Below are positions 1 to 64,000 of a stretch of 64,000 nt of DNA, piece after piece (the stretch's first letter is position 1; each line of letters opens with the position of its first letter). The position numbers were made by a program, and so were the translations under genes. Source of the DNA: Acidobacteriota bacterium (lineage in GTDB: Bacteria; Acidobacteriota; Thermoanaerobaculia; UBA5066; Gp7-AA6); assembly GCA_027307335.1 (NCBI GenBank), contig DAHUXD010000049.1, positions 1 through 64,000 of the forward strand, given 5' to 3'. The notes under the pieces were generated by a model that worked only from the letters and a program-made list of their open reading frames with translations, searched no databases and was not told the origin of the DNA.

Positions 1-1973
1 TCGATCGCCTCGTCGCCGAGCTGTCGAAACCCGACGAGGGCGGCCGCGAGGACGACGACGCGGGCGAAGACGAGCGGCGCGAGCGCGGGCGCCGCCGGGA
101 GCGCCGGCGGGAGGCCGCGCGGCGGGCGCGCGCCTTCGTCGGCCGCGCCCTCGAACTCGCCGCGTGCGCGGACGGCGCCGCGTGCGACCTGAGGGAGCTC
201 GCGCGCGCCACGCGCACCTTCGTCACCGAATTCGCCCGGGTGGCCGACCCTCTCGACGGCTCGGCGCTGACCGGCCTCCAGACGCTGCTCGAGGAGCTCG
301 AGCTGCTCGCGCCCGCCGCGCTCTCGCCGGCCGAGGCGGCGGCGCGCCTGGCCGATGCGGTCCACGGCCTCTCGGTCGAGTCGGACCGGGCGCGGCCCGG
401 TCGCCTTTACGTCACCGACGTCGCGGGCGGAGGCTGGTCCGGGCGGCGGCACGCGTTCCTCGTCGGCCTGGACGAGGCGCGCCATCCCGGCGCGGACCTC
501 GAGGATCCCGTCCTCCTCGACTCCGAGCGCCGCGAGATCAACCGGGCGCTCGCACCCGCCGCGCTGTCGCTCTTCCGGGATCGGCCGCGGGACGCGGCCC
601 GATCGCTCCAGTCCTGCGTGGCGCGGTTCGCGGGCTCCCTGACGGCGAGCTACTCGAGCTGGAAGCTGCGCAGCCTCGACCAGCAGAGCGAGCAGTTCCC
701 GTCCCCGTTCTTTCTCGAGATCCATCGAGCGGCGAGCGGCCGGCCCCGCGCCGACTACACGGACCTCGCGGGCGCGCTGCCTTCGCCCGCCGGGTTCGCC
801 CCGGGACCGCACGCCGCTCTCGACGAGACCGAGTGGTGGCTCTCGGGGTTGACGCGGGCGCGGGGAGCCTCGGGCGGCGGCGCCGCCGAGGCCGTCGCCG
901 CCCTGTATCCGCACCTGCGAGAGGGCCGCCGGGCCGAGGAGGCCCGCGCCTCGGACGCGTTCACCATCTACGACGGGTGGGTCCGCGGCGGCACGCCCGA
1001 GCTCGATCCGCGCGCCGGCGGTGCGCCGCAGTCCGCGTCCCGGCTCCAGCAGCTCGCGGCCTGCCCGTTCCGGTACTTCGTCCGCTACGTGCTCGACGTC
1101 GAGGCGCCCGAGACCGCCGAGCGAGACCGGACGCGCTGGCTCGACCCGCTCCTCGCGGGCTCGCTGCTCCACGACGCGTTCCGCCTCTTCTTCGAGCAAA
1201 TCACCGCACGAGGCGAGAAGCCGTCCGTCGCCCGGCACGCCGCGCTCATCGAGGAGATCGCCGAGGAGCAGATCCGCGTCTGGCGCGACCGGATCCCCCC
1301 GCGCAGCGAGATCGCGTTTGCGCAGCGGCGCGAGGAGCTGCTCTTCGCGTGCGGCGCGTTTCTCCGCCTCGAGGAGGAGCACTGCCGCGGCGTCACGCCT
1401 CGCTTCTTCGAGGTTCCCTTCGGCCTGCCGAGGGCCGAGCTGCGGGGGCCGATCGCGAGCCGCGATCCCGTGACGATCGACGCCGGCGGCGGGCGTTCCT
1501 TCGCGCTCCGCGGCTCGATCGACCGAATCGACCAGGGGTCCGACGGCGCCTTCCAGGTCTGGGACTACAAGACCGGCGCCGCGTTCCGGTTCTCGGAGGC
1601 GCGCGGCCTCGACGGCGGCCGGCGGATCCAGTACGCGCTCTATGCCCTCGCCCTCGAGGCGTTGCTCGAGCGGGCCGGGCTCCCGTCTCGGGTCTCGCAC
1701 TCGGGCTACTTCTTCCCGGGACGGCGCGGCGAGGGGCAGCGTTTCCGCATGCCGCTCGACGTCGGCCGGACGCGCGAGACCGTGAACCGTCTCATGGATC
1801 TCCTCGCGGCCGGCGCCTTCCCCCACTCCCTCCAGGCCGGCGACTGCGGGTTCTGCGACTACGAATCCGTCTGCGGCGGCGCCTCCGCGGCCTCCGCGCG
1901 TGCCCGGGTCAAGCTCGCCTCGCCGCCGCTCGAAGCGCTGCGGGCTTTCCGGGAGATCCATGACGCCGAGTGA
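1..1973 (+). CDS. addB: AddB-type helicase/nuclease subunit, C-terminal part (cut by left edge)
   Basis: The reading frame is open from base 3 through the left edge, so the N-terminal helicase-like half lies outside the window. What remains is the C-terminal RecB-family PD-(D/E)XK nuclease. It shows CPFRYF at about 1060-1077, an Asp in LRGSIDRID and the catalytic pair in VWDYKTG. The CX2CX5C cluster at 1845-1874 would complete, with the earlier Cys, the four ligands of the AddB iron-sulfur clamp around the nuclease. It should pair with AddA, whose ATG lies inside this gene (14-nt overlap), to resect double-strand breaks for recombination. A charged Arg/Glu/Asp-rich stretch at about 45-130 is probably a linker. 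Gene order addB-addA supports AddAB over RecBCD; AdnAB is less likely because only AddA here looks like an intact UvrD-type motor. Confidence 0.85.
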   Translation, partial: DRLVAELSKPDEGGREDDDAGEDERRERGRRRERRREAARRARAFVGRALELAACADGAACDLRELARATRTFVTEFARVADPLDGSALTGLQTLLEELELLAPAALSPAEAAARLADAVHGLSVESDRARPGRLYVTDVAGGGWSGRRHAFLVGLDEARHPGADLEDPVLLDSERREINRALAPAALSLFRDRPRDAARSLQSCVARFAGSLTASYSSWKLRSLDQQSEQFPSPFFLEIHRAASGRPRADYTDLAGALPSPAGFAPGPHAALDETEWWLSGLTRARGASGGGAAEAVAALYPHLREGRRAEEARASDAFTIYDGWVRGGTPELDPRAGGAPQSASRLQQLAACPFRYFVRYVLDVEAPETAERDRTRWLDPLLAGSLLHDAFRLFFEQITARGEKPSVARHAALIEEIAEEQIRVWRDRIPPRSEIAFAQRREELLFACGAFLRLEEEHCRGVTPRFFEVPFGLPRAELRGPIASRDPVTIDAGGGRSFALRGSIDRIDQGSDGAFQVWDYKTGAAFRFSEARGLDGGRRIQYALYALALEALLERAGLPSRVSHSGYFFPGRRGEGQRFRMPLDVGRTRETVNRLMDLLAAGAFPHSLQAGDCGFCDYESVCGGASAASARARVKLASPPLEALRAFREIHDAE

Positions 1974-4900
1974 CCTCGCGGCGCTGCCCGACGGCGCGGC
2001 GCGGGCGGCGATCCGCGACGATCTCGACACGACGATGCTCGTCGAAGCCGCCGCCGGCACCGGCAAGACCGAGAGCCTCGTCGAGCGCATGGTCGCCCTC
2101 GTCCGCAAGGGCAAGACCACGATCGACCGACTCTCCGCGGTCACCTTCACGATCAAGGCCGCGGCCGAGCTCTCGCAGCGCTTCCAGGCGCGCCTCGAGG
2201 AGTCCGCGCGGGAGGCGGAAGGCGAAGAACGGTGCCGCATCGAGGAGGCCATCGCGCGGCTCGATGCGGCGTTCGTGGGAACCATCCACGCGTTCTGCGC
2301 GCGGCTGCTGCGCGAGCGTCCCGTGGAGGCGGGGGTCGATCCCGGCTTTCGGGAAATGGAACAGCCCGAGGACGAGGCCGCCCGCACCGAGGCCTGGGAC
2401 CGCTCGGCGGAGAAGCTGTTCTCGAGCGAGAGCGCGCTCCTGCGGCGTCTCTCGGAGCTCGGCATGAAGGTCGACGAGCTGAGGCCGACCTTCCAGAAGA
2501 TGTGCGAGAACGAAGACGTCCTGCCGCCGGTGCCCGGCGAGACGCCGCCGCCCGACTTCGCCGCGGCGCGGCGCGCGGTCGCCGCGTTTCTCCATCGCGC
2601 CGAGGCGGCGCTGCCTGCGGAGCTTCCGGCGGGCGGCCGGACGGAGTACGAGGAGGCCGTGCGGCGAGCGCTGCGGCTCGCGTCGTTCCTCCCGGAGGCG
2701 GAGCCGGCGGCGTTCGTCGAGGTGATGGACGCGCTCGAACGCGCGCGCAGGAAGTCGGGCCAGGCTGGACCGATGCGGCCCGCGTACGAGGCCCTCTGCC
2801 GGGACGTCCTCGAGCCCTCGCTGCGAGCCTGGCACGAGCATCGCTACCCCGTCGCTCTCGCCGTCGTCGTGCCCGCGGTTCGCGACTATGCGGCGTGGAG
2901 GCGTCGCCACGGACTTCTGAACTTCCAGGACCTGCTCTTGCTCGCGCGCGACCTGCTCCGGGATCACCCCGGGGTGCGCGCCGATTTCCAGAAGCGCTTC
3001 CTGCCCGTCCTCGTGGACGAGTTCCAGGACACCGATCCGATCCAGGCGGAGATCCTCTTCTACCTGACCGGACGCGACGTGAAGGAGCGGGACTGGCGCG
3101 CGGCCGAGCCGCTGCCGGGATCGCTCTTCGTCGTCGGAGACCCGAAGCAGTCGATTTACCGCTTCCGGCGCGCGGACATCCTCACCTACGGCCTCGTCCG
3201 GGACCGGATCGCGACGTCCGGCCGCGTGCTTCGGCTCTCGACGAACTTCCGCTCGACCGGGCGCCTCTGCGCGTGGGTCAACGGCGCATTCGGCCGCGAC
3301 GGGTTCTTCCCCGAGAGCCCCACGCCGGAGCAGGCGGGCTACGTGGCCCTCGAGCCTCACCGCGAGGAGGGCGACCCCGCCGTCTTCCGCCTCGAGGTCC
3401 GGACGGCGACGGCCGGCGTGGCGGGGGTCGTCGAGCAGGACGCGCAGCGGATCGCGAGCGCGATCGCCCGAGCGGTCGGCAGCGGGACGCGCCGCCCCGG
3501 AGACTTCCTCGTCCTCTTCCGCAACCGCAAGTACATGTCGAGGTACGCGCGGGAGCTCGAGGCCGAGGGCATCCCGAGCGAGCTCGCGGGCGGCGGGGCG
3601 TTCGCCGACTCGGAGGAGCTCGCGGCGCTGCTGCCGCTGCTCGCCGCCCTGGCCGACCCGGACGACCCGGTGCCGTGGCTCGCCGTGCTGCGCGGGCCGC
3701 TCTTCGGCGTGGACGACGAGGCCCTCTATCGCTTCGTCCGGGCCGGCGGCCGCTTCGCGTACCGGACGCCGCTGCCGGCGGGCGTCGATCCCCGCATCGC
3801 GGCCGCCGCGGCCTTCGCGCGCGAGGCCGACGGGTGGGTCGCCTCGCTCCCTCCCGCCGCCGCGATCGGGCGCCTCGTCGAGCGCCTCGGCTGGATCGCG
3901 TACGCCGCCGCGCGCGAGCTCGGCGACAGCCGCGCGGGCAACCTGCTGAAGGCCCTGGCGGCCGCGCGGAGATTCTCCGCGGACGGCCTCGACTTCGGGG
4001 ACGTCGTCGGCGAGCTCACCCGCATGACGGAGGGCGGCTACATCGAGGAGATGAGCGCCGAACCGGGCCGCCGCGACGCGGTGCGGCTCCTCACCGTCCA
4101 CGGCGCGAAGGGCCTGCAGGCCCCCGTCGTCTTCCTCGCGGATCCGCGGCCGGATCCGCGCCATGCGCCGCAATTCTGGATCGACCGCGACGCGGAGCCC
4201 GCGCACAGCTTCTGGCAGATCTGCCGCCCGGGCGGCGACTTCCGCACGATCGCCGTCGCGCAGCCGCCCGGCTGGGCGGCGATGGAGGAGCGCGAGGAGG
4301 CGTTCGACGAGGCGGAGAAGATCCGCATCCTCTACGTCGCGGCGACCCGCGCACGGGAGACGCTCGTCGTCAGCACCTGGAGGCAGGGCAGGGGCGCCCC
4401 GAAGGGCATCTGGTCGCCGCTGGACGACCGGCTGACCGACGCGCTCGAGGAGGGGCCGGCGCTCGCGCTCCCCCGGCCGGTGGCGCCGGACTTCGCCGCC
4501 GGCCTCGCCGCGTTTCGCGCCGAACGCGCGGCCCGACTCGCCGCGAGCGGGGCGCCGACGTACGCCGTCTCGACGGTCACGTCGCTGGCGCACGCGGAAG
4601 AGAAGCCGGACTGGGAATCGACCGGCCGCGGCATGTCGTGGGGCCGCGTGATCCACCGCGCCCTGGAGGCGGCGATGCGGGACCCGAAGCTCGACCTCGC
4701 GCTCCACGCGGCGAATCTCCTCGCCGCGGAGGAGCGGCCGCCGGGCGAGCTCGCCGAGGTGCTCCGGACCGTCGAGGCCGTGCGCGCCTCGGACCTCTGG
4801 AAGCGAGCCGCCGCCCGGCGCCGTCTCGTCGAGGTGCCGTTCGCGCTCGAAGTGCCGCGGGAGGAGCTGGGCGTCTCCGAGGGCCCGGAGAGAGTCCTCC

Positions 4901-5136
4901 TCCAGGGAGCGATCGACCTCGCCTTCGAGGAGGACGACGGATGGATCCTCGTCGACTACAAGTCGGACGCCGTTTCCGGCGGCCTCGACACGCTCGTCCG
5001 TTTCTACACGCCGCAGGTCGGGATCTACCGGCGCTACTGGGAGCGGCTGACCGGCCGGCCCGTCCGCGCGGGCCTCTTCTTCGTCCAGACGCGCGAGACC
5101 GTCTGGATCGAGGGCCCGGAGGCGCCAGGCGGATAA
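1960..5136 (+). CDS. addA: AddA-type UvrD-family helicase/nuclease
   Basis: 1058-residue superfamily 1 helicase fused to a RecB-like nuclease. Visible in order: Walker A AAAGTGKT (residues 30-37), the DEXQ-type box VDEFQDTDP, GDPKQSIYRFRRAD, motif V HGAKGLQAPVV, motif VI YVAATRARE, and a C-terminal nuclease with WGRVIHRALE, an Asp in GAIDLAF and VDYKSD. With AddB it forms the ATP-dependent exonuclease that processes double-strand ends for RecA loading. I chose ATG 1960 because GGGAG lies 5-6 nt upstream and the 14-nt overlap with addB fits translational coupling; the frame is open further upstream, but only inside addB. Length is slightly short of the usual 1150-1250 residues. Cytoplasmic. 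Confidence 0.93.
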   Translation: MTPSDLAALPDGAARAAIRDDLDTTMLVEAAAGTGKTESLVERMVALVRKGKTTIDRLSAVTFTIKAAAELSQRFQARLEESAREAEGEERCRIEEAIARLDAAFVGTIHAFCARLLRERPVEAGVDPGFREMEQPEDEAARTEAWDRSAEKLFSSESALLRRLSELGMKVDELRPTFQKMCENEDVLPPVPGETPPPDFAAARRAVAAFLHRAEAALPAELPAGGRTEYEEAVRRALRLASFLPEAEPAAFVEVMDALERARRKSGQAGPMRPAYEALCRDVLEPSLRAWHEHRYPVALAVVVPAVRDYAAWRRRHGLLNFQDLLLLARDLLRDHPGVRADFQKRFLPVLVDEFQDTDPIQAEILFYLTGRDVKERDWRAAEPLPGSLFVVGDPKQSIYRFRRADILTYGLVRDRIATSGRVLRLSTNFRSTGRLCAWVNGAFGRDGFFPESPTPEQAGYVALEPHREEGDPAVFRLEVRTATAGVAGVVEQDAQRIASAIARAVGSGTRRPGDFLVLFRNRKYMSRYARELEAEGIPSELAGGGAFADSEELAALLPLLAALADPDDPVPWLAVLRGPLFGVDDEALYRFVRAGGRFAYRTPLPAGVDPRIAAAAAFAREADGWVASLPPAAAIGRLVERLGWIAYAAARELGDSRAGNLLKALAAARRFSADGLDFGDVVGELTRMTEGGYIEEMSAEPGRRDAVRLLTVHGAKGLQAPVVFLADPRPDPRHAPQFWIDRDAEPAHSFWQICRPGGDFRTIAVAQPPGWAAMEEREEAFDEAEKIRILYVAATRARETLVVSTWRQGRGAPKGIWSPLDDRLTDALEEGPALALPRPVAPDFAAGLAAFRAERAARLAASGAPTYAVSTVTSLAHAEEKPDWESTGRGMSWGRVIHRALEAAMRDPKLDLALHAANLLAAEERPPGELAEVLRTVEAVRASDLWKRAAARRRLVEVPFALEVPREELGVSEGPERVLLQGAIDLAFEEDDGWILVDYKSDAVSGGLDTLVRFYTPQVGIYRRYWERLTGRPVRAGLFFVQTRETVWIEGPEAPGG

Positions 5137-5139
5137 GAT
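5134..5139 (+). promoter_or_regulatory. -10 element TAAGAT, leaderless promoter candidate
   Basis: TAAGAT overlaps the addA stop codon and lies 7 nt before the ATG at 5147. No Shine-Dalgarno sequence is present, so transcription would begin at or next to the start codon. No clear -35 box is seen. Confidence 0.45.
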
Positions 5140-5146
5140 CCGCCCG

Positions 5147-6196
5147 ATGAGGATCCCCTTCGCGCGCTCGTTCCGGGGACTCTTCTCCCCCGCCCGGCGG
5201 ATGCGCGAGGACTGGGACGAGCGCGCGCGGAAGAACGCGCGCTACTTCATCGACTGCGGCCACGGCGGCTCGGACGAGGAGTTCTGGCGCTCCGGCCCCC
5301 GCGACGTCGAGGACTTCGTGCTCGAGGGCCTCGCCGTGTCGCCCGAGGCCGAGGTGCTCGAGATCGGCTGCGGGATGGGCCGGCTGCTGCGGCCGATGTC
5401 CGAGCGCGTGGCGCGCGCGACCGGCGTCGACATCTCGGGCGAGATGATCGCGCGCGCGACGCAGGCCCTCGCGGACCGGCCGAACGTGCGCCTCCTCCGC
5501 ACCGACGGCGACCTCCCGGAGACGCCGGACGCGTCGCTCGACCTCGTGTACTCCTTCGTCGTGTTCCAGCACGTGCCGAGCCGCGCCGCGGTCTCCCGCT
5601 ATCTCGCCGAGGCGGCGCGCGTGCTCCGCGCCGGCGGCGTGCTCCGCTTCCAGGCGGACGGCCGGCCCCGCAATCCCCTCGAACCCGTCGACACGTGGCG
5701 CGGCGTGCGGTACACGGCCGCCGCGCTGGCCGCGGAGCTGTCCCCGCTCGGACTCGACGTGGCCGACGTGGTCGGGGAAGGGTCGCAGTACATGCGCTTC
5801 ACGGCGCGCCGGCGCGCGGACGGCCGGGCGGCCACGTCCGCCGTCCGGATCCTCGAGCGCGCATGGGATCCCGAGGCCCTCGAGGCGCTCCTCGCGCGGC
5901 TCGGCCGTCCCGCCGCCGCCGACCGCCCCCGGATCGAGTCGGGCGCCGCCACCCTGCGCGGCCTCTCGGACGGATTCCTCGCCGCCCGCGCGGCCGATTC
6001 CGCCTCCGCCTTCGTGACCGCCGCCTATCGCACGTTCCTCGGCCGCGAGCCCGATCCCGAGGGACTCGCGTTCTACGCGCGGGAGATCGAGACTGGCACC
6101 CCGCGCGCGCACGTCGTCGACTGTTTCCTCGGGTCGGCGGAGCTCGATCGGAAGCTCCGGCCGCCCCGCCTCACCTCGTCTTCGCTTTCCGCGTGA
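5147..6196 (+). CDS. SAM-dependent methyltransferase with C-terminal DUF4214 domain
   Basis: 349 residues. The N-terminal half is a class I methyltransferase: SAM loop VLEIGCGMGRL, acidic strand end GVDISGEM, and a post-II region DLVYSFVVFQHV. The last ~60 residues match DUF4214 (AAYRTFLGREPDPEGLAFY, then FLGSAEL), a module usually found in surface glycan or S-layer-associated proteins and next to glycosyltransferases. The substrate cannot be read from sequence; the DUF4214 tail hints at a glycan or lipid-linked sugar rather than DNA. It starts 10 nt after addA and ends 13 nt before sthA, but the -10-like hexamer before it suggests its own promoter. Confident as methyltransferase, unsure of role. 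Confidence 0.8.
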   Translation: MRIPFARSFRGLFSPARRMREDWDERARKNARYFIDCGHGGSDEEFWRSGPRDVEDFVLEGLAVSPEAEVLEIGCGMGRLLRPMSERVARATGVDISGEMIARATQALADRPNVRLLRTDGDLPETPDASLDLVYSFVVFQHVPSRAAVSRYLAEAARVLRAGGVLRFQADGRPRNPLEPVDTWRGVRYTAAALAAELSPLGLDVADVVGEGSQYMRFTARRRADGRAATSAVRILERAWDPEALEALLARLGRPAAADRPRIESGAATLRGLSDGFLAARAADSASAFVTAAYRTFLGREPDPEGLAFYAREIETGTPRAHVVDCFLGSAELDRKLRPPRLTSSSLSA

Positions 6197-6209
6197 GAGC
6201 CTGACGCCG

Positions 6210-7595
6210 ATGGACGCCGTCCGGTACGATCTCGTCGTCATCGGCACCGGGCCCGCGGGCCAGAAGGGCGCCATCGCGGCCGCGAAGCTCGGCAAGAAGG
6301 TGGCCGTCATCGACCGCAAGGAGATGGTCGGCGGCGTCTGCCTCCACACGGGGACCATCCCGTCGAAGACCCTCCGCGAGGCCATCCTCTACCTCTCCGG
6401 CTTCCGCGAGCGCACGTTCTACGGCCGCGACTACGCGGTCTCGAAGGACATCACGGTCGCGGACCTGGCGTTCCGGGTCCAGAAGGTGCTCGCCCGCGAG
6501 ATCGAGGTGGTCCGCGCGCAGCTCCAGCGCAACCACGTCGAGACGCTGTCGGGGAGCGCGCATTTCGTGGACGCGAACACGGTCGAGATCGAATCGCTGG
6601 AGGGCACGACGCGGGTCGCCGCCGACCACGTCCTGATCGCGTGCGGCACGCGACCGGCGCACAGCGACACGGTGCCCCTGGACGGCAAGCGCATCATCGA
6701 CTCCGACCAGCTCCTGAAGGGCGACACGCTGCCGCGCGACCTCATCGTCGTCGGCGCCGGCGTCATCGGCCTCGAGTACGCCTCGATGGTGACGGCGCTG
6801 AACATCAAGGTCACCGTCATCGAGGCGCGGCCGACCGTGCTCGACTTCGTCGACCGCGAGATGATCGACGCGCTCCTCTACTTCATGCGGCAGCGCGGCG
6901 CCGCCTTCCGCCTCGGCGAGAAGGTGGTCTCGGTCGGCATCGACGACAGGGGACGCGTCGTCGCGTCGCTCGAGAGCGGCAAGGAAGTCCACGGCGACAC
7001 GCTGCTCTACACCGTGGGCCGGCGGACGAACGCCGACCTGCTGTGTCTCGACGCGGCCGGCCTCTGCGCCGACGAGCGCGGCCGCATCGCGGTCAACGAG
7101 TTCTTCCAGACCGCCGTGCCGCACATCTACGCGGCGGGCGACGTGATCGGATTCCCCGCCCTGGCCTCGACGTCCATGGAGCAGGGGCGCCTCGCGAGCC
7201 GGCACATGTTCGGCGCCGACGGGCAGACGCGGCGCGACCCGATTCCCTACGGCATCTACACCATTCCCGAGGTGTCGATGGTCGGCCGGACCGAGCAGGA
7301 GCTGACGGCGGCGAAGGTCCCGTACGAGATCGGCCTCGCGAAGTTCGAGGAGCTCGCGAAGGGTCAGATGCTCGGCGTCGACGCGGGACTGCTGAAGCTG
7401 CTCTTCGACCGCAAGACGCGCCAGCTCCTCGGCGTGCACATCTTCGGCGAGCGCGCGACCGAGATCGTCCACATCGGCCAGGCCGTGCTCGCCTACGGCG
7501 GCACGATCGACTACTTCCGCGACGCCGTCTTCAACTATCCGACGATGGCCGAGGCGTACAAGGTGGCCGGTCTGGACGGATTGAACAGGTTGTAG
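6210..7595 (+). CDS. sthA: Soluble pyridine nucleotide transhydrogenase (Si-specific)
   Basis: 461-residue flavoprotein disulfide-reductase relative that passes hydride between NADPH and NAD+ in the cytoplasm. The FAD loop is VIGTGPAGQKG (residues 10-20), the second Rossmann loop is VVGAGVIGLEYAS, and the FAD-binding AAGDVIG follows. The redox site reads GGVCLHTGTIPSK: Cys44 is kept but the second Cys is Thr49, the SthA signature that separates it from dihydrolipoamide dehydrogenase. The C-terminal FNYPTMAEAYKVAGLDGLNRL ending is typical of SthA. It lies 13 nt behind the methyltransferase and ends convergently with the patatin gene. Confidence 0.93.
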   Translation: MDAVRYDLVVIGTGPAGQKGAIAAAKLGKKVAVIDRKEMVGGVCLHTGTIPSKTLREAILYLSGFRERTFYGRDYAVSKDITVADLAFRVQKVLAREIEVVRAQLQRNHVETLSGSAHFVDANTVEIESLEGTTRVAADHVLIACGTRPAHSDTVPLDGKRIIDSDQLLKGDTLPRDLIVVGAGVIGLEYASMVTALNIKVTVIEARPTVLDFVDREMIDALLYFMRQRGAAFRLGEKVVSVGIDDRGRVVASLESGKEVHGDTLLYTVGRRTNADLLCLDAAGLCADERGRIAVNEFFQTAVPHIYAAGDVIGFPALASTSMEQGRLASRHMFGADGQTRRDPIPYGIYTIPEVSMVGRTEQELTAAKVPYEIGLAKFEELAKGQMLGVDAGLLKLLFDRKTRQLLGVHIFGERATEIVHIGQAVLAYGGTIDYFRDAVFNYPTMAEAYKVAGLDGLNRL

Positions 7596-7608
7596 AAACT
7601 TCCCAGCG

Positions 7609-7638
7609 AGAGGGAACTCTCGGCGACGTTCCCTCTCA
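7609..7638. terminator. Perfect 10-bp hairpin between convergent genes
   Basis: GAGAGGGAAC (7609-7618) pairs perfectly with GTTCCCTCTC (7629-7638) over a 10-nt loop. It lies between the sthA stop (7595) and the patatin stop (7660). There is no T tract on either side, so it may act as a bidirectional transcript-end or protective stem rather than a classical intrinsic terminator. Confidence 0.55.
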
Positions 7639-7659
7639 GGTCGGCGCGTCGAGCGCCGC

Positions 7660-9897
7660 TCAGAACGACCGGTTCAGGTAGAGATACGCCGAGTTGTTCT
7701 TGCTTCCCGATCGGCCATAGCCGATGAAGAACGGGCCGATGAGCGTGTCGGCGATGACGTACACGCTGCCGGCGTGCTTCATGCCGGCCCAGGAGACCGG
7801 TGCCTGGTACCCCCAGGTGTTGCCCGCCTCCGCCGAGACGCCGATCGAGAGGTTCTTGACGATCGCGCCCTCCGTGTCGGTCAGCCGGTAGTAGAGGAGC
7901 AGCGCGCCGAGCCCGTATGTGTTGCCGAAGAGCTGACCCTCGGGCCGCCCGGAGAGCCGGAAGAGACCGCCGAGGCGGTACTCGTCGTAGAACGGGATCA
8001 GAGAGCCGAGGCCGGTGCCTCCCTCGAACTTCGCGAGGCCCGTGAAGCGGCCGATCGTCTGGACGGCGACGCCGGTGCCCAGGAACTGGTCGTACGAGGC
8101 CGAGGCGCCGAGGCCGGTCCGGTTGCCCAGGTAATCCGCGTCGAGGAAGAACCCCGAGTGCGGCAGGTTGACGTTGTCGAGCTGGTCGACGCGCAGCCGG
8201 GCCGTCAGTCCGCCCTCGTCCCAGTCGAGATCGGGGAAGTCCGGGTTGCCGACCTTGCGGCGTCCCTTCCCCCAGGCGCGCGTGTACCCGACGCGCAGCT
8301 CCCCCCACGTGCCCAGGTCGTAGCCGAGGTCCATGCCGGCGGCCGCGCGCGAGACCTGGTACGTGCCGAGCGCGACCTGATCGACGTAGACGTCGCTCGT
8401 CTGCTGCTGCCAGCCGGCGAAGGGCGACAGGAAGAGGTCGCCGCGGTAGGTGAGCGGCTGGAAGAAGCGCGTCTTCAGGTCGAGAGGCTGTCCCACGGTG
8501 AACGTCGTCTTCCACTCGCCGCCGAGACTGTTCATCTCGGTCGCCTCGTAGAGAGCGGTGACGCCGAACTCGGTCGTCGTCTGGAAATCCGTCGCCAGGA
8601 AGAGGCCGAGCTTCAGATAGTCGGGGCCCCATGACTTCGGCGTCGCCGTGATCTTCAGGACGTGGCGGTTCCCGTCCTCCACGATCTGATAGCTGACGAT
8701 CTCGAAGGCGCCGATCGCGTAGATGCGCTTCAGGTCCTGGCCGAGAAGCGCCGTGTTGAGCGGCCCGGGCTTCGTGTGGACGAGGTACTCCAGACGCCGC
8801 GGATCCATGCCGGGCACCGGGTCGATGACGACCTCGTCGATGGCCGGCGCGGGCGGCAGGGTCTCGTCGTGCCGCCGCAGCCACGGCCCGTAGACGCTCT
8901 CGGGCACCGACCACTTCTCGAGTTTCGTCTTCTGGGCGATCGCGGCCTGGTAGCCGAGCGGGATCATCTTCAGGCCCTTGACGAAGTCGGCGGAGGTGTA
9001 GCCCTGGAGGTCCGGCGTGATGACGAGGTCGGCGAGCTTCGCGGAGGCCATCGTGTTCTGCTGCAGCGGGAGATCGATCAGTCGCCCGATCATGCCGCCG
9101 ACGCTCGTCGGCTTCGCGGCCGTCTCCGCACCGGAGGAGCCCACGTTGACCGCGATGACGATGTCCGCGCCCATCGCCTTGACCGTCTGAACCGGGAGGT
9201 TCTCCGATTCGCCGCCGTCGACGAGCAGGTGGCCGTCGATCTCGACCGGGGTGAAGATGGCCGGAATCGCCATGCTCGCACGGATGACGCGAGCGAGGTT
9301 CCCCTTTCCCATCACGTAGGGTTTCCCGGTCTGGATGTCGGTCGCCACCGCGCGGAAGGGGATGCGGAGCTGGTCGAAGTTCGTCACCGACGAGCACGGG
9401 AGCGTCGCGGTCTCGAGCACGTATCCGAGCTTGCTGCCGGCGATGAGGCCGGGCGGCAGGAGGAGACCGCCCTTCTTGAAGTTCAGCCCGAACTCGAACG
9501 GCATCAGGTGCTCGAAGTCGTCCTCCTTCTGGCGGAACGACTGGTCCTTGCGCTCGGGCGCGTCCTGGAAGAGCGTGTCCCAGTGGATCGAGCCGATCAG
9601 CTTCTCCATCTGATCCGGCGTGTAGCCGCACGCGTAGAGGCCGCCGATGATCGAGCCCATGCTGGTGCCCGCGACGTAGTCGATCGGGATGTGGAGCTCC
9701 TCGAGCACGCGGATCACGCCGATGTGGGCGGTGCCGCGCGCGCCGCCGCCGCCCAGGGCGAGCCCGATCTTCGGCCGGCCGGCTGGAACCTGGACGACCG
9801 CCGCCGTCTCTTCCTCGGGAGAGGCCGAGGCGGGCGGCGCGAAACCGTAGACGCTGAGGCACACGAGGAGCGACGCGACGAAACGGCGAAGAAACAT
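7660..9897 (-). CDS. Patatin-like phospholipase with C-terminal Omp85/BamA-type barrel (type Vd-like)
   Basis: 745 residues. A signal peptide (about 1-26, cleavage after ASA) leads into a patatin domain with oxyanion loop GGGGARG (49-55), nucleophile Ser79 in GTSMG, and Asp227 in DGG. About residues 350-425 look like one POTRA repeat. The rest is a beta-rich region of alternating aromatic strands ending in NRSF, a C-terminal Phe as expected for BAM recognition. The layout matches PlpD/FplA-type fused autotransporters, in which the barrel exposes a phospholipase A at the surface; release of the patatin domain is variable in that family. A TAGGCT hexamer lies 6 nt before the ATG with no Shine-Dalgarno sequence, suggesting a leaderless message. 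Confidence 0.88.
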   Translation of the reverse strand: MFLRRFVASLLVCLSVYGFAPPASASPEEETAAVVQVPAGRPKIGLALGGGGARGTAHIGVIRVLEELHIPIDYVAGTSMGSIIGGLYACGYTPDQMEKLIGSIHWDTLFQDAPERKDQSFRQKEDDFEHLMPFEFGLNFKKGGLLLPPGLIAGSKLGYVLETATLPCSSVTNFDQLRIPFRAVATDIQTGKPYVMGKGNLARVIRASMAIPAIFTPVEIDGHLLVDGGESENLPVQTVKAMGADIVIAVNVGSSGAETAAKPTSVGGMIGRLIDLPLQQNTMASAKLADLVITPDLQGYTSADFVKGLKMIPLGYQAAIAQKTKLEKWSVPESVYGPWLRRHDETLPPAPAIDEVVIDPVPGMDPRRLEYLVHTKPGPLNTALLGQDLKRIYAIGAFEIVSYQIVEDGNRHVLKITATPKSWGPDYLKLGLFLATDFQTTTEFGVTALYEATEMNSLGGEWKTTFTVGQPLDLKTRFFQPLTYRGDLFLSPFAGWQQQTSDVYVDQVALGTYQVSRAAAGMDLGYDLGTWGELRVGYTRAWGKGRRKVGNPDFPDLDWDEGGLTARLRVDQLDNVNLPHSGFFLDADYLGNRTGLGASASYDQFLGTGVAVQTIGRFTGLAKFEGGTGLGSLIPFYDEYRLGGLFRLSGRPEGQLFGNTYGLGALLLYYRLTDTEGAIVKNLSIGVSAEAGNTWGYQAPVSWAGMKHAGSVYVIADTLIGPFFIGYGRSGSKNNSAYLYLNRSF

Positions 9898-9903
9898 GGG
9901 CGG

Positions 9904-9909
9904 AGCCTA
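9904..9909 (-). promoter_or_regulatory. -10 element TAGGCT for the patatin gene, leaderless candidate
   Basis: On the minus strand TAGGCT is followed by six bases and then the ATG at 9897. No ribosome binding site fits between them. Confidence 0.45.
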
Positions 9910-10022
9910 TCGAATCGCGCCCGGCCGGTCGAGATGCCTCGCGGGCCTTCCGGCCGGGGGAGAATGATGCGAATGCGTCACGCTCGGAGGCGCCGAATCG
10001 GCGCCCGGGAGAGGAGGGTTGC

Positions 10023-10571
10023 ATGAGCACGGCCGAGGCTCACTGGATCGCCGACGCGATTCTCCAGTTTCGCAAGTACAGGAAGCTCGGCGAGGACGCG
10101 CTCGCCCAGGTCGCGGACGGGGACTTCTTCCGGGCGATCGATCCGGAGTCGAACAGCGTGGCATTGATCGTCAAGCACGTCGCGGGCAACATGGCCTCGC
10201 GCTGGACGGATTTCCTGACCGCCGACGGCGAGAAGCCCGGCCGCAACCGGGACGAGGAGTTCGAGGCGCGGTCCGCGGATTCGCGGGAGAGCCTGACGGC
10301 GGCGTGGCAGGCGGGCTGGACGACCCTCTTCGACGCCCTGGCTTCCCTGCGCGACGACGATCTGCTCCGCGAGGTGCGCATCCGTCGCGAGCCGCACACG
10401 GTCGTGCAGGCCGTGCATCGACAGATGACGCACTACGCGTACCACGTCGGCCAGATCGTCTTCCTCGCTCGCCACTTCGCGGGACCGCGCTGGAGGTCGC
10501 TCTCGATTCCGAAGGGCAAGTCGCGCGAGATCGAGGTTTCCCGGAGCGGAGAGCCCTACCGGCCCTCCTGA
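10023..10571 (+). CDS. DinB-fold protein, DUF1572 type
   Basis: 182 residues of mostly helical sequence. Conserved histidines sit where DinB-fold metal sites lie: H52 in KHVAGN and the HYAYHVGQI helix around residues 139-147. DUF1572 proteins are bacterial members of the DinB/YfiT-like superfamily of metal-dependent thiol transferases; most lack a proven substrate, and bacillithiol or similar thiol transfer is only a family-level guess. The start is well marked by GAGAGGAGGG 3-4 nt before the ATG, an unusually strong ribosome binding site for this window. Its 3' end overlaps the convergent leucine-dehydrogenase-like gene by 16 nt. Confidence 0.8.
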   Translation: MSTAEAHWIADAILQFRKYRKLGEDALAQVADGDFFRAIDPESNSVALIVKHVAGNMASRWTDFLTADGEKPGRNRDEEFEARSADSRESLTAAWQAGWTTLFDALASLRDDDLLREVRIRREPHTVVQAVHRQMTHYAYHVGQIVFLARHFAGPRWRSLSIPKGKSREIEVSRSGEPYRPS

Positions 10572-11611
10572 GACCGACCGGCGCGCAGGCGCTCCTCGGC
10601 GAGCCGGCGCGCGGCGGCCTCGGTCGTCAGTCCCTCGCGGTCGGCCGCGGCGAACACGCGCGAGAGCGTCTCGCCGATGCGATCGACCTCGCGCTCCGCG
10701 CGCGCGGCGGACCACCCCAGCGCCTCGATGCCGGTGATCGCGACGGCGCCGCCGGCGTTGACCACGAAGTCCGGGGCGTAGAGGATGCCGCGGTCGCGCA
10801 GGCGCGCGGCGTCCTCCGGCTCCGCGAGCTGGTCGTTCGCGGCGCCGACGACGGCGCGCGTCCGCAGCCCTGGGATCGTCTCCGCGGAGAGGACGCGCCC
10901 GAGCGCGCACGGCGCGAAGAGGTCCGCCTCCGCATCGAGGCAGCGGTCCGGCGCGACGCGCGCGAGGGCCGCGTGCACCGACAGCCGCGCGGCGGCCGTC
11001 GGGCTCGGGTCGCTCCAGGAGACGCGCGCGCCCGCCGCGACGAGCCGCTCGATCAGCGACGCTCCGACGCTGCCCGCTCCCTGGACGACGACCGAGCGGC
11101 CGCGCGGCGACGCCTCTCCGAAGAGACGGCCGCACACCGTCTCGATCGCGGCGAAGACGCCGCGCGCGGTCCACGAACCGGAGCCGCCGGCGCCGCCGCG
11201 TTCCGGGGTCCGGCTGAAGACGTAGGGCGCGCCGCTCTCGGCGATGACGTCCATGTCGGCGCTCGACGTGCCGACGTCGCCCCCGGTCCAGAAGCGTCCG
11301 GAGAGCTCCCGGAGAAAGGTCCCGTAGCGCCGCAGAAGACCGGTTCGCTCCGCCGGCGTCAGCGGCGCCGACGGCAGGGCGATCACCGCCTTGCCACCGC
11401 CCCGCGGAAAATCGGCCGCGGCCCACTTGTACGTCATGGCCCCGGCGAGCCGCATCGCATCGGACCGCGCGTCGTCGAGCGAGGGGTACGCCATCATGCG
11501 CGTGCCGCCGGTCGCCGGTCCGAGCCGCGACGAGTGCACGGCGACCAGGAACACGGCGCCGGTCTCCGCGTCGCGGCGCTCGAGCAGCGCCTCGCCGCCC
11601 CAGGCGTTCAG
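10556..11611 (-). CDS. Leucine/valine dehydrogenase family enzyme (Glu/Leu/Phe/Val dehydrogenase)
   Basis: About 351 residues. Features of amino-acid dehydrogenases are clear: GPATGGTRMM, the catalytic-lysine region GGGKAVI, GGDVGTSSADMD, the dinucleotide loop VVQGAGSVGASL, FAPCALG, GAANDQL and YAPDFVVNAGG. It should oxidatively deaminate branched-chain or related amino acids with NAD+; substrate choice is uncertain. No ATG, GTG or TTG fits the N-terminus. A CTG at 11611-11609 overlaps the SulP stop as CTGA, the same 4-nt coupling seen elsewhere here, so I place the start there. It lies directly downstream of SulP in one transcript and overlaps the convergent DinB-like gene at the 3' end. Confidence 0.85.
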   Translation of the reverse strand: MNAWGGEALLERRDAETGAVFLVAVHSSRLGPATGGTRMMAYPSLDDARSDAMRLAGAMTYKWAAADFPRGGGKAVIALPSAPLTPAERTGLLRRYGTFLRELSGRFWTGGDVGTSSADMDVIAESGAPYVFSRTPERGGAGGSGSWTARGVFAAIETVCGRLFGEASPRGRSVVVQGAGSVGASLIERLVAAGARVSWSDPSPTAAARLSVHAALARVAPDRCLDAEADLFAPCALGRVLSAETIPGLRTRAVVGAANDQLAEPEDAARLRDRGILYAPDFVVNAGGAVAITGIEALGWSAARAEREVDRIGETLSRVFAAADREGLTTEAAARRLAEERLRAGRSQEGR

Positions 11612-13296
11612 GGGCGGACCGCCGTCTCTTCCCCGACCTCGGCCCGCGCCACCGCGAGCGCCTCGTCGAGAGTGGCCACGATGTTGTTTCTTCCGTAGGC
11701 GTCGAGCTTGCCCGCCCGGTCGAGCGCGACCAAGGGCTGCGCGTGCATCCCCGCGATCACGAAGCGAATGCCCTGATGCCGGAAGGACTGAAAGAGATCG
11801 TCGAGCACGCGGATGCCGGACGCGTCGATCGCCGGCACGTTGCGCATCCGCAGCACGAAGACCCGCGGCTTCCGCGCGACGAAGTGGAGGACGTCCTTGA
11901 TCTTGTCGGCGGCGCCGAAGAAGAACGGCCCGTTGACCTCGTAGACCTCGACCCCCGGCGGAATGCGGCGCCGGGCCACGCCCTCGGCGTCGCCGTCCAT
12001 CGTTCCGTCCGGGGCGTCCGTCAGCTCCTGCGTCACGGCGCCGACGTTCGTCACGTCGGCCATGCGCTTGATGAAGAGAAAAGCGGCGAGCACGACCCCG
12101 ACCTGCACCGCGATCGTCAGGTCGATCAGCACCGTCAGGAAGAACGTCGTCAGGAGCACGGCGACGTCGCTCTTCGGCGTCCGGAAGAGGTGCGCGAAGG
12201 CGCGCCACTCGCTCATGTGGTACGCGACGACTGCGAGGATCGCGGCCAGCGTCGCCATCGGGATGTAGCGCGCCCACTGTCCGAGGAAGACGAGCACGAG
12301 GAGCACCGTCGCCGCGTGCACCATCCCCGCGACGGGCGTGCGTCCGCCGTTCTTGACGTTCGTCGCCGTGCGGGCGATCGCGCCGGTCGCGGGCATGCCG
12401 CCGAACAGACCCGACGCGACGTTGGCGATGCCCTGGCCGACGAGCTCGACGTTCGACTTGTGCCGGCTCCCGATCATGCCGTCGGCGACGACGGCCGACA
12501 AAAGCGACTCGATCGACGCGAGCAGCGCGACGGTCACGGCCGGCGAGAACAGCTCGCGCACCCGCTCGAGCGTGATCCGCGGCAGCGACGGCGCCGGAAT
12601 CGCGGCGCGGATCTCGCCGAAGCGGGACCCGATCGTCTCGACGGGAAGTCCGAGGGCCGCCACCCCGGCCGAGGCGAGGAGGATCGCGACGATCGGTCCC
12701 GGGATCTTCCGCGACACCTTCGGCCAGGCGAGCAGGACGAGGAGCGAGAACGCCGAGACGCCGACGGCCGCGGGGGATGCGGTGCGGAGGTGGGCCCCCA
12801 GCGCCTCCCACTTCGCGACGAAGGGCACCGGGACCGCTCCCATCCGGAGGCCCAGGAGATCCTTGATCTGCGACGAGAAGATGATCACCGCGATCCCGCT
12901 CGTGAAGCCGGTGACGACCGGGTAGGGAATGAACTTGATCGCGCCGCCGAACCGCGCCAGGCCCATCGCGACGAGGAGGATCCCGGCGAGCACGGTGCAG
13001 ATCGTCAGACCGTCGAGTCCGTACTTCTGCACGATCCCGTAGACGATGACGACGAAGGCGCCGGTCGGGCCGCCGATCTGGACGCGGCTCCCGCCCAGGA
13101 ACGAGATCAGGAACCCGGCCACGGCCGCGGTGACGAGACCCCTCTCGGGAGGAACCCCGGAGGCGATCGCGAAGGCGAGCGCGAGCGGGATCGCGACGAT
13201 GCCGACGACGATTCCGGCCTGGATCTCGGTGACCAGCTGGGCGGCCGACATGCCGCGCAGGACGACGAACGTTTTGGGGAGCCAGCCGGAACGCAT
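11608..13296 (-). CDS. SulP-family anion transporter with STAS domain
   Basis: 562 residues with about 10-14 membrane segments. The N-terminal transport core includes GIVAIPLALAFAIASGV and GGSRVQIGGPTGAFVVIVY, the SulP signature region; later come NVASGLFGGMPATGAIARTA and VNGPFFFGAADK. The final ~110 residues form a STAS domain (LRMRNVPAIDASGIRVLDDL), the cytosolic regulatory unit. Family members move sulfate, bicarbonate or other anions across the inner membrane, and the substrate is not predictable here. ATG 13296 is chosen because a TATCAT hexamer lies 6 nt upstream with no Shine-Dalgarno sequence, fitting a leaderless start. The stop overlaps the probable CTG start of the dehydrogenase gene. 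Confidence 0.92.
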   Translation of the reverse strand: MRSGWLPKTFVVLRGMSAAQLVTEIQAGIVVGIVAIPLALAFAIASGVPPERGLVTAAVAGFLISFLGGSRVQIGGPTGAFVVIVYGIVQKYGLDGLTICTVLAGILLVAMGLARFGGAIKFIPYPVVTGFTSGIAVIIFSSQIKDLLGLRMGAVPVPFVAKWEALGAHLRTASPAAVGVSAFSLLVLLAWPKVSRKIPGPIVAILLASAGVAALGLPVETIGSRFGEIRAAIPAPSLPRITLERVRELFSPAVTVALLASIESLLSAVVADGMIGSRHKSNVELVGQGIANVASGLFGGMPATGAIARTATNVKNGGRTPVAGMVHAATVLLVLVFLGQWARYIPMATLAAILAVVAYHMSEWRAFAHLFRTPKSDVAVLLTTFFLTVLIDLTIAVQVGVVLAAFLFIKRMADVTNVGAVTQELTDAPDGTMDGDAEGVARRRIPPGVEVYEVNGPFFFGAADKIKDVLHFVARKPRVFVLRMRNVPAIDASGIRVLDDLFQSFRHQGIRFVIAGMHAQPLVALDRAGKLDAYGRNNIVATLDEALAVARAEVGEETAVRP

Positions 13297-13302
13297 CCGC
13301 GC

Positions 13303-13308
13303 ATGATA
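13303..13308 (-). promoter_or_regulatory. -10 element TATCAT for the SulP gene, leaderless candidate
   Basis: On the minus strand TATCAT is followed by six bases and the ATG at 13296; no Shine-Dalgarno sequence is present. Confidence 0.45.
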
Positions 13309-13337
13309 CGCGGCGCGCCACGCACGCCCGAAAGTCC

Positions 13338-13679
13338 CTACTCGGCCGGCTGGATGTTCGTGAGGATGTTGTTGCTGAGCGTGATCCGGACGCGGTCGCC
13401 TTCCTGGAACCGCTGGTACTGCTGCCGCGACACGGGGAGCCGGTAGCGCGACGTGGCCTGGCCCTCGCGGGTCACGAACGTCATGTAGTAGTCGCCCGTG
13501 CCCCCGCCGCGGTAGCTCGACGCGCTCGAGCCGGAGTCGTGCTCGCGGGACTCGACCACGCATGCGAGCGTGCGCACGCCGAGGCCGGGGTCGGTCTTCT
13601 TCGGCGCGCTCGAGGAGCAGGCCGGAAGGACCAGGACGGCGGCGAGGAGAACGGGGCCGGCGGCCCGGAGGCGCTTCAT
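13338..13679 (-). CDS. Small lipoprotein of unknown function
   Basis: 113 residues. The N-terminus is a lipoprotein signal: MKRLR, a hydrophobic stretch, then lipobox LPAC with Cys21, followed by a Ser-rich spacer. The mature part is about 90 residues and polar, with a Gly/Ser-rich loop (SSASSYRGGGTGDYY) and a short beta-rich end (RLPVSRQQYQRF, EGDRVRITLS). I recognise no family; the last 60 residues resemble a small beta-barrel such as an OB or SH3-like fold. It is probably anchored in the outer membrane, facing the periplasm. It reads toward SulP on the same strand with a 41-nt gap. Confidence 0.72.
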   Translation of the reverse strand: MKRLRAAGPVLLAAVLVLPACSSSAPKKTDPGLGVRTLACVVESREHDSGSSASSYRGGGTGDYYMTFVTREGQATSRYRLPVSRQQYQRFQEGDRVRITLSNNILTNIQPAE

Positions 13680-13751
13680 GTCCCGGGAAACCGCCGCCGC
13701 AGGCCGGGGATTCCGTCTTTAGCGGTCTTCGGGGAGAGGAGAGGACGCCTG

Positions 13752-13757
13752 TACAAT
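13752..13757 (+). promoter_or_regulatory. -10 element TACAAT, short-leader promoter candidate
   Basis: TACAAT lies 10 nt before the ATG at 13768, so the transcript would begin about 4 nt before the start codon. No ribosome binding site is present. Confidence 0.45.
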
Positions 13758-13767
13758 CCCGGCGACC

Positions 13768-14781
13768 ATGAACGCTCGCAGGCACGCGCGCGTGGCGCTG
13801 GTGGGGCTCGGACCCATCGGCGTCGAGGTGGGGAAGGCCCTGGCGGAACGGGAGGGCCTGACCCTCCTCGGCGCGGCCGACCCGGCGCCGGACAAGGCGG
13901 GCCGCCCGCTCTCGGAACTGCTCGGCGGCCCCTTCCGCGGAGTGGCGATCCGGGCCAGCGCGGCCGACCTCTATCGGGAGACCGCCGCGTCGCGAGGCCG
14001 CGCCGACGTCGTGCTGCTCTGCACGGGTTCCCGTCTCCACACGGTCCTGCCGCAGATCGAGGAGGCGATCGGCGCCGGCTTCCACGTCGTCTCGACCTGC
14101 GAGGAGCTGGCGTATCCGGAGCTCCGCCACCTTCCGATGGCGCGCCGGGTGGACGCGCTCGCCCGCGAGCGGGGCGTCGCCGTGCTCGGCACCGGCGTCA
14201 ATCCCGGCCTCGTCATGGACCGTCTCGTCCTCGCGGCGGCCTCGGCCTGCGTGCGGGTGGATTCCGTGCGCGTGACCCGCGTGGTGGACGCGGCGAAGCG
14301 CCGCGGCCCGCTCCGCGCCAAGGTCGGCGCCGGCATGACGCCGCAGGAGTTCGCCGCCGGCGTCGCCGCGAAGAGGCTCGGCCATGTCGGCCTGTCCGAG
14401 TCCGCCGCCCTGATCGCGCTCGGCCTCGGCCTGCCCATCGACGAGATCACGGAGACGATCGAGCCGGTGATCGCCGGGACGGAAACCGAGGGCGTGGCGG
14501 CCGGACGCGTGCTCGGCCTGCACCAGCTCGCGCTCGTCCAGGCCGGCGACGAGGTCAGGGTCACCCTCGACCTCACGATGGCCGTCGGCGCCGCTTCGCC
14601 CGCCGACTCGATCGAGATCGACGGCGATCCGCCCGTGCGCCTGAAAGTGACGGGCGGCTTCCACGGCGATCGCGCCACGGTCGGCACGGTCGTCAACGCG
14701 GTGCCCTTCGTCGTCGCCGCTCCGCCGGGCCTGAAGAACGTCGTGACCGTGCCCCTCTTCGGCCTCCAGCCCCTCCCCTGA
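13768..14781 (+). CDS. NAD(P)-dependent oxidoreductase, DapB/2,4-diaminopentanoate dehydrogenase-like
   Basis: 337 residues. An N-terminal Rossmann fold (ALVGLGPIGVEVGKALAE, then GAADPAPDKAGRP) is followed by VLLCTGS and STCEELAYPE, then a C-terminal mixed domain with TGVNPGLVMDRLV. This order matches the dihydrodipicolinate reductase-like group that includes 2,4-diaminopentanoate dehydrogenase. True DapB enzymes are about 270 residues and carry a different His-rich motif, so lysine synthesis is not implied. The substrate may be an amino ketone or amino acid derivative; I cannot say which. It stands alone, divergent from the small lipoprotein gene, with a -10-like hexamer immediately upstream. 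Confidence 0.75.
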   Translation: MNARRHARVALVGLGPIGVEVGKALAEREGLTLLGAADPAPDKAGRPLSELLGGPFRGVAIRASAADLYRETAASRGRADVVLLCTGSRLHTVLPQIEEAIGAGFHVVSTCEELAYPELRHLPMARRVDALARERGVAVLGTGVNPGLVMDRLVLAAASACVRVDSVRVTRVVDAAKRRGPLRAKVGAGMTPQEFAAGVAAKRLGHVGLSESAALIALGLGLPIDEITETIEPVIAGTETEGVAAGRVLGLHQLALVQAGDEVRVTLDLTMAVGAASPADSIEIDGDPPVRLKVTGGFHGDRATVGTVVNAVPFVVAAPPGLKNVVTVPLFGLQPLP

Positions 14782-14825
14782 CCCGCCGGAGCTCGACAGA
14801 GTGCGGGTCCCGCGAACGCCTGCGG

Positions 14826-14831
14826 TAGGCT
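14826..14831 (+). promoter_or_regulatory. -10 element TAGGCT, leaderless candidate
   Basis: TAGGCT is followed by eight bases and the GTG at 14840. No Shine-Dalgarno sequence is present. It would drive the SRPBCC-TspO-photolyase transcript. Confidence 0.4.
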
Positions 14832-14839
14832 CGCCGGCC

Positions 14840-15301
14840 GTGCCCACGCTCGACCGGACCCAGACGATCGCGGCGCCGCTCGATGAGGTCTTCGCCTTCT
14901 TCTCGGACCCGGGCAACCTCGCGCGCATCACGCCGCCATGGCTCTCCTTTCGGATCCACGGGGAGGCGCCGCTCCCGCTCGCGGAGGGCAGCCGGATCGA
15001 GTACCGCATCCGCTGGGGATGGCTGCGTCTCGGCTGGGTCACGCGGATCACGCGCTGGAGGCCGCCGCACGAGTTCGAGGACGTCCAGGAAAGGGGCCCG
15101 TACCGGCGGTGGGCGCACACGCACCGCTTTCGCGCGACCGAGCGGGGCGTCGTGATCGAGGACCACGTGGACTACGCGCTGCCCTTCGGTCCCCTCGGCC
15201 GGCTGGTGCACGCCCTGCGCGTGCGGGGGCAGATCGAAGGCATCTTCGACTATCGTCGCGAGGCCATCGCCCGGATCTTCACGGCCGGGACCGCGCCATG
15301 A
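14840..15301 (+). CDS. SRPBCC-family ligand-binding protein
   Basis: 153 residues of START/SRPBCC fold: an N-terminal strand (TLDRTQTIAAPLDEVFAFFSD), then alternating strands and a long C-terminal helix (FDYRREAIARIF). The family binds hydrophobic ligands in a cavity, and close relatives are annotated as cyclase/dehydrase-like or cell-division-inhibitor-like proteins. GTG 14840 gives the standard N-terminus beginning just before the first strand; a GTG at 14801 would add 13 unrelated residues. Its stop overlaps the tspO ATG as ATGA, and tspO then overlaps the photolyase gene, so the three are one translationally coupled operon. Its ligand is unknown; a tetrapyrrole or carotenoid-like molecule would suit the neighbours. 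Confidence 0.8.
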   Translation: MPTLDRTQTIAAPLDEVFAFFSDPGNLARITPPWLSFRIHGEAPLPLAEGSRIEYRIRWGWLRLGWVTRITRWRPPHEFEDVQERGPYRRWAHTHRFRATERGVVIEDHVDYALPFGPLGRLVHALRVRGQIEGIFDYRREAIARIFTAGTAP

Positions 15302-15771
15302 GCCGCTCCTTCGGCGCCGGGCTGGCCATGGCCGGCGCGGCCGTGCTCGTCACGGCGCTCCTCGGCGGCCGCTTCACGGCCATGGGAATCGGCCCCTGGT
15401 ACGACGGCCTCCGGAAACCCTCCTGGACGCCGCCCGGCTCCGTCATCGGCGCGGTGTGGACGGCGCTCTACGTCTTGATCGTCGTGGCGAGCGCGCTGGT
15501 GTGGTCCCGGTCCCCGGGGAGCCCCCGCGCGTACGCCGCGGTGCTCCTCCTCAATCTCGCGCTCAACGCGGGCTGGTGCTGGCTCTTCTTCGCCGCGCGG
15601 CGCCCGGGCGCGGCGCTCCTCGAGATCGGCGTTCTCTGGTTGACCTGCATCGCCCTCGTCGTCCTCGCCGCGCGCGTCTCCGCGGCCGCCGCCGCGATGC
15701 TCGCCCCCTACGCCGCGTGGGTGGCCTTCGCGGGCTACCTCAACGGGAACGTCGCGAACCTCAACCGTTGA
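15298..15771 (+). CDS. tspO: TspO/MBR family membrane protein
   Basis: 157 residues, five membrane helices. The family hallmarks are present: WYDGLRKPSWTPPG after the first helix, GAVWTALY, LNLALNAGWCWLFF and the C-terminal YLNGNVANLNR. TspO proteins bind porphyrins and related ligands in the inner membrane, and in phototrophs they tune gene expression to oxygen and light; some degrade protoporphyrin IX photochemically. The start ATG overlaps the preceding stop (ATGA) and its own stop overlaps the photolyase start (TTGA). Placement between an SRPBCC protein and photolyase supports a role in handling light or tetrapyrrole stress. Confidence 0.92.
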   Translation: MSRSFGAGLAMAGAAVLVTALLGGRFTAMGIGPWYDGLRKPSWTPPGSVIGAVWTALYVLIVVASALVWSRSPGSPRAYAAVLLLNLALNAGWCWLFFAARRPGAALLEIGVLWLTCIALVVLAARVSAAAAAMLAPYAAWVAFAGYLNGNVANLNR

Positions 15772-17186
15772 CCCTGATCCACTGGTTCCGGCGCGATCTG
15801 CGCGTCGAGGACAACACCGCTCTCGTCCGCGCCGCCCGGGACGGCGAGCGCGTCGTTCCCGTCTTCGTCCTCGACGACCACTACGCGGAGGACCCCGACG
15901 TCGGTCCCGCGCGCTTCCGCTTTCTGCGCGAGAGCCTCGAGGACCTCGACCGCCGCCTCGCGGCGATCGGCGCCCGCCTGACCCTGCGGCGCGGCCCGGC
16001 GGCGCGCGCGCTCCCGGCGCTCCTCGCGGAGACGGGCGCCGACGCCGTGTACGCGAACGCGGAGATCGGACCGTATCCCGAGCGGCGCGACCGCGAGGCG
16101 GCCGCCGCGGTCGAGGCGGCGGGAGGCCGGTTCCGGTCGTTCGAGGACGCGCTCCTCGTGCCGCCCGAAGCGCTCGCGACGGAGAAGGGTGACCCGTACA
16201 CGACGTTCACGCCGTTCTCGAAGCGCTGGCTCGCGGCCGGGAAGAGCGACCCGCTGCCCGCGCCCCCGGCGCTCGATTCGCCGGAGATTCCCGGAGTCCC
16301 CATCGCGAGGGTCCGGGCGTGGCGCGACCTGGCGCCCGACCCGGCCGCGCCGCGCGGCGGCGCCGGAGAGGCGCTCGCGGCGCTCGCCCGCTTCTTCGAG
16401 GGCCCGGCCGCGCGGTACGGGGACGACCGCGATCGTCCCGGACTCGCGGGCACATCGCGCCTGTCCCCTCACCTCCACTTCGGCACGGTTTCCGCGCGGA
16501 CGGTCCGCGCGGCGGCGGAGGCCGCGTGGCGCGAGGGAGCGCCGGAGGCGCGGGAGTCGATCCGCAGGTTCGTGCTCGAGCTCGCCTGGCGCGAGTTCTT
16601 CCACCACGTGCTCTTCCACTTTCCGCGGGTCGCCTCCGAGAGCTTCCGCCCCGCGTTCGACGAAATGGCGTGGAAAGACGATCCCGGGGGCGTCGAGGCC
16701 TGGAAGCGCGGACGGACCGGCTATCCCCTCGTGGACGCCGCCATGCGGGAGCTCGCGCGGACCCACTGGATGCACAACCGCGCGCGGATGGTCGCGGCCT
16801 CGTTCCTCACGAAGGACCTGCACGTCCACTGGAAGACCGGCGAGGCCTGGTTCGAGCACGAGCTCGCCGACGCCGACCTCGCCAGCAACAACGGCGGGTG
16901 GCAGTGGGCGGCGGGCAGCGGCACGGACGCCGCGCCCTACTTCCGCATCTTCAACCCGGTGCTCCAGGGACGCCGCTTCGATCCGGACGGCCGCTACGTC
17001 CGCCGCTTCGTCCCGGAGCTCGCGCGGGTTCCGGACGCGAAGATCCACGAGCCGTGGACGATGACGCCTGAGGAGCAGCGGACCGCCGGCTGCGTGATCG
17101 GTCGCGACTACCCCGCGCCCATCGTGGATCACGCCCGGGAGCGGGCGGTCGCGCTGGCGATGTCGAGGGGGTCAACGAGGCGTTAG
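15768..17186 (+). CDS. phrB: Deoxyribodipyrimidine photolyase (class I cryptochrome/photolyase family)
   Basis: 472 residues, the same length as Escherichia coli PhrB. The N-terminal antenna domain begins LIHWFRRDLRVEDN; the FAD-binding region has GTSRLSPHLHFG, THWMHNRARM and the diagnostic ASNNGGWQWAAGSGTD. It should use blue light and FADH- to split cyclobutane pyrimidine dimers. The start is TTG 15768, overlapping the tspO stop as TTGA; no upstream ATG or GTG would give this N-terminus. It is the last gene of the SRPBCC-tspO-phr operon and ends convergently with rng, a palindromic repeat and the rng terminator lying between them. Confidence 0.93.
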   Translation: MTLIHWFRRDLRVEDNTALVRAARDGERVVPVFVLDDHYAEDPDVGPARFRFLRESLEDLDRRLAAIGARLTLRRGPAARALPALLAETGADAVYANAEIGPYPERRDREAAAAVEAAGGRFRSFEDALLVPPEALATEKGDPYTTFTPFSKRWLAAGKSDPLPAPPALDSPEIPGVPIARVRAWRDLAPDPAAPRGGAGEALAALARFFEGPAARYGDDRDRPGLAGTSRLSPHLHFGTVSARTVRAAAEAAWREGAPEARESIRRFVLELAWREFFHHVLFHFPRVASESFRPAFDEMAWKDDPGGVEAWKRGRTGYPLVDAAMRELARTHWMHNRARMVAASFLTKDLHVHWKTGEAWFEHELADADLASNNGGWQWAAGSGTDAAPYFRIFNPVLQGRRFDPDGRYVRRFVPELARVPDAKIHEPWTMTPEEQRTAGCVIGRDYPAPIVDHARERAVALAMSRGSTRR

Positions 17187-17218
17187 CGGGGTCGGCAAGA
17201 GTTTCCCCCCCACCCCGG

Positions 17219-17239
17219 CCCTCTCCCTCCGGGAGAGGG
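17219..17239. repeat. REP-like hairpin, family 1 (copy 1)
   Basis: CCCTCTCCC and GGGAGAGGG form a perfect 9-bp stem over a 3-nt loop, preceded by CACCCCGG. A near-identical unit lies at 52762-52784. Both sit between the stops of convergent genes. Confidence 0.7.
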
Positions 17240-17255
17240 AGAAATTCTTTCCCCC

Positions 17256-17292
17256 AAAAAAAGGCGGCCCCGACTTACTTTGTGTCGGGGCC
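17256..17292 (-). terminator. Intrinsic terminator of the mre-mrd-rng operon
   Basis: GGCCCCGAC (17266-17274) pairs perfectly with GTCGGGGCC (17284-17292). Read on the minus strand the stem is followed, three bases later, by seven T residues (17256-17262). It lies 86 nt downstream of the rng stop. This is the clearest intrinsic terminator in the window. Confidence 0.8.
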
Positions 17293-17377
17293 GGGAAGGA
17301 AGGTATCGCGTGCTGACTCCAATAACGGCGGTCCCGGGGGGTTTATTTCAGGCCGCAAGTGGCTGGACCGAAGGAGT

Positions 17378-18868
17378 TTATCCGCGCCGGATCTCGAACG
17401 TTCCCGGGGCCGCGGTCTCGTCCACCTGGAGCTCGACGCGCACCGACAACGCCTCTTCCACGTCGGCGAGAAGCGCAGAGTCCTCGGCGAGGAGCTCCGC
17501 GAGTCCGGCCGGCACGCGGACGCGCACCGTCTCGCCCGGCGCGTAGAGGTTCGGAGGCCGGCGCAGGCTCCGGCGCAGCGCCAGCGCCGCCGTCACGTCG
17601 GTCTTCACGCGCCCGCTCCCCGAACAGGCGGGGCACGGCCGCGTCAGCGTCCGCTCGAGGTTGCCGCGCGAGCGCTGCCGCGTGATCTCGATCAGACCGA
17701 ACTCGGAGATCGGCAGCATGCGGGTCCGCGAGCGGTCGCGCGCGAGCTCCGCCGCGAACGCGTCGACGAGCTGCCGCCGGTGCTCGGGGTCCTCCATGTC
17801 GATGAAGTCGACGACGATGAGCCCGCCGAGATCCCGCAGCCGGATCTGGCGCGCCACCTCGGGGGCGGCCTCGAGGTTCGTCGCGACGACGGTGTCCTCG
17901 AGCCCCTTCTGCCCGACGAACCGGCCCGTGTTGACGTCGATCGCGACGAGCGCCTCGGTCTGATGGATCACGATCGAAGCCCCCGAGGGCAGCGCGACGC
18001 GATTCCTCAGCGCGTTCTCGATCTCGGCCTCCACGCCGAGAGCCTCGAAGAGGGGCGTCTCCCCCTTCCACGGCTCGAGCCGGCGGGAGAGCGCGGGCGC
18101 GACCGCGTCGAGGAACTCCTTCAGGCGCCCGTAGGTCGCCGCATCGTCGACGCGGATCGCCTCGCACTCGTCCGGCGCGACGTCGCGCGCGCTCCTCAGC
18201 GCCAGGTCGAGCTCGCGATGCAGGAGCGCGGGCGGCGCCGAGCTCTCGCGCCGGCGCACGATGCGCGCCGCGAGATCCGTCAGGTACGCGCGGTCGGGAG
18301 CGAGCTCATCGGCGGTCTTCCCGCGCGCCGCCGTCCGGGCGATGTAGCCGCCGGGTCCGCCGAACCCCTCGAGAATGCGCCGCAGCCGCTCGCGCTCGAT
18401 CTCGTCGGCGACGCGCCGCGACACGCCCACCTCCCGGACGCCCGGCAGATAGACGAGCGTGCGCCCGGGCAGCGACACCGCCGTCGTGACGCGCGGACCC
18501 TTGCCGCCGAACGGGTCCTTCGTGACCTGAACGACGATCTCCTGACCCTCCCGCACGAGGTCGTCGATGCGCGGCGGCACCGAGTCGGCCGGGGTCGCTT
18601 CGGCCGCGGCCTCGTCCTCGCCGAAGTCGAACTCCTCGCCGCGGCGGGCGGCGTCCTCGACGTAGAGGAACGCGTCGCGATCGAGGCCGATCGAGACGAA
18701 CGCCGCCTGCATGCCGGGCAGCACGCGGTGCACGCGGCCCAGATAGACGTTGCCGACGAGGCCCTGCCGTCCGCGTCGCTCGTGGAGCACCTCGACGACG
18801 CGGCCGTCCTCCGTGAGTGCGACGCGCGTCTCGGGCGGGGCGGCGTCGACGAGCAGCTCTTTTCTCAC
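17378..18868 (-). CDS. rng: Ribonuclease G/E family endoribonuclease
   Basis: 496 residues, the RNase G size class without the long scaffold tail of RNase E. An S1-like RNA-binding region (about 35-110, GNVYLGRVHRVLPGMQAAFV) is followed by the catalytic core with the two metal-binding aspartates in VAIDVNTGRFVG and VVDFIDMED. Then comes the zinc-link CPACSGSGR, which joins protomers into the active tetramer. It processes rRNA and turns over mRNA. The GTG start at 18868 overlaps the rodA stop as GTGA. Linkage of rng to mre/mrd genes is a known arrangement in many Gram-negatives (the mreBCD-cafA locus), so this is an ancient neighbourhood. Confidence 0.93.
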   Translation of the reverse strand: MRKELLVDAAPPETRVALTEDGRVVEVLHERRGRQGLVGNVYLGRVHRVLPGMQAAFVSIGLDRDAFLYVEDAARRGEEFDFGEDEAAAEATPADSVPPRIDDLVREGQEIVVQVTKDPFGGKGPRVTTAVSLPGRTLVYLPGVREVGVSRRVADEIERERLRRILEGFGGPGGYIARTAARGKTADELAPDRAYLTDLAARIVRRRESSAPPALLHRELDLALRSARDVAPDECEAIRVDDAATYGRLKEFLDAVAPALSRRLEPWKGETPLFEALGVEAEIENALRNRVALPSGASIVIHQTEALVAIDVNTGRFVGQKGLEDTVVATNLEAAPEVARQIRLRDLGGLIVVDFIDMEDPEHRRQLVDAFAAELARDRSRTRMLPISEFGLIEITRQRSRGNLERTLTRPCPACSGSGRVKTDVTAALALRRSLRRPPNLYAPGETVRVRVPAGLAELLAEDSALLADVEEALSVRVELQVDETAAPGTFEIRRG

Positions 18869-19962
18869 GCGTTGGCGAACCGGCGATACTGCACGCCGAG
18901 GATGAGGCCGATCGCGAGGAACGTCGTCGCGACCGAGGACCCGCCGTACGAGACGAAGGGCAGCGGGATGCCGGTCGTCGGCGCGAGGCCGATCATCATC
19001 GACGCGTTGATCACGACCGAGAAGAACATCATCCCGGTCAGCCCGAGCACGAGGAACACCCCTCCCCGGTCGCGGGCGGTCTGGGCGAGCTTCAGCGCCC
19101 TCAGGAAGAGAGCGGCGAAGAGGCCGAGCACGAGGATGACCCCGAGAAAGCCCCACTCCTCGGCGATGACGGCCAGGATGAAGTCCGTGTGCTGGACCGG
19201 CAGGAAACGCAGCTGGCTCTGCGTGCCGCCGCGGAAACCCTTGCCCGAAAACCCGCCCGAACCGACGGCGATCTTCGACTGGCGCACCTGGTATCCGGAG
19301 CCGAGCACGTCGGCGTCGGGGTTCAGGAACGTGCCGATCCGCGCCTTCTGGTAGTCCTTCAGCAGGAACCAGCCGGCGCCGGCCACGACCGCCACGATCA
19401 GGAAGATCGCGACCCACCCCTTCGCGGGCAGGCCGCCGAAGTACAGCCCGACGAAGATGAGCGGCAGGAACGTCAGCGCGAGCCCCACGTCCGGCTGCAG
19501 GAAGACGAGGAGCACCGGCAGGCCGACGATGACGCCGAGCTTGAAGATCGCCGACGTCCTCAGGCGTCCGTCGTCCTCGTTCTCGAAGAGGTACGCGACG
19601 AGCAGCGCCGTCGCGATCTTCGCGAGCTCGGCCGGCTGGAACTGGAACTGTCCGAACCGGATCCAGGACCTCACGTTCGCGATCCGCGCGCCGAACGCGA
19701 GCAGGTAGACGAGCGGCAGCAGGCACGCGCAGTAGATCGCGAACGAGAACTTCAGGAGCATCCGGTAGTCGAACAGGATCGCGGCGACCATCGCGCAGAG
19801 GCCCACCGCGATCCAGATCGCCTGCCGGGCGGCGAGGCCCTGGAACCGCGTGCCGGTGGTCGCGGAGGCGACGAACAGCACGCCGAGGGCGGCGAGGCCC
19901 AGGGCGCAGCCGAGGACCACGAGGTCGATGCGCCGCCCGCCCGGGAGCGTCCCCGCGATCAT
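18865..19962 (-). CDS. rodA: RodA, SEDS peptidoglycan glycosyltransferase
   Basis: 365 residues, about ten membrane helices. SEDS landmarks are present: QFQPAELAKI, FLQPDVGLALTFLP, the loop with SKIAVGSGGFSGKGF, QHTDFILAVIAEEWGF and the end GIPLPFVSYGGSS. RodA polymerises glycan strands from lipid II in the rod complex, working with the transpeptidase PBP2 encoded just upstream (mrdA). The ATG at 19962 overlaps the mrdA stop as ATGA and its own stop overlaps rng, so mrdA-rodA-rng are translationally coupled. Inner membrane. Confidence 0.95.
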   Translation of the reverse strand: MIAGTLPGGRRIDLVVLGCALGLAALGVLFVASATTGTRFQGLAARQAIWIAVGLCAMVAAILFDYRMLLKFSFAIYCACLLPLVYLLAFGARIANVRSWIRFGQFQFQPAELAKIATALLVAYLFENEDDGRLRTSAIFKLGVIVGLPVLLVFLQPDVGLALTFLPLIFVGLYFGGLPAKGWVAIFLIVAVVAGAGWFLLKDYQKARIGTFLNPDADVLGSGYQVRQSKIAVGSGGFSGKGFRGGTQSQLRFLPVQHTDFILAVIAEEWGFLGVILVLGLFAALFLRALKLAQTARDRGGVFLVLGLTGMMFFSVVINASMMIGLAPTTGIPLPFVSYGGSSVATTFLAIGLILGVQYRRFANA

Positions 19963-21854
19963 GGCGTTTCCCTTCGCGTCGCGCGCGCGACGCCCTGGCG
20001 GTCCGTCGCCGCCGCGCGCACCGAGGGGACCGGCGGGGCGGCGGCCGGCGCGCCCGTTCCGAACCGCGCCTCGACGAGGGCCTTCGCGAGCGGCGCGGCG
20101 GCGAGGTTGCCGTGGCCGCCGTTCTCGACGAAGACGACGACGACGATCTGCGGATCGGACACCGGGGCGAAGCCGGCAAACCAGGCGTGGGTGTCGAGCC
20201 TGGACTTGTCCGCGTCCGCCTTGATCGTCGTATCGTGGCCGACGACCTGGGCGGTGCCCGTCTTGCCGCCCATCTCGATGCCCTGCGCCCGGGAACCGTA
20301 GGCCGTGCCGCCCGGCTCGTTGACCACCGCCCACATCCCGTTCTTGACGATCGCGAGCTTCTCCGGCGCAATGCCGGGGCCGTCCACGAACTCGGCCTTG
20401 TAGCGCAGCTGCGCGCCGGTCCGCGGGTCCTGCGAGGAATAGAAGAGGTGGGGCGTCGGAAGCCGTCCGCCCTCGAGGAGCGCGGCGAGCCCGCGCGCGA
20501 TCTGCATGGAGGTCACGAGGAGCGGGCCCTGTCCGATCGCCACCGAGATCGTCTCGCTCGGGTACCAGCGCGCGCCGCGCTTCGTGCGCGCCCACTCCTC
20601 CGAGGGCACGAGTCCCGCCTTCTCGAAGGCGAGGTCGACGCCAGTCGGCGTCCCGAACCCGAAGCCGGTCAGGATCTCGTGGATCCGGTCGACGCCGAGC
20701 TTCTGGCCGAGCGTGTAGAAGTAGACGTCGCACGACTCCTTGATCGCGTCGCGCAGGTTGACGGAGCCGTGCCCGCCCTTCTTGTGGCAGTGGAACTCGC
20801 GGCCGTAGAACGTCGCGTGCCCGGGGCAGAACACGCGCCACTCGGGATCGACCAGGCCGCGGGCGAGCGCGCCGTACGCCAGGAACGGCTTGATCACCGA
20901 GCCGGGCGAGTACATGTTCTGAATCGCGCGGTTCTGCAGCGGCCGGTCGGGGTTCTCGAGGAGCCCGTTCCACTCCGCGGCCGTGACGCGCCGCGTGAAC
21001 CAGTTCGGGTCATACGAGGGCGAGGAGACGAGCGCGAGGATCTCGCCCGTGCGCGGGTCGAGCGCGACGACCGATCCCACCTTGTCCTTGAAGTACTCCT
21101 CGGCGACGTCCTGCAGCTTCGCGTCGAGCGTCAGGAAGAGATTCTGGCCGGGCGTCGCCTCGAGGCGCGCCTCCTCGGCGACCTCGCGGCCGTGCGAGTC
21201 CACGATGACGCGCCGCTCGCCCGAGACGCCGGCGAGGAGCCGCTCGTACGCCGCCTCGACGCCCTTCTGCCCGATCCAGTCGCCGACCCCGTACGCGTTG
21301 TTGGAGTTCTTGATCTGCTCCGGCGTCGCCTCCGAGAGGTAGCCGAGCGCGTGCGCGGCGGCGCCGGCGTGCTTGTAGAGCCGCCGCTGGGAGACCGTGA
21401 TCGCAAACTCCGGATGCTCGGCCGCGCGGGCCTGCACGGCCGCGACCTCCTCGATGCCGAGGTTCTCCGCGATCGGGATCGGCACGAACTCGGGATCGCG
21501 GCGGCCGCGCTCGACGCGGGAGCGCACGGCCTCCGGATTGAGGCCGAGGAGGTCCACGATGAACGCGACCGACGCGTCGAGGTCCTTCGCCTCGCGCCGG
21601 TATAGGTGGAGCGTGTAGGCCGGCTCGTTCTCGACGAGCGGCACGCCCTGGCGGTCCAGCACGTAGCCGCGCGGCGCGGTGATCTTGACCGCGCGGATCC
21701 GGTTGTTCTCGGAGAGCGAGAAGTAATAGTCGCCGCGGACGATCTGGACGGTCCAGTACGCGACCGCGAGCAGCGACAGCATGGCGCCGACGGCCACGCG
21801 CGCGATCTCGATGCGCCGCGCGACGGCCTGGCGGTCCTCGCGAATCCTCAGCAC
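19959..21854 (-). CDS. mrdA: Penicillin-binding protein 2 (class B transpeptidase)
   Basis: 631 residues. One N-terminal membrane anchor (about 20-40) is followed by the PBP dimerisation domain (RGYVLDRQGVPLVEN) and the transpeptidase domain. Active-site motifs are Ser319-Val-Ile-Lys322 in SPGSVIKP, Ser374-Cys-Asp376 and KTGTAQ. Between them CPGH, FHCHKKGGHG and neighbouring Cys/His residues match the zinc-binding insert typical of PBP2. It cross-links the glycan made by RodA during elongation. Translation starts at GTG 21854, 37 nt after mreD. C-terminal residues after KTGTAQ include GFAPVSDPQIVVVVFVENGG, then a Pro/Ala-rich tail. Confidence 0.95.
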   Translation of the reverse strand: MLRIREDRQAVARRIEIARVAVGAMLSLLAVAYWTVQIVRGDYYFSLSENNRIRAVKITAPRGYVLDRQGVPLVENEPAYTLHLYRREAKDLDASVAFIVDLLGLNPEAVRSRVERGRRDPEFVPIPIAENLGIEEVAAVQARAAEHPEFAITVSQRRLYKHAGAAAHALGYLSEATPEQIKNSNNAYGVGDWIGQKGVEAAYERLLAGVSGERRVIVDSHGREVAEEARLEATPGQNLFLTLDAKLQDVAEEYFKDKVGSVVALDPRTGEILALVSSPSYDPNWFTRRVTAAEWNGLLENPDRPLQNRAIQNMYSPGSVIKPFLAYGALARGLVDPEWRVFCPGHATFYGREFHCHKKGGHGSVNLRDAIKESCDVYFYTLGQKLGVDRIHEILTGFGFGTPTGVDLAFEKAGLVPSEEWARTKRGARWYPSETISVAIGQGPLLVTSMQIARGLAALLEGGRLPTPHLFYSSQDPRTGAQLRYKAEFVDGPGIAPEKLAIVKNGMWAVVNEPGGTAYGSRAQGIEMGGKTGTAQVVGHDTTIKADADKSRLDTHAWFAGFAPVSDPQIVVVVFVENGGHGNLAAAPLAKALVEARFGTGAPAAAPPVPSVRAAATDRQGVARATRRETP

Positions 21855-21891
21855 GTCACCACCGTCCCGCCCCGGTTTCCGAGATCCGCAC

Positions 21892-22395
21892 TCACCGCAG
21901 CCTTCTCAGCCGCCGGCGCGTCCACCACTCCCGCCACGGGAACTCCCAGGCCGACTCGAGCGCGCCGCCCGCGAGTCCCGTGACGGCCGCGCGCCACAAC
22001 GCGTCCTTCGTCACGATCACGAGCGGAGACTGCGCGAGCAGCGCCGAGAGCAGCGCGACGATCGCTTCGTTCGCGATCGACGCGACGAAGAGCGCCAGGC
22101 CCACCGCCAGCGAGCCGCCGAAGACGACGCGCACCGCCACGAGCGTCAGGCCGTACCCGAGGATCGCCTTGGCGAACGCGTTCATGCCGATCAGCGGCAT
22201 CGACAGCGCGTCCTCGAGCGCTCCCGCCGCCGTTCCCGCGAGCACGGCGCGCACGAAGTCGCCACTGCGCGCCACGACCGCCGTCGCGAGCAGGAACCAG
22301 TCGATCGGCAGGAATCGCCGGTACGGCGAACGGCCGACGAAGAACTCGAGGACGGCGGCCGCCGCGAGAAGAAGAGCGACCCGTCCGGCCTTCAC
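21892..22395 (-). CDS. mreD: Rod shape-determining protein MreD
   Basis: 167 residues with about five hydrophobic helices and almost no soluble domain, as usual for this poorly conserved family. Typical features are an FLPIDWFLLATA loop and EDALSMPLIGMNAFAKAILGY, resembling the conserved 'G..D......G..a..k...gy' region of MreD. It is the inner-membrane link of the MreBCD complex. The GTG start overlaps the mreC stop as GTGA. Identity rests on fold, size and position between mreC and mrdA. Confidence 0.88.
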   Translation of the reverse strand: MKAGRVALLLAAAAVLEFFVGRSPYRRFLPIDWFLLATAVVARSGDFVRAVLAGTAAGALEDALSMPLIGMNAFAKAILGYGLTLVAVRVVFGGSLAVGLALFVASIANEAIVALLSALLAQSPLVIVTKDALWRAAVTGLAGGALESAWEFPWREWWTRRRLRRLR

Positions 22396-23276
22396 CGCGA
22401 CGCACTCCGCCCCGCCTCCACGCCCTCTCGGATGGCCGGCGAGGGCGCCAGCAAGAGCACGTCCGTCAGGCGCGAGAAATCCACCGAGGGCGTGACCCGG
22501 ATTTCCAGAAAGAGCTTGCTGCCGCGGGCGACCGAGCTCACCCGGCCGATCGGCACTCCCCGCGGGTAGATGCCGTCGATGCCCGCCGACTCGACGAGGT
22601 CGCCCCGCGCGACGGTCGAGGTCGTGGCGATGTTGTTGAGCACGAGCGTCCCGTGCCCGTCGCCGCGCACGACGCCGAGCTCGCCGGTGCGCGCGATCCG
22701 CGCTCCCGCCGCGGCCGAGGCGTCGAGCAGGAGCTGCGCGCGGGACACGCCCCGGCCGACCGTGACGACGCGGCCGACGAGCCCGGCCGGCACCGCGAGC
22801 GGGCTGCCGGGCGCGACGCCCTCCGCCGACCCGGCGCCGACGAGCACGCTCTGGACGCCGGCGCGGCGCTCGACGAGGAGGATGGGCACGCTGCCGATCA
22901 CGGACGGCAGTCCCGATCCGGCGCCGAGGAGCCGGCGGTCCTCCGCGTCCTCGAGCGCCTCTGCGCGGAGGCGGAAGAGCTCGCGCTCCCGCGCGTCGAG
23001 CTCGCGGCGGAGGCGTACGTTCTCCTCGCGGGCATCGAAGAGCGCCGCCGTCGCCTCGATCCTTCGCGACACCGCGCGGGAGACCCCGCCGACCGCCTGC
23101 ATCACGGGCGCCGACAGCGAGAGGAACCACGCCTGGAGCACCGTTCCGCGTCCGCCCCGGGCCGGCGCCTGCGCGGAGAGCACCAGGACCCACACGAGGA
23201 GCACCGTGACGAGCACGGCCCCGCCGCGGCGGGGGTTCACGGCGGCGACTTCGACGCGGGCGCTGTGGGGTCTCAT
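22392..23276 (-). CDS. mreC: Rod shape-determining protein MreC
   Basis: 294 residues. A short cytoplasmic start and one membrane helix (about 20-37) precede a coiled coil (about 70-110, RREENVRLRRELDARERELF-like) and the two beta-barrel domains of periplasmic MreC: SVLVGAGSAEGVAPGSPLAVPAGLVGRV, LLLDASAAAGARI and VESAGIDGIYPRGVPIGRV. It scaffolds PBP2 and RodA to the MreB filaments. A 71-nt gap from mreB contains a REP-like palindrome. There is no obvious strong ribosome binding site. Confidence 0.93.
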   Translation of the reverse strand: MRPHSARVEVAAVNPRRGGAVLVTVLLVWVLVLSAQAPARGGRGTVLQAWFLSLSAPVMQAVGGVSRAVSRRIEATAALFDAREENVRLRRELDARERELFRLRAEALEDAEDRRLLGAGSGLPSVIGSVPILLVERRAGVQSVLVGAGSAEGVAPGSPLAVPAGLVGRVVTVGRGVSRAQLLLDASAAAGARIARTGELGVVRGDGHGTLVLNNIATTSTVARGDLVESAGIDGIYPRGVPIGRVSSVARGSKLFLEIRVTPSVDFSRLTDVLLLAPSPAIREGVEAGRSASR

Positions 23277-23313
23277 GGGGGCGTCGACCGTGAGAGGCGA
23301 GTCTCAGAAGGAA

Positions 23314-23330
23314 GAATGGGGTCCGACCTC
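23314..23330. repeat. Short palindromic element between mreB and mreC
   Basis: The 71-nt gap holds AATGGGGTCCGACCTC, which resembles the GGGGTC-N-GACCCC palindromes common as intergenic repeats in many proteobacterial and environmental genomes. Only this one copy was seen in the window. Confidence 0.35.
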
Positions 23331-23347
23331 TCTTCAAGCTCTCCGTT

Positions 23348-25844
<2,497 letters not shown>

Positions 25845-25877
25845 AAACTCCCGAAACTGCGGGACTTACCCCGAAAG

Positions 25878-25883
25878 CTTATA
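25878..25883 (-). promoter_or_regulatory. -10 element TATAAG of the cell-shape operon
   Basis: TATAAG (five of six to consensus) reads toward the FecR-domain gene and lies 33 nt before its ATG. A CGGGAG ribosome binding site lies within the resulting leader. No convincing -35 box. Confidence 0.45.
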
Positions 25884-25974
25884 GCACACTCGCGCGTTCG
25901 ACGCCGGTGTCGGGGACTCCAAACGGCCTCGGCGGGCGGCCGCTCCGCGCCGCATCGGCGCGCGGGCGCCCTGC

Positions 25975-25980
25975 TATAGT
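25975..25980 (+). promoter_or_regulatory. -10 element TATAGT for the PpiD-like gene
   Basis: TATAGT lies 34 nt before the ATG at 26015, giving a leader of about 28 nt that contains CGGAGGGG. The 170-nt divergent gap between the FecR-domain and PpiD-like genes therefore holds a promoter for each direction. Confidence 0.45.
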
Positions 25981-26014
25981 CGCGCGTTCTCGAACGTCGG
26001 CGGAGGGGTTCTCG

Positions 26015-27985
26015 ATGCTCAAGACGATGCGCAACAGCTTCCACCACCTGAAGTGGACGCTGTTTCTGGTGATCGCGGTCTTCATTCTCGGCTTCGTGTT
26101 CTGGTCCGGCTCGAGCTCGGACCCGAACCGCGGCAGCCAGATCGTCGCCCGGGTCGGCAACGAGCGGATCACGGCGGTCGATTTCGACCGGCAGTACCGT
26201 GCCCAGGTCGAGCGCTACCGGCAGATGTACCAGGGCAACTTCTCCCCCGAGCTCGAGCGCGCGCTCGACCTGCCGCGCAACGTCCTCGACTCGATGATCG
26301 AGCGCATGCTCCGACTCGAGGCCGCAAAGAGGCTCGACCTCCACGTCTCGGACGAGGAGCTCGCTCAGAAGATCGTGACGCTGCCCTTCTTCCAGGAGAA
26401 CAACCAGTTCATCGGCCGGGAGAAGTACGAGAAGATGCTGCGCTCGAACGGGGTGCTGCCGGACCGGTTCGAGGAGGAGCTCCGCGAGGACCTGCTCCTC
26501 GACAAGTATGCCGGTCTCGTCAAGGCGTCCGTGGTCGTGCCCGAGACGGACCTCGCCCGCGAGTTCGCGGCGCGCAACGACAAGGCGACGATCGAGTACG
26601 TCCTGATCCCCGCGGCGCGTCTCGACTCGAAGGCGCAGCCGACGGACGCCGACCTGCAGGCCTATCTCGCGAAGCACCAGGACCGGTACCGCGCGCCCGT
26701 GCAGCGGAAGATCAAGTACCTGCTGATCGACCGCGGCCGCGTGAGGGCGAAGATGACGCCGACCGAGGCGGAGCTGAAGGCCGCCTACGAGCAGAAGAAG
26801 GACACGTTCACCGTCCCCGAGCAGGTCAACGCGTCGCACATTCTCGTGGCGGTCAAGGAGGGCGATCCGAACGCGGACGCCGCCGCCCGGGCCAAGGCCG
26901 AGGTCCTCGCGGCGCGAGCGAAGCAGCCGGGCGCCGACTTCGCCAAGCTCGCCAACGAGAACACGGACGACCCGAGCGGCAAGACGACCGGCGGCAAGCT
27001 CCCGCCGTTCTCGCACGGCCAGATGGTGCCGGAATTCGAACAGGCGGCCTTCTCGATGGCGCCCGGCGAGATCCGGGGACCGATCAAGACTCAGTTCGGG
27101 TACCACATCATCAAGGTCGAGTCGAAGACGCCGGCGCGCATGCGCTCCTTCGACGAAGTGCGGGGATCCCTCGTCGCGGAGCTCTCCGACCGGCAGGCCC
27201 AGGCCGAGGTGGACCGCCTTTCGCGCGAGCTCGCCGAGAAGCTCAAGGGCATGAGCTCGGCCTCCGACGACGACCTGCGCAAGCTCCAGAGCGACGCCGT
27301 CACGTACAACACGACGGAGTGGAGCGCGCGCGGCGACGCGATTCCGGGCATCGGCGCGAACCAGAAGTTCTCCGACGAGGCGTGGACGACGCCGCTCGGC
27401 AAGGTCTCGGCCACGCCGATCACGACGCCCCGCGGGATCGTGTTCGTCCGGCCCGCCGAGGAGCGGGCCGCGGGCGTGCCGCCGTTTGCGGAAATCAAGG
27501 CGAAGCTGGAGAGCGACTGGAAGGCCGAGCGCCGCGAGAAGGACGCGCTCGCGCAGCTCGAGCCGGCGGCGAAGGAGCTCGCGTCGGGAACGACTCTCGC
27601 CTCCCTCGCGGCGCGGTACTCGACCGACGTGAAGACGACGACGGAGTTCGGGCCGTCCGGACCGGTGCCCGAGGTCGGCGCCGCGCCCGATCTGGTGTCC
27701 GCGGTCTTCCGCACGCCGAAGGGTCAGGCGGGCCCGCCGGTGGCGGTGCCGACGGGCTTCGTGCTGTTCCGCGTGCTCACGCGGACCGAGGGCGACAAGG
27801 CGACCTTCGAGGCCCAGAAGGATCAGCTCCGCGACTCGATCCGGCAGCGCGAGGCGGATCGCCTGACCCGCGCCTTCCTGCAGCAGGCGCGCATCGAGCG
27901 GAAGGTCGAGGTCAACGAGCCGCTGCTCGCGACCTTCCTGCGCGACACGGGCACCGGCAACCGGCGGAGCGAGCCCGGCACGTAG
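26015..27985 (+). CDS. ppiD: PpiD/SurA-type peptidyl-prolyl isomerase foldase
   Basis: 656 residues. One N-terminal membrane helix (about 13-30, LKWTLFLVIAVFILGFVFW) anchors it with a large periplasmic part. A SurA-N-like helical region (IVARVGNERITAVDFDRQYR) leads to a parvulin domain (about 270-370, VNASHILVAVK, FAKLANENTDDPS, GQMVPEFEQAAFSM, TQFGYHIIKVE). A second, degenerate parvulin-like region follows (about 420-600). The layout matches PpiD, which sits at the Sec translocon and helps outer-membrane proteins fold. CGGAGGGG lies 6 nt before the ATG. It is followed closely by ruvA, whose own -10 element overlaps this gene's stop codon. Confidence 0.88.
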   Translation: MLKTMRNSFHHLKWTLFLVIAVFILGFVFWSGSSSDPNRGSQIVARVGNERITAVDFDRQYRAQVERYRQMYQGNFSPELERALDLPRNVLDSMIERMLRLEAAKRLDLHVSDEELAQKIVTLPFFQENNQFIGREKYEKMLRSNGVLPDRFEEELREDLLLDKYAGLVKASVVVPETDLAREFAARNDKATIEYVLIPAARLDSKAQPTDADLQAYLAKHQDRYRAPVQRKIKYLLIDRGRVRAKMTPTEAELKAAYEQKKDTFTVPEQVNASHILVAVKEGDPNADAAARAKAEVLAARAKQPGADFAKLANENTDDPSGKTTGGKLPPFSHGQMVPEFEQAAFSMAPGEIRGPIKTQFGYHIIKVESKTPARMRSFDEVRGSLVAELSDRQAQAEVDRLSRELAEKLKGMSSASDDDLRKLQSDAVTYNTTEWSARGDAIPGIGANQKFSDEAWTTPLGKVSATPITTPRGIVFVRPAEERAAGVPPFAEIKAKLESDWKAERREKDALAQLEPAAKELASGTTLASLAARYSTDVKTTTEFGPSGPVPEVGAAPDLVSAVFRTPKGQAGPPVAVPTGFVLFRVLTRTEGDKATFEAQKDQLRDSIRQREADRLTRAFLQQARIERKVEVNEPLLATFLRDTGTGNRRSEPGT

Positions 27986-27988
27986 AAT
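27983..27988 (+). promoter_or_regulatory. -10 element TAGAAT for ruvA, leaderless candidate
   Basis: TAGAAT, whose first three bases are the ppiD stop codon, lies 6 nt before the ruvA ATG. No ribosome binding site is present. Confidence 0.5.
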
Positions 27989-27994
27989 CGCGCC

Positions 27995-28585
27995 ATGATC
28001 GGCCGGCTGACGGGCCGCGTCGCGGCGAAGACCCCGGACCAGGTCCTCCTCGACGTGGGCGGCGTCGGCTATCAGGTGCACATCCCGCTCTCGACCTTCT
28101 ACGAGCTGCCCGACGCGGAAGCGCCGGCCTCGCTCTGGATCCACACCCACGTGCGCGAGGACGCGCTGGCGCTCTACGGCTTTCTCACCGAGCGCGAGCG
28201 CACGCTTTTCCTTCTGCTGCTCGGGGTAACCGGGATCGGGCCGCGCGTCGCGCTGACGGTGCTCTCCGGCATCCCGCCCGCCGAGCTCGTCGCCGCCCTC
28301 CGCGCGCAGGACGTGCGGCGCCTCGTCGCGGTGCCCGGGGTCGGCAAGAAGACCGCCGAGCGCATGGTGCTCGAGCTCGCCGAGAAGGTCGCGAGCCTGC
28401 CGGGCGAGGCGCCCGCGAAGGCACCGGCCGCGGTCGCGGCCGACGACGTCGTGTCGGCGCTCGTCAACCTCGGCTATCGCAAGGCCGAGGCCGAGCGCGC
28501 GGTCGAGGCGGCGGCCCGCGCCGGCGGCTCCGCGGACTTCGGGGGATTTCTGAAAGAGGCGCTGAGGCGGCTGACTTCCGGCTGA
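27995..28585 (+). CDS. ruvA: Holliday junction branch migration protein RuvA
   Basis: 196 residues in three domains: N-terminal OB fold (MIGRLTGRVAAKTPDQVLLDVGGVGYQV), a tandem helix-hairpin-helix (GIGPRVALTVLSG and VPGVGKKTAERMV) and a C-terminal RuvB-contacting domain (VVSALVNLGYRKAEAERAV) joined by an Ala/Pro linker. It tetramerises on four-way junctions and loads RuvB. RuvC is not in the window. ATG 27995 is fixed by the OB-fold start. Divided from ruvB by 37 nt holding ruvB's own -10-like element. Confidence 0.96.
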   Translation: MIGRLTGRVAAKTPDQVLLDVGGVGYQVHIPLSTFYELPDAEAPASLWIHTHVREDALALYGFLTERERTLFLLLLGVTGIGPRVALTVLSGIPPAELVAALRAQDVRRLVAVPGVGKKTAERMVLELAEKVASLPGEAPAKAPAAVAADDVVSALVNLGYRKAEAERAVEAAARAGGSADFGGFLKEALRRLTSG

Positions 28586-28607
28586 GCCGCATCCGGCACC
28601 CGAGCGA

Positions 28608-28613
28608 TAGACT
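28608..28613 (+). promoter_or_regulatory. -10 element TAGACT for ruvB, short-leader candidate
   Basis: TAGACT lies 9 nt before the TTG start of ruvB in the 37-nt gap after ruvA; there is no Shine-Dalgarno sequence. Confidence 0.4.
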
Positions 28614-28622
28614 GTTTCCACT

Positions 28623-29645
28623 TTGACCGACTCCCGCGAGATCCTCGCCGGCACGGCGCTCGAGGACGACGCCGCCGTCGAGCCGAAGCTGCGGCCCCAG
28701 CACCTCGGCGAGTACGTCGGACAGACGAAGGTCCGCGAGAACCTCTCCGTCTTTCTCGCCGCCGCGAGGAATCGCGGCGAGCCGCTCGATCACGTCCTCC
28801 TCACCGGACCACCCGGGCTCGGCAAGACGACGCTCGCCCACATCATCGCGCGCGAGATGTCGGCCGGGCTCCGCCTGACGGCCGGGCCGATGATCGCCCG
28901 TGCGGGAGATCTCGCCGGCATCCTGACGAACCTCCAGCCTCGCGACGTCCTCTTCGTGGACGAGATCCACCGCCTCTCGCCGGCCGTCGAGGAGATCCTC
29001 TACCCCGCGATGGAGGACTTCCGCCTCGACGTCCTCATCGGCGAAGGCCCGATGGCGCGGACGATGAAGGTCGACCTGCCGCCATTCACGCTGGTCGGCG
29101 CGACGACGCGCCCCGGGCTGCTCTCGCAGCCGCTCCACGGCCGTTTCGGCATCACGCTGCGCCTCGACTTCTACGACGTCGGGGCGCTCTCCGAGATCAT
29201 CGCCCGCTCCGCCCGCATCCTCTCGATCCGGATCACGCCCGAAGCCGCGCGCGAGATCGGCGCGCGCAGCCGCGGCACGCCGCGCATCGCGAACCGGCTG
29301 CTCCGCCGGCTGCGGGACTTCGCCGAAGTGGCCGGCAAGGACGCGATCGACCTCGAGACGGCCCGCGAGGCTCTCGCGCGCCTCGAGGTCGACGAGCACG
29401 GATTCGACGAGCTCGACCGGCGCATCCTCGGGACGATCATCGAGAAGTTCGGGGGCGGCCCGGTCGGCGTCGGCGCCATCGCGGCCTCCCTCGGCGAGGA
29501 CCGCGGGACGCTCGAGGATTTGTACGAGCCCTACCTCCTGCAGGCGGGCTTCTTGCAGCGCACCCCCCGCGGAAGGGTCGCCTCGCCGGCGGCCTACCGG
29601 CATCTGGGCATCGTCGCACCGAGGAGAGATGGAGAACTGTTCTAA
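28623..29645 (+). CDS. ruvB: Holliday junction branch migration ATPase RuvB
   Basis: 340-residue AAA+ motor. Visible: [12 protein letters not shown], Walker [12 protein letters not shown], Walker B DEIHRLSP, sensor 1/arginine finger region [11 protein letters not shown], and the C-terminal winged helix ([25 protein letters not shown], then [11 protein letters not shown]). It drives branch migration on RuvA-bound junctions during recombination. The start is TTG 28623; no ATG or GTG lies near, and the N-terminus aligns with other RuvB proteins. Together with addAB at the left edge the window carries two separate recombination loci. Confidence 0.96.
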
Positions 29646-29655
29646 GAGGGTCTCC

Positions 29656-29729
29656 GGTTCCTGGTTTCTGGTCTCTGGTTCCTGGCGGAAGCCGTCGCGC
29701 CAGGAACGAGGAACGAGAAACCAGAAACC
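29656..29729. repeat. Long imperfect inverted repeat between ruvB and the lipid kinase gene
   Basis: Two 32-bp arms (29656-29687 and 29698-29729) match at 27 of 32 positions when folded, over a 10-nt loop. Each arm is built of GGTTCCTGG/GGTTTCTGG-like words, and its Thr/Tyr-like composition is unlike the neighbouring coding DNA. It fills the whole 93-nt gap. It may end ruvB transcription or be a miniature mobile element. Confidence 0.65.
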
Positions 29730-29738
29730 CGTCCTCTC

Positions 29739-30638
29739 ATGAAGCGCGGACTCCTCGTCTACAACCCGACGGCCGGGCAGCGCGACCGTCGGGCGGAGAT
29801 GAACGCGCTCATCGACCGCCAGCGCGCGCGCGGTCTCGAGCTCGTCAACGCGCCGACGAGCGGGCCCGGCGACGCGACCGAGATCGTCAAGACGTTCCTC
29901 CCGCGCGGCCTCGACGTCGTCGCGGTGTGCGGCGGCGACGGCACGATCTCCGAGGCCGCCTCCGGTCTCGAAGGCTCGCCCGTGCCGCTCGCCATCCTGC
30001 CCGGAGGGACATCGAACGTGCTCGCGATCGAGCTCGGCATTCCCTCCGACCTCGAGCACGCCGAGGCGCTCCTCCACGAGGGCCAGCCTCGGACGGTGCG
30101 CGTGGGCCACGCGGACGGCCGGCCCTTCCTCCTCTGGGCGGGCGCCGGCCTCGACGCGCGCGTGATGGGCAATATGTCCATCGCGTGGAAGCGTCTGCTC
30201 GGCCGCCTCGGCATCTTTCCGACGGCGGTCTTCCAGTTCCTGACCTACGAGTTCCCGCGCCTGGAAGTCACGATCGATGGCGCCGCGCACGAGGCGACGT
30301 TCGCGGTCGCCTGCCGGGCGCGGCACTACGGCGGCCGGTGGATCATCGCCCCCGACGCGCGGCTCGACGCCGACCACTTCGACGTGCTGCTCTTCTCGCA
30401 CACGAGCCATCGCAAGCTCGCGCAGCTCTTCACGCAGATGGCCTCCGGCCGCGCCGAGCACCTCAAGGACGGGCTCGCGCGCATCGTGCGGGGACGCGAG
30501 GTGTCGATCCGCTCGCTCGACGGCCCGGTCGAGGTCCAGGTGGACGGCGACTGCGTGCTCGAGACGCCGATCCGCTGCCGCGTCGGCGCCGAGATCGTCC
30601 GCGTCCTGGCGCCCGCGCGACCCTTCGACACCGTGTAG
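29739..30638 (+). CDS. Diacylglycerol/sphingosine kinase-family lipid kinase
   Basis: 299 residues. The catalytic N-terminal domain shows LLVYNPTAGQ, the nucleotide loop VCGGDGTISEAASGL and PLAILPGGTSNVLA; the C-terminal beta-sandwich starts around residue 130 (WAGAGLDARVMG). The family (DagK, YegS, LCB5) phosphorylates diacylglycerol or similar lipids at the inner membrane, returning them to phospholipid synthesis. Which lipid is used cannot be told. The ATG follows the long inverted repeat directly and there is no strong ribosome binding site. Its stop codon is part of the palindromic repeat at 30635. Confidence 0.88.
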   Translation: MKRGLLVYNPTAGQRDRRAEMNALIDRQRARGLELVNAPTSGPGDATEIVKTFLPRGLDVVAVCGGDGTISEAASGLEGSPVPLAILPGGTSNVLAIELGIPSDLEHAEALLHEGQPRTVRVGHADGRPFLLWAGAGLDARVMGNMSIAWKRLLGRLGIFPTAVFQFLTYEFPRLEVTIDGAAHEATFAVACRARHYGGRWIIAPDARLDADHFDVLLFSHTSHRKLAQLFTQMASGRAEHLKDGLARIVRGREVSIRSLDGPVEVQVDGDCVLETPIRCRVGAEIVRVLAPARPFDTV

Positions 30639-30688
30639 GGGCGGGGCTCGTCCCCGCCCGCCCGGGCGGCCGCGAGGGGCGCCCCTAC
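30635..30688. repeat. Compound palindromic repeat, family 2 (copy 1)
   Basis: Two 25-bp units face each other: unit A (30635-30659, GTAGGGGCGGGGCTCG...) and unit B in reverse (30664-30688, ending ...CGCCCCTAC). The outer nine bases of A and B are inverted repeats, and each unit also folds on itself. It lies between convergent stops (30638 and 30700). The related copy is at 38831-38888. Confidence 0.75.
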
Positions 30689-30699
30689 CGAGACCGGGG

Positions 30700-32151
30700 C
30701 TACTGCGCCGCGATCCGATTCTTCCCGGACTGCACGGTCTTCTCCACGTCCGCGACGTCGCGCGGCGCCGCGCAGGACAGGCAGTCGGATCCGTCCTTCG
30801 TGACGAGCACCGTGTCCTCGATGCGGACACCGATGTTCCACCACTTCGGGTCGACACCCGGCGTGTTCGCGGGAATGTAGATGCCGGGCTCGATCGTGAA
30901 GACCATCCCGGGCTCGAGCACGCGGGACTTTCCGTCCGCGCCGCGGTACGGGCACTGGTCGTGCACGTCGAGGCCGACCCAATGGGAGACGCCGTGCAGC
31001 GTGAGCTTGCGGTGGCCCATGCCCTTGACCAGCGTCGCCGGGTCGCCCTGGAGGAGGCCGAGCTTGACGAGACCCTCGGCCTGCGCGAGCGCGGCGGTCT
31101 TCTCGATCTCGTCGTGCGGAATGCCCGGCTTCACGATCGCCATCGCCTTCTTCTGCGCTTCGAGGACGATCTCGTAGATCGCCTTCTGCTCCGGCGAGAA
31201 GCGCCCGTTGACCGGGTACGTGCGCGTGATGTCCGTCGCGTACATGCCGTACTCGGCGCCCGAGTCGTTTAAGAACAGCTCGCCGTCCTTCGCCTGCCGG
31301 GTGCTGTCCTCGTAGTGCAGGATGCACGTGTTCGGCCCCGAGCCGTCGATCGAGGGATAGGCCATCCGCCGCGCCCCGTTCGCGTAGCACCAGCCGTCGA
31401 GCGCGGCCTGGACCTCGAACTCCCACTTCTCGGGAGCGACCGCCTGCATCGCCCTGACGTGCCCCTGCGCGGAGATCTCCGCGGCGCGGCGCAGGAAGCG
31501 CAGGTCCTCGGCGTCCTTGATCAGGCGCATCTCGTGAATCAGTCCGCGCGCGTCCACGACCGCGGCGGGGCCCTCGTCGTGCGAGCGCATCTGCTGGTAG
31601 TTCTTGTCGAACTCCGTCGTCCACGCGGTGTCGTGGCCGTCCGACAGGTAGAGCTTCTCGGGCCCGATGAGGTAGCCGCTCATCTTGTAGGTGTTGCGGT
31701 CGAACTCCGCCATCTTCGTCTCGAAGTCCTTCAGCGCAAACGCCGCGTCCGCGCCGTAGGCCGCGACGGCCTCGTCCGGTCCGACTCGCACGCCCGCCCA
31801 CGCCTCCCGGCGCAGATCCCGCGGACGCAGGAAGAGCACGTACTTCTTGCCGTCCGGCGCGTCGGGCCGGAGCACGGCCGTGACGTCGTCCTCCGCGATG
31901 CCCGTCAGGTAGTAGAAGTCGTTGTCCTGCCGGTAGGGATAGTCCACGTCGTTGGTCATCACCCTCACCGGGGCGGACCGCAGGATGGCGATCGACTTCG
32001 GCGGCAGCATCGCCATGAATTTCTGCCGCCGCGCCGCGAACGCCGCCGGATCGGGCTTCAGGGGCGCATCGAGCGGGAAGGCCGCCGACGCGGCCGCCAG
32101 CAGCAGCACTCCGAGGATCGATCTCCGGACACCGATTTCGAACTTCCTCAC
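30700..32151 (-). CDS. Exported aminopeptidase P family metallopeptidase (M24B)
   Basis: 483 residues. A signal peptide (about 1-26, SILGVLLLAAASAAF) precedes an N-terminal creatinase-like domain (NDVDYPYRQDNDFYYLTG) and the pita-bread catalytic domain. The dinuclear metal ligands are visible: Asp in LNDSGAEYG, Asp in ATDITRTYPVNG, His in LHGVSHWVGLDVHD, Glu in TIEPGIY and Glu in GVRIEDTV. It should remove residues N-terminal to proline, but from peptides outside the cytoplasm, unlike PepP of enteric bacteria. GTG 32151 has GAGGAG 5 nt upstream. It lies 17 nt after the B12-binding radical SAM gene on the same strand. The last ~20 residues hold two Cys (DCLSCAAP). Confidence 0.9.
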   Translation of the reverse strand: MRKFEIGVRRSILGVLLLAAASAAFPLDAPLKPDPAAFAARRQKFMAMLPPKSIAILRSAPVRVMTNDVDYPYRQDNDFYYLTGIAEDDVTAVLRPDAPDGKKYVLFLRPRDLRREAWAGVRVGPDEAVAAYGADAAFALKDFETKMAEFDRNTYKMSGYLIGPEKLYLSDGHDTAWTTEFDKNYQQMRSHDEGPAAVVDARGLIHEMRLIKDAEDLRFLRRAAEISAQGHVRAMQAVAPEKWEFEVQAALDGWCYANGARRMAYPSIDGSGPNTCILHYEDSTRQAKDGELFLNDSGAEYGMYATDITRTYPVNGRFSPEQKAIYEIVLEAQKKAMAIVKPGIPHDEIEKTAALAQAEGLVKLGLLQGDPATLVKGMGHRKLTLHGVSHWVGLDVHDQCPYRGADGKSRVLEPGMVFTIEPGIYIPANTPGVDPKWWNIGVRIEDTVLVTKDGSDCLSCAAPRDVADVEKTVQSGKNRIAAQ

Positions 32152-32168
32152 GCGTTCTCCTCTTCCAT

Positions 32169-33743
32169 TCAGCGCTTCGAAATGAAGCTCCACGGCGCCG
32201 GCTGCGCCGGCGGCCTTGCCGACTGCGGCCGCACCACGGCCGCGATGCGTTGCCGATGGGCCTTCAGGATGCGCCGGACCGGAATGCCGTCCGCCGCCTC
32301 CTCGAGGATGTCGGCGCCCGACTCGTCCACCTTCGCGAGGAAGGCCTCCCAGACCGCCTCGCCGACGGGCATGCCGCGGAAGACGACGTTCGGGATCCTC
32401 GCGAGCTCGCGCTGCAGAAAGGCGAGCTTCTCGCGGAGCTCCTCGTCGTCGTGCAGCGACTCGTCCTCGTAGGGCGTGTGCGGTTTGGGGATGAACGCGT
32501 TCACGGAGGGAACGATCTCGGCCACGCGTCCCCTCCCGCGCCCCTCGGCCACCGCCATCGCGTGGAGCCGGCGGACGGTCGACACGATGTCGGCGACGTC
32601 CGCGTCCGTCTCCGACGGCAGACCGACCTGCAGGTAGAGCTTCAGCCGGGTGAAGCCGCGCGCGAAGATCAGGCGCACCTTCTCGTCGAGCATCGCGTCC
32701 GAGACCTTCTTGTTGATGAAGCGCCGCAGCCGCTCGTTGCCGGCCTCCGGCGCGATCGCGAGCGCGCGCTCGCCCTGCCGGACGAGGACCTCGAGGATCC
32801 GATCCTCGATCGCGTCGATTTTGATGGACGAGAGCGCGATGTGGTAGTCGAGCGCCGCGAGCCCCTCGAGGATCGCGCCGATCTCGGGATGGTCGCAGAC
32901 CGCCGTCGCGATCAGGCCGGCGCGTCCCGTCAGCGGCCGCGCGCTCCGCGCCACCTCGAGGATCGACGCGGCGGGGTACTGCTTGACGGGCGCCATCGCG
33001 TACGCCGCCCAGCAGAAGCGGCACATCTCGGTGCAGCCGCGCGAGATCTCGATCAGGAGCTTGTCGGAGAGCTCGGTGCGCGGCGTCAGGATCGTCGTGT
33101 GCGGGACCTCGAAGTCGGGGGCGATCTCGCGGCGCGACATGGGCTGCTGGATGACGACGCGCCCCTCGCCGGACGCCTCGGCGCGCGGGCCCTGCACGGC
33201 CGGCACGAAGAACCCCGGGAGGGCCGCCGCCTCCGCGAGGAAGGCCTCGCGGTCGAGCCCGCTCCGGACGAGGTCGGCGATCCGCGGCACGAGCCGCTCG
33301 CCGTCGCCGAGCGCGAACACGTCCACGAACGGCGCGAGGGCGGCCGGGTTCATCCGCGCGATGTCGCCGCCGACCATGAGGATCGGATGCCGCTCGTCGC
33401 GGTCGGCGCGGCGCCGCGGGATTCCGGCCGCCGAGAGCGTCTTCAGGATGTGGACGATGTCCATCTCCCACGAGAGCGACCACGCCAGCAGGCCGAACTC
33501 GGAGAGCGGCGTTCCGGTCTCGAAGGTGACGGCCGGCTCCCCCTCCTCGTGGAAGAAGCGCTCGGCCGCGAGGTCCGGCACCCGGTGGAGGAGCCGGTAC
33601 ACCCACTGGAAGCCGAGGTTCGACATCCCGACCTCGTACGTGTTCGGGAAGCCGAGCGCGATGCGGTAGGCGCCGAAGCGATTCGGCGCCTCGACGAACC
33701 GTTCGAGGGAGGCGCGCTCCCGGTTTCTCGGCGTGGGCGTCAT
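32169..33743 (-). CDS. B12-binding domain radical SAM protein (TIGR03960-like)
   Basis: 524 residues. An N-terminal cobalamin-binding-type Rossmann region (AYRIALGFPNTYEVGMSNLG, MVGGDIARMNPAAL, DVFALGDGE) is followed by the radical SAM core with CTEMCRFC at about residue 245 binding the 4Fe-4S cluster, then EISRG and LKLYLQVGLPSETDADV. The family resembles the N-terminal half of paired proteins of unknown substrate; its usual partner, a DUF2344-type protein, is not beside it. The reaction cannot be assigned. A consensus TATAAT lies 13 nt before the ATG. It heads a two-gene unit with the exported aminopeptidase. Confidence 0.85.
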   Translation of the reverse strand: MTPTPRNRERASLERFVEAPNRFGAYRIALGFPNTYEVGMSNLGFQWVYRLLHRVPDLAAERFFHEEGEPAVTFETGTPLSEFGLLAWSLSWEMDIVHILKTLSAAGIPRRRADRDERHPILMVGGDIARMNPAALAPFVDVFALGDGERLVPRIADLVRSGLDREAFLAEAAALPGFFVPAVQGPRAEASGEGRVVIQQPMSRREIAPDFEVPHTTILTPRTELSDKLLIEISRGCTEMCRFCWAAYAMAPVKQYPAASILEVARSARPLTGRAGLIATAVCDHPEIGAILEGLAALDYHIALSSIKIDAIEDRILEVLVRQGERALAIAPEAGNERLRRFINKKVSDAMLDEKVRLIFARGFTRLKLYLQVGLPSETDADVADIVSTVRRLHAMAVAEGRGRGRVAEIVPSVNAFIPKPHTPYEDESLHDDEELREKLAFLQRELARIPNVVFRGMPVGEAVWEAFLAKVDESGADILEEAADGIPVRRILKAHRQRIAAVVRPQSARPPAQPAPWSFISKR

Positions 33744-33756
33744 GACGGAACCGCCG

Positions 33757-33762
33757 ATTATA
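33757..33762 (-). promoter_or_regulatory. -10 element TATAAT for the radical SAM gene
   Basis: A perfect TATAAT on the minus strand lies 13 nt before the ATG at 33743, inside the end of the upstream kinase gene (stop at 33758-33760). The leader would be about 6 nt. Confidence 0.5.
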
Positions 33763-34948
33763 CGGGCCGGCGTCGGGCCATGTTTCGCACGCTGAAGACC
33801 CAGTCGCCGACGTTCCCGCCCGTCGGTCCCGTGACGAACAGGTCTCCCGCGGCCGCGAAGAGGGCGCGCGTGTCGTGGCGGGCCAGGGCCGCGGCCGGAT
33901 CGAGGCCCGAGCGCCGCGCGCGGGCGATCGTGCCCCCGTCCGCCCATGCCCCCGCCGCGCCCGAGCTCCCGTCGAGGCCGTCGGAGGACGCGGCGAGCAG
34001 CGTCCACCCGCCGGCGCCCTCGAGCGCGGCCGCCGCCGCGAGCGCGAGCTCGAGAGTCCTCCCCCCTCGGCCGGGCCGCGGACCGAGCGTCACGGCGGTC
34101 TCGCCCCCCGCGAGGAGGACCGTCCCCGGCGGAAGCTTCGCACCGAGGCGCGCGAGCCGCCCGCCGGCCTTCCGCGACTCCCCCGCGAGGCGCCGCGGAA
34201 CGCGCACGACCCGCAAGCCGAGGCGCCTCGCCTCGCGCGCCGCCGCGTCGAGGCCCATGCGGTTGGAGCCGACGATCCGGACGACGTCGCCGCGGCGCCC
34301 GCGGCGCACCGTCGGGCCCGAGCCGACGCTCGCGGCGCGATCACCCGGCACGTCCGAGAGGACGAGCGTCACGAGGCGCGCGCGCGTCACGAGGCCGAGG
34401 CGCCCGCCCTTGATGGCGGAGAGGGACGTTCGGAGACGGTTGAGGGCGAGGATCGACGCGCCCGAAGCCGCAAGGGCGCGAACGCGCCGGCGCTTCTCGG
34501 CGAGCGTCAGCCCGGGCCGCGGCAGAGCGAGGAGCGAGGACGTCCCGCCGGACACGAGGCAGAGGACGACGTCCCCCTTTCCGAAGCCTCGGAGGAAGCG
34601 CAACGCGCGCCGCGCGGCGCGCACACTCGCCGCGTCCGGCTCGGGGTGGCGCGAGAAGGCGACCTCGCGACGCGTCAGCCCCGGCGCCGCGTGCCCGCGC
34701 GGCAGGACGATCAGCCGCCGTGCCGCGGACACCGATCGGGCGCCCGCCGCCATGCGCGCGGCCGCCTTGCCGACCGAGAAGACGCCGATGGCCCGCGCTC
34801 CCGCCAGGGCGCGGGCGACATCGGGGCGCGCGAGCGCGCGGCGCACCGCCCCCTCCGGGTCCGAACCCTCGAGAGCCGCCCGGTAGAGACGGCGAAGGAG
34901 CGTCCGGTCGGTGGCGCTCAGCGCGGGCCCCATCCGGAACGGGCGCAT
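33758..34948 (-). CDS. Glycerate 2-kinase family protein (DUF4147/MOFRL)
   Basis: About 396 residues. The N-terminal half is DUF4147 (GVFSVGKAAARMA, SRHPEPDAASVRAARRAL, CLVSGGTSSLLALP) and the C-terminal third is MOFRL (LLAGGETAVTLG, GGRTLELALAAA, LLAASSDGLDGSSGAAGAW). Family members phosphorylate glycerate to 2-phosphoglycerate. It is shorter than the usual 420-450 residues and rich in Arg, but the main motifs are intact. Two ATGs compete: 34948, which has TATTCT 9 nt upstream, and 34933, 15 nt downstream. Divergent from the desaturase with 53 nt between. Confidence 0.85.
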   Translation of the reverse strand: MRPFRMGPALSATDRTLLRRLYRAALEGSDPEGAVRRALARPDVARALAGARAIGVFSVGKAAARMAAGARSVSAARRLIVLPRGHAAPGLTRREVAFSRHPEPDAASVRAARRALRFLRGFGKGDVVLCLVSGGTSSLLALPRPGLTLAEKRRRVRALAASGASILALNRLRTSLSAIKGGRLGLVTRARLVTLVLSDVPGDRAASVGSGPTVRRGRRGDVVRIVGSNRMGLDAAAREARRLGLRVVRVPRRLAGESRKAGGRLARLGAKLPPGTVLLAGGETAVTLGPRPGRGGRTLELALAAAAALEGAGGWTLLAASSDGLDGSSGAAGAWADGGTIARARRSGLDPAAALARHDTRALFAAAGDLFVTGPTGGNVGDWVFSVRNMARRRPV

Positions 34949-34957
34949 CCCTGTGTG

Positions 34958-34963
34958 AGAATA
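34958..34963 (-). promoter_or_regulatory. -10 element TATTCT for the glycerate kinase gene
   Basis: TATTCT on the minus strand lies 9 nt before the ATG at 34948, with no good Shine-Dalgarno sequence between. Confidence 0.4.
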
Positions 34964-35001
34964 AGGGCGCCGGCGCCGCGGTTGCGGCACGACGGCTTCG
35001 C

Positions 35002-36015
35002 ATGAGCTCCCATCCGACCTCCGGCACTCTCGTCCGACCGGACGCCACGGCGCCCGGTGAGCACTACTGGGCGAAGGCCTCGAAGGACCTGCGGCACCGG
35101 CTGAACCGCGCGATCCCGCACGACGTCCTGAAGGCGCTCCACCAGAAGAGCCCGGCTCGTCACTTCGCCGTGGCGGCACGGCAGTTCCTGATGCTCCTGG
35201 CCGTGTCGTGGGTGTCGTGGCGCTTCCCGCAGCCGTGGATCTGGATCCCGGCGGCCCTCGTCTCGGGCTGGACGGTCTTCAACTTCACCGTGCTCCTGCA
35301 CGAGGCGCTCCACCATGCGGTCTTCAGCGGGCCGCACCCGAAGGGCGACCGGTTCCTCTCGCTCCTCTACGCCGTGCCCTCCGGCATCTCGGCGTCGCAG
35401 TTCACGAAGTGGCACCTGACGCATCACGCCGAGCTCGGCGACGCCGAGGCCGATCCGAAGCGGCACTACCTCTCGCCGAAGATCAACAAGCCCTGGTACA
35501 AGCTGCTCTACTTCACGCCCGCGCTCTTTCCGATCTACTTCCGGGCGGCGGCGCGAGAGACGGCGACGTATCCGGCGGAGCTGCGGAAGAAGATCGCGCG
35601 CGAGCGCCTCGCGACGATCCTCTTTCATCTCGCGGTCATGGCCGTGATCTACGGATTCGGCGGCCTCGCGGTCCTCGCGCGCGTCTACCTCGTGCCGGTG
35701 TTTCTCGTCTTCCCGATCGCCTTCGCGCTGAACCGGCTCGGCCAGCACTACGCGATCGACCCGACGGATCCGGCGAAGTGGGGCTCGATCCTGAGGCCCT
35801 CGCGCTTCTGGGAGTTCTGGTATCTCTCCTCCGCCTACCATCTCGAGCACCACTATTTTCCGGGCGTCCCGTTCTACAAGCTGCGGAGGCTGCACTTCGC
35901 GCTGCGCCCCTTCTTCGACGAGATCGGCTGGAAACCGACGACCTACGGCCGCCTCTTCCGCGCCTGGATCTTCGAGAACAAGGCGCCGCACACGGACTGG
36001 CATCTCGCCGGCTAG
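35002..36015 (+). CDS. Membrane fatty acid desaturase
   Basis: 337 residues. The three di-iron histidine boxes are all present: HEALHHAVF (first), HLTHH (second) and HLEHHYFP (third), set among four hydrophobic helices (about 58-75, 78-95, 205-225, 228-245). It should add a double bond to acyl chains in the inner membrane, using reduced ferredoxin or cytochrome as electron source; no reductase is adjacent. The region before the first helix is soluble and charged (YWAKASKDLRHRLNRAIPHD). ATG 35002 is the only ATG ahead of conserved sequence, without a clear ribosome binding site. Positional specificity cannot be told. Confidence 0.9.
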   Translation: MSSHPTSGTLVRPDATAPGEHYWAKASKDLRHRLNRAIPHDVLKALHQKSPARHFAVAARQFLMLLAVSWVSWRFPQPWIWIPAALVSGWTVFNFTVLLHEALHHAVFSGPHPKGDRFLSLLYAVPSGISASQFTKWHLTHHAELGDAEADPKRHYLSPKINKPWYKLLYFTPALFPIYFRAAARETATYPAELRKKIARERLATILFHLAVMAVIYGFGGLAVLARVYLVPVFLVFPIAFALNRLGQHYAIDPTDPAKWGSILRPSRFWEFWYLSSAYHLEHHYFPGVPFYKLRRLHFALRPFFDEIGWKPTTYGRLFRAWIFENKAPHTDWHLAG

Positions 36016-36041
36016 CTCTTTCTCAACAGAACTGTTGAGAA

Positions 36042-36052
36042 CTGACAGCTAG
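36042..36052. repeat. 11-bp direct repeat CTGACAGCTAG (copy 1)
   Basis: CTGACAGCTAG recurs at 37112-37122, so the CARDB gene and its upstream DNA lie between two copies. In both copies the CTA is the minus-strand stop codon of a gene. Confidence 0.6.
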
Positions 36053-36891
36053 GGTGCGGCGAAGGCGCTGGTATCCGCGTTGCTCGCCATCTGCCCGTTC
36101 GGATTGATATAGACGCGCGAAAGCTGCGTCCGCGTGTCGAGCACCGTGATGCTGTAGGCGACATTCGACAGCGCGCCGTAGAACACCCAGAAGTGCCCAT
36201 TGAGTGCCGTGCCGTCGAGCACCTTGACGACGAGTTCCACGTTGGCCGAATTGAAGAACCAGAAGTATCCCGTATCGGACGTCAGGGTCACGGGAGTTCC
36301 CTGTCCGCTCCGCCCGTCCGTGGTGCTCCAGCCGACGGTGACCAGGAAGCGACCGCCCAGGCAGAGGCCCACCGAGGGCTGGCCGCACGTACCGACGACG
36401 AAGCTCCTGGTGTAGCTGTTGTCGGTCTCGTCGGTTTCGGCCACGACGTTGTCCGGGTCGACTTGGATCGTCAGAGTGTGAGTGCCGGCGCTCAACGGAC
36501 CGGTCGGCGACGAGCCCCACGTGTTGTAGTAATGCGGCGCCAGCGTGGTGGTGAGCGATCCGTACGACAGGAACGCACCGTCCAGGTACATGTTGTAGGC
36601 GCGTGTCACAGGAGCGCACGCCGTCGTCCCCGCGTTGTCGATCGCCTTGCTGATGTAGACGGAATCCGTGGTCTGGATGTTGGGAGTATCGATGCAGGTC
36701 TGACTGCTCGAGCAATCGGAGGTCGAGACGACGATCTTGTCCGACCAGCCCGACGGCTTGTAGGGCACCAAGTTCACCCCCGTGGACGCGCCCTTGGGAA
36801 CGATCCTCGTCTCCGGAGCCGAAGGGTCCTGGGCGTGCAGAAAGGTGACGGAAAATGCCGCGATGGCGAAAAGGCAGACAGCGATCCGCAT
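36049..36891 (-). CDS. Secreted CARDB-domain protein with acidobacterial-type C-terminal module
   Basis: 280 residues. A signal peptide (MRIAVCLFAIAAFSVTFLHA, about 1-20) precedes a CARDB-type beta-sandwich (about 35-150, YISKAIDNAGTTAC, TLTIQVDPDNVVAETDETDN). The C-terminal ~100 residues, CLGGRFLVTVGWST through TSDTGYFWFF, VELVVKVLDG and HFWVFYGALS, match a module I have seen at the ends of many secreted acidobacterial proteins; its function is unknown. Two cysteines per domain could form disulfides. AGGAGCG lies 5 nt before ATG 36891. Codon use is visibly less GC-rich than its neighbours and short direct repeats flank the segment, so it may be a recent arrival. Confidence 0.8.
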   Translation of the reverse strand: MRIAVCLFAIAAFSVTFLHAQDPSAPETRIVPKGASTGVNLVPYKPSGWSDKIVVSTSDCSSSQTCIDTPNIQTTDSVYISKAIDNAGTTACAPVTRAYNMYLDGAFLSYGSLTTTLAPHYYNTWGSSPTGPLSAGTHTLTIQVDPDNVVAETDETDNSYTRSFVVGTCGQPSVGLCLGGRFLVTVGWSTTDGRSGQGTPVTLTSDTGYFWFFNSANVELVVKVLDGTALNGHFWVFYGALSNVAYSITVLDTRTQLSRVYINPNGQMASNADTSAFAAP

Positions 36892-37118
36892 GACGCTCCT
36901 CCAGTCAGCCGTGGGAGTCACGGTCGGGCGACCATCGACGCGGTTGCTTTGAGCAACGGTGGCGAGAGCCGGCATCCCCAGGAAGTTCCTCAAGGACGAC
37001 TCCTCGCAGTGAACTACGAGAATACACCTCGTGACCGCATGGCGCTCATCGCTGAGCGTTCTCCCGCGGGTCGCTCCCCCCTTCGACGTCTCAGCGAACG
37101 ACCGCTGGGAGCTGACAG
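36892..37118. other. Gene-free stretch upstream of the CARDB gene
   Basis: 227 nt between two same-strand genes. I see no reading frame with coding character, no palindrome and no clear promoter other than the ribosome binding site at its left end. Its composition is less GC-rich than most of the window. Confidence 0.6.
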
Positions 37119-37122
37119 CTAG
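37112..37122. repeat. 11-bp direct repeat CTGACAGCTAG (copy 2)
   Basis: Second copy of the repeat at 36042-36052; it covers the stop codon of the DUF1348 gene (CTA at 37119-37121 on the plus strand). Confidence 0.6.
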
Positions 37123-37595
37123 AGACTCAGGTCAGACAGCCCCGGATGATCGTCCGGCCTCCGGCCGAGGGGCCAGCGGTACTTCCGATCCGCCTCGGCG
37201 ATCGGCAGGTCGTTGATCGACGCGATCCGCCGGCGCATGTAGCCGAGCGGGTCGAACTCCCAGTTCTCGTTGCCGTAGGAGCGGAACCAGCTGCCCGAGT
37301 CGTCGTGCCACTCGTAGGCGAAGCGCACCGCGATGCGATTCTCGCGAAACGCCCAGAGCTCCTTGATGAGCCGGTAGTCGAGCTCCTTCGCCCACTTGCG
37401 GCGGAGGAACGCGACGATCGCCTCGCGCCCCGAGAACATCTCGGAGCGGTTGCGCCAGACGCTGTCGGGCGAGTACGCGGACGCCACCCGCTCGGGATCG
37501 CGGCCGTTCCAGGCGTCCTCCGCGAGGCGCACCTTCCGGGCGGCGGTTTCGGCGTCGAAGGGGGGCAGCGGCGGACGGGGACTTTCTTCGGGCAT
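37119..37595 (-). CDS. DUF1348 / NTF2-like protein
   Basis: 158 residues of the nuclear transport factor 2-like fold: an N-terminal helix ([32 protein letters not shown] has the typical start), then strands with [33 protein letters not shown] and a final [16 protein letters not shown]1348 proteins are small, widespread and of unknown activity; the cone-shaped pocket suggests a small ligand or a minor enzyme. GGAGGAG lies 6 nt before ATG 37595. It is divergent from the PilT-like gene, with a TAGTCT hexamer at 37617-37622 as candidate -10. Confidence 0.85.
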
Positions 37596-37672
37596 GGGCT
37601 CTCCTCCGGCGCCCCAAGACTAATCCGAACGGACGATCCCGCCGGCGATAACGTATGCCTTCCGGAGGCGCG

Positions 37673-38830
37673 ATGGACGACACCGAGGACATCAACCAGC
37701 TCATTCGGGAGCTGAACGAGGACCGGCCCGCCCGGGCGACGAGCGGCGGCGACCCCACGGCGGACTCGGTCCGGCTCGACGGGTGGCTGCAGGAGCTCGT
37801 CGGGCGCGCGGGCAGCGACCTCCTGCTCGTGGCCGGCGCGCCCCCCTCGCTCCGGATCGACGGCCGCGTCGTGCCGCTCCCGGGGGCGGGGGCGCCCCTC
37901 TCGGGCGACGAGATCGAGGAGTCCGTGCTCCCGGCGCTCGCGCCGCACGCCCGCGCGCAGTACCGCGACGCCGGCATCGCCGACGGCTCGCACCGGGTGC
38001 GGGGCATCGGCCGATTCCGCGTCAACCTGCATCGCGAGCGGGGACGCGCGGCCGCCGCCGTGCGCGCCCTGCCCGCGCAGCCGCCGCGGCTCGCCGGTCT
38101 GGGACTCCCGCCCGGAACGGAGACGCTCACGCGTCTGACGCGCGGGCTCGTCCTCGTCGGCGGACCGACGGGCTCCGGCAAGACGACGACGCTCGCTGCT
38201 CTCGTGGAGGAGATCAACCGGCGCGACGCGCGGCACGTCGTCACGATCGAGGATCCGATCGAGTACGAGCATCCTCACCACGCGAGCCTCGTCGAGCAGG
38301 TCGAGGTCGGCGTCGACGCGCCGGACTTCCCGACCGCGCTCCGCGCCGCGCTGCGCCAGGCGCCCGACGTCCTCGTCGTCGGCGAGATGCGCGACCCGGA
38401 GACGATGCGCATCGCGCTCGCGGCGGCGGAGACGGGCCACCTCGTCTTCTCGACGGTCCACACGACCGACGTCGGCTCGACGGTCTCGCGCATCGCCGAC
38501 TCCTTTCCCGCGGAACGGCAGAACACGATCCGGCAGGAGCTCTCGATGTCGCTCGCGGCCGTGCTCATTCAGACGCTGCTCCCGAAGAAGGGCGGCGGCC
38601 GGGCCGCGGCGGCCGAGCTCCTCTTCGTCAGCTACGGCGCGCGCCAGCACATCCGGAAGAACGCCCTGCAGCACCTCCACCAGGAGATGGCGATCACGCG
38701 CAAGCAGGGCTCGATCACGCTCGAGGAGTCGCTCGCGCGGCTCGCGAAGGAAGGCGTGGTCGAAGTCGAGGAGGCGCGCGCCCGCGCCGCGCACCCGGAG
38801 GAGTTCGAGAACTACTTCCGCGGCGCCTGA
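37673..38830 (+). CDS. pilT: PilT-like twitching motility ATPase
   Basis: 385 residues of the type II/IV secretion ATPase family, retraction branch. An N-terminal PAS-like domain (SDLLLVAGAPPSLRIDGRVV) leads to Walker A GPTGSGKTTT, the Asp box TIEDPIEYEH, Walker B-region RQAPDVLVVGEMRD and His box GHLVFSTVHTTD. It would depolymerise type IV pili at the inner-membrane base. No other pil gene is in the window, so it is an orphan; a PilU-like accessory role is possible. ATG 37673 is preferred over 37655 because GGAGG sits 6 nt upstream. The first ~35 residues are an acidic extension (DDTEDINQLIRELNED). Confidence 0.87.
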   Translation: MDDTEDINQLIRELNEDRPARATSGGDPTADSVRLDGWLQELVGRAGSDLLLVAGAPPSLRIDGRVVPLPGAGAPLSGDEIEESVLPALAPHARAQYRDAGIADGSHRVRGIGRFRVNLHRERGRAAAAVRALPAQPPRLAGLGLPPGTETLTRLTRGLVLVGGPTGSGKTTTLAALVEEINRRDARHVVTIEDPIEYEHPHHASLVEQVEVGVDAPDFPTALRAALRQAPDVLVVGEMRDPETMRIALAAAETGHLVFSTVHTTDVGSTVSRIADSFPAERQNTIRQELSMSLAAVLIQTLLPKKGGGRAAAAELLFVSYGARQHIRKNALQHLHQEMAITRKQGSITLEESLARLAKEGVVEVEEARARAAHPEEFENYFRGA

Positions 38831-38888
38831 GGGCGGGGACAAGCCCCGCCCCTACCCGGGCGCGTAGGGGCGGCCCTTGCGGCCGCCC
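38831..38888. repeat. Compound palindromic repeat, family 2 (copy 2)
   Basis: Unit A is in reverse at 38831-38855 (one mismatch in 25 to the first copy) and unit B forward at 38864-38888 (two mismatches in 25). Unit orientation is the mirror of the copy at 30635. It again fills the gap between two convergent stops (38830 and 38891). Confidence 0.75.
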
Positions 38889-38890
38889 GC

Positions 38891-40018
38891 CTACACTTCT
38901 CTCCGGAACAGCACCGTCGTCAGCATCGCCGCGACGAGGGCGAACGTCGCGAGGAAGACCCAGTCCGCATAGACGGCGGGCGGCGAGGCCCCGCGCAGGA
39001 GGAGGTTGCGCAGCGCGCGCACGCCGTACGTCAGCGGGTCCGCCGCCGAGAGCTTCGCGAGCCAGGGCGGATACGACTCGACCGGATACAGCGCGCCCGA
39101 CGGGAAGAACAAGAGCACGTTGATGATGCCGAACATCCCGCGCAGCAGGCTCGCGCTGCGCGCCCGCGCGAACAGGAGGAACCAGAGCGCCGCGATCGCG
39201 AGCGACGTCAGGAAGACGGTCGCCGCCGCGGCCGCGACGCTCGAGGCGCCGGCCATCGACAGCGGCGTGATCACGAGGATCGCCCCCAGGACGAGTCCTC
39301 CGGCGAGCGACGCGACGACGGCGCCCGCGAGCACGTGGCCGGCGACGAGCGTCCCCGTCGTGATCGGCGTGACGAGGTAGCCCTCGTGGTAGCCGAACAT
39401 CCGGTCCTCGAGCACCTGGAGCCCGCCCGACACCATCGAGCCCATGAAGATCGCGAGGCACACGACGGCCGGGCCGAGGTACGTCAGGTAGTCGAGGTAG
39501 GGATACGCCTCGAGCCGCACCGCGGGAGCCGAGGGCGGGACGTCCTTCGGCGCGGCGACCTCCTGCCAGACCTGCCGCAGGGCGTTCTCGACCGCCTCGA
39601 ACGAGAACCGGTCGGTGTTGTCGCCGATGAACGACGGGGCCGGACCCGTGGGGGACAGGCCGAACGGCAGCACCCACATGCCCCGGTACCGGCCGCGCCG
39701 CAGGCCGTCGAGGGCGGTCGCGCGGTCGGCGACGAAGGTCGCGGCGATCAGGCGCCGCCCCGTCTCCAGCGCGAGCACGCCTCGCCGGCACTCCGCCGAG
39801 TAGGCGTTGCCGGCCTCGTCCACGACCGCGATCGGCACGAGCTCGAGCTGTCGATTCATCGCGTTGCCGAGGATCACGAGATAGACGATCGGAAAGATCA
39901 TCGTCGACACGACGAGGACGGGCTGCCGCCACAGCGTGACGAACGCGCGCTGCCCGATCGCCACGATGCCGAGGAGCGCGAGGAAGGGCCCCCGCGCGGG
40001 ACCGTGCTCGCGGCTCAT
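38891..40018 (-). CDS. ABC-2 type exporter permease
   Basis: 375 residues. A cytoplasmic start and first membrane helix (about 33-53) are followed by a periplasmic domain of about 140 residues, then five more helices ending at RREV. The stretch YGVRALRNLLLRG near the end is typical of ABC2_membrane permeases. It works with the ATPase encoded just upstream (ATGA overlap at 40015-40018) and the HlyD adaptor before that. The complex may export a drug, lipid or polymer; the substrate is not predictable. Only one permease is present, so it should act as a homodimer. Confidence 0.87.
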   Translation of the reverse strand: MSREHGPARGPFLALLGIVAIGQRAFVTLWRQPVLVVSTMIFPIVYLVILGNAMNRQLELVPIAVVDEAGNAYSAECRRGVLALETGRRLIAATFVADRATALDGLRRGRYRGMWVLPFGLSPTGPAPSFIGDNTDRFSFEAVENALRQVWQEVAAPKDVPPSAPAVRLEAYPYLDYLTYLGPAVVCLAIFMGSMVSGGLQVLEDRMFGYHEGYLVTPITTGTLVAGHVLAGAVVASLAGGLVLGAILVITPLSMAGASSVAAAAATVFLTSLAIAALWFLLFARARSASLLRGMFGIINVLLFFPSGALYPVESYPPWLAKLSAADPLTYGVRALRNLLLRGASPPAVYADWVFLATFALVAAMLTTVLFRREV

Positions 40019-40983
40019 GCGGCGGGGGGCGGCTCGCGCAGCGCGCGGCCGGTGTAGGAGAAGAAGACGTCCTCGAGGGTCGCGAGCGCGATCGTCAGGT
40101 GCACGATGTGGTACCCCTCGATCTCGAGGAGCCGCGCGACGCGCCGCCCGGTCGCCTCGCCCGGCCGCGCCGCGAACGACACGCGCGTCGGCGACGCGAA
40201 CACCACGTCCGAGGCGCCCTCCTCCGCGATCCCGCGGCGGTCCTCCTCGCCGATGGGACGGTCGGTCTCGAGCTCGACGCGCTCGCCGGTCGCGAGATTG
40301 CGCTTCAGCGTCGCCGGCGAGTCCTCGCAGAGCAGCTTCCCCTGGTCCAGGATCGCGACGCGGTGGCAGAGGTGGTCCGCCTCCTCCATCGCATGCGTCG
40401 TCAGGATGATCGCGAGCTCGGGGTCGTGCGCGCGCAGCTCGCCGAACATGTCCCAGATCGCGCGCCGGCTCTGCGGGTCGAGCCCGGTCGTCGGCTCGTC
40501 GAGGAAGAGGACGCTCGGCCGGTGGAGCACGCCGCGGGCGATCTCGAGCCGGCGCCGCATGCCGCCCGAGAGGTGGCGCGCGATCTGGTCGCGGCGTTCC
40601 CAGAGGCCGACCTGCTTCAGCCGGTGCTCGATGCGCTCGCGCAGCGTCCGGCCCCAGAGACCGTACATCTTCCCCTGCACGGCGAGGTTCTCGCGCACCG
40701 TGAGGTTCTCGTCGGTGGTCTGCGCCTGCGAGACGGTGCCGATCCGCCGCCGCACGGCCGACTTCGCGCGGACGACGTCGTGCCCGACGACCCGGGCCGT
40801 GCCGGAGGTCGGCGGCAGGAGCGTCGTGACCATGCGGATCAGCGTGGTCTTGCCGGCGCCGTTCGGGCCGAGCAGGCCGTAGATCTCGCCCGGCTCGACC
40901 GAGAAGGAGACCGCGTCGTCGGCGACGAAGTCGCCGAAGCGCCGGGTCAGCCGCTCGACCTCGATCGGCCGGGCCGAGCTCAC
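40015..40983 (-). CDS. ABC transporter ATP-binding protein (exporter, DrrA-like)
   Basis: 322 residues. Walker A GPNGAGKTT, the Q-loop region VSQAQTTDENLTV, signature LSGGMRRRLEIARG, Walker B VLFLDEPTTGLDP and H-loop ILTTHAMEEAD are complete. A C-terminal ~90-residue extension (VELETDRPIGEEDRR, RRVARLLEIEGYHI) is typical of drug or lipid exporters such as DrrA/NatA. GTG 40983 overlaps the adaptor stop as GTGA, and its stop overlaps the permease ATG as ATGA, so the three proteins are translated in a coupled series. Probably exports a hydrophobic molecule. Confidence 0.93.
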   Translation of the reverse strand: MSSARPIEVERLTRRFGDFVADDAVSFSVEPGEIYGLLGPNGAGKTTLIRMVTTLLPPTSGTARVVGHDVVRAKSAVRRRIGTVSQAQTTDENLTVRENLAVQGKMYGLWGRTLRERIEHRLKQVGLWERRDQIARHLSGGMRRRLEIARGVLHRPSVLFLDEPTTGLDPQSRRAIWDMFGELRAHDPELAIILTTHAMEEADHLCHRVAILDQGKLLCEDSPATLKRNLATGERVELETDRPIGEEDRRGIAEEGASDVVFASPTRVSFAARPGEATGRRVARLLEIEGYHIVHLTIALATLEDVFFSYTGRALREPPPAA

Positions 40984-41903
40984 GCTTTGGGAGGCGGAAG
41001 TCCCGCTTCGACGACGAAGGCCTGGCCCGAGACGACGGCGCCGTTGAGCGGCTGGAGCCGCACGGAGAACGTCTGCAGATCGCGGCTCTGGAGGCCCCAG
41101 TTCTTGCGGGTCGCGAACTCCGACCGCGGCTTGATCGAGACCACCTTCGCCTGGAAGCGCGCGTCGGGCCGCGCCTGCGGCCAGACGGTCACGTTGCGGC
41201 CGACGACGAAGGCGGACAGCCGCTCCTCGGGCACCTCGACGCGGAGGTACGGTTCCGCGATCTGGAGCGTCACGATCGGCTGCCCGGGCTCGACCCACTC
41301 GCCCTGCCGGTGGTGGCGCGTGAGCACGACGCCGCCCGCCGGCGACGCGAGCACGCCCTCCTTCTCGAAGTGGCGGACCTTGTCGAGCCGGACCGCGAGC
41401 GCCTCCCGCTCGGCCTCGAGCTGTCCCTGCTCCTTCTCGTGGGCGCGGATGTCCGCGGCGATCGCCTCGAGCTGGTGCTGGAGGCTCTCCTGCATCGCGG
41501 CGGGAGCCACGCCCTCGGAAACGAGCTTCGCGTAACGCCGCTCGTCGGCCTGAACGGACGCGGACTGGGCCTTCAGCTTCTCGATCTCCTGGAGCCGCAT
41601 CGCGTCGCGCGCCTGCACCTGCGAGATCTGCCGCTCGATGTCCGTGGCGTCCTCGGTCAGGCCCGGCTCCTCGATGCGCGCGACCTCCTGGCCCGCGGCG
41701 ATCGTCTCCCCCTCCTCGGGAACGCGCGTCGTCAGGCGTCCTCGCCGCGAGAAGGAAACGGCGAGGCTCTGCTCCTCCGCGATCGCGAGCAGGCGCAGCG
41801 GCTGCCCGCTGTCGTTTTCCCGACGAACCAGCTCGCCGTATCCCCAGGCGCCGGCCACAGCGACAGCTATCGCCAGCAAGATCCAGAGGACCCGTTTCAC
41901 CAT
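40980..41903 (-). CDS. HlyD-family periplasmic adaptor
   Basis: 307 residues. An N-terminal membrane anchor (about 4-20) is followed by a split biotinyl-lipoyl domain (VPEEGETIAAGQEVARIEEPG, then GVLASPAGGVVLTRHHRQGEWVEPGQP), a long helical hairpin (about 85-165, Gln/Glu/Ala-rich, coiled coil) and a beta-barrel. It links the ABC pump downstream to an outer-membrane channel; no TolC-like gene is nearby. A TAATCT hexamer lies 5 nt before the ATG, so although the sirtuin gene reads into it from 37 nt upstream it may have its own leaderless promoter. Confidence 0.9.
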   Translation of the reverse strand: MVKRVLWILLAIAVAVAGAWGYGELVRRENDSGQPLRLLAIAEEQSLAVSFSRRGRLTTRVPEEGETIAAGQEVARIEEPGLTEDATDIERQISQVQARDAMRLQEIEKLKAQSASVQADERRYAKLVSEGVAPAAMQESLQHQLEAIAADIRAHEKEQGQLEAEREALAVRLDKVRHFEKEGVLASPAGGVVLTRHHRQGEWVEPGQPIVTLQIAEPYLRVEVPEERLSAFVVGRNVTVWPQARPDARFQAKVVSIKPRSEFATRKNWGLQSRDLQTFSVRLQPLNGAVVSGQAFVVEAGLPPPKA

Positions 41904-41908
41904 CCGTA

Positions 41909-41914
41909 AGATTA
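41909..41914 (-). promoter_or_regulatory. -10 element TAATCT for the exporter operon, leaderless candidate
   Basis: TAATCT on the minus strand is followed by five bases and the ATG at 41903. No Shine-Dalgarno sequence is possible in that space. Confidence 0.45.
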
Positions 41915-41940
41915 AACCCGAAATCGCGGCCGGGCGCTCG

Positions 41941-42693
41941 TCAGACGGCCGTCAGCCGCCTCTCGACCGCGTCCAGGACCTCCTCGGCGCGCCCGGAAAT
42001 CGCCAGGGAAACGGCCCCCGTCGCCGGGGTCGCCTCCGGATTGATCTCCGCCGTGAAGGCCCCGCGGGCCCGCGCCGCCGCCAGCAGCCCGGCCGCCGGG
42101 TGCACGACCGCGGAGGTGCCCACCGCGAGACAAACGTCGCAATCGACGGCCTCGCCGGCCGCCTCGAGGGCCGCCGCCGGGATCGGCTCGCCGAACCAGA
42201 CGACGCCCGGGCGCAGCAGCCCGCCGCAGTGCGGACAGCGGGGCGGCAGCTCCGGGAAAGCCTGCTCGTACCGCCAGGCCCGGGGCGCGCCGGCGCACCC
42301 GCCCCGGCAGGCGACTTCCCAGAGCGAGCCGTGGAAACGGACGACATTCTCGGTGCCGGCCCGCTCGTGCAGGCCGTCCACGTTCTGGGTGATGAGGCGG
42401 AACCCCCGCATCCGCCGGCTCCAGGCCGCGAGAACCTCGTGGGCGCGATTGGGCGAGGCCTTCCGGACGAGCTCGCGCCGCCACGCGTACCACTCCCAGA
42501 CGAGCCTCGGGTCCCGGTCGAACGCCTCGGGCGTCGCCAGGTCCTCGGGTCGAAAACTTCGCCAGAGGCCGCCCGGGCCGCGAAAGGTCGGCACCCCGCT
42601 CGCCGCCGAGACGCCGGCGCCCGTCAGGACGGTCAGCCGCGAGGCCGCCGCGACCTTCCGCGCGAGCAATGCGATTGCATCATCCGCCGTCAT
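41941..42693 (-). CDS. cobB: NAD-dependent protein deacylase (sirtuin, class III)
   Basis: 250 residues. NAD-binding GAGVSAASGVPTFRG, catalytic His in VRFHGS, ITQNVDGLHERAG and VWFGEPIP are intact; four zinc cysteines appear as CRGGC and CPHC. The WYAWRRELV segment supplies the Tyr and Arg (Y-x-x-R) that mark the class III sirtuins acting on succinyl- or other acidic acyl-lysines, so desuccinylation is likely as well as deacetylation. It is divergent from isocitrate dehydrogenase, an enzyme often regulated by lysine acylation; a functional link is only suggestive. Confidence 0.92.
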   Translation of the reverse strand: MTADDAIALLARKVAAASRLTVLTGAGVSAASGVPTFRGPGGLWRSFRPEDLATPEAFDRDPRLVWEWYAWRRELVRKASPNRAHEVLAAWSRRMRGFRLITQNVDGLHERAGTENVVRFHGSLWEVACRGGCAGAPRAWRYEQAFPELPPRCPHCGGLLRPGVVWFGEPIPAAALEAAGEAVDCDVCLAVGTSAVVHPAAGLLAAARARGAFTAEINPEATPATGAVSLAISGRAEEVLDAVERRLTAV

Positions 42694-42705
42694 TCCGCGT
42701 CCGAT

Positions 42706-42711
42706 GATAAT
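42706..42711 (+). promoter_or_regulatory. -10 element GATAAT for icd
   Basis: GATAAT (five of six to consensus) lies 53 nt before the icd ATG, in the 71-nt divergent gap shared with the sirtuin gene; a leader of about 47 nt would result. Confidence 0.35.
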
Positions 42712-42764
42712 TTCGGGGCCTTCCGGCCGCCTCGCCGGACGCAGAAACGGAGACGAGCACCATC

Positions 42765-44210
42765 ATGTCGAACCCTGTCCCGATCACGGTGGCCCGCGGC
42801 GACGGCATCGGCCCGGAGATCATGGCCGCGACCCTCCACATCCTGAAGGAAGCCGGGGCCCGCCTCGCGATCGAGGAGATCGAGATCGGCGAGAAGATCT
42901 TCCTCGCCGGCAACAGCGCCGGCATCGCGCCGGAGGCCTGGGAGTCGCTGCGCCGCACGAAGGTGTTCCTCAAGGCGCCGATCACGACGCCCCAGGGCGG
43001 CGGGTTCAAGAGCCTGAACGTCACGGCGCGCAAGGCGCTCGGCCTCTACGCCAACGTGCGGCCCTGCGTGTCCTATTACCCGTTCGTCGCGACGAAGCAC
43101 CCGAAGATGGACGTCGTCATCGTCCGCGAGAACGAGGAGGACCTCTACGCGGGCATCGAGTACCGGCTGACGCCCGACGTCTACCAGTGCCTGAAGCTCA
43201 TCACGCGCCCGGGATCCGAGAAGATCGTCCGCTACGCGTTCGAGTACGCTCGCCGGCACAGCCGCAAGAAGGTCACCTGCTTCACCAAAGACAACATCAT
43301 GAAGATGACCGACGGGCTGTTCCACAAGGTGTTCGACGAGATCGGCGCCGAGTACCCCGACATCGAGAAGGAGCACTGGATCGTCGACATCGGCGCGGCG
43401 AAGCTCGCCGACTCGCCCGAGGCGTTCGACGTGATCGTGATGCCGAACCTCTACGGCGACATCCTCTCCGACGTCGCCGCGCAGATCGCCGGCTCGGTCG
43501 GCCTCGCGGGCTCCGCCAACATCGGCGAGCTGTGCGCGATGTTCGAGGCGATTCACGGCTCGGCCCCGCGCCGCGCCGGGCAGAACCTCGCGAACCCGTC
43601 CGGCCTCCTGCTCGGGGCGGTCATGATGCTCGTCCACATCGGGCAGCCCGACATCGCGCAGAAGGTCCACAACGCGTGGCTCGCGACGATCGAGGAGGGG
43701 ATCCACACCTACGACATCCACAAGGAGGGCACGAGCAAGCAGAAGGTCGGCACGAAGGAGTTCGCCGAGGCCGTCGTCGCCCGCCTCGGGAAGCTGCCCC
43801 AGAAGCTGAAGGCGGTCGGCTACGGCGCGACCCGTCCGGCGGTCCCGGCGGCGCCGCGCCCGCCCGCGAGGCGCGCCGTCCAGAAGACGGTCGGCGTGGA
43901 CGTCTACGTCGGCTGGGTGAACCCGGACACCGACGCGCTCGCCAAGCGGCTCCAGCCGCTCGCCGCGCCCGGATTCGAGCTGAAGCTGCTGACGTCCCGC
44001 GGCATCAAGGTGTGGCCGGACGGACAGCCCGAGATCGCGAAGGCCGACGAGTGCCGCTGCCGCTTCCTCGGCAACGGCACCGGCGTCAAGCACAAGGACA
44101 TCGTGGCGCTGCTGGGGCGGATCGCCGACGCGGGCCTCGACTTCGTGAAGACCGAGACGCTCTCCGAGTTCGACGGAGAGCGCGGATTCTCGCTCGGTCA
44201 GGGAGAATGA
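42765..44210 (+). CDS. icd: Isocitrate dehydrogenase, long Thermus-like form
   Basis: 481 residues. The isocitrate/isopropylmalate dehydrogenase core includes ARGDGIGPEIM, VRENEEDLYAGIEYR, the catalytic lysine region FTKDNIMK, NLYGDILSD and HGSAPRRAG. Residues after about 345 form a linker rich in Pro/Ala/Arg and a C-terminal ~130-residue domain (VDVYVGWVNPDTDALAKRL, ADECRCRFLGNGTG), as in the long enzyme of Thermus. It converts isocitrate to 2-oxoglutarate in the citric acid cycle. The cofactor-pocket motif reads SAPRRAGQN where NADP enzymes have Lys-Tyr, so cofactor choice should be tested. It ends 4 nt before purE, so the two may be cotranscribed. Confidence 0.9.
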   Translation: MSNPVPITVARGDGIGPEIMAATLHILKEAGARLAIEEIEIGEKIFLAGNSAGIAPEAWESLRRTKVFLKAPITTPQGGGFKSLNVTARKALGLYANVRPCVSYYPFVATKHPKMDVVIVRENEEDLYAGIEYRLTPDVYQCLKLITRPGSEKIVRYAFEYARRHSRKKVTCFTKDNIMKMTDGLFHKVFDEIGAEYPDIEKEHWIVDIGAAKLADSPEAFDVIVMPNLYGDILSDVAAQIAGSVGLAGSANIGELCAMFEAIHGSAPRRAGQNLANPSGLLLGAVMMLVHIGQPDIAQKVHNAWLATIEEGIHTYDIHKEGTSKQKVGTKEFAEAVVARLGKLPQKLKAVGYGATRPAVPAAPRPPARRAVQKTVGVDVYVGWVNPDTDALAKRLQPLAAPGFELKLLTSRGIKVWPDGQPEIAKADECRCRFLGNGTGVKHKDIVALLGRIADAGLDFVKTETLSEFDGERGFSLGQGE

Positions 44211-44214
44211 CGGC

Positions 44215-44709
44215 ATGACGTCCGCCGGAGCGCCGCTCGTCGGCATCCTCATGGGATCGAAGTCGGACTGGGAGACGATGCGCCACGTCTCCGAGACGCT
44301 CGCGAAGTTCGGCGTGCCGAGCGAGAGCCGGGTGCTCTCGGCGCACCGCACGCCGAAGGAGACGTCGGAGTACGTGACGGGCGCCGCGGGCCGCGGCATC
44401 GAGGTGCTCGTCGCGGGGGCCGGCGGCGCGGCGCACCTGGCCGGCGTCGCCGCGGCGCACACGACGCTGCCGGTCCTCGGCATCCCGATGGAGAGCGCGT
44501 CGCTGAAGGGACTCGACTCGCTCCTCTCGACCGTGCAGATGCCCGGAGGCATTCCGGTCGCGACGTTCGCGATCGGCAAGCCCGGCGCCGTCAACGCGGC
44601 GCTCTTCGCGGTCGCCGTGCTCGCGGGCAAGCGCCCCGAACTCTCGCAGAAACTCGCGCAGTTCCGGGCGGACCAGGCCGCGAAGATCCTCGAGGAGAAG
44701 CTCGGCTAG
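44215..44709 (+). CDS. purE: N5-carboxyaminoimidazole ribonucleotide mutase
   Basis: 164 residues, the normal size. Conserved PurE motifs: ILMGSKSDWETM (substrate loop), VLSAHRTPKE with the catalytic His, AGAGGAAHLAGVAAAHT and GIPMESASLKGLDSLLSTVQMPGGIPVA-type loop. It converts N5-CAIR to CAIR in purine synthesis, so a PurK partner is expected elsewhere. The ATG lies 4 nt after the icd stop with no separate ribosome binding site, suggesting coupling. Confidence 0.95.
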   Translation: MTSAGAPLVGILMGSKSDWETMRHVSETLAKFGVPSESRVLSAHRTPKETSEYVTGAAGRGIEVLVAGAGGAAHLAGVAAAHTTLPVLGIPMESASLKGLDSLLSTVQMPGGIPVATFAIGKPGAVNAALFAVAVLAGKRPELSQKLAQFRADQAAKILEEKLG

Positions 44710-44713
44710 TACC

Positions 44714-44800
44714 CGCGGCGAGAAAACGCCGCGCCCCATGGCACGGAGCACGCGAAGCGTGGGCCGGGCCGTGGAGTCACACGCGGCGAGGAAACGCGCC
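44714..44800. other. Structured gene-free DNA after purE
   Basis: The 158-nt gap between purE and the TPR gene begins with a 7-bp hairpin, CGCGGCG and CGCCGCG around AGAAAA (44714-44733), and has a second, similar CGCGGCGAGGAAACGCG about 60 nt on, with GCACGGAGCACGCGAAGCGTG between. The first stem may end the icd-purE transcript. No coding character. Confidence 0.45.
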
Positions 44801-44830
44801 CCCGTCCGACCGGACAGTTCCCTCCTGCCT

Positions 44831-44836
44831 TAGAAT
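44831..44836 (+). promoter_or_regulatory. -10 element TAGAAT for the TPR gene
   Basis: TAGAAT lies 31 nt before the ATG at 44868, giving a leader of about 25 nt that holds GGGAGG. This shows a normal leadered start in the same genome as the leaderless ones. Confidence 0.45.
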
Positions 44837-44867
44837 GAGGACGGCGCCGTCCGGCGCGGGAGGATTC

Positions 44868-45356
44868 ATGGACTTCCAGGAGTACGCCGACGAAGAACTG
44901 CTCGAGGAGGGCCGCGAGGCGACCAAGCGCGAGCAGTGGACCCAGGCCCGGGAGCTCCTGAGCGAGTACGTGCGCCGGTTCGCCGTTCGCCGGGAGAACG
45001 TCCCGGCCTCCGCGATGGCGAGCTACGCCCTCTCCCTCGCGCAGACCAAGGAGACGCGGCTCGGCCTCGATCTCTGCCGGAAGGCCCAGTACGCGGATCC
45101 GCGCAATCCCCACATCTTCTGGTGCCTGGCCCAGATCCACCTCATCGGCAAGTCCCGCAAGGAGGCGATCGAGGCCGTGGAGAAGGGCCTGCGCGCCTCG
45201 CCCGACAACTTCGTGCTCCTCCGGATGCGCCGGCGCCTGGGCGTCCGGCAGCCGCCGCCCCTCCCCTTCCTGGACCGCCGGCACGGCCTGAACGTGCGCC
45301 TCGGGCGGATCATCCACAGGCTGAAGGGGTCGCCGGCGGTGATGATTCCGGTCTAG
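44868..45356 (+). CDS. TPR-like protein of unknown function
   Basis: 162 residues, soluble and helical. Two or three TPR-like helix pairs can be traced: EEGREATKREQWTQARELL, ASAMASYALSLAQT with LGLDLCRKAQYADPRNPHIF, and LIGKSRKEAIEAVEKGLRASPDNF. The end is basic and Pro-rich (RRLGVRQPPPLPFLDRRHG). No signal peptide or membrane helix, so it is probably a cytoplasmic adaptor. GGGAGG 6 nt before ATG 44868 decides the start over a possible ATG at 44835. No family name can be given. Confidence 0.78.
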   Translation: MDFQEYADEELLEEGREATKREQWTQARELLSEYVRRFAVRRENVPASAMASYALSLAQTKETRLGLDLCRKAQYADPRNPHIFWCLAQIHLIGKSRKEAIEAVEKGLRASPDNFVLLRMRRRLGVRQPPPLPFLDRRHGLNVRLGRIIHRLKGSPAVMIPV

Positions 45357-45470
45357 CCAAGCGGATCCTCTCCCCCGCGTCGGCCTGACTCTCTCCGCTC
45401 GAGCTCTTGCCGTTCATCCCCCGTTCATCGGAACCGAGAGAAGCTTCGTCTCTGAAAGGAGACGACGACC

Positions 45471-46403
45471 ATGTCTCATTCGAAGATTCGAGTGCATCGG
45501 TTCCTCGCCGTCGTCGCGGCGCTGCTTCTCCTCCCGGCGGCGCAGGGTTTCGCGGCCAAGAGCAAGTCCTCGAAGGTCGACCTGAACACCGCAACCCAGG
45601 AGCAGCTCGAGGCGCTTCCCGGCATCGGCTCCGCGTACGCGAAGAAGATCATCGACGGACGGCCGTACTCCTCGGTCGCCGACCTCTCGAAGGCGGGCGT
45701 CCCCGCGTCGACGATCGACAAGATCTCGTCGATGGTGACGGTCTCGAAGTCGAAGGCGAAGTCCAAGGAGAAGGCGGCGTCGAGCGAGAAGTCGACCGCG
45801 TCCGAGAAGCCGGCGGCGTCCGAGAAGCCGGCGGCCTCGTCGAAGTCGGCGAGCGCCGAGAAGTCGTCGAAGGAGGCCACGGCCTCGAAGAGCGGCAAGG
45901 AGGCGCCGGCCTCGCCGGTCGACCTGAACACCGCGTCGGAGAAGGAGCTCGAGGCGCTCCCCGGCGTCGGATCCGCGACGGCGAAGAAGATCGTCTCGGG
46001 ACGTCCCTACGCGTCGGTCTCGGACCTTTCGAAGGCGGGCGTGTCCGCCAGCACGATCTCGAAGATCTCCTCGATGGTCACAGTGAGCTCGGCCGCGGCG
46101 GCCTCGTCCACGAGCGCGGCCTCGAAGAAGGCCTCGGCTCCCGCCGGCGGCGCGACGGAGTCGGCGCCCTCCTCGAGCGGATCGCAGAAGATGGCGCCGA
46201 AGGCCGCGGGCGCGGGCAGCGGCCCGACCGAGGCCCGTCAGGCTCCCGCGAAGGGCATGGTCTGGGTCAACACCGCGACCAAGGTCTACCACTACGAGGG
46301 AGACCAGTGGTACGGCAAGACCAAGGAAGGCAAGTTCATGACCGAGCAGGACGCGATCAAGTCGGGTTACCGCGCCTCCAAGGAAGGCGCGCCGAAGCAG
46401 TAG
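45471..46403 (+). CDS. Secreted tandem helix-hairpin-helix (ComEA-like) protein with low-complexity linkers
   Basis: 310 residues. A signal peptide (about 1-29, FLAVVAALLLLPAAQGFAA) is followed by two ComEA-type HhH units: VDLNTATQEQLEALPGIG (about 36-95) and VDLNTASEKELEALPGVG (about 150-205). They are near duplicates and each ends with the same SKAGV...STI.KISSMVTVS. Linkers are Lys/Ser/Ala/Glu-rich, like histone H1 tails. The last ~45 residues are a separate unit (GMVWVNTATKVYHYEGDQWY, FMTEQDAIKSGY). It probably binds double-stranded DNA outside the inner membrane, as ComEA does in uptake, but it lacks the usual single-domain layout. A strong terminator follows. Confidence 0.85.
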   Translation: MSHSKIRVHRFLAVVAALLLLPAAQGFAAKSKSSKVDLNTATQEQLEALPGIGSAYAKKIIDGRPYSSVADLSKAGVPASTIDKISSMVTVSKSKAKSKEKAASSEKSTASEKPAASEKPAASSKSASAEKSSKEATASKSGKEAPASPVDLNTASEKELEALPGVGSATAKKIVSGRPYASVSDLSKAGVSASTISKISSMVTVSSAAAASSTSAASKKASAPAGGATESAPSSSGSQKMAPKAAGAGSGPTEARQAPAKGMVWVNTATKVYHYEGDQWYGKTKEGKFMTEQDAIKSGYRASKEGAPKQ

Positions 46404-46425
46404 CGCTCGTTCGATCCTCTTCCGC

Positions 46426-46462
46426 GGACCGCGCTCTCCGGGGGCGCGGTCCGTTTTCGTTT
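46426..46462 (+). terminator. Intrinsic terminator after the HhH gene
   Basis: CGGACCGCGC (46426-46435) pairs perfectly with GCGCGGTCCG (46444-46453), followed by TTTTCGTTTTC. It lies 22 nt after the stop codon. Confidence 0.8.
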
Positions 46463-46472
46463 TCGGGTGGCC

Positions 46473-46511
46473 CAAAACGAAAGGGGCGGCGCAGCTTCCC
46501 TGCACCGCCCC
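46473..46511 (-). terminator. Intrinsic terminator after the lipoprotein gene
   Basis: GGGGCGGCGCA (46483-46493) pairs with TGCACCGCCCC (46501-46511) with one G-U pair. On the minus strand it is followed by TTTCGTTTTG. It lies 25 nt after the stop at 46537 and is back-to-back with the terminator of the convergent HhH gene. Confidence 0.75.
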
Positions 46512-46536
46512 CTGGAAGACGAGTTGCGCCGGAGCG

Positions 46537-47151
46537 CTAGGGATTCTCTTCCTTGATCTGCATGAGCCGCGTCGGCTGGCCCATGTAGTTGTTGACCTCG
46601 ATCTTGCCCGTTTCCTTGTCGATCGAGGCCATGCCCTGGCCGATGACCTTGCCCTCGCCCTTGCCGCTCTTGTCGAAGCGCATCTCGACGACGCCGAGGT
46701 CGTACTTCTGCATCGCCCCCGGCGCGACCGCGCCCCCGAACGAGATCGGCCGGTTCGTCGCGAGCACGACCTGCTTCGTGCCGTCCGGAAGCGTGTTCTC
46801 ACGGGCGTAGAAGAGCGCGTAGGCGAGCGTGCCCTGCGTGTAGATGTAGCCCACCTGAGGGAGCTGGCTCATGTCCGCGACGAGCTGCTCGTTGCCCTCC
46901 GTCTTCAAAATATTGATCAGGGCCGTACGCTCCGCGTCCGTGGACCAGCGGTAGATGCCGATCGTCACGGTCGTTCCACCGCCGCCGCCCAGCATGTTGA
47001 GGGCCCAGGCCGAGTAGACGACGATCGGTTTCGGGCCGTCGACGGCATGTACGCCACCCTTCGGCGGCGTTGACGAAGCCGAGGACGAACAGCCGAAAAC
47101 GGAGGTCAGAATCACGAGGCACACACCGAGGACGGTCACCTTCTTGCCCAT
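46537..47151 (-). CDS. Putative lipoprotein of unknown function
   Basis: 204 residues. A lipoprotein signal ends SVFGC with Cys21, then a Ser/Pro spacer. The mature part alternates strands and helices and has a poly-Gly loop (MLGGGGGTTVTIGIYRW), DAERTALINILKTEGN, and a C-terminal EVNNYMGQPTRLMQIK strand. No family recognised. It is probably periplasm-facing at the outer membrane. GGAG lies 8 nt before ATG 47151, with TATAGA further up as candidate -10. It is divergent from the lipocalin gene across 123 nt, so the two envelope lipoproteins share a regulatory region. Confidence 0.75.
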   Translation of the reverse strand: MGKKVTVLGVCLVILTSVFGCSSSASSTPPKGGVHAVDGPKPIVVYSAWALNMLGGGGGTTVTIGIYRWSTDAERTALINILKTEGNEQLVADMSQLPQVGYIYTQGTLAYALFYARENTLPDGTKQVVLATNRPISFGGAVAPGAMQKYDLGVVEMRFDKSGKGEGKVIGQGMASIDKETGKIEVNNYMGQPTRLMQIKEENP

Positions 47152-47198
47152 GCAAACTCCTCTCTCATTGGGAGCGGCCGGACGCGGCCGGTTGGGAG

Positions 47199-47204
47199 AC
47201 TCTA
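47199..47204 (-). promoter_or_regulatory. -10 element TATAGA for the lipoprotein gene
   Basis: TATAGA on the minus strand lies 47 nt before the ATG at 47151, giving a leader with a GGAG ribosome binding site. Confidence 0.35.
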
Positions 47205-47259
47205 TAACGCCCGGTTCCACGACCGTGCGTTTTCACCGTTCTTCCTGCTCCCGACCCGC

Positions 47260-47265
47260 TACACT
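47260..47265 (+). promoter_or_regulatory. -10 element TACACT for the lipocalin gene, leaderless candidate
   Basis: TACACT lies 9 nt before ATG 47275 (3 nt before an in-frame GTG at 47269). No Shine-Dalgarno sequence. Confidence 0.45.
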
Positions 47266-47274
47266 GGCGTGGCC

Positions 47275-47805
47275 ATGCGCCGCCGCCGCCTCGCCGCGCT
47301 GCTGGTCGTGGCCCTGTCGGGGCCGTGGCTCGGCTGCCGCTCGGGGCGCCTCGAACCGATCCGCGTGCCGAAGGTGGACCTGGAGCGCTTCATGGGCGAG
47401 TGGTACGTGATCGCTCAGATTCCGACGCCGTTCGTCAAGAGCGCCTACAACGCGGTCCAGACGTACCAGCTGAACGCCGACGGCACGATCTCGACCACGT
47501 TCAAGTACCGCGAGGGCGGCTTCGACGGGAAGGAGAAGACGCTCACGCCTCGGGGCTATGTCAACGCGGACGGTTCGAACGCAAAGTGGGGCCTGCAGTT
47601 CGGACCCATTCTCGCCGAATACCTCATCGGGTTCGTCAGCCCCGACTACTCCGAGACGATCATCGCCCGCAACAGCCGCGACTTCGTGTGGATCATGGCG
47701 CGGACGCCCGTCATCTCCTCCGCCGACTACGACGTTCTGGTCTCGAAGATCGCGGCGTGGGGCTACGACACCGAGCATCTCGAGAAGATTCCCCAGCGCT
47801 GGTAG
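47275..47805 (+). CDS. blc: Outer-membrane lipocalin (Blc-like)
   Basis: 176 residues. A lipoprotein-type signal (RRRRLAALLVVALSGPWLGC, lipobox-like LGC) is followed by the lipocalin signature FMGEWYVIAQIPTPF and the barrel strands, with NAVQTYQLNADGTI, SPDYSETIIARN and WIMARTPVIS typical of the Blc group. Bacterial lipocalins bind lysophospholipids or fatty acids and are linked to membrane repair. The first ATG at 47275 is used; an in-frame GTG two codons upstream is possible. Ends 89 nt before the MMPL gene. Confidence 0.9.
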   Translation: MRRRRLAALLVVALSGPWLGCRSGRLEPIRVPKVDLERFMGEWYVIAQIPTPFVKSAYNAVQTYQLNADGTISTTFKYREGGFDGKEKTLTPRGYVNADGSNAKWGLQFGPILAEYLIGFVSPDYSETIIARNSRDFVWIMARTPVISSADYDVLVSKIAAWGYDTEHLEKIPQRW

Positions 47806-47894
47806 CGCGCTCTCCGGAAAACACGTTCCCGGATCGGAGGGGGCATGCCATGATCCCTCGCGAATGAGACGGCCGCGCTCGCCCGGGATCCCGC

Positions 47895-50147
47895 GTGTCC
47901 GCTGAACCCGCGCGCCGAGGCTCGCTGCGGGCCTTCGCCTCGCGCTGGCCCGAGGCGGTCGTCCGGCATCCGTGGCTGCTCGCCGGTATCTGGCTCGCCG
48001 TGGCGGCCGTCCTCGTGCCGCAGGCGATCCACATCGAGCGTCGGCTCGAGGTCGCGGCACACATGCCCCGCGAAGAGGCGCAGCGCGTCCACGACGACCT
48101 GCAGCGCCGCTTCCGCTCGCCGTTCACGGACCGCGTCCTGCTCGTCGTCGAGGGCGTGCCGGTCCCGACGACGTCGGAGGGCCGCGAGGCGCTCGAGACG
48201 ATCGTGCGGGAAATCAAGAAGGTGCCCGGTGTCGCGGGCACGCTCTCTTCCCTCGACACTCGCGACCCGATCTTCGCCGGCAAGAACGGCGGCTTCCTCG
48301 TGGTCGTCGGGCTCGACTCGAAGGGCAAGCCCGTCGAAGACCTCCTGCCGGGTCTTCGCGACACGACCCGAGCGCTCACCGACAAACTGAGGCCGTCTTT
48401 TCCACAGGTGTGGCTCGGCTGGACCGGCGAGGTGCCGCTGAATTTCGACCTGCGGATCGCGAGCGCGGCCGACGCGCGCGCCGCGGAGCTCCGGGTCCTG
48501 CCGCTCACCCTCCTGCTGCTGCTCCTCGCGTTCGGGGGCGCGCTCGCCGCGGTCCTTCCGCTCGGCGTCGGCCTCTTCTCGATCGCGCTCGCCCTCGGAG
48601 TGGCGGGCTGGCTCGCGCGCCACTTCACGATCTCGATCTTCATCCAGACGATCACCTCGATGATCGGCCTGGGGCTCGGCGTCGACTACGCCCTGCTGAC
48701 CGTGAGCCGCTTCCGCGAGGCTCTCGCGACGCGCGGCTCCGCCCGGGCCGCGGGCGAGGAGGCGGCGCGCCGCGCCGGATGGACGATCCTCCTGTCGGCG
48801 TTCCCGGTCACGATCGGCTTCGCCGCGCTCCTGACGATCCCGCTCTCGGAGCAGAGCTCCGTCGGGCTGGCGGGGCTCCTGGTGACGCTCTTCGCCCTGC
48901 TCCTGTCCGTGACGCTGCTCCCGGCCGTGCTCGCCCTCCTCGGCCACCGCATCGACTGGCTGCGCCTGCGCCGCGCGAGTCCCGTGCGCGCCGCGGAGGG
49001 CTCGGATCGGTGGCGGCACTGGGGGCGCCGCATCACGCGCCGGCCCGTGCTCGCCCTCGTGGTCGCCTCGGCGCCGCTGCTCCTGCTCGCCGCGCAGGCG
49101 CGGCGGCTCGACACCGGGATTCCGTTCGGCGACTGGCTGCCCAGGGGCTCGGAGTCGGTCCGCGCGTACCGCGCGCTGCAGACGATGGGCCGCGAGAACC
49201 TGATCCACTCGCTGAGGGTCGTCCTCGACCTCCCGCCGGGCGTGAAGCTCGACAGCGAGGAGGGCTGGGACGCGGCGGTGCGCCTCTACCGGAAGCTCAA
49301 GTCGGACGACCGCTTCGAGCGCATCCAGTGCCTGCCCGCGATCTTCGACCGTCCGGACGGGCTGCGATTCCTCCCGCTGCTGTCTCCGGCCGTCCGCCGG
49401 ACTCTCGAGGCGAGCGACGGGAGCGCCACCCTCTTCGAGTCCATTCCCGCCGAACGCCTCACCCCGCGCGAGCAGGGAGCGCTCGCGCGCGAGCTGCGCA
49501 CCTGGAACGTCGTGGCGATCACGGGGCTGTCCGGCACGCGGATGAGCGTCGGCGGCCGGCCCGCGTTCGACGCCGACTACGAGGACGTCGTGGCGCGGCA
49601 CTTCCGCCGGGTCGTCGTCCTCGTCGTCGTGTGCACGTTCCTCGCGCTGTTCGCCGGATTCCGCTCCTTGCTCGTCGCGGTCAAGGCGGTGCTCCTGAAC
49701 CTGCTGTCGGTGGGCGCCTCCTTCGGGGCGCTCGTCCTCGTGTTCCAGGAGGGGTACGGCGCGCGCTGGTTCGGCCTCGACGGGCCGACGGGCAGCATCT
49801 TTCCGATCATCCCGGTGCTCGTCTTCTGCATCGTGTTCGGGCTCTCGATGGACTACGAGGTGATCCTCGTCGCTCGCGTCGCCGAGGCGCGGCGGAGCGG
49901 GCTCGGCGAGTCGGATGCGATCGCCGAGGGGCTCGCGCGGACCGCCACCGTCATCACGAGCGCGGCCGCCATCATGATCGCGGTCTTCGCGGCGTTCACG
50001 CTCGGGAGCTTTCTTCCGATCAAGATGCTCGGCTTCGCGCTGTCGGTCGCCGTCCTGATCGACGCGATCGCCGTGCGGATGGTCATCGGGCCCGCGCTGC
50101 TGCGCCTCGCGGGCCGCTGGAACTGGTGGCCGGGCGGACTCGATTAG
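47895..50147 (+). CDS. MMPL/RND-superfamily transporter
   Basis: 750 residues with two copies of the six-helix MMPL unit and two periplasmic domains. First unit: VVRHPWLLAGIWLAVAAVLV, then helices with LPLTLLLLLLAFGG, GLGLGVDYALLTVSRFREA (the family's conserved GxGxDY) and PLSEQSSVGLAGLLV. Second unit: VFCIVFGLSMDYEVILVARV and VLIDAIAVRMVIGPALLRL. Members export lipids, hopanoids or siderophores using the proton gradient. The GTG start at 47895 has no good ribosome binding site. The next gene overlaps its stop. Possible cargo: a lipid or glycolipid, given the adjacent membrane glycosyltransferase and lipocalin. Confidence 0.92.
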   Translation: MSAEPARRGSLRAFASRWPEAVVRHPWLLAGIWLAVAAVLVPQAIHIERRLEVAAHMPREEAQRVHDDLQRRFRSPFTDRVLLVVEGVPVPTTSEGREALETIVREIKKVPGVAGTLSSLDTRDPIFAGKNGGFLVVVGLDSKGKPVEDLLPGLRDTTRALTDKLRPSFPQVWLGWTGEVPLNFDLRIASAADARAAELRVLPLTLLLLLLAFGGALAAVLPLGVGLFSIALALGVAGWLARHFTISIFIQTITSMIGLGLGVDYALLTVSRFREALATRGSARAAGEEAARRAGWTILLSAFPVTIGFAALLTIPLSEQSSVGLAGLLVTLFALLLSVTLLPAVLALLGHRIDWLRLRRASPVRAAEGSDRWRHWGRRITRRPVLALVVASAPLLLLAAQARRLDTGIPFGDWLPRGSESVRAYRALQTMGRENLIHSLRVVLDLPPGVKLDSEEGWDAAVRLYRKLKSDDRFERIQCLPAIFDRPDGLRFLPLLSPAVRRTLEASDGSATLFESIPAERLTPREQGALARELRTWNVVAITGLSGTRMSVGGRPAFDADYEDVVARHFRRVVVLVVVCTFLALFAGFRSLLVAVKAVLLNLLSVGASFGALVLVFQEGYGARWFGLDGPTGSIFPIIPVLVFCIVFGLSMDYEVILVARVAEARRSGLGESDAIAEGLARTATVITSAAAIMIAVFAAFTLGSFLPIKMLGFALSVAVLIDAIAVRMVIGPALLRLAGRWNWWPGGLD

Positions 50148-51768
50148 GCGGACTCCGCTCGCGCTCGTTTCGATCGCCGCCGCGGCGCTTCTCGCCCGCC
50201 TCTTCTTCATCCGCGTTCATCCCGTCAACTACGACGGGTACTGGCACGTCTTCATCGCCCGCAATCTTCCGCGGGAGCTCGGCGCGCTCGCCCATCCGCC
50301 CCTCTATCCCCTGCTCCTGCGCGCGGCGGACGGCCTCCGGCACGCGCGGCTGTCCTATCTCTCGATCTCGCTGCTCGCGGGCGTCGCCGCGGTCGCGCTC
50401 GGCGCCTCGGTCCTCGGAAGGATCTGCGAACGGCGCGAGACGCCGCTCCTCGGCGCGCTCGCGCTCGCGCTGTCGCCGAGCGCCATCACGTTGTCCGGCA
50501 TTGCCGAGAGTTACATGCTGTGCACGGCCTTCGTCCTGGCCGCGACGCGCGCGTACCTCGGTCTGATCGCGCCGCCGCAGGACCGGCGGGGAAGCGCGGC
50601 GGTCGGATTCGCGCTCTTCTCCAGCCTCTCCCTCCTCTCGCACTACGCGGCCGGACTCTTCCTGCTCGCGGCCGCGGCGGCGTCGCCCGTCATCGCCGCG
50701 CTCGAGCCGGCCTATCGCCGCGCCTGGAGAGAGGCGCGCGCGCCGCGGTTCGCCGCCCTCGCCGCCGCGTTCCTCGCTCCGCTCGTCGTGGCGGGCGCCC
50801 TCTACCTTCTCCTCGCGCGGCCGTGGCTGCACCGGCTCAGCCACGTCGAGGAGTTCTATTTTTCCCCCGGGCGCGAGACGATTCCCGCCTTCCTCGGACG
50901 CGCCCTCGCGGCCACATTCGATCTCTTCGCGCCGCTCCGCGCCGGTTCGCCGCTCGCCGCGGCCAGGGTTCTCTTGACGTTCCTCGCTCTCGTCACGGCG
51001 ATCGCGGTGCGCGCCGACCGCCGGCGGGGCGAAGCCGGGCCGCCCTCGGCGACGCCGGCGGTCCTCCTCGTCCTCCTCGTCGTCATCGAGGCGGCCGCGG
51101 GTGTCGCCGGCCGCTATCCGTTCGGCGGCGGGATGCGGCACCAGTTCCTGCTGCTGCTCTTCGCGATCCTGGCGGGCGCGGCGGCGTTCGACGGCGTCCT
51201 CTCCCGCGTGCCGCGCGGCGCCGGCCGCGCTCTCGTCGGCGTCGCCGTCCTCGGGATCGTCGCGAACTGGTTCGGCCACCTCGACCGCCGCTGGCGGCCG
51301 CGGCCCGAGCCGTTCTCGGCGGAGCGCGCGCGCTTCGACGCGGACTTTCCCGACGTGAGCGAGATCCACGTGGACCAGTTCAACCTCGTCGCGTTCTTCG
51401 CGCAGCACCACGACTGGGAATGGGAGTTTCTCGGGAGCGTCGGCGGCCGTCCTTCCGTCCAGAGGTACCGCGTCTCGAGAAACGGCCGCACCCTCGACCT
51501 CGTGGCCCACCGCGACGTCTGGAACTTCGATCCGCGGAGTCCGGACACGTACCGGGCCGTCTCCGAGACGCCCGCCTCGCCGGCCTCGAAGGCGGCGGCG
51601 CTCTTCGACGTCCGCCTTCCGAGCGATCCGGCCCCCGACGCGGAGGCGCTCCGCGAGAGCATCCCGGCGCTCGCGCGCGGAGCGGGGCTCCAGACGCGGC
51701 GACTCGACGTCGAAGGCGACACCGTCTTCGCCGAGTTCCGGCGCGACGGCATCGCTCCCGCCCGTTGA
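50143..51768 (+). CDS. GT39-like integral membrane glycosyltransferase, probable ATT start
   Basis: About 541 residues. The frame opening at 50143 reads IRRTPLALVSIAAAALLARL with a first membrane helix, then VNYDGYWHVFIARNL (an acidic loop like the catalytic first loop of GT39/ArnT enzymes), HPPLYPLLLRAADG and about ten helices up to residue 380. The C-terminal ~150 residues are soluble (ERARFDADFPDVSEI...). No ATG, GTG or TTG precedes this N-terminus; ATT 50143 overlaps the MMPL stop as ATTAG, and a TTG at 50491 would remove the first helices. It likely moves a sugar from a polyprenyl carrier to a lipid or protein. The gene may be longer or frameshifted; start uncertain. Confidence 0.72.
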   Translation: MRRTPLALVSIAAAALLARLFFIRVHPVNYDGYWHVFIARNLPRELGALAHPPLYPLLLRAADGLRHARLSYLSISLLAGVAAVALGASVLGRICERRETPLLGALALALSPSAITLSGIAESYMLCTAFVLAATRAYLGLIAPPQDRRGSAAVGFALFSSLSLLSHYAAGLFLLAAAAASPVIAALEPAYRRAWREARAPRFAALAAAFLAPLVVAGALYLLLARPWLHRLSHVEEFYFSPGRETIPAFLGRALAATFDLFAPLRAGSPLAAARVLLTFLALVTAIAVRADRRRGEAGPPSATPAVLLVLLVVIEAAAGVAGRYPFGGGMRHQFLLLLFAILAGAAAFDGVLSRVPRGAGRALVGVAVLGIVANWFGHLDRRWRPRPEPFSAERARFDADFPDVSEIHVDQFNLVAFFAQHHDWEWEFLGSVGGRPSVQRYRVSRNGRTLDLVAHRDVWNFDPRSPDTYRAVSETPASPASKAAALFDVRLPSDPAPDAEALRESIPALARGAGLQTRRLDVEGDTVFAEFRRDGIAPAR

Positions 51769-51935
51769 GACACCGACCCGGTGGCAGGGATCTTGCGAGC
51801 TGGAGCGGCGGAGGCCGTCATGTCCGCCCTCCCGACCGCTCGCTCGACAACATGCGGCTCGGCACCTGCTGCCACGTCACGTACTCGGGTCCTCAGGGGC
51901 GGCGCGGTTCCCGAGCGGAGTATCCTCGCAACGTC
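51769..51935. other. Short gene-free stretch
   Basis: 167 nt with no supported reading frame. It ends in TATCCT and a short leader for the next gene; nothing else is recognised. Confidence 0.5.
51921..51926 (+). promoter_or_regulatory. -10 element TATCCT, leaderless or short-leader candidate
   Basis: TATCCT lies 9 nt before the ATG at 51936 and no Shine-Dalgarno sequence is present. Confidence 0.4.
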
Positions 51936-52166
51936 ATGAAGAGAATCGACCTTTCGTACCGGCAGTTCGGATTCATCGTCGCGACCCGTGTGGCCCTCGG
52001 CGCGGGCGTCGCGCTGCTCGCCGCCTCCCGCCTGGGGAACCGCCGGCGCAAGCGGCTCGGGACCGTCCTGTTCGCGCTGGGCGCGGTGACGACGGCTCCC
52101 GCGCTCTACCTGGTCTTCCGCAAGAACGGCCAGAGGGTCGGCGCCGGGAGCGGGCTGCCGGCGTAA
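51936..52166 (+). CDS. Small membrane protein of unknown function
   Basis: 76 residues. Two hydrophobic helices, FIVATRVALGAGVALLAAS (about 11-29) and LGTVLFALGAVTTAPALYLVF (about 39-58), are joined by a basic loop GNRRRKR, so both ends probably lie on the same side with the loop in the cytoplasm. The protein begins MKRIDLSYRQFG and ends in a short Gly-rich tail. I know no named family; similar two-helix proteins occur widely without assigned role. Supported as a gene by its -10 hexamer, the helix pattern and the codon choice. Confidence 0.6.
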   Translation: MKRIDLSYRQFGFIVATRVALGAGVALLAASRLGNRRRKRLGTVLFALGAVTTAPALYLVFRKNGQRVGAGSGLPA

Positions 52167-52224
52167 TCCGTCCGCCGCCGGGCTCCGCATCCGGGAAGGC
52201 ACGATTCGTGCTGCGCCGGGTGAC

Positions 52225-52725
52225 ATGAGAATCGCGGACGTCGTCGAAACGACCGCGCCCCCCCGCCGCGCGCGGCTCGGTCCCTTCATCCTCGTCCTCG
52301 CCCTCGGGGTCGCCTTCGGCATCGGGACGGTCGTCCGCGCGGCCGGGAGCGGGCAGGGCGACCGCCGCGGCGGAGCGCCGCCGGCGTCGGCCGGCGCGTC
52401 GGTCGAACGCGGCCGCTACCTCACGCACGAGGTGGCGATGTGCGTCCAGTGCCACTCGCCGCGCGACGGGTCCGGGCGGATCATCGAGGACCAGGAGTTT
52501 CGCGGCGCGCCGATGCCGCTCCGCTCGCCCTACGCGGGCGCCGCGTTCGCCCTGCGGGCGCCGGACCTGCGCGAGCTCGCGAGCCATTCCGAGGACGCCG
52601 TGGTCCGCCTCCTCGAGACCGGGATCGGCCGGGACGGCAACCGGCCCCAGCTCCCGATGCCGCCGTTCCGCATGAACCACGAGGACGCGCAGTCCATCGC
52701 GATGTACCTGCGCTCCCTGCCGTAG
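52225..52725 (+). CDS. Membrane-anchored monoheme cytochrome c
   Basis: 166 residues. An N-terminal anchor (about 21-39, PFILVLALGVAFGIGTVV) is followed by an Ala/Gly-rich spacer and one cytochrome c domain: heme motif CVQCH at about 73-77 in VAMCVQCHSPRD, and a probable axial Met in PPFRM before NHEDAQSIAMYLRSL. It would carry electrons on the periplasmic face of the inner membrane. The domain is short and of the kind that pairs with dehydrogenases; no dehydrogenase partner is adjacent. Its 3' end is convergent with the second radical SAM gene. Confidence 0.87.
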   Translation: MRIADVVETTAPPRRARLGPFILVLALGVAFGIGTVVRAAGSGQGDRRGGAPPASAGASVERGRYLTHEVAMCVQCHSPRDGSGRIIEDQEFRGAPMPLRSPYAGAAFALRAPDLRELASHSEDAVVRLLETGIGRDGNRPQLPMPPFRMNHEDAQSIAMYLRSLP

Positions 52726-52761
52726 GCGAGAGAGTTCGGCGACAGCTCTCCCCTCACCCCG

Positions 52762-52784
52762 GCCCTCTCCCGGAGGGAGAGGGC
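52762..52784. repeat. REP-like hairpin, family 1 (copy 2)
   Basis: GCCCTCTCCC and GGGAGAGGGC form a perfect 10-bp stem over a 3-nt loop, preceded by CACCCCG as in the copy at 17219. It lies between convergent stops (52725 and 52794). Confidence 0.7.
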
Positions 52785-52793
52785 GCAAGTGTC

Positions 52794-54119
52794 TTAGAAC
52801 TCCGTGAAGTCCCGCATGCGGTCGAGATTGCCGGCGACCCTGCTTTGCAGGAAGTGCAGGTTCCAGGCGGCCCAGTGGGACTGCCGGAACGGGATCGGCA
52901 GGCGGCGCACCGCCGACCCGAAGCGGTAGAAGTCGCGGCGGATCTGCGCGACGCGCGAGACGAGCTCATCGGGCGAGTAGCGGATCGGGCGGAAGTGGCA
53001 CGTCAGCCCCGGCCAGCGCTCCATGTTCTCCTCGTCGAGGAGCCTCCCTTCGGCTCGGAAGCGCTCGTGAAGCGGCGTGCCCTTCAGCGGCACGAGGATG
53101 TTGAAGTAGGCGGTCTCGGCCTTCTGCTCGTCCAGGAACTGCAGCGTCGTATCGAAGACGTCCTCCTCTTCCTCGTCCGAGCCGAAGACGAAGTTGAGCG
53201 AGTAGCTGATTCCGGCGCGCCGCAGGTTCTTCAGGAGCTCCTCGTAGCTGCCGACGCGGTTGAAGCCCTTGCGCATCGACTTGAGCGTCTTCTGATCGAT
53301 CGACTCGATGCCCATGTTCACGTGAAGCAGTCCCGAGCGGCGCGCGAGCTCGAGAAAATCGCGGTCGAGACAGAAGTGCGCCGAGATCAGCGTCGACCAC
53401 CGGATCTTCAGAGGGATCAGCGCCTCCATGAGCGCCATCGCGTGCGCCTTGTCGCCCGCGAACTGGCTCGCCGCGAAGAAGATGTGCCGGCTGCCGCAGC
53501 GCCGGATCTCGGCAACCACCTCCTCGACCGGGCGGACCCGATAGCCGAAGTCGCCGTTCAGCCGCCGCTCGGCGCAGAAGTCGCACGTGTAGGGGCAGCC
53601 GCGGGAGTACTGGATGACGTAGGGCCGGTAAAACACGTACTTCGACGGGTCGAGGAGGTCCCAGCGCGGCTCGGGCATCTGCGAAAGCGGCGCCGGCGTG
53701 TCGCGGCGGTAGAGCTTCCGGAGCCGCCCCGCGGCGGCGTCCGCGAGCATCTCGGGAAAAACGCCCTCGGCCTCCCCGACGCAGACGCCATCGGCGTGTG
53801 CCAGCATCTCCTCCGCGTGGAACGTGGCGTGTGGTCCGCCCATCAGGACCGTCACGCCCCGGTCGCGGAACCGGCGGGCGATCTCGTAGCCGCGCAGCGA
53901 GGTGACGGTCCGGAGCGTCAGCGCCACGACGTCGACGTCGGCGGCGAAGTCGATCTCCTCCGTCGCGTCGTCGACGAGCGTGACGTCCCACTCCTTCGGC
54001 GCGAGGGCTCCCAGGTAGGGCAGCACCGCGCCGACCAGCTTGCGCTTGCGGAGGCGGTACCGCTCGCGGTTTCCGTACGCGCGGTATCCCGTCGCCTGAA
54101 CGATCAGCAGTCGCGGCAT
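52794..54119 (-). CDS. B12-binding domain radical SAM protein
   Basis: 441 residues. The N-terminal B12-type domain (LLIVQATGYRAYGN, LVDDATEEIDFAADVDVVALT, VLMGGPHATFHAEEML) lacks an obvious DXHXXG cobalamin-ligand motif, so any cobalamin would bind base-off/His-off or not at all. The radical SAM core follows with CPYTCDFC (about residue 178) and HVNMGIESIDQKTLKSM, FVFGSDEEEEDV. Closest in style to the large group of lipid or hopanoid and bacteriochlorophyll modifying enzymes. It sits between a cytochrome and the PfpI-YHS gene without operon partners. Substrate unknown. Confidence 0.86.
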   Translation of the reverse strand: MPRLLIVQATGYRAYGNRERYRLRKRKLVGAVLPYLGALAPKEWDVTLVDDATEEIDFAADVDVVALTLRTVTSLRGYEIARRFRDRGVTVLMGGPHATFHAEEMLAHADGVCVGEAEGVFPEMLADAAAGRLRKLYRRDTPAPLSQMPEPRWDLLDPSKYVFYRPYVIQYSRGCPYTCDFCAERRLNGDFGYRVRPVEEVVAEIRRCGSRHIFFAASQFAGDKAHAMALMEALIPLKIRWSTLISAHFCLDRDFLELARRSGLLHVNMGIESIDQKTLKSMRKGFNRVGSYEELLKNLRRAGISYSLNFVFGSDEEEEDVFDTTLQFLDEQKAETAYFNILVPLKGTPLHERFRAEGRLLDEENMERWPGLTCHFRPIRYSPDELVSRVAQIRRDFYRFGSAVRRLPIPFRQSHWAAWNLHFLQSRVAGNLDRMRDFTEF

Positions 54120-54186
54120 CGCCCCTCCCCGAGGGCGTCAGGGTGGGGCGATGAGCGCCGCTCCGCAAGATGCGGTTACATCACCC

Positions 54187-55104
54187 TCAGGGCTGAAGAT
54201 ACGTGCCGGGACTGGCGTCGAACTGAGACTTGTGTCCCGTCGAGCAGAAGTAGTAGGTCTTCTTCTCGAAGACGGACGTCGGCGCCGACGCCTTGTCGAC
54301 CTCCATGTCGCAGACGGGGCACAGCGGGTCCGCGTTGGTCGAGGCCTTGCGCACCGCGAAGACCGCATTGACCTGCGGCTTCGTCCAGCCCTCGCCGAGG
54401 TACTCCATCTGGAAGGCCGTCTGCTGCGCCGCCTCCCGGCCGAAGTAGCGCTCGACGACGCGCAGCGCGAGGTCGATCCCCGACGAGAGACCTCCCGCCG
54501 TCGCGAAGCTTCCGTTCTCGACGAAGCGCATTCCCTTCTCGAGGCGCACGTCGGGAAACTTCATCGCGAACGCCTTGTAGGCGCCGTGGTGCGTCGTCGC
54601 GGACTTCCCGGCGAGAAGGCCGGTGTCCGCGAGCACGAACGCGCCCGTGCAGACCGACATGATGAGGTCGGCCTTCGGCGCCGACTTCCGGATCCACTCG
54701 AGCATCTTCGGCGTGGTGCCGCCCTGGGCCGGGATGACGACGATCTTCGGCGGCGGCGCGTCGTCGAAGGTCGCGTCCGGGACGACCTGCAGCCCGCCCG
54801 AGATCCGGATCGGCGCCTTCGTTTCGGCCACCGTGTAGAGCCGGAAGGGCATCTGCTCGTCCATGTCCTTCCCGCGGTGCGGCAGGTAGACGTCCTGGAA
54901 GACCTCCCAGGGGCCGGCGAAGTCGATCATCACGGCGCCCTCGGACAGGACGAACGCGACCGGAATCGGGCCGCTCGGCGGCGGGGTCAGCCGGTCGGCC
55001 GCGGGGGCGGCCGCCTGCGGCGCGCGGCCGGCGGAGGCACCGATCGCCAGAACGGCGAGAGCCGCGGCCGCGGCGGCCAGGGAAACGTGACGAACGATGC
55101 GCAT
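54187..55104 (-). CDS. Exported DJ-1/PfpI-family protein fused to a YHS metal-binding domain
   Basis: 305 residues. A signal peptide (about 1-25) precedes a DJ-1/PfpI fold: VAFVLSEGAVMIDFAGPWEVFQD, IPAQGG and the nucleophile elbow VCTGAFVLA with Cys (about 152), then ENGSFATAGGLSSGIDLALRV. The last ~45 residues are a YHS-type domain with CPVCDM and YYFCSTGHK, four likely metal ligands. The combination of an exported glutamine-amidotransferase-like fold with a YHS domain suggests a periplasmic enzyme or chaperone in metal or reactive-carbonyl handling. A perfect 8-bp-arm palindrome lies 51 nt upstream. No ribosome binding site stands out except CGAGGAGGG near the ATG. Confidence 0.85.
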   Translation of the reverse strand: MRIVRHVSLAAAAAALAVLAIGASAGRAPQAAAPAADRLTPPPSGPIPVAFVLSEGAVMIDFAGPWEVFQDVYLPHRGKDMDEQMPFRLYTVAETKAPIRISGGLQVVPDATFDDAPPPKIVVIPAQGGTTPKMLEWIRKSAPKADLIMSVCTGAFVLADTGLLAGKSATTHHGAYKAFAMKFPDVRLEKGMRFVENGSFATAGGLSSGIDLALRVVERYFGREAAQQTAFQMEYLGEGWTKPQVNAVFAVRKASTNADPLCPVCDMEVDKASAPTSVFEKKTYYFCSTGHKSQFDASPGTYLQP

Positions 55105-55154
55105 CGCACCCTCCTCGCAGGCCGTTTTCGCGCGGCCCGGGATCTCCGCGCCGC

Positions 55155-55175
55155 TCTTGTAGCCTGTCTACAAGA
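55155..55175. promoter_or_regulatory. Perfect palindromic operator candidate
   Basis: TCTTGTAG and CTACAAGA are exact inverted repeats over a 5-nt spacer, 51 nt upstream of the PfpI-YHS start. The symmetry and AT-rich arms in GC-rich DNA suggest a repressor site. No regulator gene is adjacent. Confidence 0.5.
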
Positions 55176-55240
55176 CCCTACGCGGCGGCGGGGGGAAGGT
55201 TTCGGCGATGCGGGAGAAGGGCGGGATCCCGCACGCCCGG

Positions 55241-56482
55241 TCAGTTCGCGCGGGCGCGGACCGCGGCGCGGAAGGCGCGGCGGCCCTCCTCCTCCGGAAT
55301 CTGGTCGGCGAGCGCGGCGCCCAGCGCGACGAGGTTCGGCGCCGTCTTCGCCGCGCGCTTGACGAGCACCTTCGCGAGCGGGCCGATCTGCCGGGCGAGC
55401 TCGACCTCGACGAAGTGCAGGTCCTCCTCCCGGAACGCCGGGAGGGGCGTCGCCGCGGGAGCCGCCGAGGACGCCGCCGCGGGACCCGGCGCGGACGCGT
55501 GGGCCCGGGAATCCCCGGCGCCGCGGGACGGCTCCGGCCCGCGCGCGGCCGAAGGGGCCGGCGCACCCGGGGCATTCCGCGTCGGGTCGGCTTCGCTGAC
55601 GAACGTCGCGATCGCGCTCGCGGTGGGCTCCGACGGCTGCGGCGTCTCGCCGATCTGGAGCTTGTACAGGTCGCGGTCGAGCGCGTGGACGTCGCGGTAG
55701 CGCTCGTCGCGGTCCTTGGCCATCATCTTCCGCAGGACCCGGCACACGCCCTCGGAGAGGTCCGGCACGTACGTCCGCGGATCCGGGAGCGGGTGCGTCA
55801 GGTGCATCGACATGATCATCGCGCCCGACGTGCCCTCGTACGGCGCGTGCCCCGTCACGAGCTGGAAGAAGGTCGCGCCGAGCGAGTAGATGTCGGCGCG
55901 GGCGTCGATGTCGCGGACGCCGCGGATCTGCTCGGGCGAGATGTACTGCGGCGTGCCCACCGCCTGTCCGGTCTGCGTCAGGGCCTGGTCCTCGTCGATC
56001 CGCTTGGCGATCCCGAGGTCGACGATCTTCAGACGGTCGCGCCGCGCGGTCAGCATGAGGTTGTCGGGCTTGATGTCGCGGTGGACGATCCCCTGCGCGT
56101 GGGCGACGCCGAGCGCGGCGACCGCGTGGCGGACGAGGAGCACGGCGTCGCGCTCGTTGAAGCGCGCCTTGCCGAGGAGCGCGCGGAGCGACGGCCCGTC
56201 GACGTACTCCATCGCGAGGAAGTAGGTGCCCTCCTCGCAGCCGAAATCGTAGATCTGGACGATGTTCGGGTGATTGAGACGCGCGGCCGAGCGCGCCTCC
56301 TTCAGGAACCGCTGGACGAACCCGCTGTCGGAGGAGAACTGCGGGGCGAGCGTCTTCAGCGCGACGATCCGGTCGAGCGTGACGTTGCGCGCCCGGTACA
56401 CGCGGCCCATCCCGCCCGAGCCGAGGACGTCGAGCACCTCGTACGCGCCGAAGCGCCGTCCCGCGAGGTTCGGATCCGTCAA
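55241..56482 (-). CDS. Ser/Thr protein kinase with C-terminal helical domain
   Basis: 413 residues. Kinase lobe: GSGGMGRVY, the VALK lysine, HRDIKPDN, DLG in place of DFG (KIVDLGIAKR) and GTPQYISPEQ. An Ala/Pro/Ser-rich linker (about 295-345) leads to a helical C-terminal domain (FVEVELARQIGPLAKVLVKRAAKTAPN) often seen at the ends of bacterial kinases; it looks like a partner-binding unit. There is no transmembrane segment. The start is TTG 56482, 13 nt after the DUF3365 gene. This suggests the heme-type sensor upstream and this kinase are one signalling unit. Confidence 0.9.
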   Translation of the reverse strand: MTDPNLAGRRFGAYEVLDVLGSGGMGRVYRARNVTLDRIVALKTLAPQFSSDSGFVQRFLKEARSAARLNHPNIVQIYDFGCEEGTYFLAMEYVDGPSLRALLGKARFNERDAVLLVRHAVAALGVAHAQGIVHRDIKPDNLMLTARRDRLKIVDLGIAKRIDEDQALTQTGQAVGTPQYISPEQIRGVRDIDARADIYSLGATFFQLVTGHAPYEGTSGAMIMSMHLTHPLPDPRTYVPDLSEGVCRVLRKMMAKDRDERYRDVHALDRDLYKLQIGETPQPSEPTASAIATFVSEADPTRNAPGAPAPSAARGPEPSRGAGDSRAHASAPGPAAASSAAPAATPLPAFREEDLHFVEVELARQIGPLAKVLVKRAAKTAPNLVALGAALADQIPEEEGRRAFRAAVRARAN

Positions 56483-56495
56483 GCCGCCGTCCGCG

Positions 56496-57371
56496 TCACT
56501 CGTCCTCGAGCATCTTCAGCGCCTTCACCAGGCTGATGCGCATCCGGTTGAAGGACCCGGCGAGCGTCGCCACCTCGTCGTGGCTGCGGAAGAGGACCTC
56601 GGGCACGTCGAGGTTGCCCGTCGACACCTCGTCCGCCATGTGCGAGAGCCGGCGGATCGGGCGGATGATGAAGAGCCACAGCAGCGCGTTCAGCAGGAGG
56701 AGCAGGAAGAGGAAGACGCCGACGAGCGACACGAGCATCGCCCGGTGCGCGTCCGAGGCCATGCGCAGCGGCAGAGCGAGCGGCACCGTGACGATCTGGG
56801 CGCCAATCGTCTCGTTGAGCTTCCAGCCGAAGCCGCCGTTCGGGCCGTACCGCTTCACGACCGAGGCCGGCGTCGCCTCGGGCGTCGTGTGGCAGGACAG
56901 GCAGCCCGGGTCCGTGACGACGATCGGCCGCGCGAGATAGAGCGCGCGGCCGAGGGGCGCGTCGCGCTCGCCGATGATCTCCGGCAGCTTCGGGTCGGAG
57001 CGGAATGCGTTGACGACGTCGGCCTCCCAGTCGACGGTGCGGTCGCGGGGGTTCGTCGGGTTGAGCGTCGCCTCCTTGTACGTGTACTCCGGGTGCGTCT
57101 CGTGCAGCGTGTTGAAGATCTCCGTCGCCGAGTAGGCGGGCACGGTCTGGGGGAGGAACTCCTCGTCCAGGCGCGCCGCGAGGAGCGGCTTGATCTGCTT
57201 GTTCGTGTAGCCGCGGGTCGCGAGGGCCGTCTGCAACATCAGGCGGGCGTGCTGCACGACCTGGGTGCGCGCGTTCTTCTCGAGCAGGTTCTTGGTGATC
57301 AGGTGCGCGGGCACCAGCGCGATCCCGAAGCAGAGGACGAGAATCAGGTTGAACTTGGCCAGAAGCGACAT
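56496..57371 (-). CDS. DUF3365 (Tll0287-like) heme sensor with HAMP domain
   Basis: 291 residues. An N-terminal membrane helix (about 5-25) leads to a periplasmic Tll0287-type domain containing CLSCH (about residues 155-159), a c-type heme site, with nearby LYLARPIVVTDPG. A second helix (about 211-236, LVGVFLFLLLLLNALLWLF) precedes a HAMP linker (IRPIRRLSHMADEVSTGNLDVPEV, then EVATLAGSFNRMR) and ends at MLEDE without an output domain. It should read redox state or ligands such as NO or O2 outside the membrane and pass the signal by HAMP rotation. GGAGGT lies 7 nt before ATG 57371. Confidence 0.85.
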   Translation of the reverse strand: MSLLAKFNLILVLCFGIALVPAHLITKNLLEKNARTQVVQHARLMLQTALATRGYTNKQIKPLLAARLDEEFLPQTVPAYSATEIFNTLHETHPEYTYKEATLNPTNPRDRTVDWEADVVNAFRSDPKLPEIIGERDAPLGRALYLARPIVVTDPGCLSCHTTPEATPASVVKRYGPNGGFGWKLNETIGAQIVTVPLALPLRMASDAHRAMLVSLVGVFLFLLLLLNALLWLFIIRPIRRLSHMADEVSTGNLDVPEVLFRSHDEVATLAGSFNRMRISLVKALKMLEDE

Positions 57372-57396
57372 GAATCTGACCTCCCGGGAAGGCCCG

Positions 57397-57402
57397 ATTC
57401 TA
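57397..57402 (-). promoter_or_regulatory. -10 element TAGAAT for the heme sensor-kinase operon
   Basis: TAGAAT on the minus strand lies 25 nt before the ATG at 57371, leaving a leader with GGAGGT. Confidence 0.4.
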
Positions 57403-57433
57403 GCTCGGCCCGGCCCCGGGGAGCGCGGCGGTC

Positions 57434-59932
57434 CTACTCGCGGCGCAGCGCGATCGAGGGGTCGAGGCGCACCGCGCGCCGCGCCGGGAGGTACGAGGCG
57501 ACGAGCGCCGCCGCCGCGAGGAGCGCCGCCACGCCGGCGAAAGTGCCCGGATCCGTGGCGCTCACGCCGAAGAGGAGGCTCGCGACGAGGCGCGTGACGG
57601 CGAACGACGCGACGACTCCGGCCAGGAGGCCGATCGCGGCCAGGCGCGCTCCCTCGCCGACGACGAGGCGGAACACGTCGGCGCGCTCGGCGCCGAGCGC
57701 CATGCGGATCCCGATCTCCTGCGTGCGCCGCGCGACCGAGAACGCGACGATGCCGTAGATGCCGACCGCCGCGAGCAGCAGCGCCGCCGCCGCGAAGACG
57801 CCGACGAGGAGGAGCAGGAACCGGCGGTCCGCCAGCCACACGTCCATCTCGTCCCCGAAGGTCGAGACCCGCACCGGCAGGTCGGGAGCGAGCTCCCGGA
57901 ATGCCTCTCGGGCGGGCGCCGCGATCGAGGGCGCCGACGGCGCCGTCCGCACGAGCAGGCTCGGCGTCACGTCGGGACGCAGTCCCCGCTGACGGTAGCT
58001 GACGTAGACGATCGGCGGGGGCGGCTGATCGAGCCCGAGCGCGCGCACGTCGCCGGCGACGCCGACGATCGTCAGGGGTGCGAGGTCTCCGTCCATGTTG
58101 CCGAAGTTGATCGTCCGCCCGATGGGATCCTGTCCGGGCCAGCGCTCTCTCGCGAGCGCCTCGCTGACGACCGCCACGTGCGGCGCGTTCCAGTCGTCGC
58201 CGTCGCGGAAGAGCCGTCCCCGCACGAGCGGAATTCCGAGCGTCCGGAAGTAGCCCTCGTCGGCCACCGCGTAGGAGGCGTGGCCGGTCGCGGCCTTGTC
58301 GCGCGCGAGCCGCCCCCACTCGTCGAAGTCCGCGGGCGACGGCCGTCCGTCGAGCACGAGGAACGTGCCGTCCGCGAGGTCGTCGCCCCCCGCGGCGGGG
58401 ATCGCGCCCGCGAGGCCGACCCCCTCAACGCCCGGCAGCGCGCGCAGCCGCGCGACGAGCCGGTCGACGAGCGCGATCTGCCGCACCACCTCGGGCGGCG
58501 CGCCGCCGGCCGTCGGGATCGCCGGGGTGAGACCGGCCTGGCTCCGGTCCGGAGCCGAGAACTCGATCGTCGAGAGATGGTCGGAGCGGAATCCCGGACT
58601 CGTCCCGACGAGCCGCACGAAGCTCCGGCCGAGGAGGCCGGCGGCGACGAGGATCACCAGCGTGACCGCGATCTCGCCGGCGACGAGCGCCGCGCGCAGG
58701 CGCTGGCTCGATCCCGTGCCGGACGACCCGCGCGATCCCGCGGCGAGCGCCTCCCCGAGGCGGCCGGTCCCGGCCCGCCACGCCCCGACGAGCCCCAGCA
58801 CCGCGGCGACCGCCGCGCTCGCGAGGACGGCGAACGCGAGCACCGGCAGGCTCACCGCGATCCCCGCCTGGCGCGGCAGGTTCGCCGGCAGGATCGACGG
58901 GAGCGCGCGCACCGCGGCGAACGCGATCGCGATGCCGAGGGTGCCGCCCAGGCCGGCCAGCGCGACCGCCTCGCCGAGGAACTGCTGCAGCAGCCGGCCG
59001 CGGCCGGCGCCGAGCGCCACGCGCACCGCGAGCTCGCGGCGCCGGGAGGCCGTCCGCGCGAGGAGCAGCCCGGCGACGTTGGCGCAGGCGACGAGGAGGA
59101 GCAGCCCCACCGCGCCGGACAGCGTGAGGAGCGCGGTCGAGACGTCGCCCACGACCGCCTCGTGGAGCGGGACGACCACCGCGCCGACGAGGTCGACGTC
59201 GGCGCCGTACCGGCTCCGGATGCGCCCCGCGATCGTCTCGAGGTTGGACCGCGCCGACGCGAGACCGATGCCGGGCCGCAGGCGGCCGATCGCGCGCCAG
59301 TTGTGCGCCGTCCGGCTGGGGAGCTCGGGCTCGAGCTCCCGCGGGATCCACACCGCCGCGCCGGGCGGAAAGTCGAACCCCGCGGCCATCACGCCGACGA
59401 CCGGGTAGACGGACCCGTTCATCACGACTCGCCGGCCGGAGAGGTCCGAGGCGCCGTCGAGGTAGCGCCGCCAGTAGTCGTGGCTGACGACCGCCGCGGG
59501 CGCGCCGTGGACCCGGAGCTCCTCCGGAGCGAAGAGGCGGCCGCGGTCCGGGACGGCGCCGAGGATCGGGAAGAAGCCGCTCGACACCTCCGCGACGTCC
59601 ACGCGAGCCGGCTCGCGGCCCCCGGACACGGCGGAGGACCCGTAGGCGTAGATCGCCATCTCCGAGAAGGTCTCGTTCTGGGACCGGAAGTCGTCGAAGT
59701 TCGGATCGGCGAGATTCATCCGCCGGCCGTTCGGCGAGCGCTCCCAGACGCGCACGATCTCCTCCGGGTGCGGGAAGGGCAGCCGCCGGAGGAGCACGGC
59801 GTCGACGACCGAGAAGATGGCGGTCGCGGCGCCGATCCCGAGCGCCAGCGTCAGGACCGCGACGGCCGAGAATCCCGGCGACTTCCTCAGGGTCCGCAGG
59901 CCGAACCGCAATTCGCGAAGAAACGTTTCCAT
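57434..59932 (-). CDS. ADOP-family ABC permease (acidobacterial duplicated orphan permease)
   Basis: 832 residues. Two MacB_PCD periplasmic domains (about 20-245 and 430-640) and two FtsX domains (about 285-400 and 710-825) are arranged as one fused pair, with eight membrane helices. Start [20 protein letters not shown] and end [17 protein letters not shown] are standard for the family. There is no ATP-binding protein beside it; ADOPs are known to lack one. Related MacB-type permeases extrude peptides, toxins or lipoproteins or signal mechanically. GGAGGT lies 5 nt before ATG 59932, with TATCTT as candidate -10. It follows the SPASM enzyme on the same strand. Confidence 0.93.
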
Positions 59933-59953
59933 CGAGACCTCCCGCTCAGCTTG

Positions 59954-59959
59954 AAGATA
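59954..59959 (-). promoter_or_regulatory. -10 element TATCTT for the ADOP gene
   Basis: TATCTT on the minus strand lies 21 nt before the ATG at 59932; a leader with GGAGGT follows. If real, ADOP is not only transcribed from the SPASM gene. Confidence 0.3.
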
Positions 59960-60066
59960 CGAGAGCCGGTCGCAGGAGTTCCGACGGCGACCTTGGGAGG
60001 AATGGAGCTGGCGCCGTGGGGCACGGAGTCTCTCGGGACGCCTACGGAACCCTGATCCGCTCGAAC

Positions 60067-61308
60067 CTAACAAGTCGAGGGGCCAGACACCTCGACTCGA
60101 ACCGTCGATCGGATTGGTTGCGGGTCGAGGATCGTCGGAGCAGATGCTCGGATGCGGGAATGGAGGGCTGCCCGATGCTTGTCGACCATCCGGTTGAAGT
60201 CGCACTGGATCGCCGGGATCCGGGTCGAGTCGACGCCTCCGAGCGCGATCGATGCGGGACAGATGAAGCAGTTTCCAAGGGCCGAGCAATCGCGGCAGCG
60301 GCCGAACGGAGAACGCTTCTCCGATTTGCCGGTCAGAAGAGGTAGCTCTCGAACCCTCCTTTCCCGGGCCAGGAGCTCATCGTCGAGATTGGGATCCTCG
60401 ATGTGAATCGAGCCGAGAGCCTCGATGGCGTCGCGTAGAAGCGGCACAGGGTGTCCCACGCACGATCTCGCCATCGCGGCGCAGGGGGCGAGAGAGCCGT
60501 CGACGTCGACGAAGAGCTCCTTCCGGGTCGCCGTCGTGCACAGACTGGTGGCCTGAGCCTGGGGGGAGTTTCGTCTTCCATCGCTCCGGAATGCCAGGAA
60601 CGGGACTTCTCCCAGCGAGGCGTGCACTCTGAGCGATTCCTCGACCACGCCGGCGAGCTGCGTGTCGAGCTCGTCCCGCGCGGCGGGACCCCACCCGGGA
60701 TCGCTCGTGATGAGCGGGGCGACGTCGATCTCGCCGACGCCGCGAGAGACGAAGTACCGAAACGAATCGGCCAGGTGCGGGACGTTTGCCGACGTCAGCG
60801 TGGCCTTCACGGTGAGCCTGTTCCGGAAATGACCCGGATGATTGACCCGTAAGTGCGTGAGCATCCGGTCCAGAACATCGAAGCTGCCACGTCCCCTCCG
60901 GTCCTGGGCGCCGGGCACCCCGTCGATCGACAGAGTGATGTGGACATCCGCGTCCACGAGGAATCGAGCCGTCTCCGGATCGAGCAGGAGGCCGTTCGTG
61001 CAGATTCTCACGTCGGGACGCATCCGCGTCGGCGCCCCCGCCCGAACGATCTCGACGGCCCGCCGCACGAGCGACTTCTCCAGGAGCGGCTCCCCTCCGA
61101 AGAGATCCAGCGTGGGATTGTCGCAGTCGGATCGGAGGAAGAGGCTGATGCCCGCCTCGAGAATGCGAATCGGCATCGACGCGGGTGCACCCCGCTCCTG
61201 GTAGCAGTAGGCGCACCCCAGATTGCAGCGCGTCGTCAGCATGAGAACGACGGACCGGGGGCCGGCGGCCAGATAGTCTCGAAGACGGTTCCGAGGCCTA
61301 CCGGCCAT
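60067..61308 (-). CDS. Radical SAM/SPASM peptide-maturase-like enzyme
   Basis: 413 residues. The SAM cluster is C28-x3-C32-x2-C35 ([14 protein letters not shown]), with GGEPLLEKS and [10 protein letters not shown] as in peptide-modifying members. The SPASM region is complete: C257-x13-G-x4-C276, then C338-x2-C341-x5-C347-x2-C350 and C369, enough for two auxiliary 4Fe-4S clusters. Such enzymes make thioether or carbon-carbon links in ribosomal peptides or mature quinohemoproteins. The ATG lies 8 nt after the stop of an 80-residue peptide gene with a Gly-Gly site; no strong ribosome binding site, so coupling is likely. Alternative: an anaerobic sulfatase-maturing-type enzyme, but no sulfatase is nearby. 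Confidence 0.9.
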
Positions 61309-61316
61309 CGGCGTCT

Positions 61317-61559
61317 CTAGAGACCAACGTACTTGCCCCAAACGACGGCCAACGCCGCCAGACGCGCAAAGTCCGCCGGCAGCGGTGGCACCAAGCAACC
61401 CGGCACGAACCAGCTACCACCTGCGATTCGATCGTCGCTTCTCACGGTCTCCATATCGAATTCCGTGCCCCTTTGCGTCTCCAGCCACTCGATCGTGGGA
61501 TCCGTCAATTTCCTCAGATCCCTCACGTACTTCAGGGCTTCGTCGACACTGATCCTCAT
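61317..61559 (-). CDS. Putative precursor peptide with Gly-Gly leader site
   Basis: 80 residues. Residues 1-48 are polar and charged (RISVDEALKYVRDLRKLTD..., ending SDDRIAGG); residues 49-80 are hydrophobic and aromatic, SWFVPGCLVPPLPADFARL then AALAVVWGKYVGL, with one Cys at 55. The GG at 47-48 with Ile at -4 resembles a double-glycine leader site for a C39-type peptidase, and the C-terminal 32 residues would be the core. GGAGG lies 7 nt before ATG 61559. It directly precedes the SPASM enzyme. An alternative is a small accessory protein; no family is recognised. Confidence 0.65.
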   Translation of the reverse strand: MRISVDEALKYVRDLRKLTDPTIEWLETQRGTEFDMETVRSDDRIAGGSWFVPGCLVPPLPADFARLAALAVVWGKYVGL

Positions 61560-61614
61560 CTGAGTCCTCCTCTCCCCGCATCGGATTCATCTGGAAAGCC
61601 GAATGAGACGCGTG

Positions 61615-64000
61615 TCATGAGTGGCCGCCGGACAATCCGATCGTCCACAGGTTCCCCTTCGTGTCGGCGATGTCCACCGCGAGGTAGCGGCCGTCACGGG
61701 TGAGACTGAAGTATCCCGGCGCGTCTCGATTACCGAGACCGACATCCGGCGCGAGCGGCTCGGTGGCACCGGTCTCCAGCCGCACTCTTCGGATCCGAAG
61801 GGTCGAGGTCCCCCACATGCCGGTGGCGAGAAGAGATTGGCCGTCGGCGTCCCACGTGGCGTAATGGATTTCCGCTCCCGTCGTCACCTGTCGGCACGCT
61901 GCGCCGCCGCTCGGCCTGGTCACCCAGATCTCGCCATTCCGCACGAAGAGCAGCCGGTCACCGCTCGGTGAGAAGTTGGGAAGCTTGTCGACTTCCTCGC
62001 CGTCGGTCAGCTGCCAGGGCTCCCCGTTCGCCGACGCCCCGCGCAGGGGAAGGATCCAGACGTGCTCGAGCCCCGACCTGTTCGATACGAAGGCGAGCTG
62101 CGACCCATCCGGCGAGAAGGCGGGGTGGACGTTCCTTCCCGGATGAGTGGTGATGCGGACGGGTGTGCCCCCTCTTGCCGGGAGCATCCAGATGTCGCGT
62201 TGGCCCTTCACCGCGCGAACGTAGGCGATCCATTGCCCGTCCGGAGAAAACGCGGGCGTCACGGGGGCCGTCTCCAGATCGGTGAGACGTTTCGCCGGTC
62301 CGGGAGAGGGGCGGCCGTCCGTCAAGGGCTGCTGCCACAGGTCGAACTTCCCCAGCCGATCGGAGGCGTAGGCCACGAGGCTCCCGTCGGGTGCAATGGC
62401 CGGCATCGCATCCGTGAGCGCGCTGCCGAACCGCGAGGAAGTCCCCCGAGTCCGATCGATCACGAGGATGTCGACGCTCTGATCAGAGAACGCGCTCGAG
62501 TAGACGAGCCGGCTCTCGTCACGGGAAACGGCGGGGTGTGTCTGGGGCCCCGCCCCCGTCGATATCCGCACGGGTGTCTTCCCGTCGAGCGGTATTCGCC
62601 AGATCGCGACGATCCCGCCTCGCATCGAAGAGCAGTAGACGGAGCTTCCGGACCAGGCAGGCTCCCTGTTGACTTCGTCATCGGTCGTGAGCTGCCTCGG
62701 CTTGCCTCCTTCGAGGGCGATGACCCACAGGTTCCGGAAGTCCGAGTAGCAGATTCTGGAACCGTCGGGTGACCAGGCCGGGTCCATGTGGTCCCAGAGC
62801 CCTCCGTCATCCCCCGTGAGCCTCCGGGCATCGGTCGGGTGCTCCAACGGCGCCGTCCAGATTCGGCGCTGCCCTCCCGGCCCCAGACGGACGAATGCGA
62901 TTCGTTTCCCGTCCGGTGAGATCGCCGGCATGTCCGCGTCTTCGGCCAGAAGCAGGGGGCTGCCTCCCAGACGGGGGGCTCTCCACACGGAGGCCTTGCC
63001 GCCCTGAATCGAAACGTAAGCGAGCGAGCGCCCGTCGGGGAACCATGCTGGCTTTCCCTCCTCGCCCGGGCCGTCCGTCAGCCGCATCGGCTCGCCCCCG
63101 CGGGCGTCCACGAGCCAGATGTTGGAGTTTCCAGCGGCGTCCGAGCTGTAAGCCACGAGCGTTCCGTCGGGAGACAGAGCGGGCTCGGCGTCACGTCCCT
63201 CAGAACTCGTAATCTGCAGGGGAGGTTCTGTTCGCTCCGGGAAGCCTCTCGCCGGAGCGAGCGGCGACCATTTCAGGAGAACCCCGACGGCGGCGAGCGC
63301 CGCGACCACGGCGGCGATCGCCGCGATCCAAAGCCGCCGCGCGGAACGGGAGACTCTCGACGACGGCACGGCGGTCTGCTCGACCGAACAGGCGCTCCGT
63401 AGGGCCAGGGCAAGATCATGTGCGGTGTCGAAGCGGTCCTCGGGCCTCTTCTCGAGACAGCGGAGGACGATGCCCGCCAGTGCCGGAGGGGTCCGTGATG
63501 CCGCAAGGTCTACCCCGTCGGGCTCGCCGCGAAGGATCGCGGAGAGAGTGTCCGCCCGGGTGGCGCGGACGAAGGGGCGCTTCCCGGAAAGCATCTCGAA
63601 GAGGATGCACCCCAGCGCGAAGATGTCGGCCCGGCCGTCGACCTGAAGTCCGCGAAGCTGCTCGGGAGCCATGTACGAAACCGTCCCGACGACCTCGCCG
63701 TCGGCCGAGACCGCGCCGCCCGGAGGAGAAGTCGACGTGACCGCATCTTCGGAAACAGGCTCGGTCGACTTGGCGAGACCGAAGTCGAGAATCTTCACGT
63801 GTCCGTCGGACGTGACGAACACGTTCTCTGGTTTCAGATCTCGATGGACGATCCTCGCCGTGTGGGCGCACGAGAGGCCGTCGGCGATCGCCGCGGCCAG
63901 TTCCGCGGATTTTCGCCAGGTCAGCGTCTCGCCGCTCATTCGATCGCGGAGGCTCTCGCCGTGCAGCAATTCGGTGACCACGTAGAGACGGCCGTGGCTT
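61615..64000 (-). CDS. Ser/Thr kinase with membrane helix and TolB-like propeller (cut by right edge)
   Basis: At least 795 residues remain; the kinase N-lobe lies beyond the edge. Seen are HRDLKPENVF, DFGLAKS, GTVSYMAPEQ and RPEDRFDTAHDLA. A hydrophobic segment LWIAAIAAVVAALAAVGVLL follows, then a ~520-residue exported propeller of repeated PD40 units (AEPALSPDGTLVAYSS, PAWSPDGSRICYS, PAIAPDGSLVAYAS, PAFSPDGSQLAFVS). The architecture is abundant in Acidobacteriota: a kinase reporting on something bound outside. The stop lies 55 nt before the peptide gene, so the kinase may be cotranscribed with the peptide-SPASM pair. Confidence 0.92.
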   Translation of the reverse strand, partial: SHGRLYVVTELLHGESLRDRMSGETLTWRKSAELAAAIADGLSCAHTARIVHRDLKPENVFVTSDGHVKILDFGLAKSTEPVSEDAVTSTSPPGGAVSADGEVVGTVSYMAPEQLRGLQVDGRADIFALGCILFEMLSGKRPFVRATRADTLSAILRGEPDGVDLAASRTPPALAGIVLRCLEKRPEDRFDTAHDLALALRSACSVEQTAVPSSRVSRSARRLWIAAIAAVVAALAAVGVLLKWSPLAPARGFPERTEPPLQITSSEGRDAEPALSPDGTLVAYSSDAAGNSNIWLVDARGGEPMRLTDGPGEEGKPAWFPDGRSLAYVSIQGGKASVWRAPRLGGSPLLLAEDADMPAISPDGKRIAFVRLGPGGQRRIWTAPLEHPTDARRLTGDDGGLWDHMDPAWSPDGSRICYSDFRNLWVIALEGGKPRQLTTDDEVNREPAWSGSSVYCSSMRGGIVAIWRIPLDGKTPVRISTGAGPQTHPAVSRDESRLVYSSAFSDQSVDILVIDRTRGTSSRFGSALTDAMPAIAPDGSLVAYASDRLGKFDLWQQPLTDGRPSPGPAKRLTDLETAPVTPAFSPDGQWIAYVRAVKGQRDIWMLPARGGTPVRITTHPGRNVHPAFSPDGSQLAFVSNRSGLEHVWILPLRGASANGEPWQLTDGEEVDKLPNFSPSGDRLLFVRNGEIWVTRPSGGAACRQVTTGAEIHYATWDADGQSLLATGMWGTSTLRIRRVRLETGATEPLAPDVGLGNRDAPGYFSLTRDGRYLAVDIADTKGNLWTIGLSGGHS

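Follow-up and report, generated by a model that had tools for sequence, protein, structure and literature searches.

Ser/Thr kinases that carry PD40 propellers are numerous in Acidobacteriota genomes, and what they sense is, to our knowledge, mostly not known. We analyzed a 64,000-nucleotide stretch of DNA from an Acidobacteriota bacterium (the window, below) in which one such kinase is encoded beside a small protein and a radical SAM/SPASM enzyme. The window kinase and its counterparts in similar cassettes share with other acidobacterial PD40 Ser/Thr kinases the domain plan of kinase, membrane helix and propeller, but they form a separate clade that is tied to the radical SAM enzyme.

Among the described maturases, the PapB type that makes ranthipeptides (NF047865) gives the best curated match of the window enzyme and likewise consists of a SPASM radical SAM enzyme beside a short Cys-bearing precursor. 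The cassette differs from it in its fixed linkage to a receptor-type kinase, in its hypervariable precursors, which have one or few Cys and lack the repeated Cys-xxx-Asp/Glu (CxxxD/E) pattern in the window and its relatives alike, and in the score of the window enzyme (105.8 bits against a cut-off of 340). SCIFF/CteB, CcpM and QhpD are similar in fold and in cluster make-up. CteB has an N-terminal RRE domain (PMC8326336) that the window enzyme lacks, and the precursors are unrelated; the SCIFF precursor has six Cys, whereas the window precursor has a single one. A parallel in organization is found in comQXP(A) of Bacillus, where adjacent genes on a single strand encode a modifying enzyme, a pre-peptide and a receptor kinase (PMC4008528). 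The enzyme ComQ is there an isoprenyl transferase and the receptor ComP a histidine kinase (PMC4008528); the corresponding places in the cassette are taken by a radical SAM enzyme and a propeller-bearing Ser/Thr kinase. We take the likeness to be one of logic and gene layout and not of membership. We found no description of the radical SAM/kinase/propeller combination in open-access papers.

The window locus and the recurrence of its three genes

The genes are encoded on the minus strand of the window in the order Ser/Thr kinase/PD40 gene, 80-aa ORF, radical SAM/SPASM gene and ADOP permease gene. The preliminary description, made from the sequence alone, had placed a kinase-propeller upstream and an ADOP permease downstream on the same strand, and the Pkinase (E 1.5e-34), PD40 (TolB-like; E 2.2e-66, 8 stretches) and TIGR03434 (837 bits) matches confirm both. 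The kinase gene (61615..64000) is cut by the end of the window; in the contig it begins at position 64239 and encodes 874 aa in full, with the VAVK, HRDLKPEN and DFG motifs intact and one predicted membrane helix at residues 300-318. The small ORF (61317..61559, with its ATG at 61557-61559) is preceded by the ribosome-binding site gaggagg (61566..61572) and encodes the proposed precursor or substrate, a hypervariable protein of 80 aa (MRISVDEALK...IAGGSWFVPGCLVPPLP...) whose only Cys, C55 (codon 61395..61397), is the proposed modified residue. Its stop lies 8 nt from the start of the enzyme gene (60067..61308, ATG at 61308; 413 aa; Radical_SAM PF04055, E 9.9e-12), so that the strong ribosome site and the 8-nt spacing reported earlier hold.

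The ADOP permease (57434-59932) was considered as a cassette member and rejected, being near only 1 of the 14 relatives checked and there on the opposite strand; of the two neighbors pointed out in the preliminary description, only the kinase-propeller is a fixed member (23/23 loci). Further along the same strand (55241-57400), the ORFs read as a membrane protein that carries the haem-binding motif CLSCH, directly followed by a second Ser/Thr kinase, possibly a haem-sensor/kinase pair.

The search for homologues that had been proposed for the small protein gave nothing when the 80-aa sequence was used as a lone query: across 61 related genomes it matched only itself, and viral contigs had no match. 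The search succeeded through the enzyme, which recovered 23 loci. The first to emerge were three close relatives with the gene order of the window, followed by members of other Acidobacteriota classes; a contig pattern scan built on four close sequences reached the nearest relatives only, and the range of the cassette is counted within Acidobacteriota. In all 23 close relatives of the enzyme (21 Acidobacteriota genomes, the window included, with two copies each in G184 and G489) a PD40 propeller-kinase gene lies immediately upstream on the same strand and a small ORF occupies the gap. The full kinase is not visible in three copies, two of which are at contig ends (L142, L184). The third, L143 of genome G202, shows a gene for a propeller and a membrane helix with no kinase domain in view, the neighboring stretch being masked as N.

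The pair of small ORF and radical SAM gene is thus confirmed as real, its arrangement recurring in 23 of 23 relatives and being more than chance. No fourth conserved gene was found around the cassettes, nor did their vicinity show a conserved gene for a transporter, peptidase or RRE. We define the unit as three genes because those downstream are not conserved and are often convergent. An additional locus (L234, genome G477) has an intact kinase and small ORF beside a radical SAM gene that is either broken by an internal deletion with a frameshift or mis-assembled.

The kinase is co-inherited with the enzyme. With the window kinase as query, the cassette kinase was the best match genome-wide in each of the nine cassette genomes searched, at E values of 1e-117 to 1e-228 (own match excluded) compared with 1e-60 to 1e-92 for other kinases. 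When 22 cassette kinases were placed in a tree with 20 paralogues encoded in their own genomes, all cassette kinases fell on one side of a branch with an SH-aLRT of 100; finer details of the branching are not relied on because the tree was made by a quick method with a simple model. Kinase and radical SAM distances correlate (r 0.65, 0/5000 permutations; 0.35, 11/5000, without one near-identical row). The kinase-propeller belongs to the system as a constant partner that is inherited with the enzyme, and a functional link between it and the rest of the cassette is likely.

The propeller evolves faster than the kinase domain in two close pairs (dN/dS 0.28 and 0.06 in L139/L140; 0.47 and 0.23 in L180/L181) and not in a third (L178/L179), and this pattern therefore lends weak support to ligand recognition. 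In the small proteins, no membrane-spanning segment or evident signal peptide was seen, and for this reason they may never reach the propeller; that the propeller is the receptor of the peptide is a doubtful proposition in our estimate.

Enzymes more distant from the window enzyme (E about 1e-31 to 1e-43) are without the propeller-kinase and mostly keep a small ORF with a Cys. In these sister small ORFs the Cys lies 7-14 residues from the end, for example in TSCPRDLPNI, GRGCPRETPIIR, MCTAEHPRISPIRF, IQCTGLIPSISG and SPCPPARPGI, and CPRETPIIR is among the Cys-tailed endings. A Ser/Thr kinase of ~1000 aa with TPRs lies downstream of the sister radical SAM gene in a tail-to-tail (convergent) orientation in L236-L239, L243 and L244, and homologous TPR proteins of 611 and 634 aa are encoded upstream of the small ORF and radical SAM gene in L153 and L235. 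Because the sister loci adjoin these TPR kinases and TPR proteins, the association of the enzyme group with signalling-type proteins is wider than the cassette of the window.

The enzyme and the chemistry it may perform

The window enzyme has the CxxxCxxC of the SAM cluster (C28, C32, C35; 61204..61227), invariant in alignments of 15 and 23 rows, and a seven-Cys SPASM region (C257, C276, C338, C341, C347, C350, C369; 60202..60540), invariant in 15/15 and present in at least 90% of the 23 rows, one of which ends before the region. The complete SPASM enzyme of the preliminary description is thereby borne out, all three radical SAM and seven SPASM Cys being in place. As there are seven and not eight SPASM Cys, an open site is expected on one auxiliary cluster: by the Cys counts, that cluster should have only three conserved protein Cys, as in thioether-forming enzymes. 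Auxiliary clusters that leave a coordination site open are a trait of sacti- and ranthisynthases (PMC8326336).

The AF2 model of the enzyme (pLDDT 87.7, pTM 0.86) is disordered over residues 1-13, begins its barrel at residue 19 and has no N-terminal winged-helix RRE domain. The nearest folds by Foldseek are anSME, CteB and ChlB, and the solved structure closest by sequence is CteB (E 2.8e-33). The NCBIfam maturase models that match all 23 enzymes are PapB, CcpM, Nif11-type, HxsB, QhpD (TIGR03906) and SCIFF, among which are thioether formers. All such scores of the window enzyme are far below every cut-off shown, including the PapB score given above, which is its best, and that of the SCIFF maturase model TIGR03974 (51.4 bits, with a curated score of 425). 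We considered placing the enzymes and small proteins in existing maturase or precursor families of NCBIfam and rejected this, the matches being below cut-off or not recognized.

The best Foldseek match is an anSME (TM 0.68-0.76), and the fold does not exclude Cys oxidation. This leads to a different chemistry, in which the Cys would be oxidized to formylglycine or otherwise modified with no cross-link, as in anSME-like reactions. The auxiliary clusters of anSME are fully Cys-ligated (PMC8326336), in contrast to the seven conserved SPASM Cys found here; in addition, thioether formers are favored by the sequence profiles and no CxPxR motif is common to the small proteins, all of which makes this alternative improbable. 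We give a thioether about an even chance of being the modification.

The small proteins and their conserved cysteine

The 23 small proteins range from 61 to 142 aa, their starts having been picked from in-frame ATG codons, most of them with a recognizable ribosome site, and Pfam and NCBIfam recognized no family for any of them. An alignment of all of them is poor (mean column identity 14%), with very divergent leader sequences as well, and for this reason no global motif beyond the Cys is claimed. Homology can be seen in subgroups (L146 and L183, which come from different classes, at E 2e-5; L145 with both L185 and L152 at E about 1e-4). In leave-one-out profiles, nine members or pairs, the window included, outscored every one of their 200 shuffles, a result reached by fewer than half of the independent small proteins. 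An amphipathic helix such as ITVADLVVTVGRIEQWLCAVRKGLEAL recurs at the N-terminus, and the AF2 model of the window protein has helices at residues 5-29 and 62-78 with a low-confidence, Cys-bearing linker at 31-57.

The preliminary description had named homologues located away from radical SAM genes as evidence against a precursor-maturase pair. Profile matches of the small proteins at E <1e-10 occur only in cassettes, directly upstream of the radical SAM family (one beside a broken radical SAM gene), and weaker matches lie mostly in larger unrelated frames. This restriction and the 23/23 recurrence support the reading as precursor and SPASM maturase, which from the sequences we regard as very probable.

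Another arrangement would have the radical SAM enzyme modify another target, for instance the kinase-propeller, with the small protein as adaptor or chaperone. Since the enzyme has no RRE of its own, a separate recognition protein is plausible, and PqqD serves PqqE in this way (PMC8326336). An adaptor should be conserved, whereas the small proteins are the least conserved element while keeping their Cys, and none of the 23 has an RRE-like match in Pfam or NCBIfam; we judge such a role very improbable.

A Cys is present in 23 of 23 small proteins, with a chance expectation between 4e-5 at 1.2% Cys and 9e-10 at 0.6%; the cassette kinases contain 0.65% Cys. Most have one or two. The Cys is terminal in 5/23 (P about 2e-4) and within the last 10 residues in 11/23 (P 0.001), and its position varies, from near the N-terminus in L144 to 25 residues from the end in the window. 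In our estimate the Cys is probably the modified residue. The few Cys that had been remarked on in a peptide of no known class have thus become the constant of the family. The same does not apply to the Gly-Gly motif from which a 32-residue core was to begin: the IAGG of the window protein (residues 45-48) has no counterpart in most relatives, which lack GG, and the core is not a family feature. A C39 peptidase (PF03412) gave no match in the window genome or in 8 of the 21 cassette genomes, with positive controls, and we reject a Gly-Gly/C39 system.

Conservation over the whole length would likewise have argued against a leader and core. In three species of one genus (L183, L184 and, recovered independently with a small-protein profile, G477) 22 of 38 N-terminal positions are invariant compared with 3 of 24 C-terminal ones, the final Cys among the latter, which at the sequence level is a leader/core break within this one genus. 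The closest species pair, L139/L140, has no such break; its C-terminal half is the more conserved one, and its small ORF shows a dN/dS of 0.49 and one 3-nt indel.

The hypervariable tail, the leader/core break in one genus and a SPASM maturase related to PapB and to other RiPP maturases would also fit a conventional RiPP, with an antimicrobial or metallophore-like product and the kinase merely as its regulator. No exporter, protease or immunity gene is conserved, the GG motif and, in the genomes named above, the C39 peptidase are missing, and the kinase is obligate and not occasional, so that we hold this explanation to be improbable too.

The main rival to our reading takes as its model quinohemoprotein amine dehydrogenase, whose small gamma subunit is cross-linked by QhpD. 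The small protein would be a subunit that stays in the cell, and cross-linking or oxidation by the radical SAM enzyme would turn it into a stable partner of the kinase domain. The small proteins are without a membrane helix, no exporter or peptidase is conserved, the QhpD model matches 23/23 enzymes and the AF2 model shows two helices joined by a Cys-bearing loop, all of which counts for such a subunit. The extreme divergence of the small proteins, strongest C-terminally in the genus trio, would be unusual in a protein that fits a conserved partner, and the gamma subunits have several cross-links compared with the mostly one or two Cys found here. We consider this rival unlikely on the whole.

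A proposed peptide-kinase unit and its meaning

We propose a three-gene cassette made up of a receptor-type Ser/Thr kinase with its propeller beyond the membrane helix, a hypervariable precursor and a dedicated SPASM radical SAM enzyme. The enzyme would recognize the amphipathic helix at the N-terminus of the small protein as a leader and modify the C-terminal part of this protein at or around the conserved Cys, most probably with an intramolecular thioether. Together with the kinase encoded beside it, the modified peptide would then act as a signal or switch, either sensed or controlled by that kinase. The gene order, the co-inheritance of kinase and enzyme, the complete cluster ligands, the constant Cys and the leader/core break in one genus count for this proposal. 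Against it count the divergent leaders, the under-half result with the shuffles, the reversal in L139/L140 and the unfixed position of the Cys, as do the lack of a conserved transporter, peptidase or RRE gene and of a membrane segment or evident signal peptide. A simple secreted pheromone is further disfavored because no exporter, protease, GG motif or evident signal peptide was seen and, in the window genome, no C39 peptidase was detected. On balance we favor the proposal as a whole, in which a small precursor would undergo a Cys-anchored modification, probably a thioether, and work with a dedicated receptor kinase. More tentatively, and with less than even confidence, the hypervariable peptide, Cys-cross-linked by its own radical SAM enzyme, may be the cognate ligand or switch of the co-inherited Ser/Thr receptor kinase (with a propeller here and TPRs in the sister lineages) and serve strain-specific communication in Acidobacteriota.

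The pieces of the cassette are of known kinds. Neither the enzyme group nor the small proteins fall in a curated family, and the cassette adds a SPASM enzyme family not yet catalogued and a hypervariable family of small proteins, which the standard family libraries miss. It also gives one clade of PD40 kinases a dedicated small protein and modifying enzyme, and because of this experiments on just three genes can directly address what the ligand or target is. If confirmed, a radical SAM peptide coupled to a Ser/Thr receptor kinase would be new, and our results suggest that the cassette is an undescribed peptide-based signalling unit in Acidobacteria.
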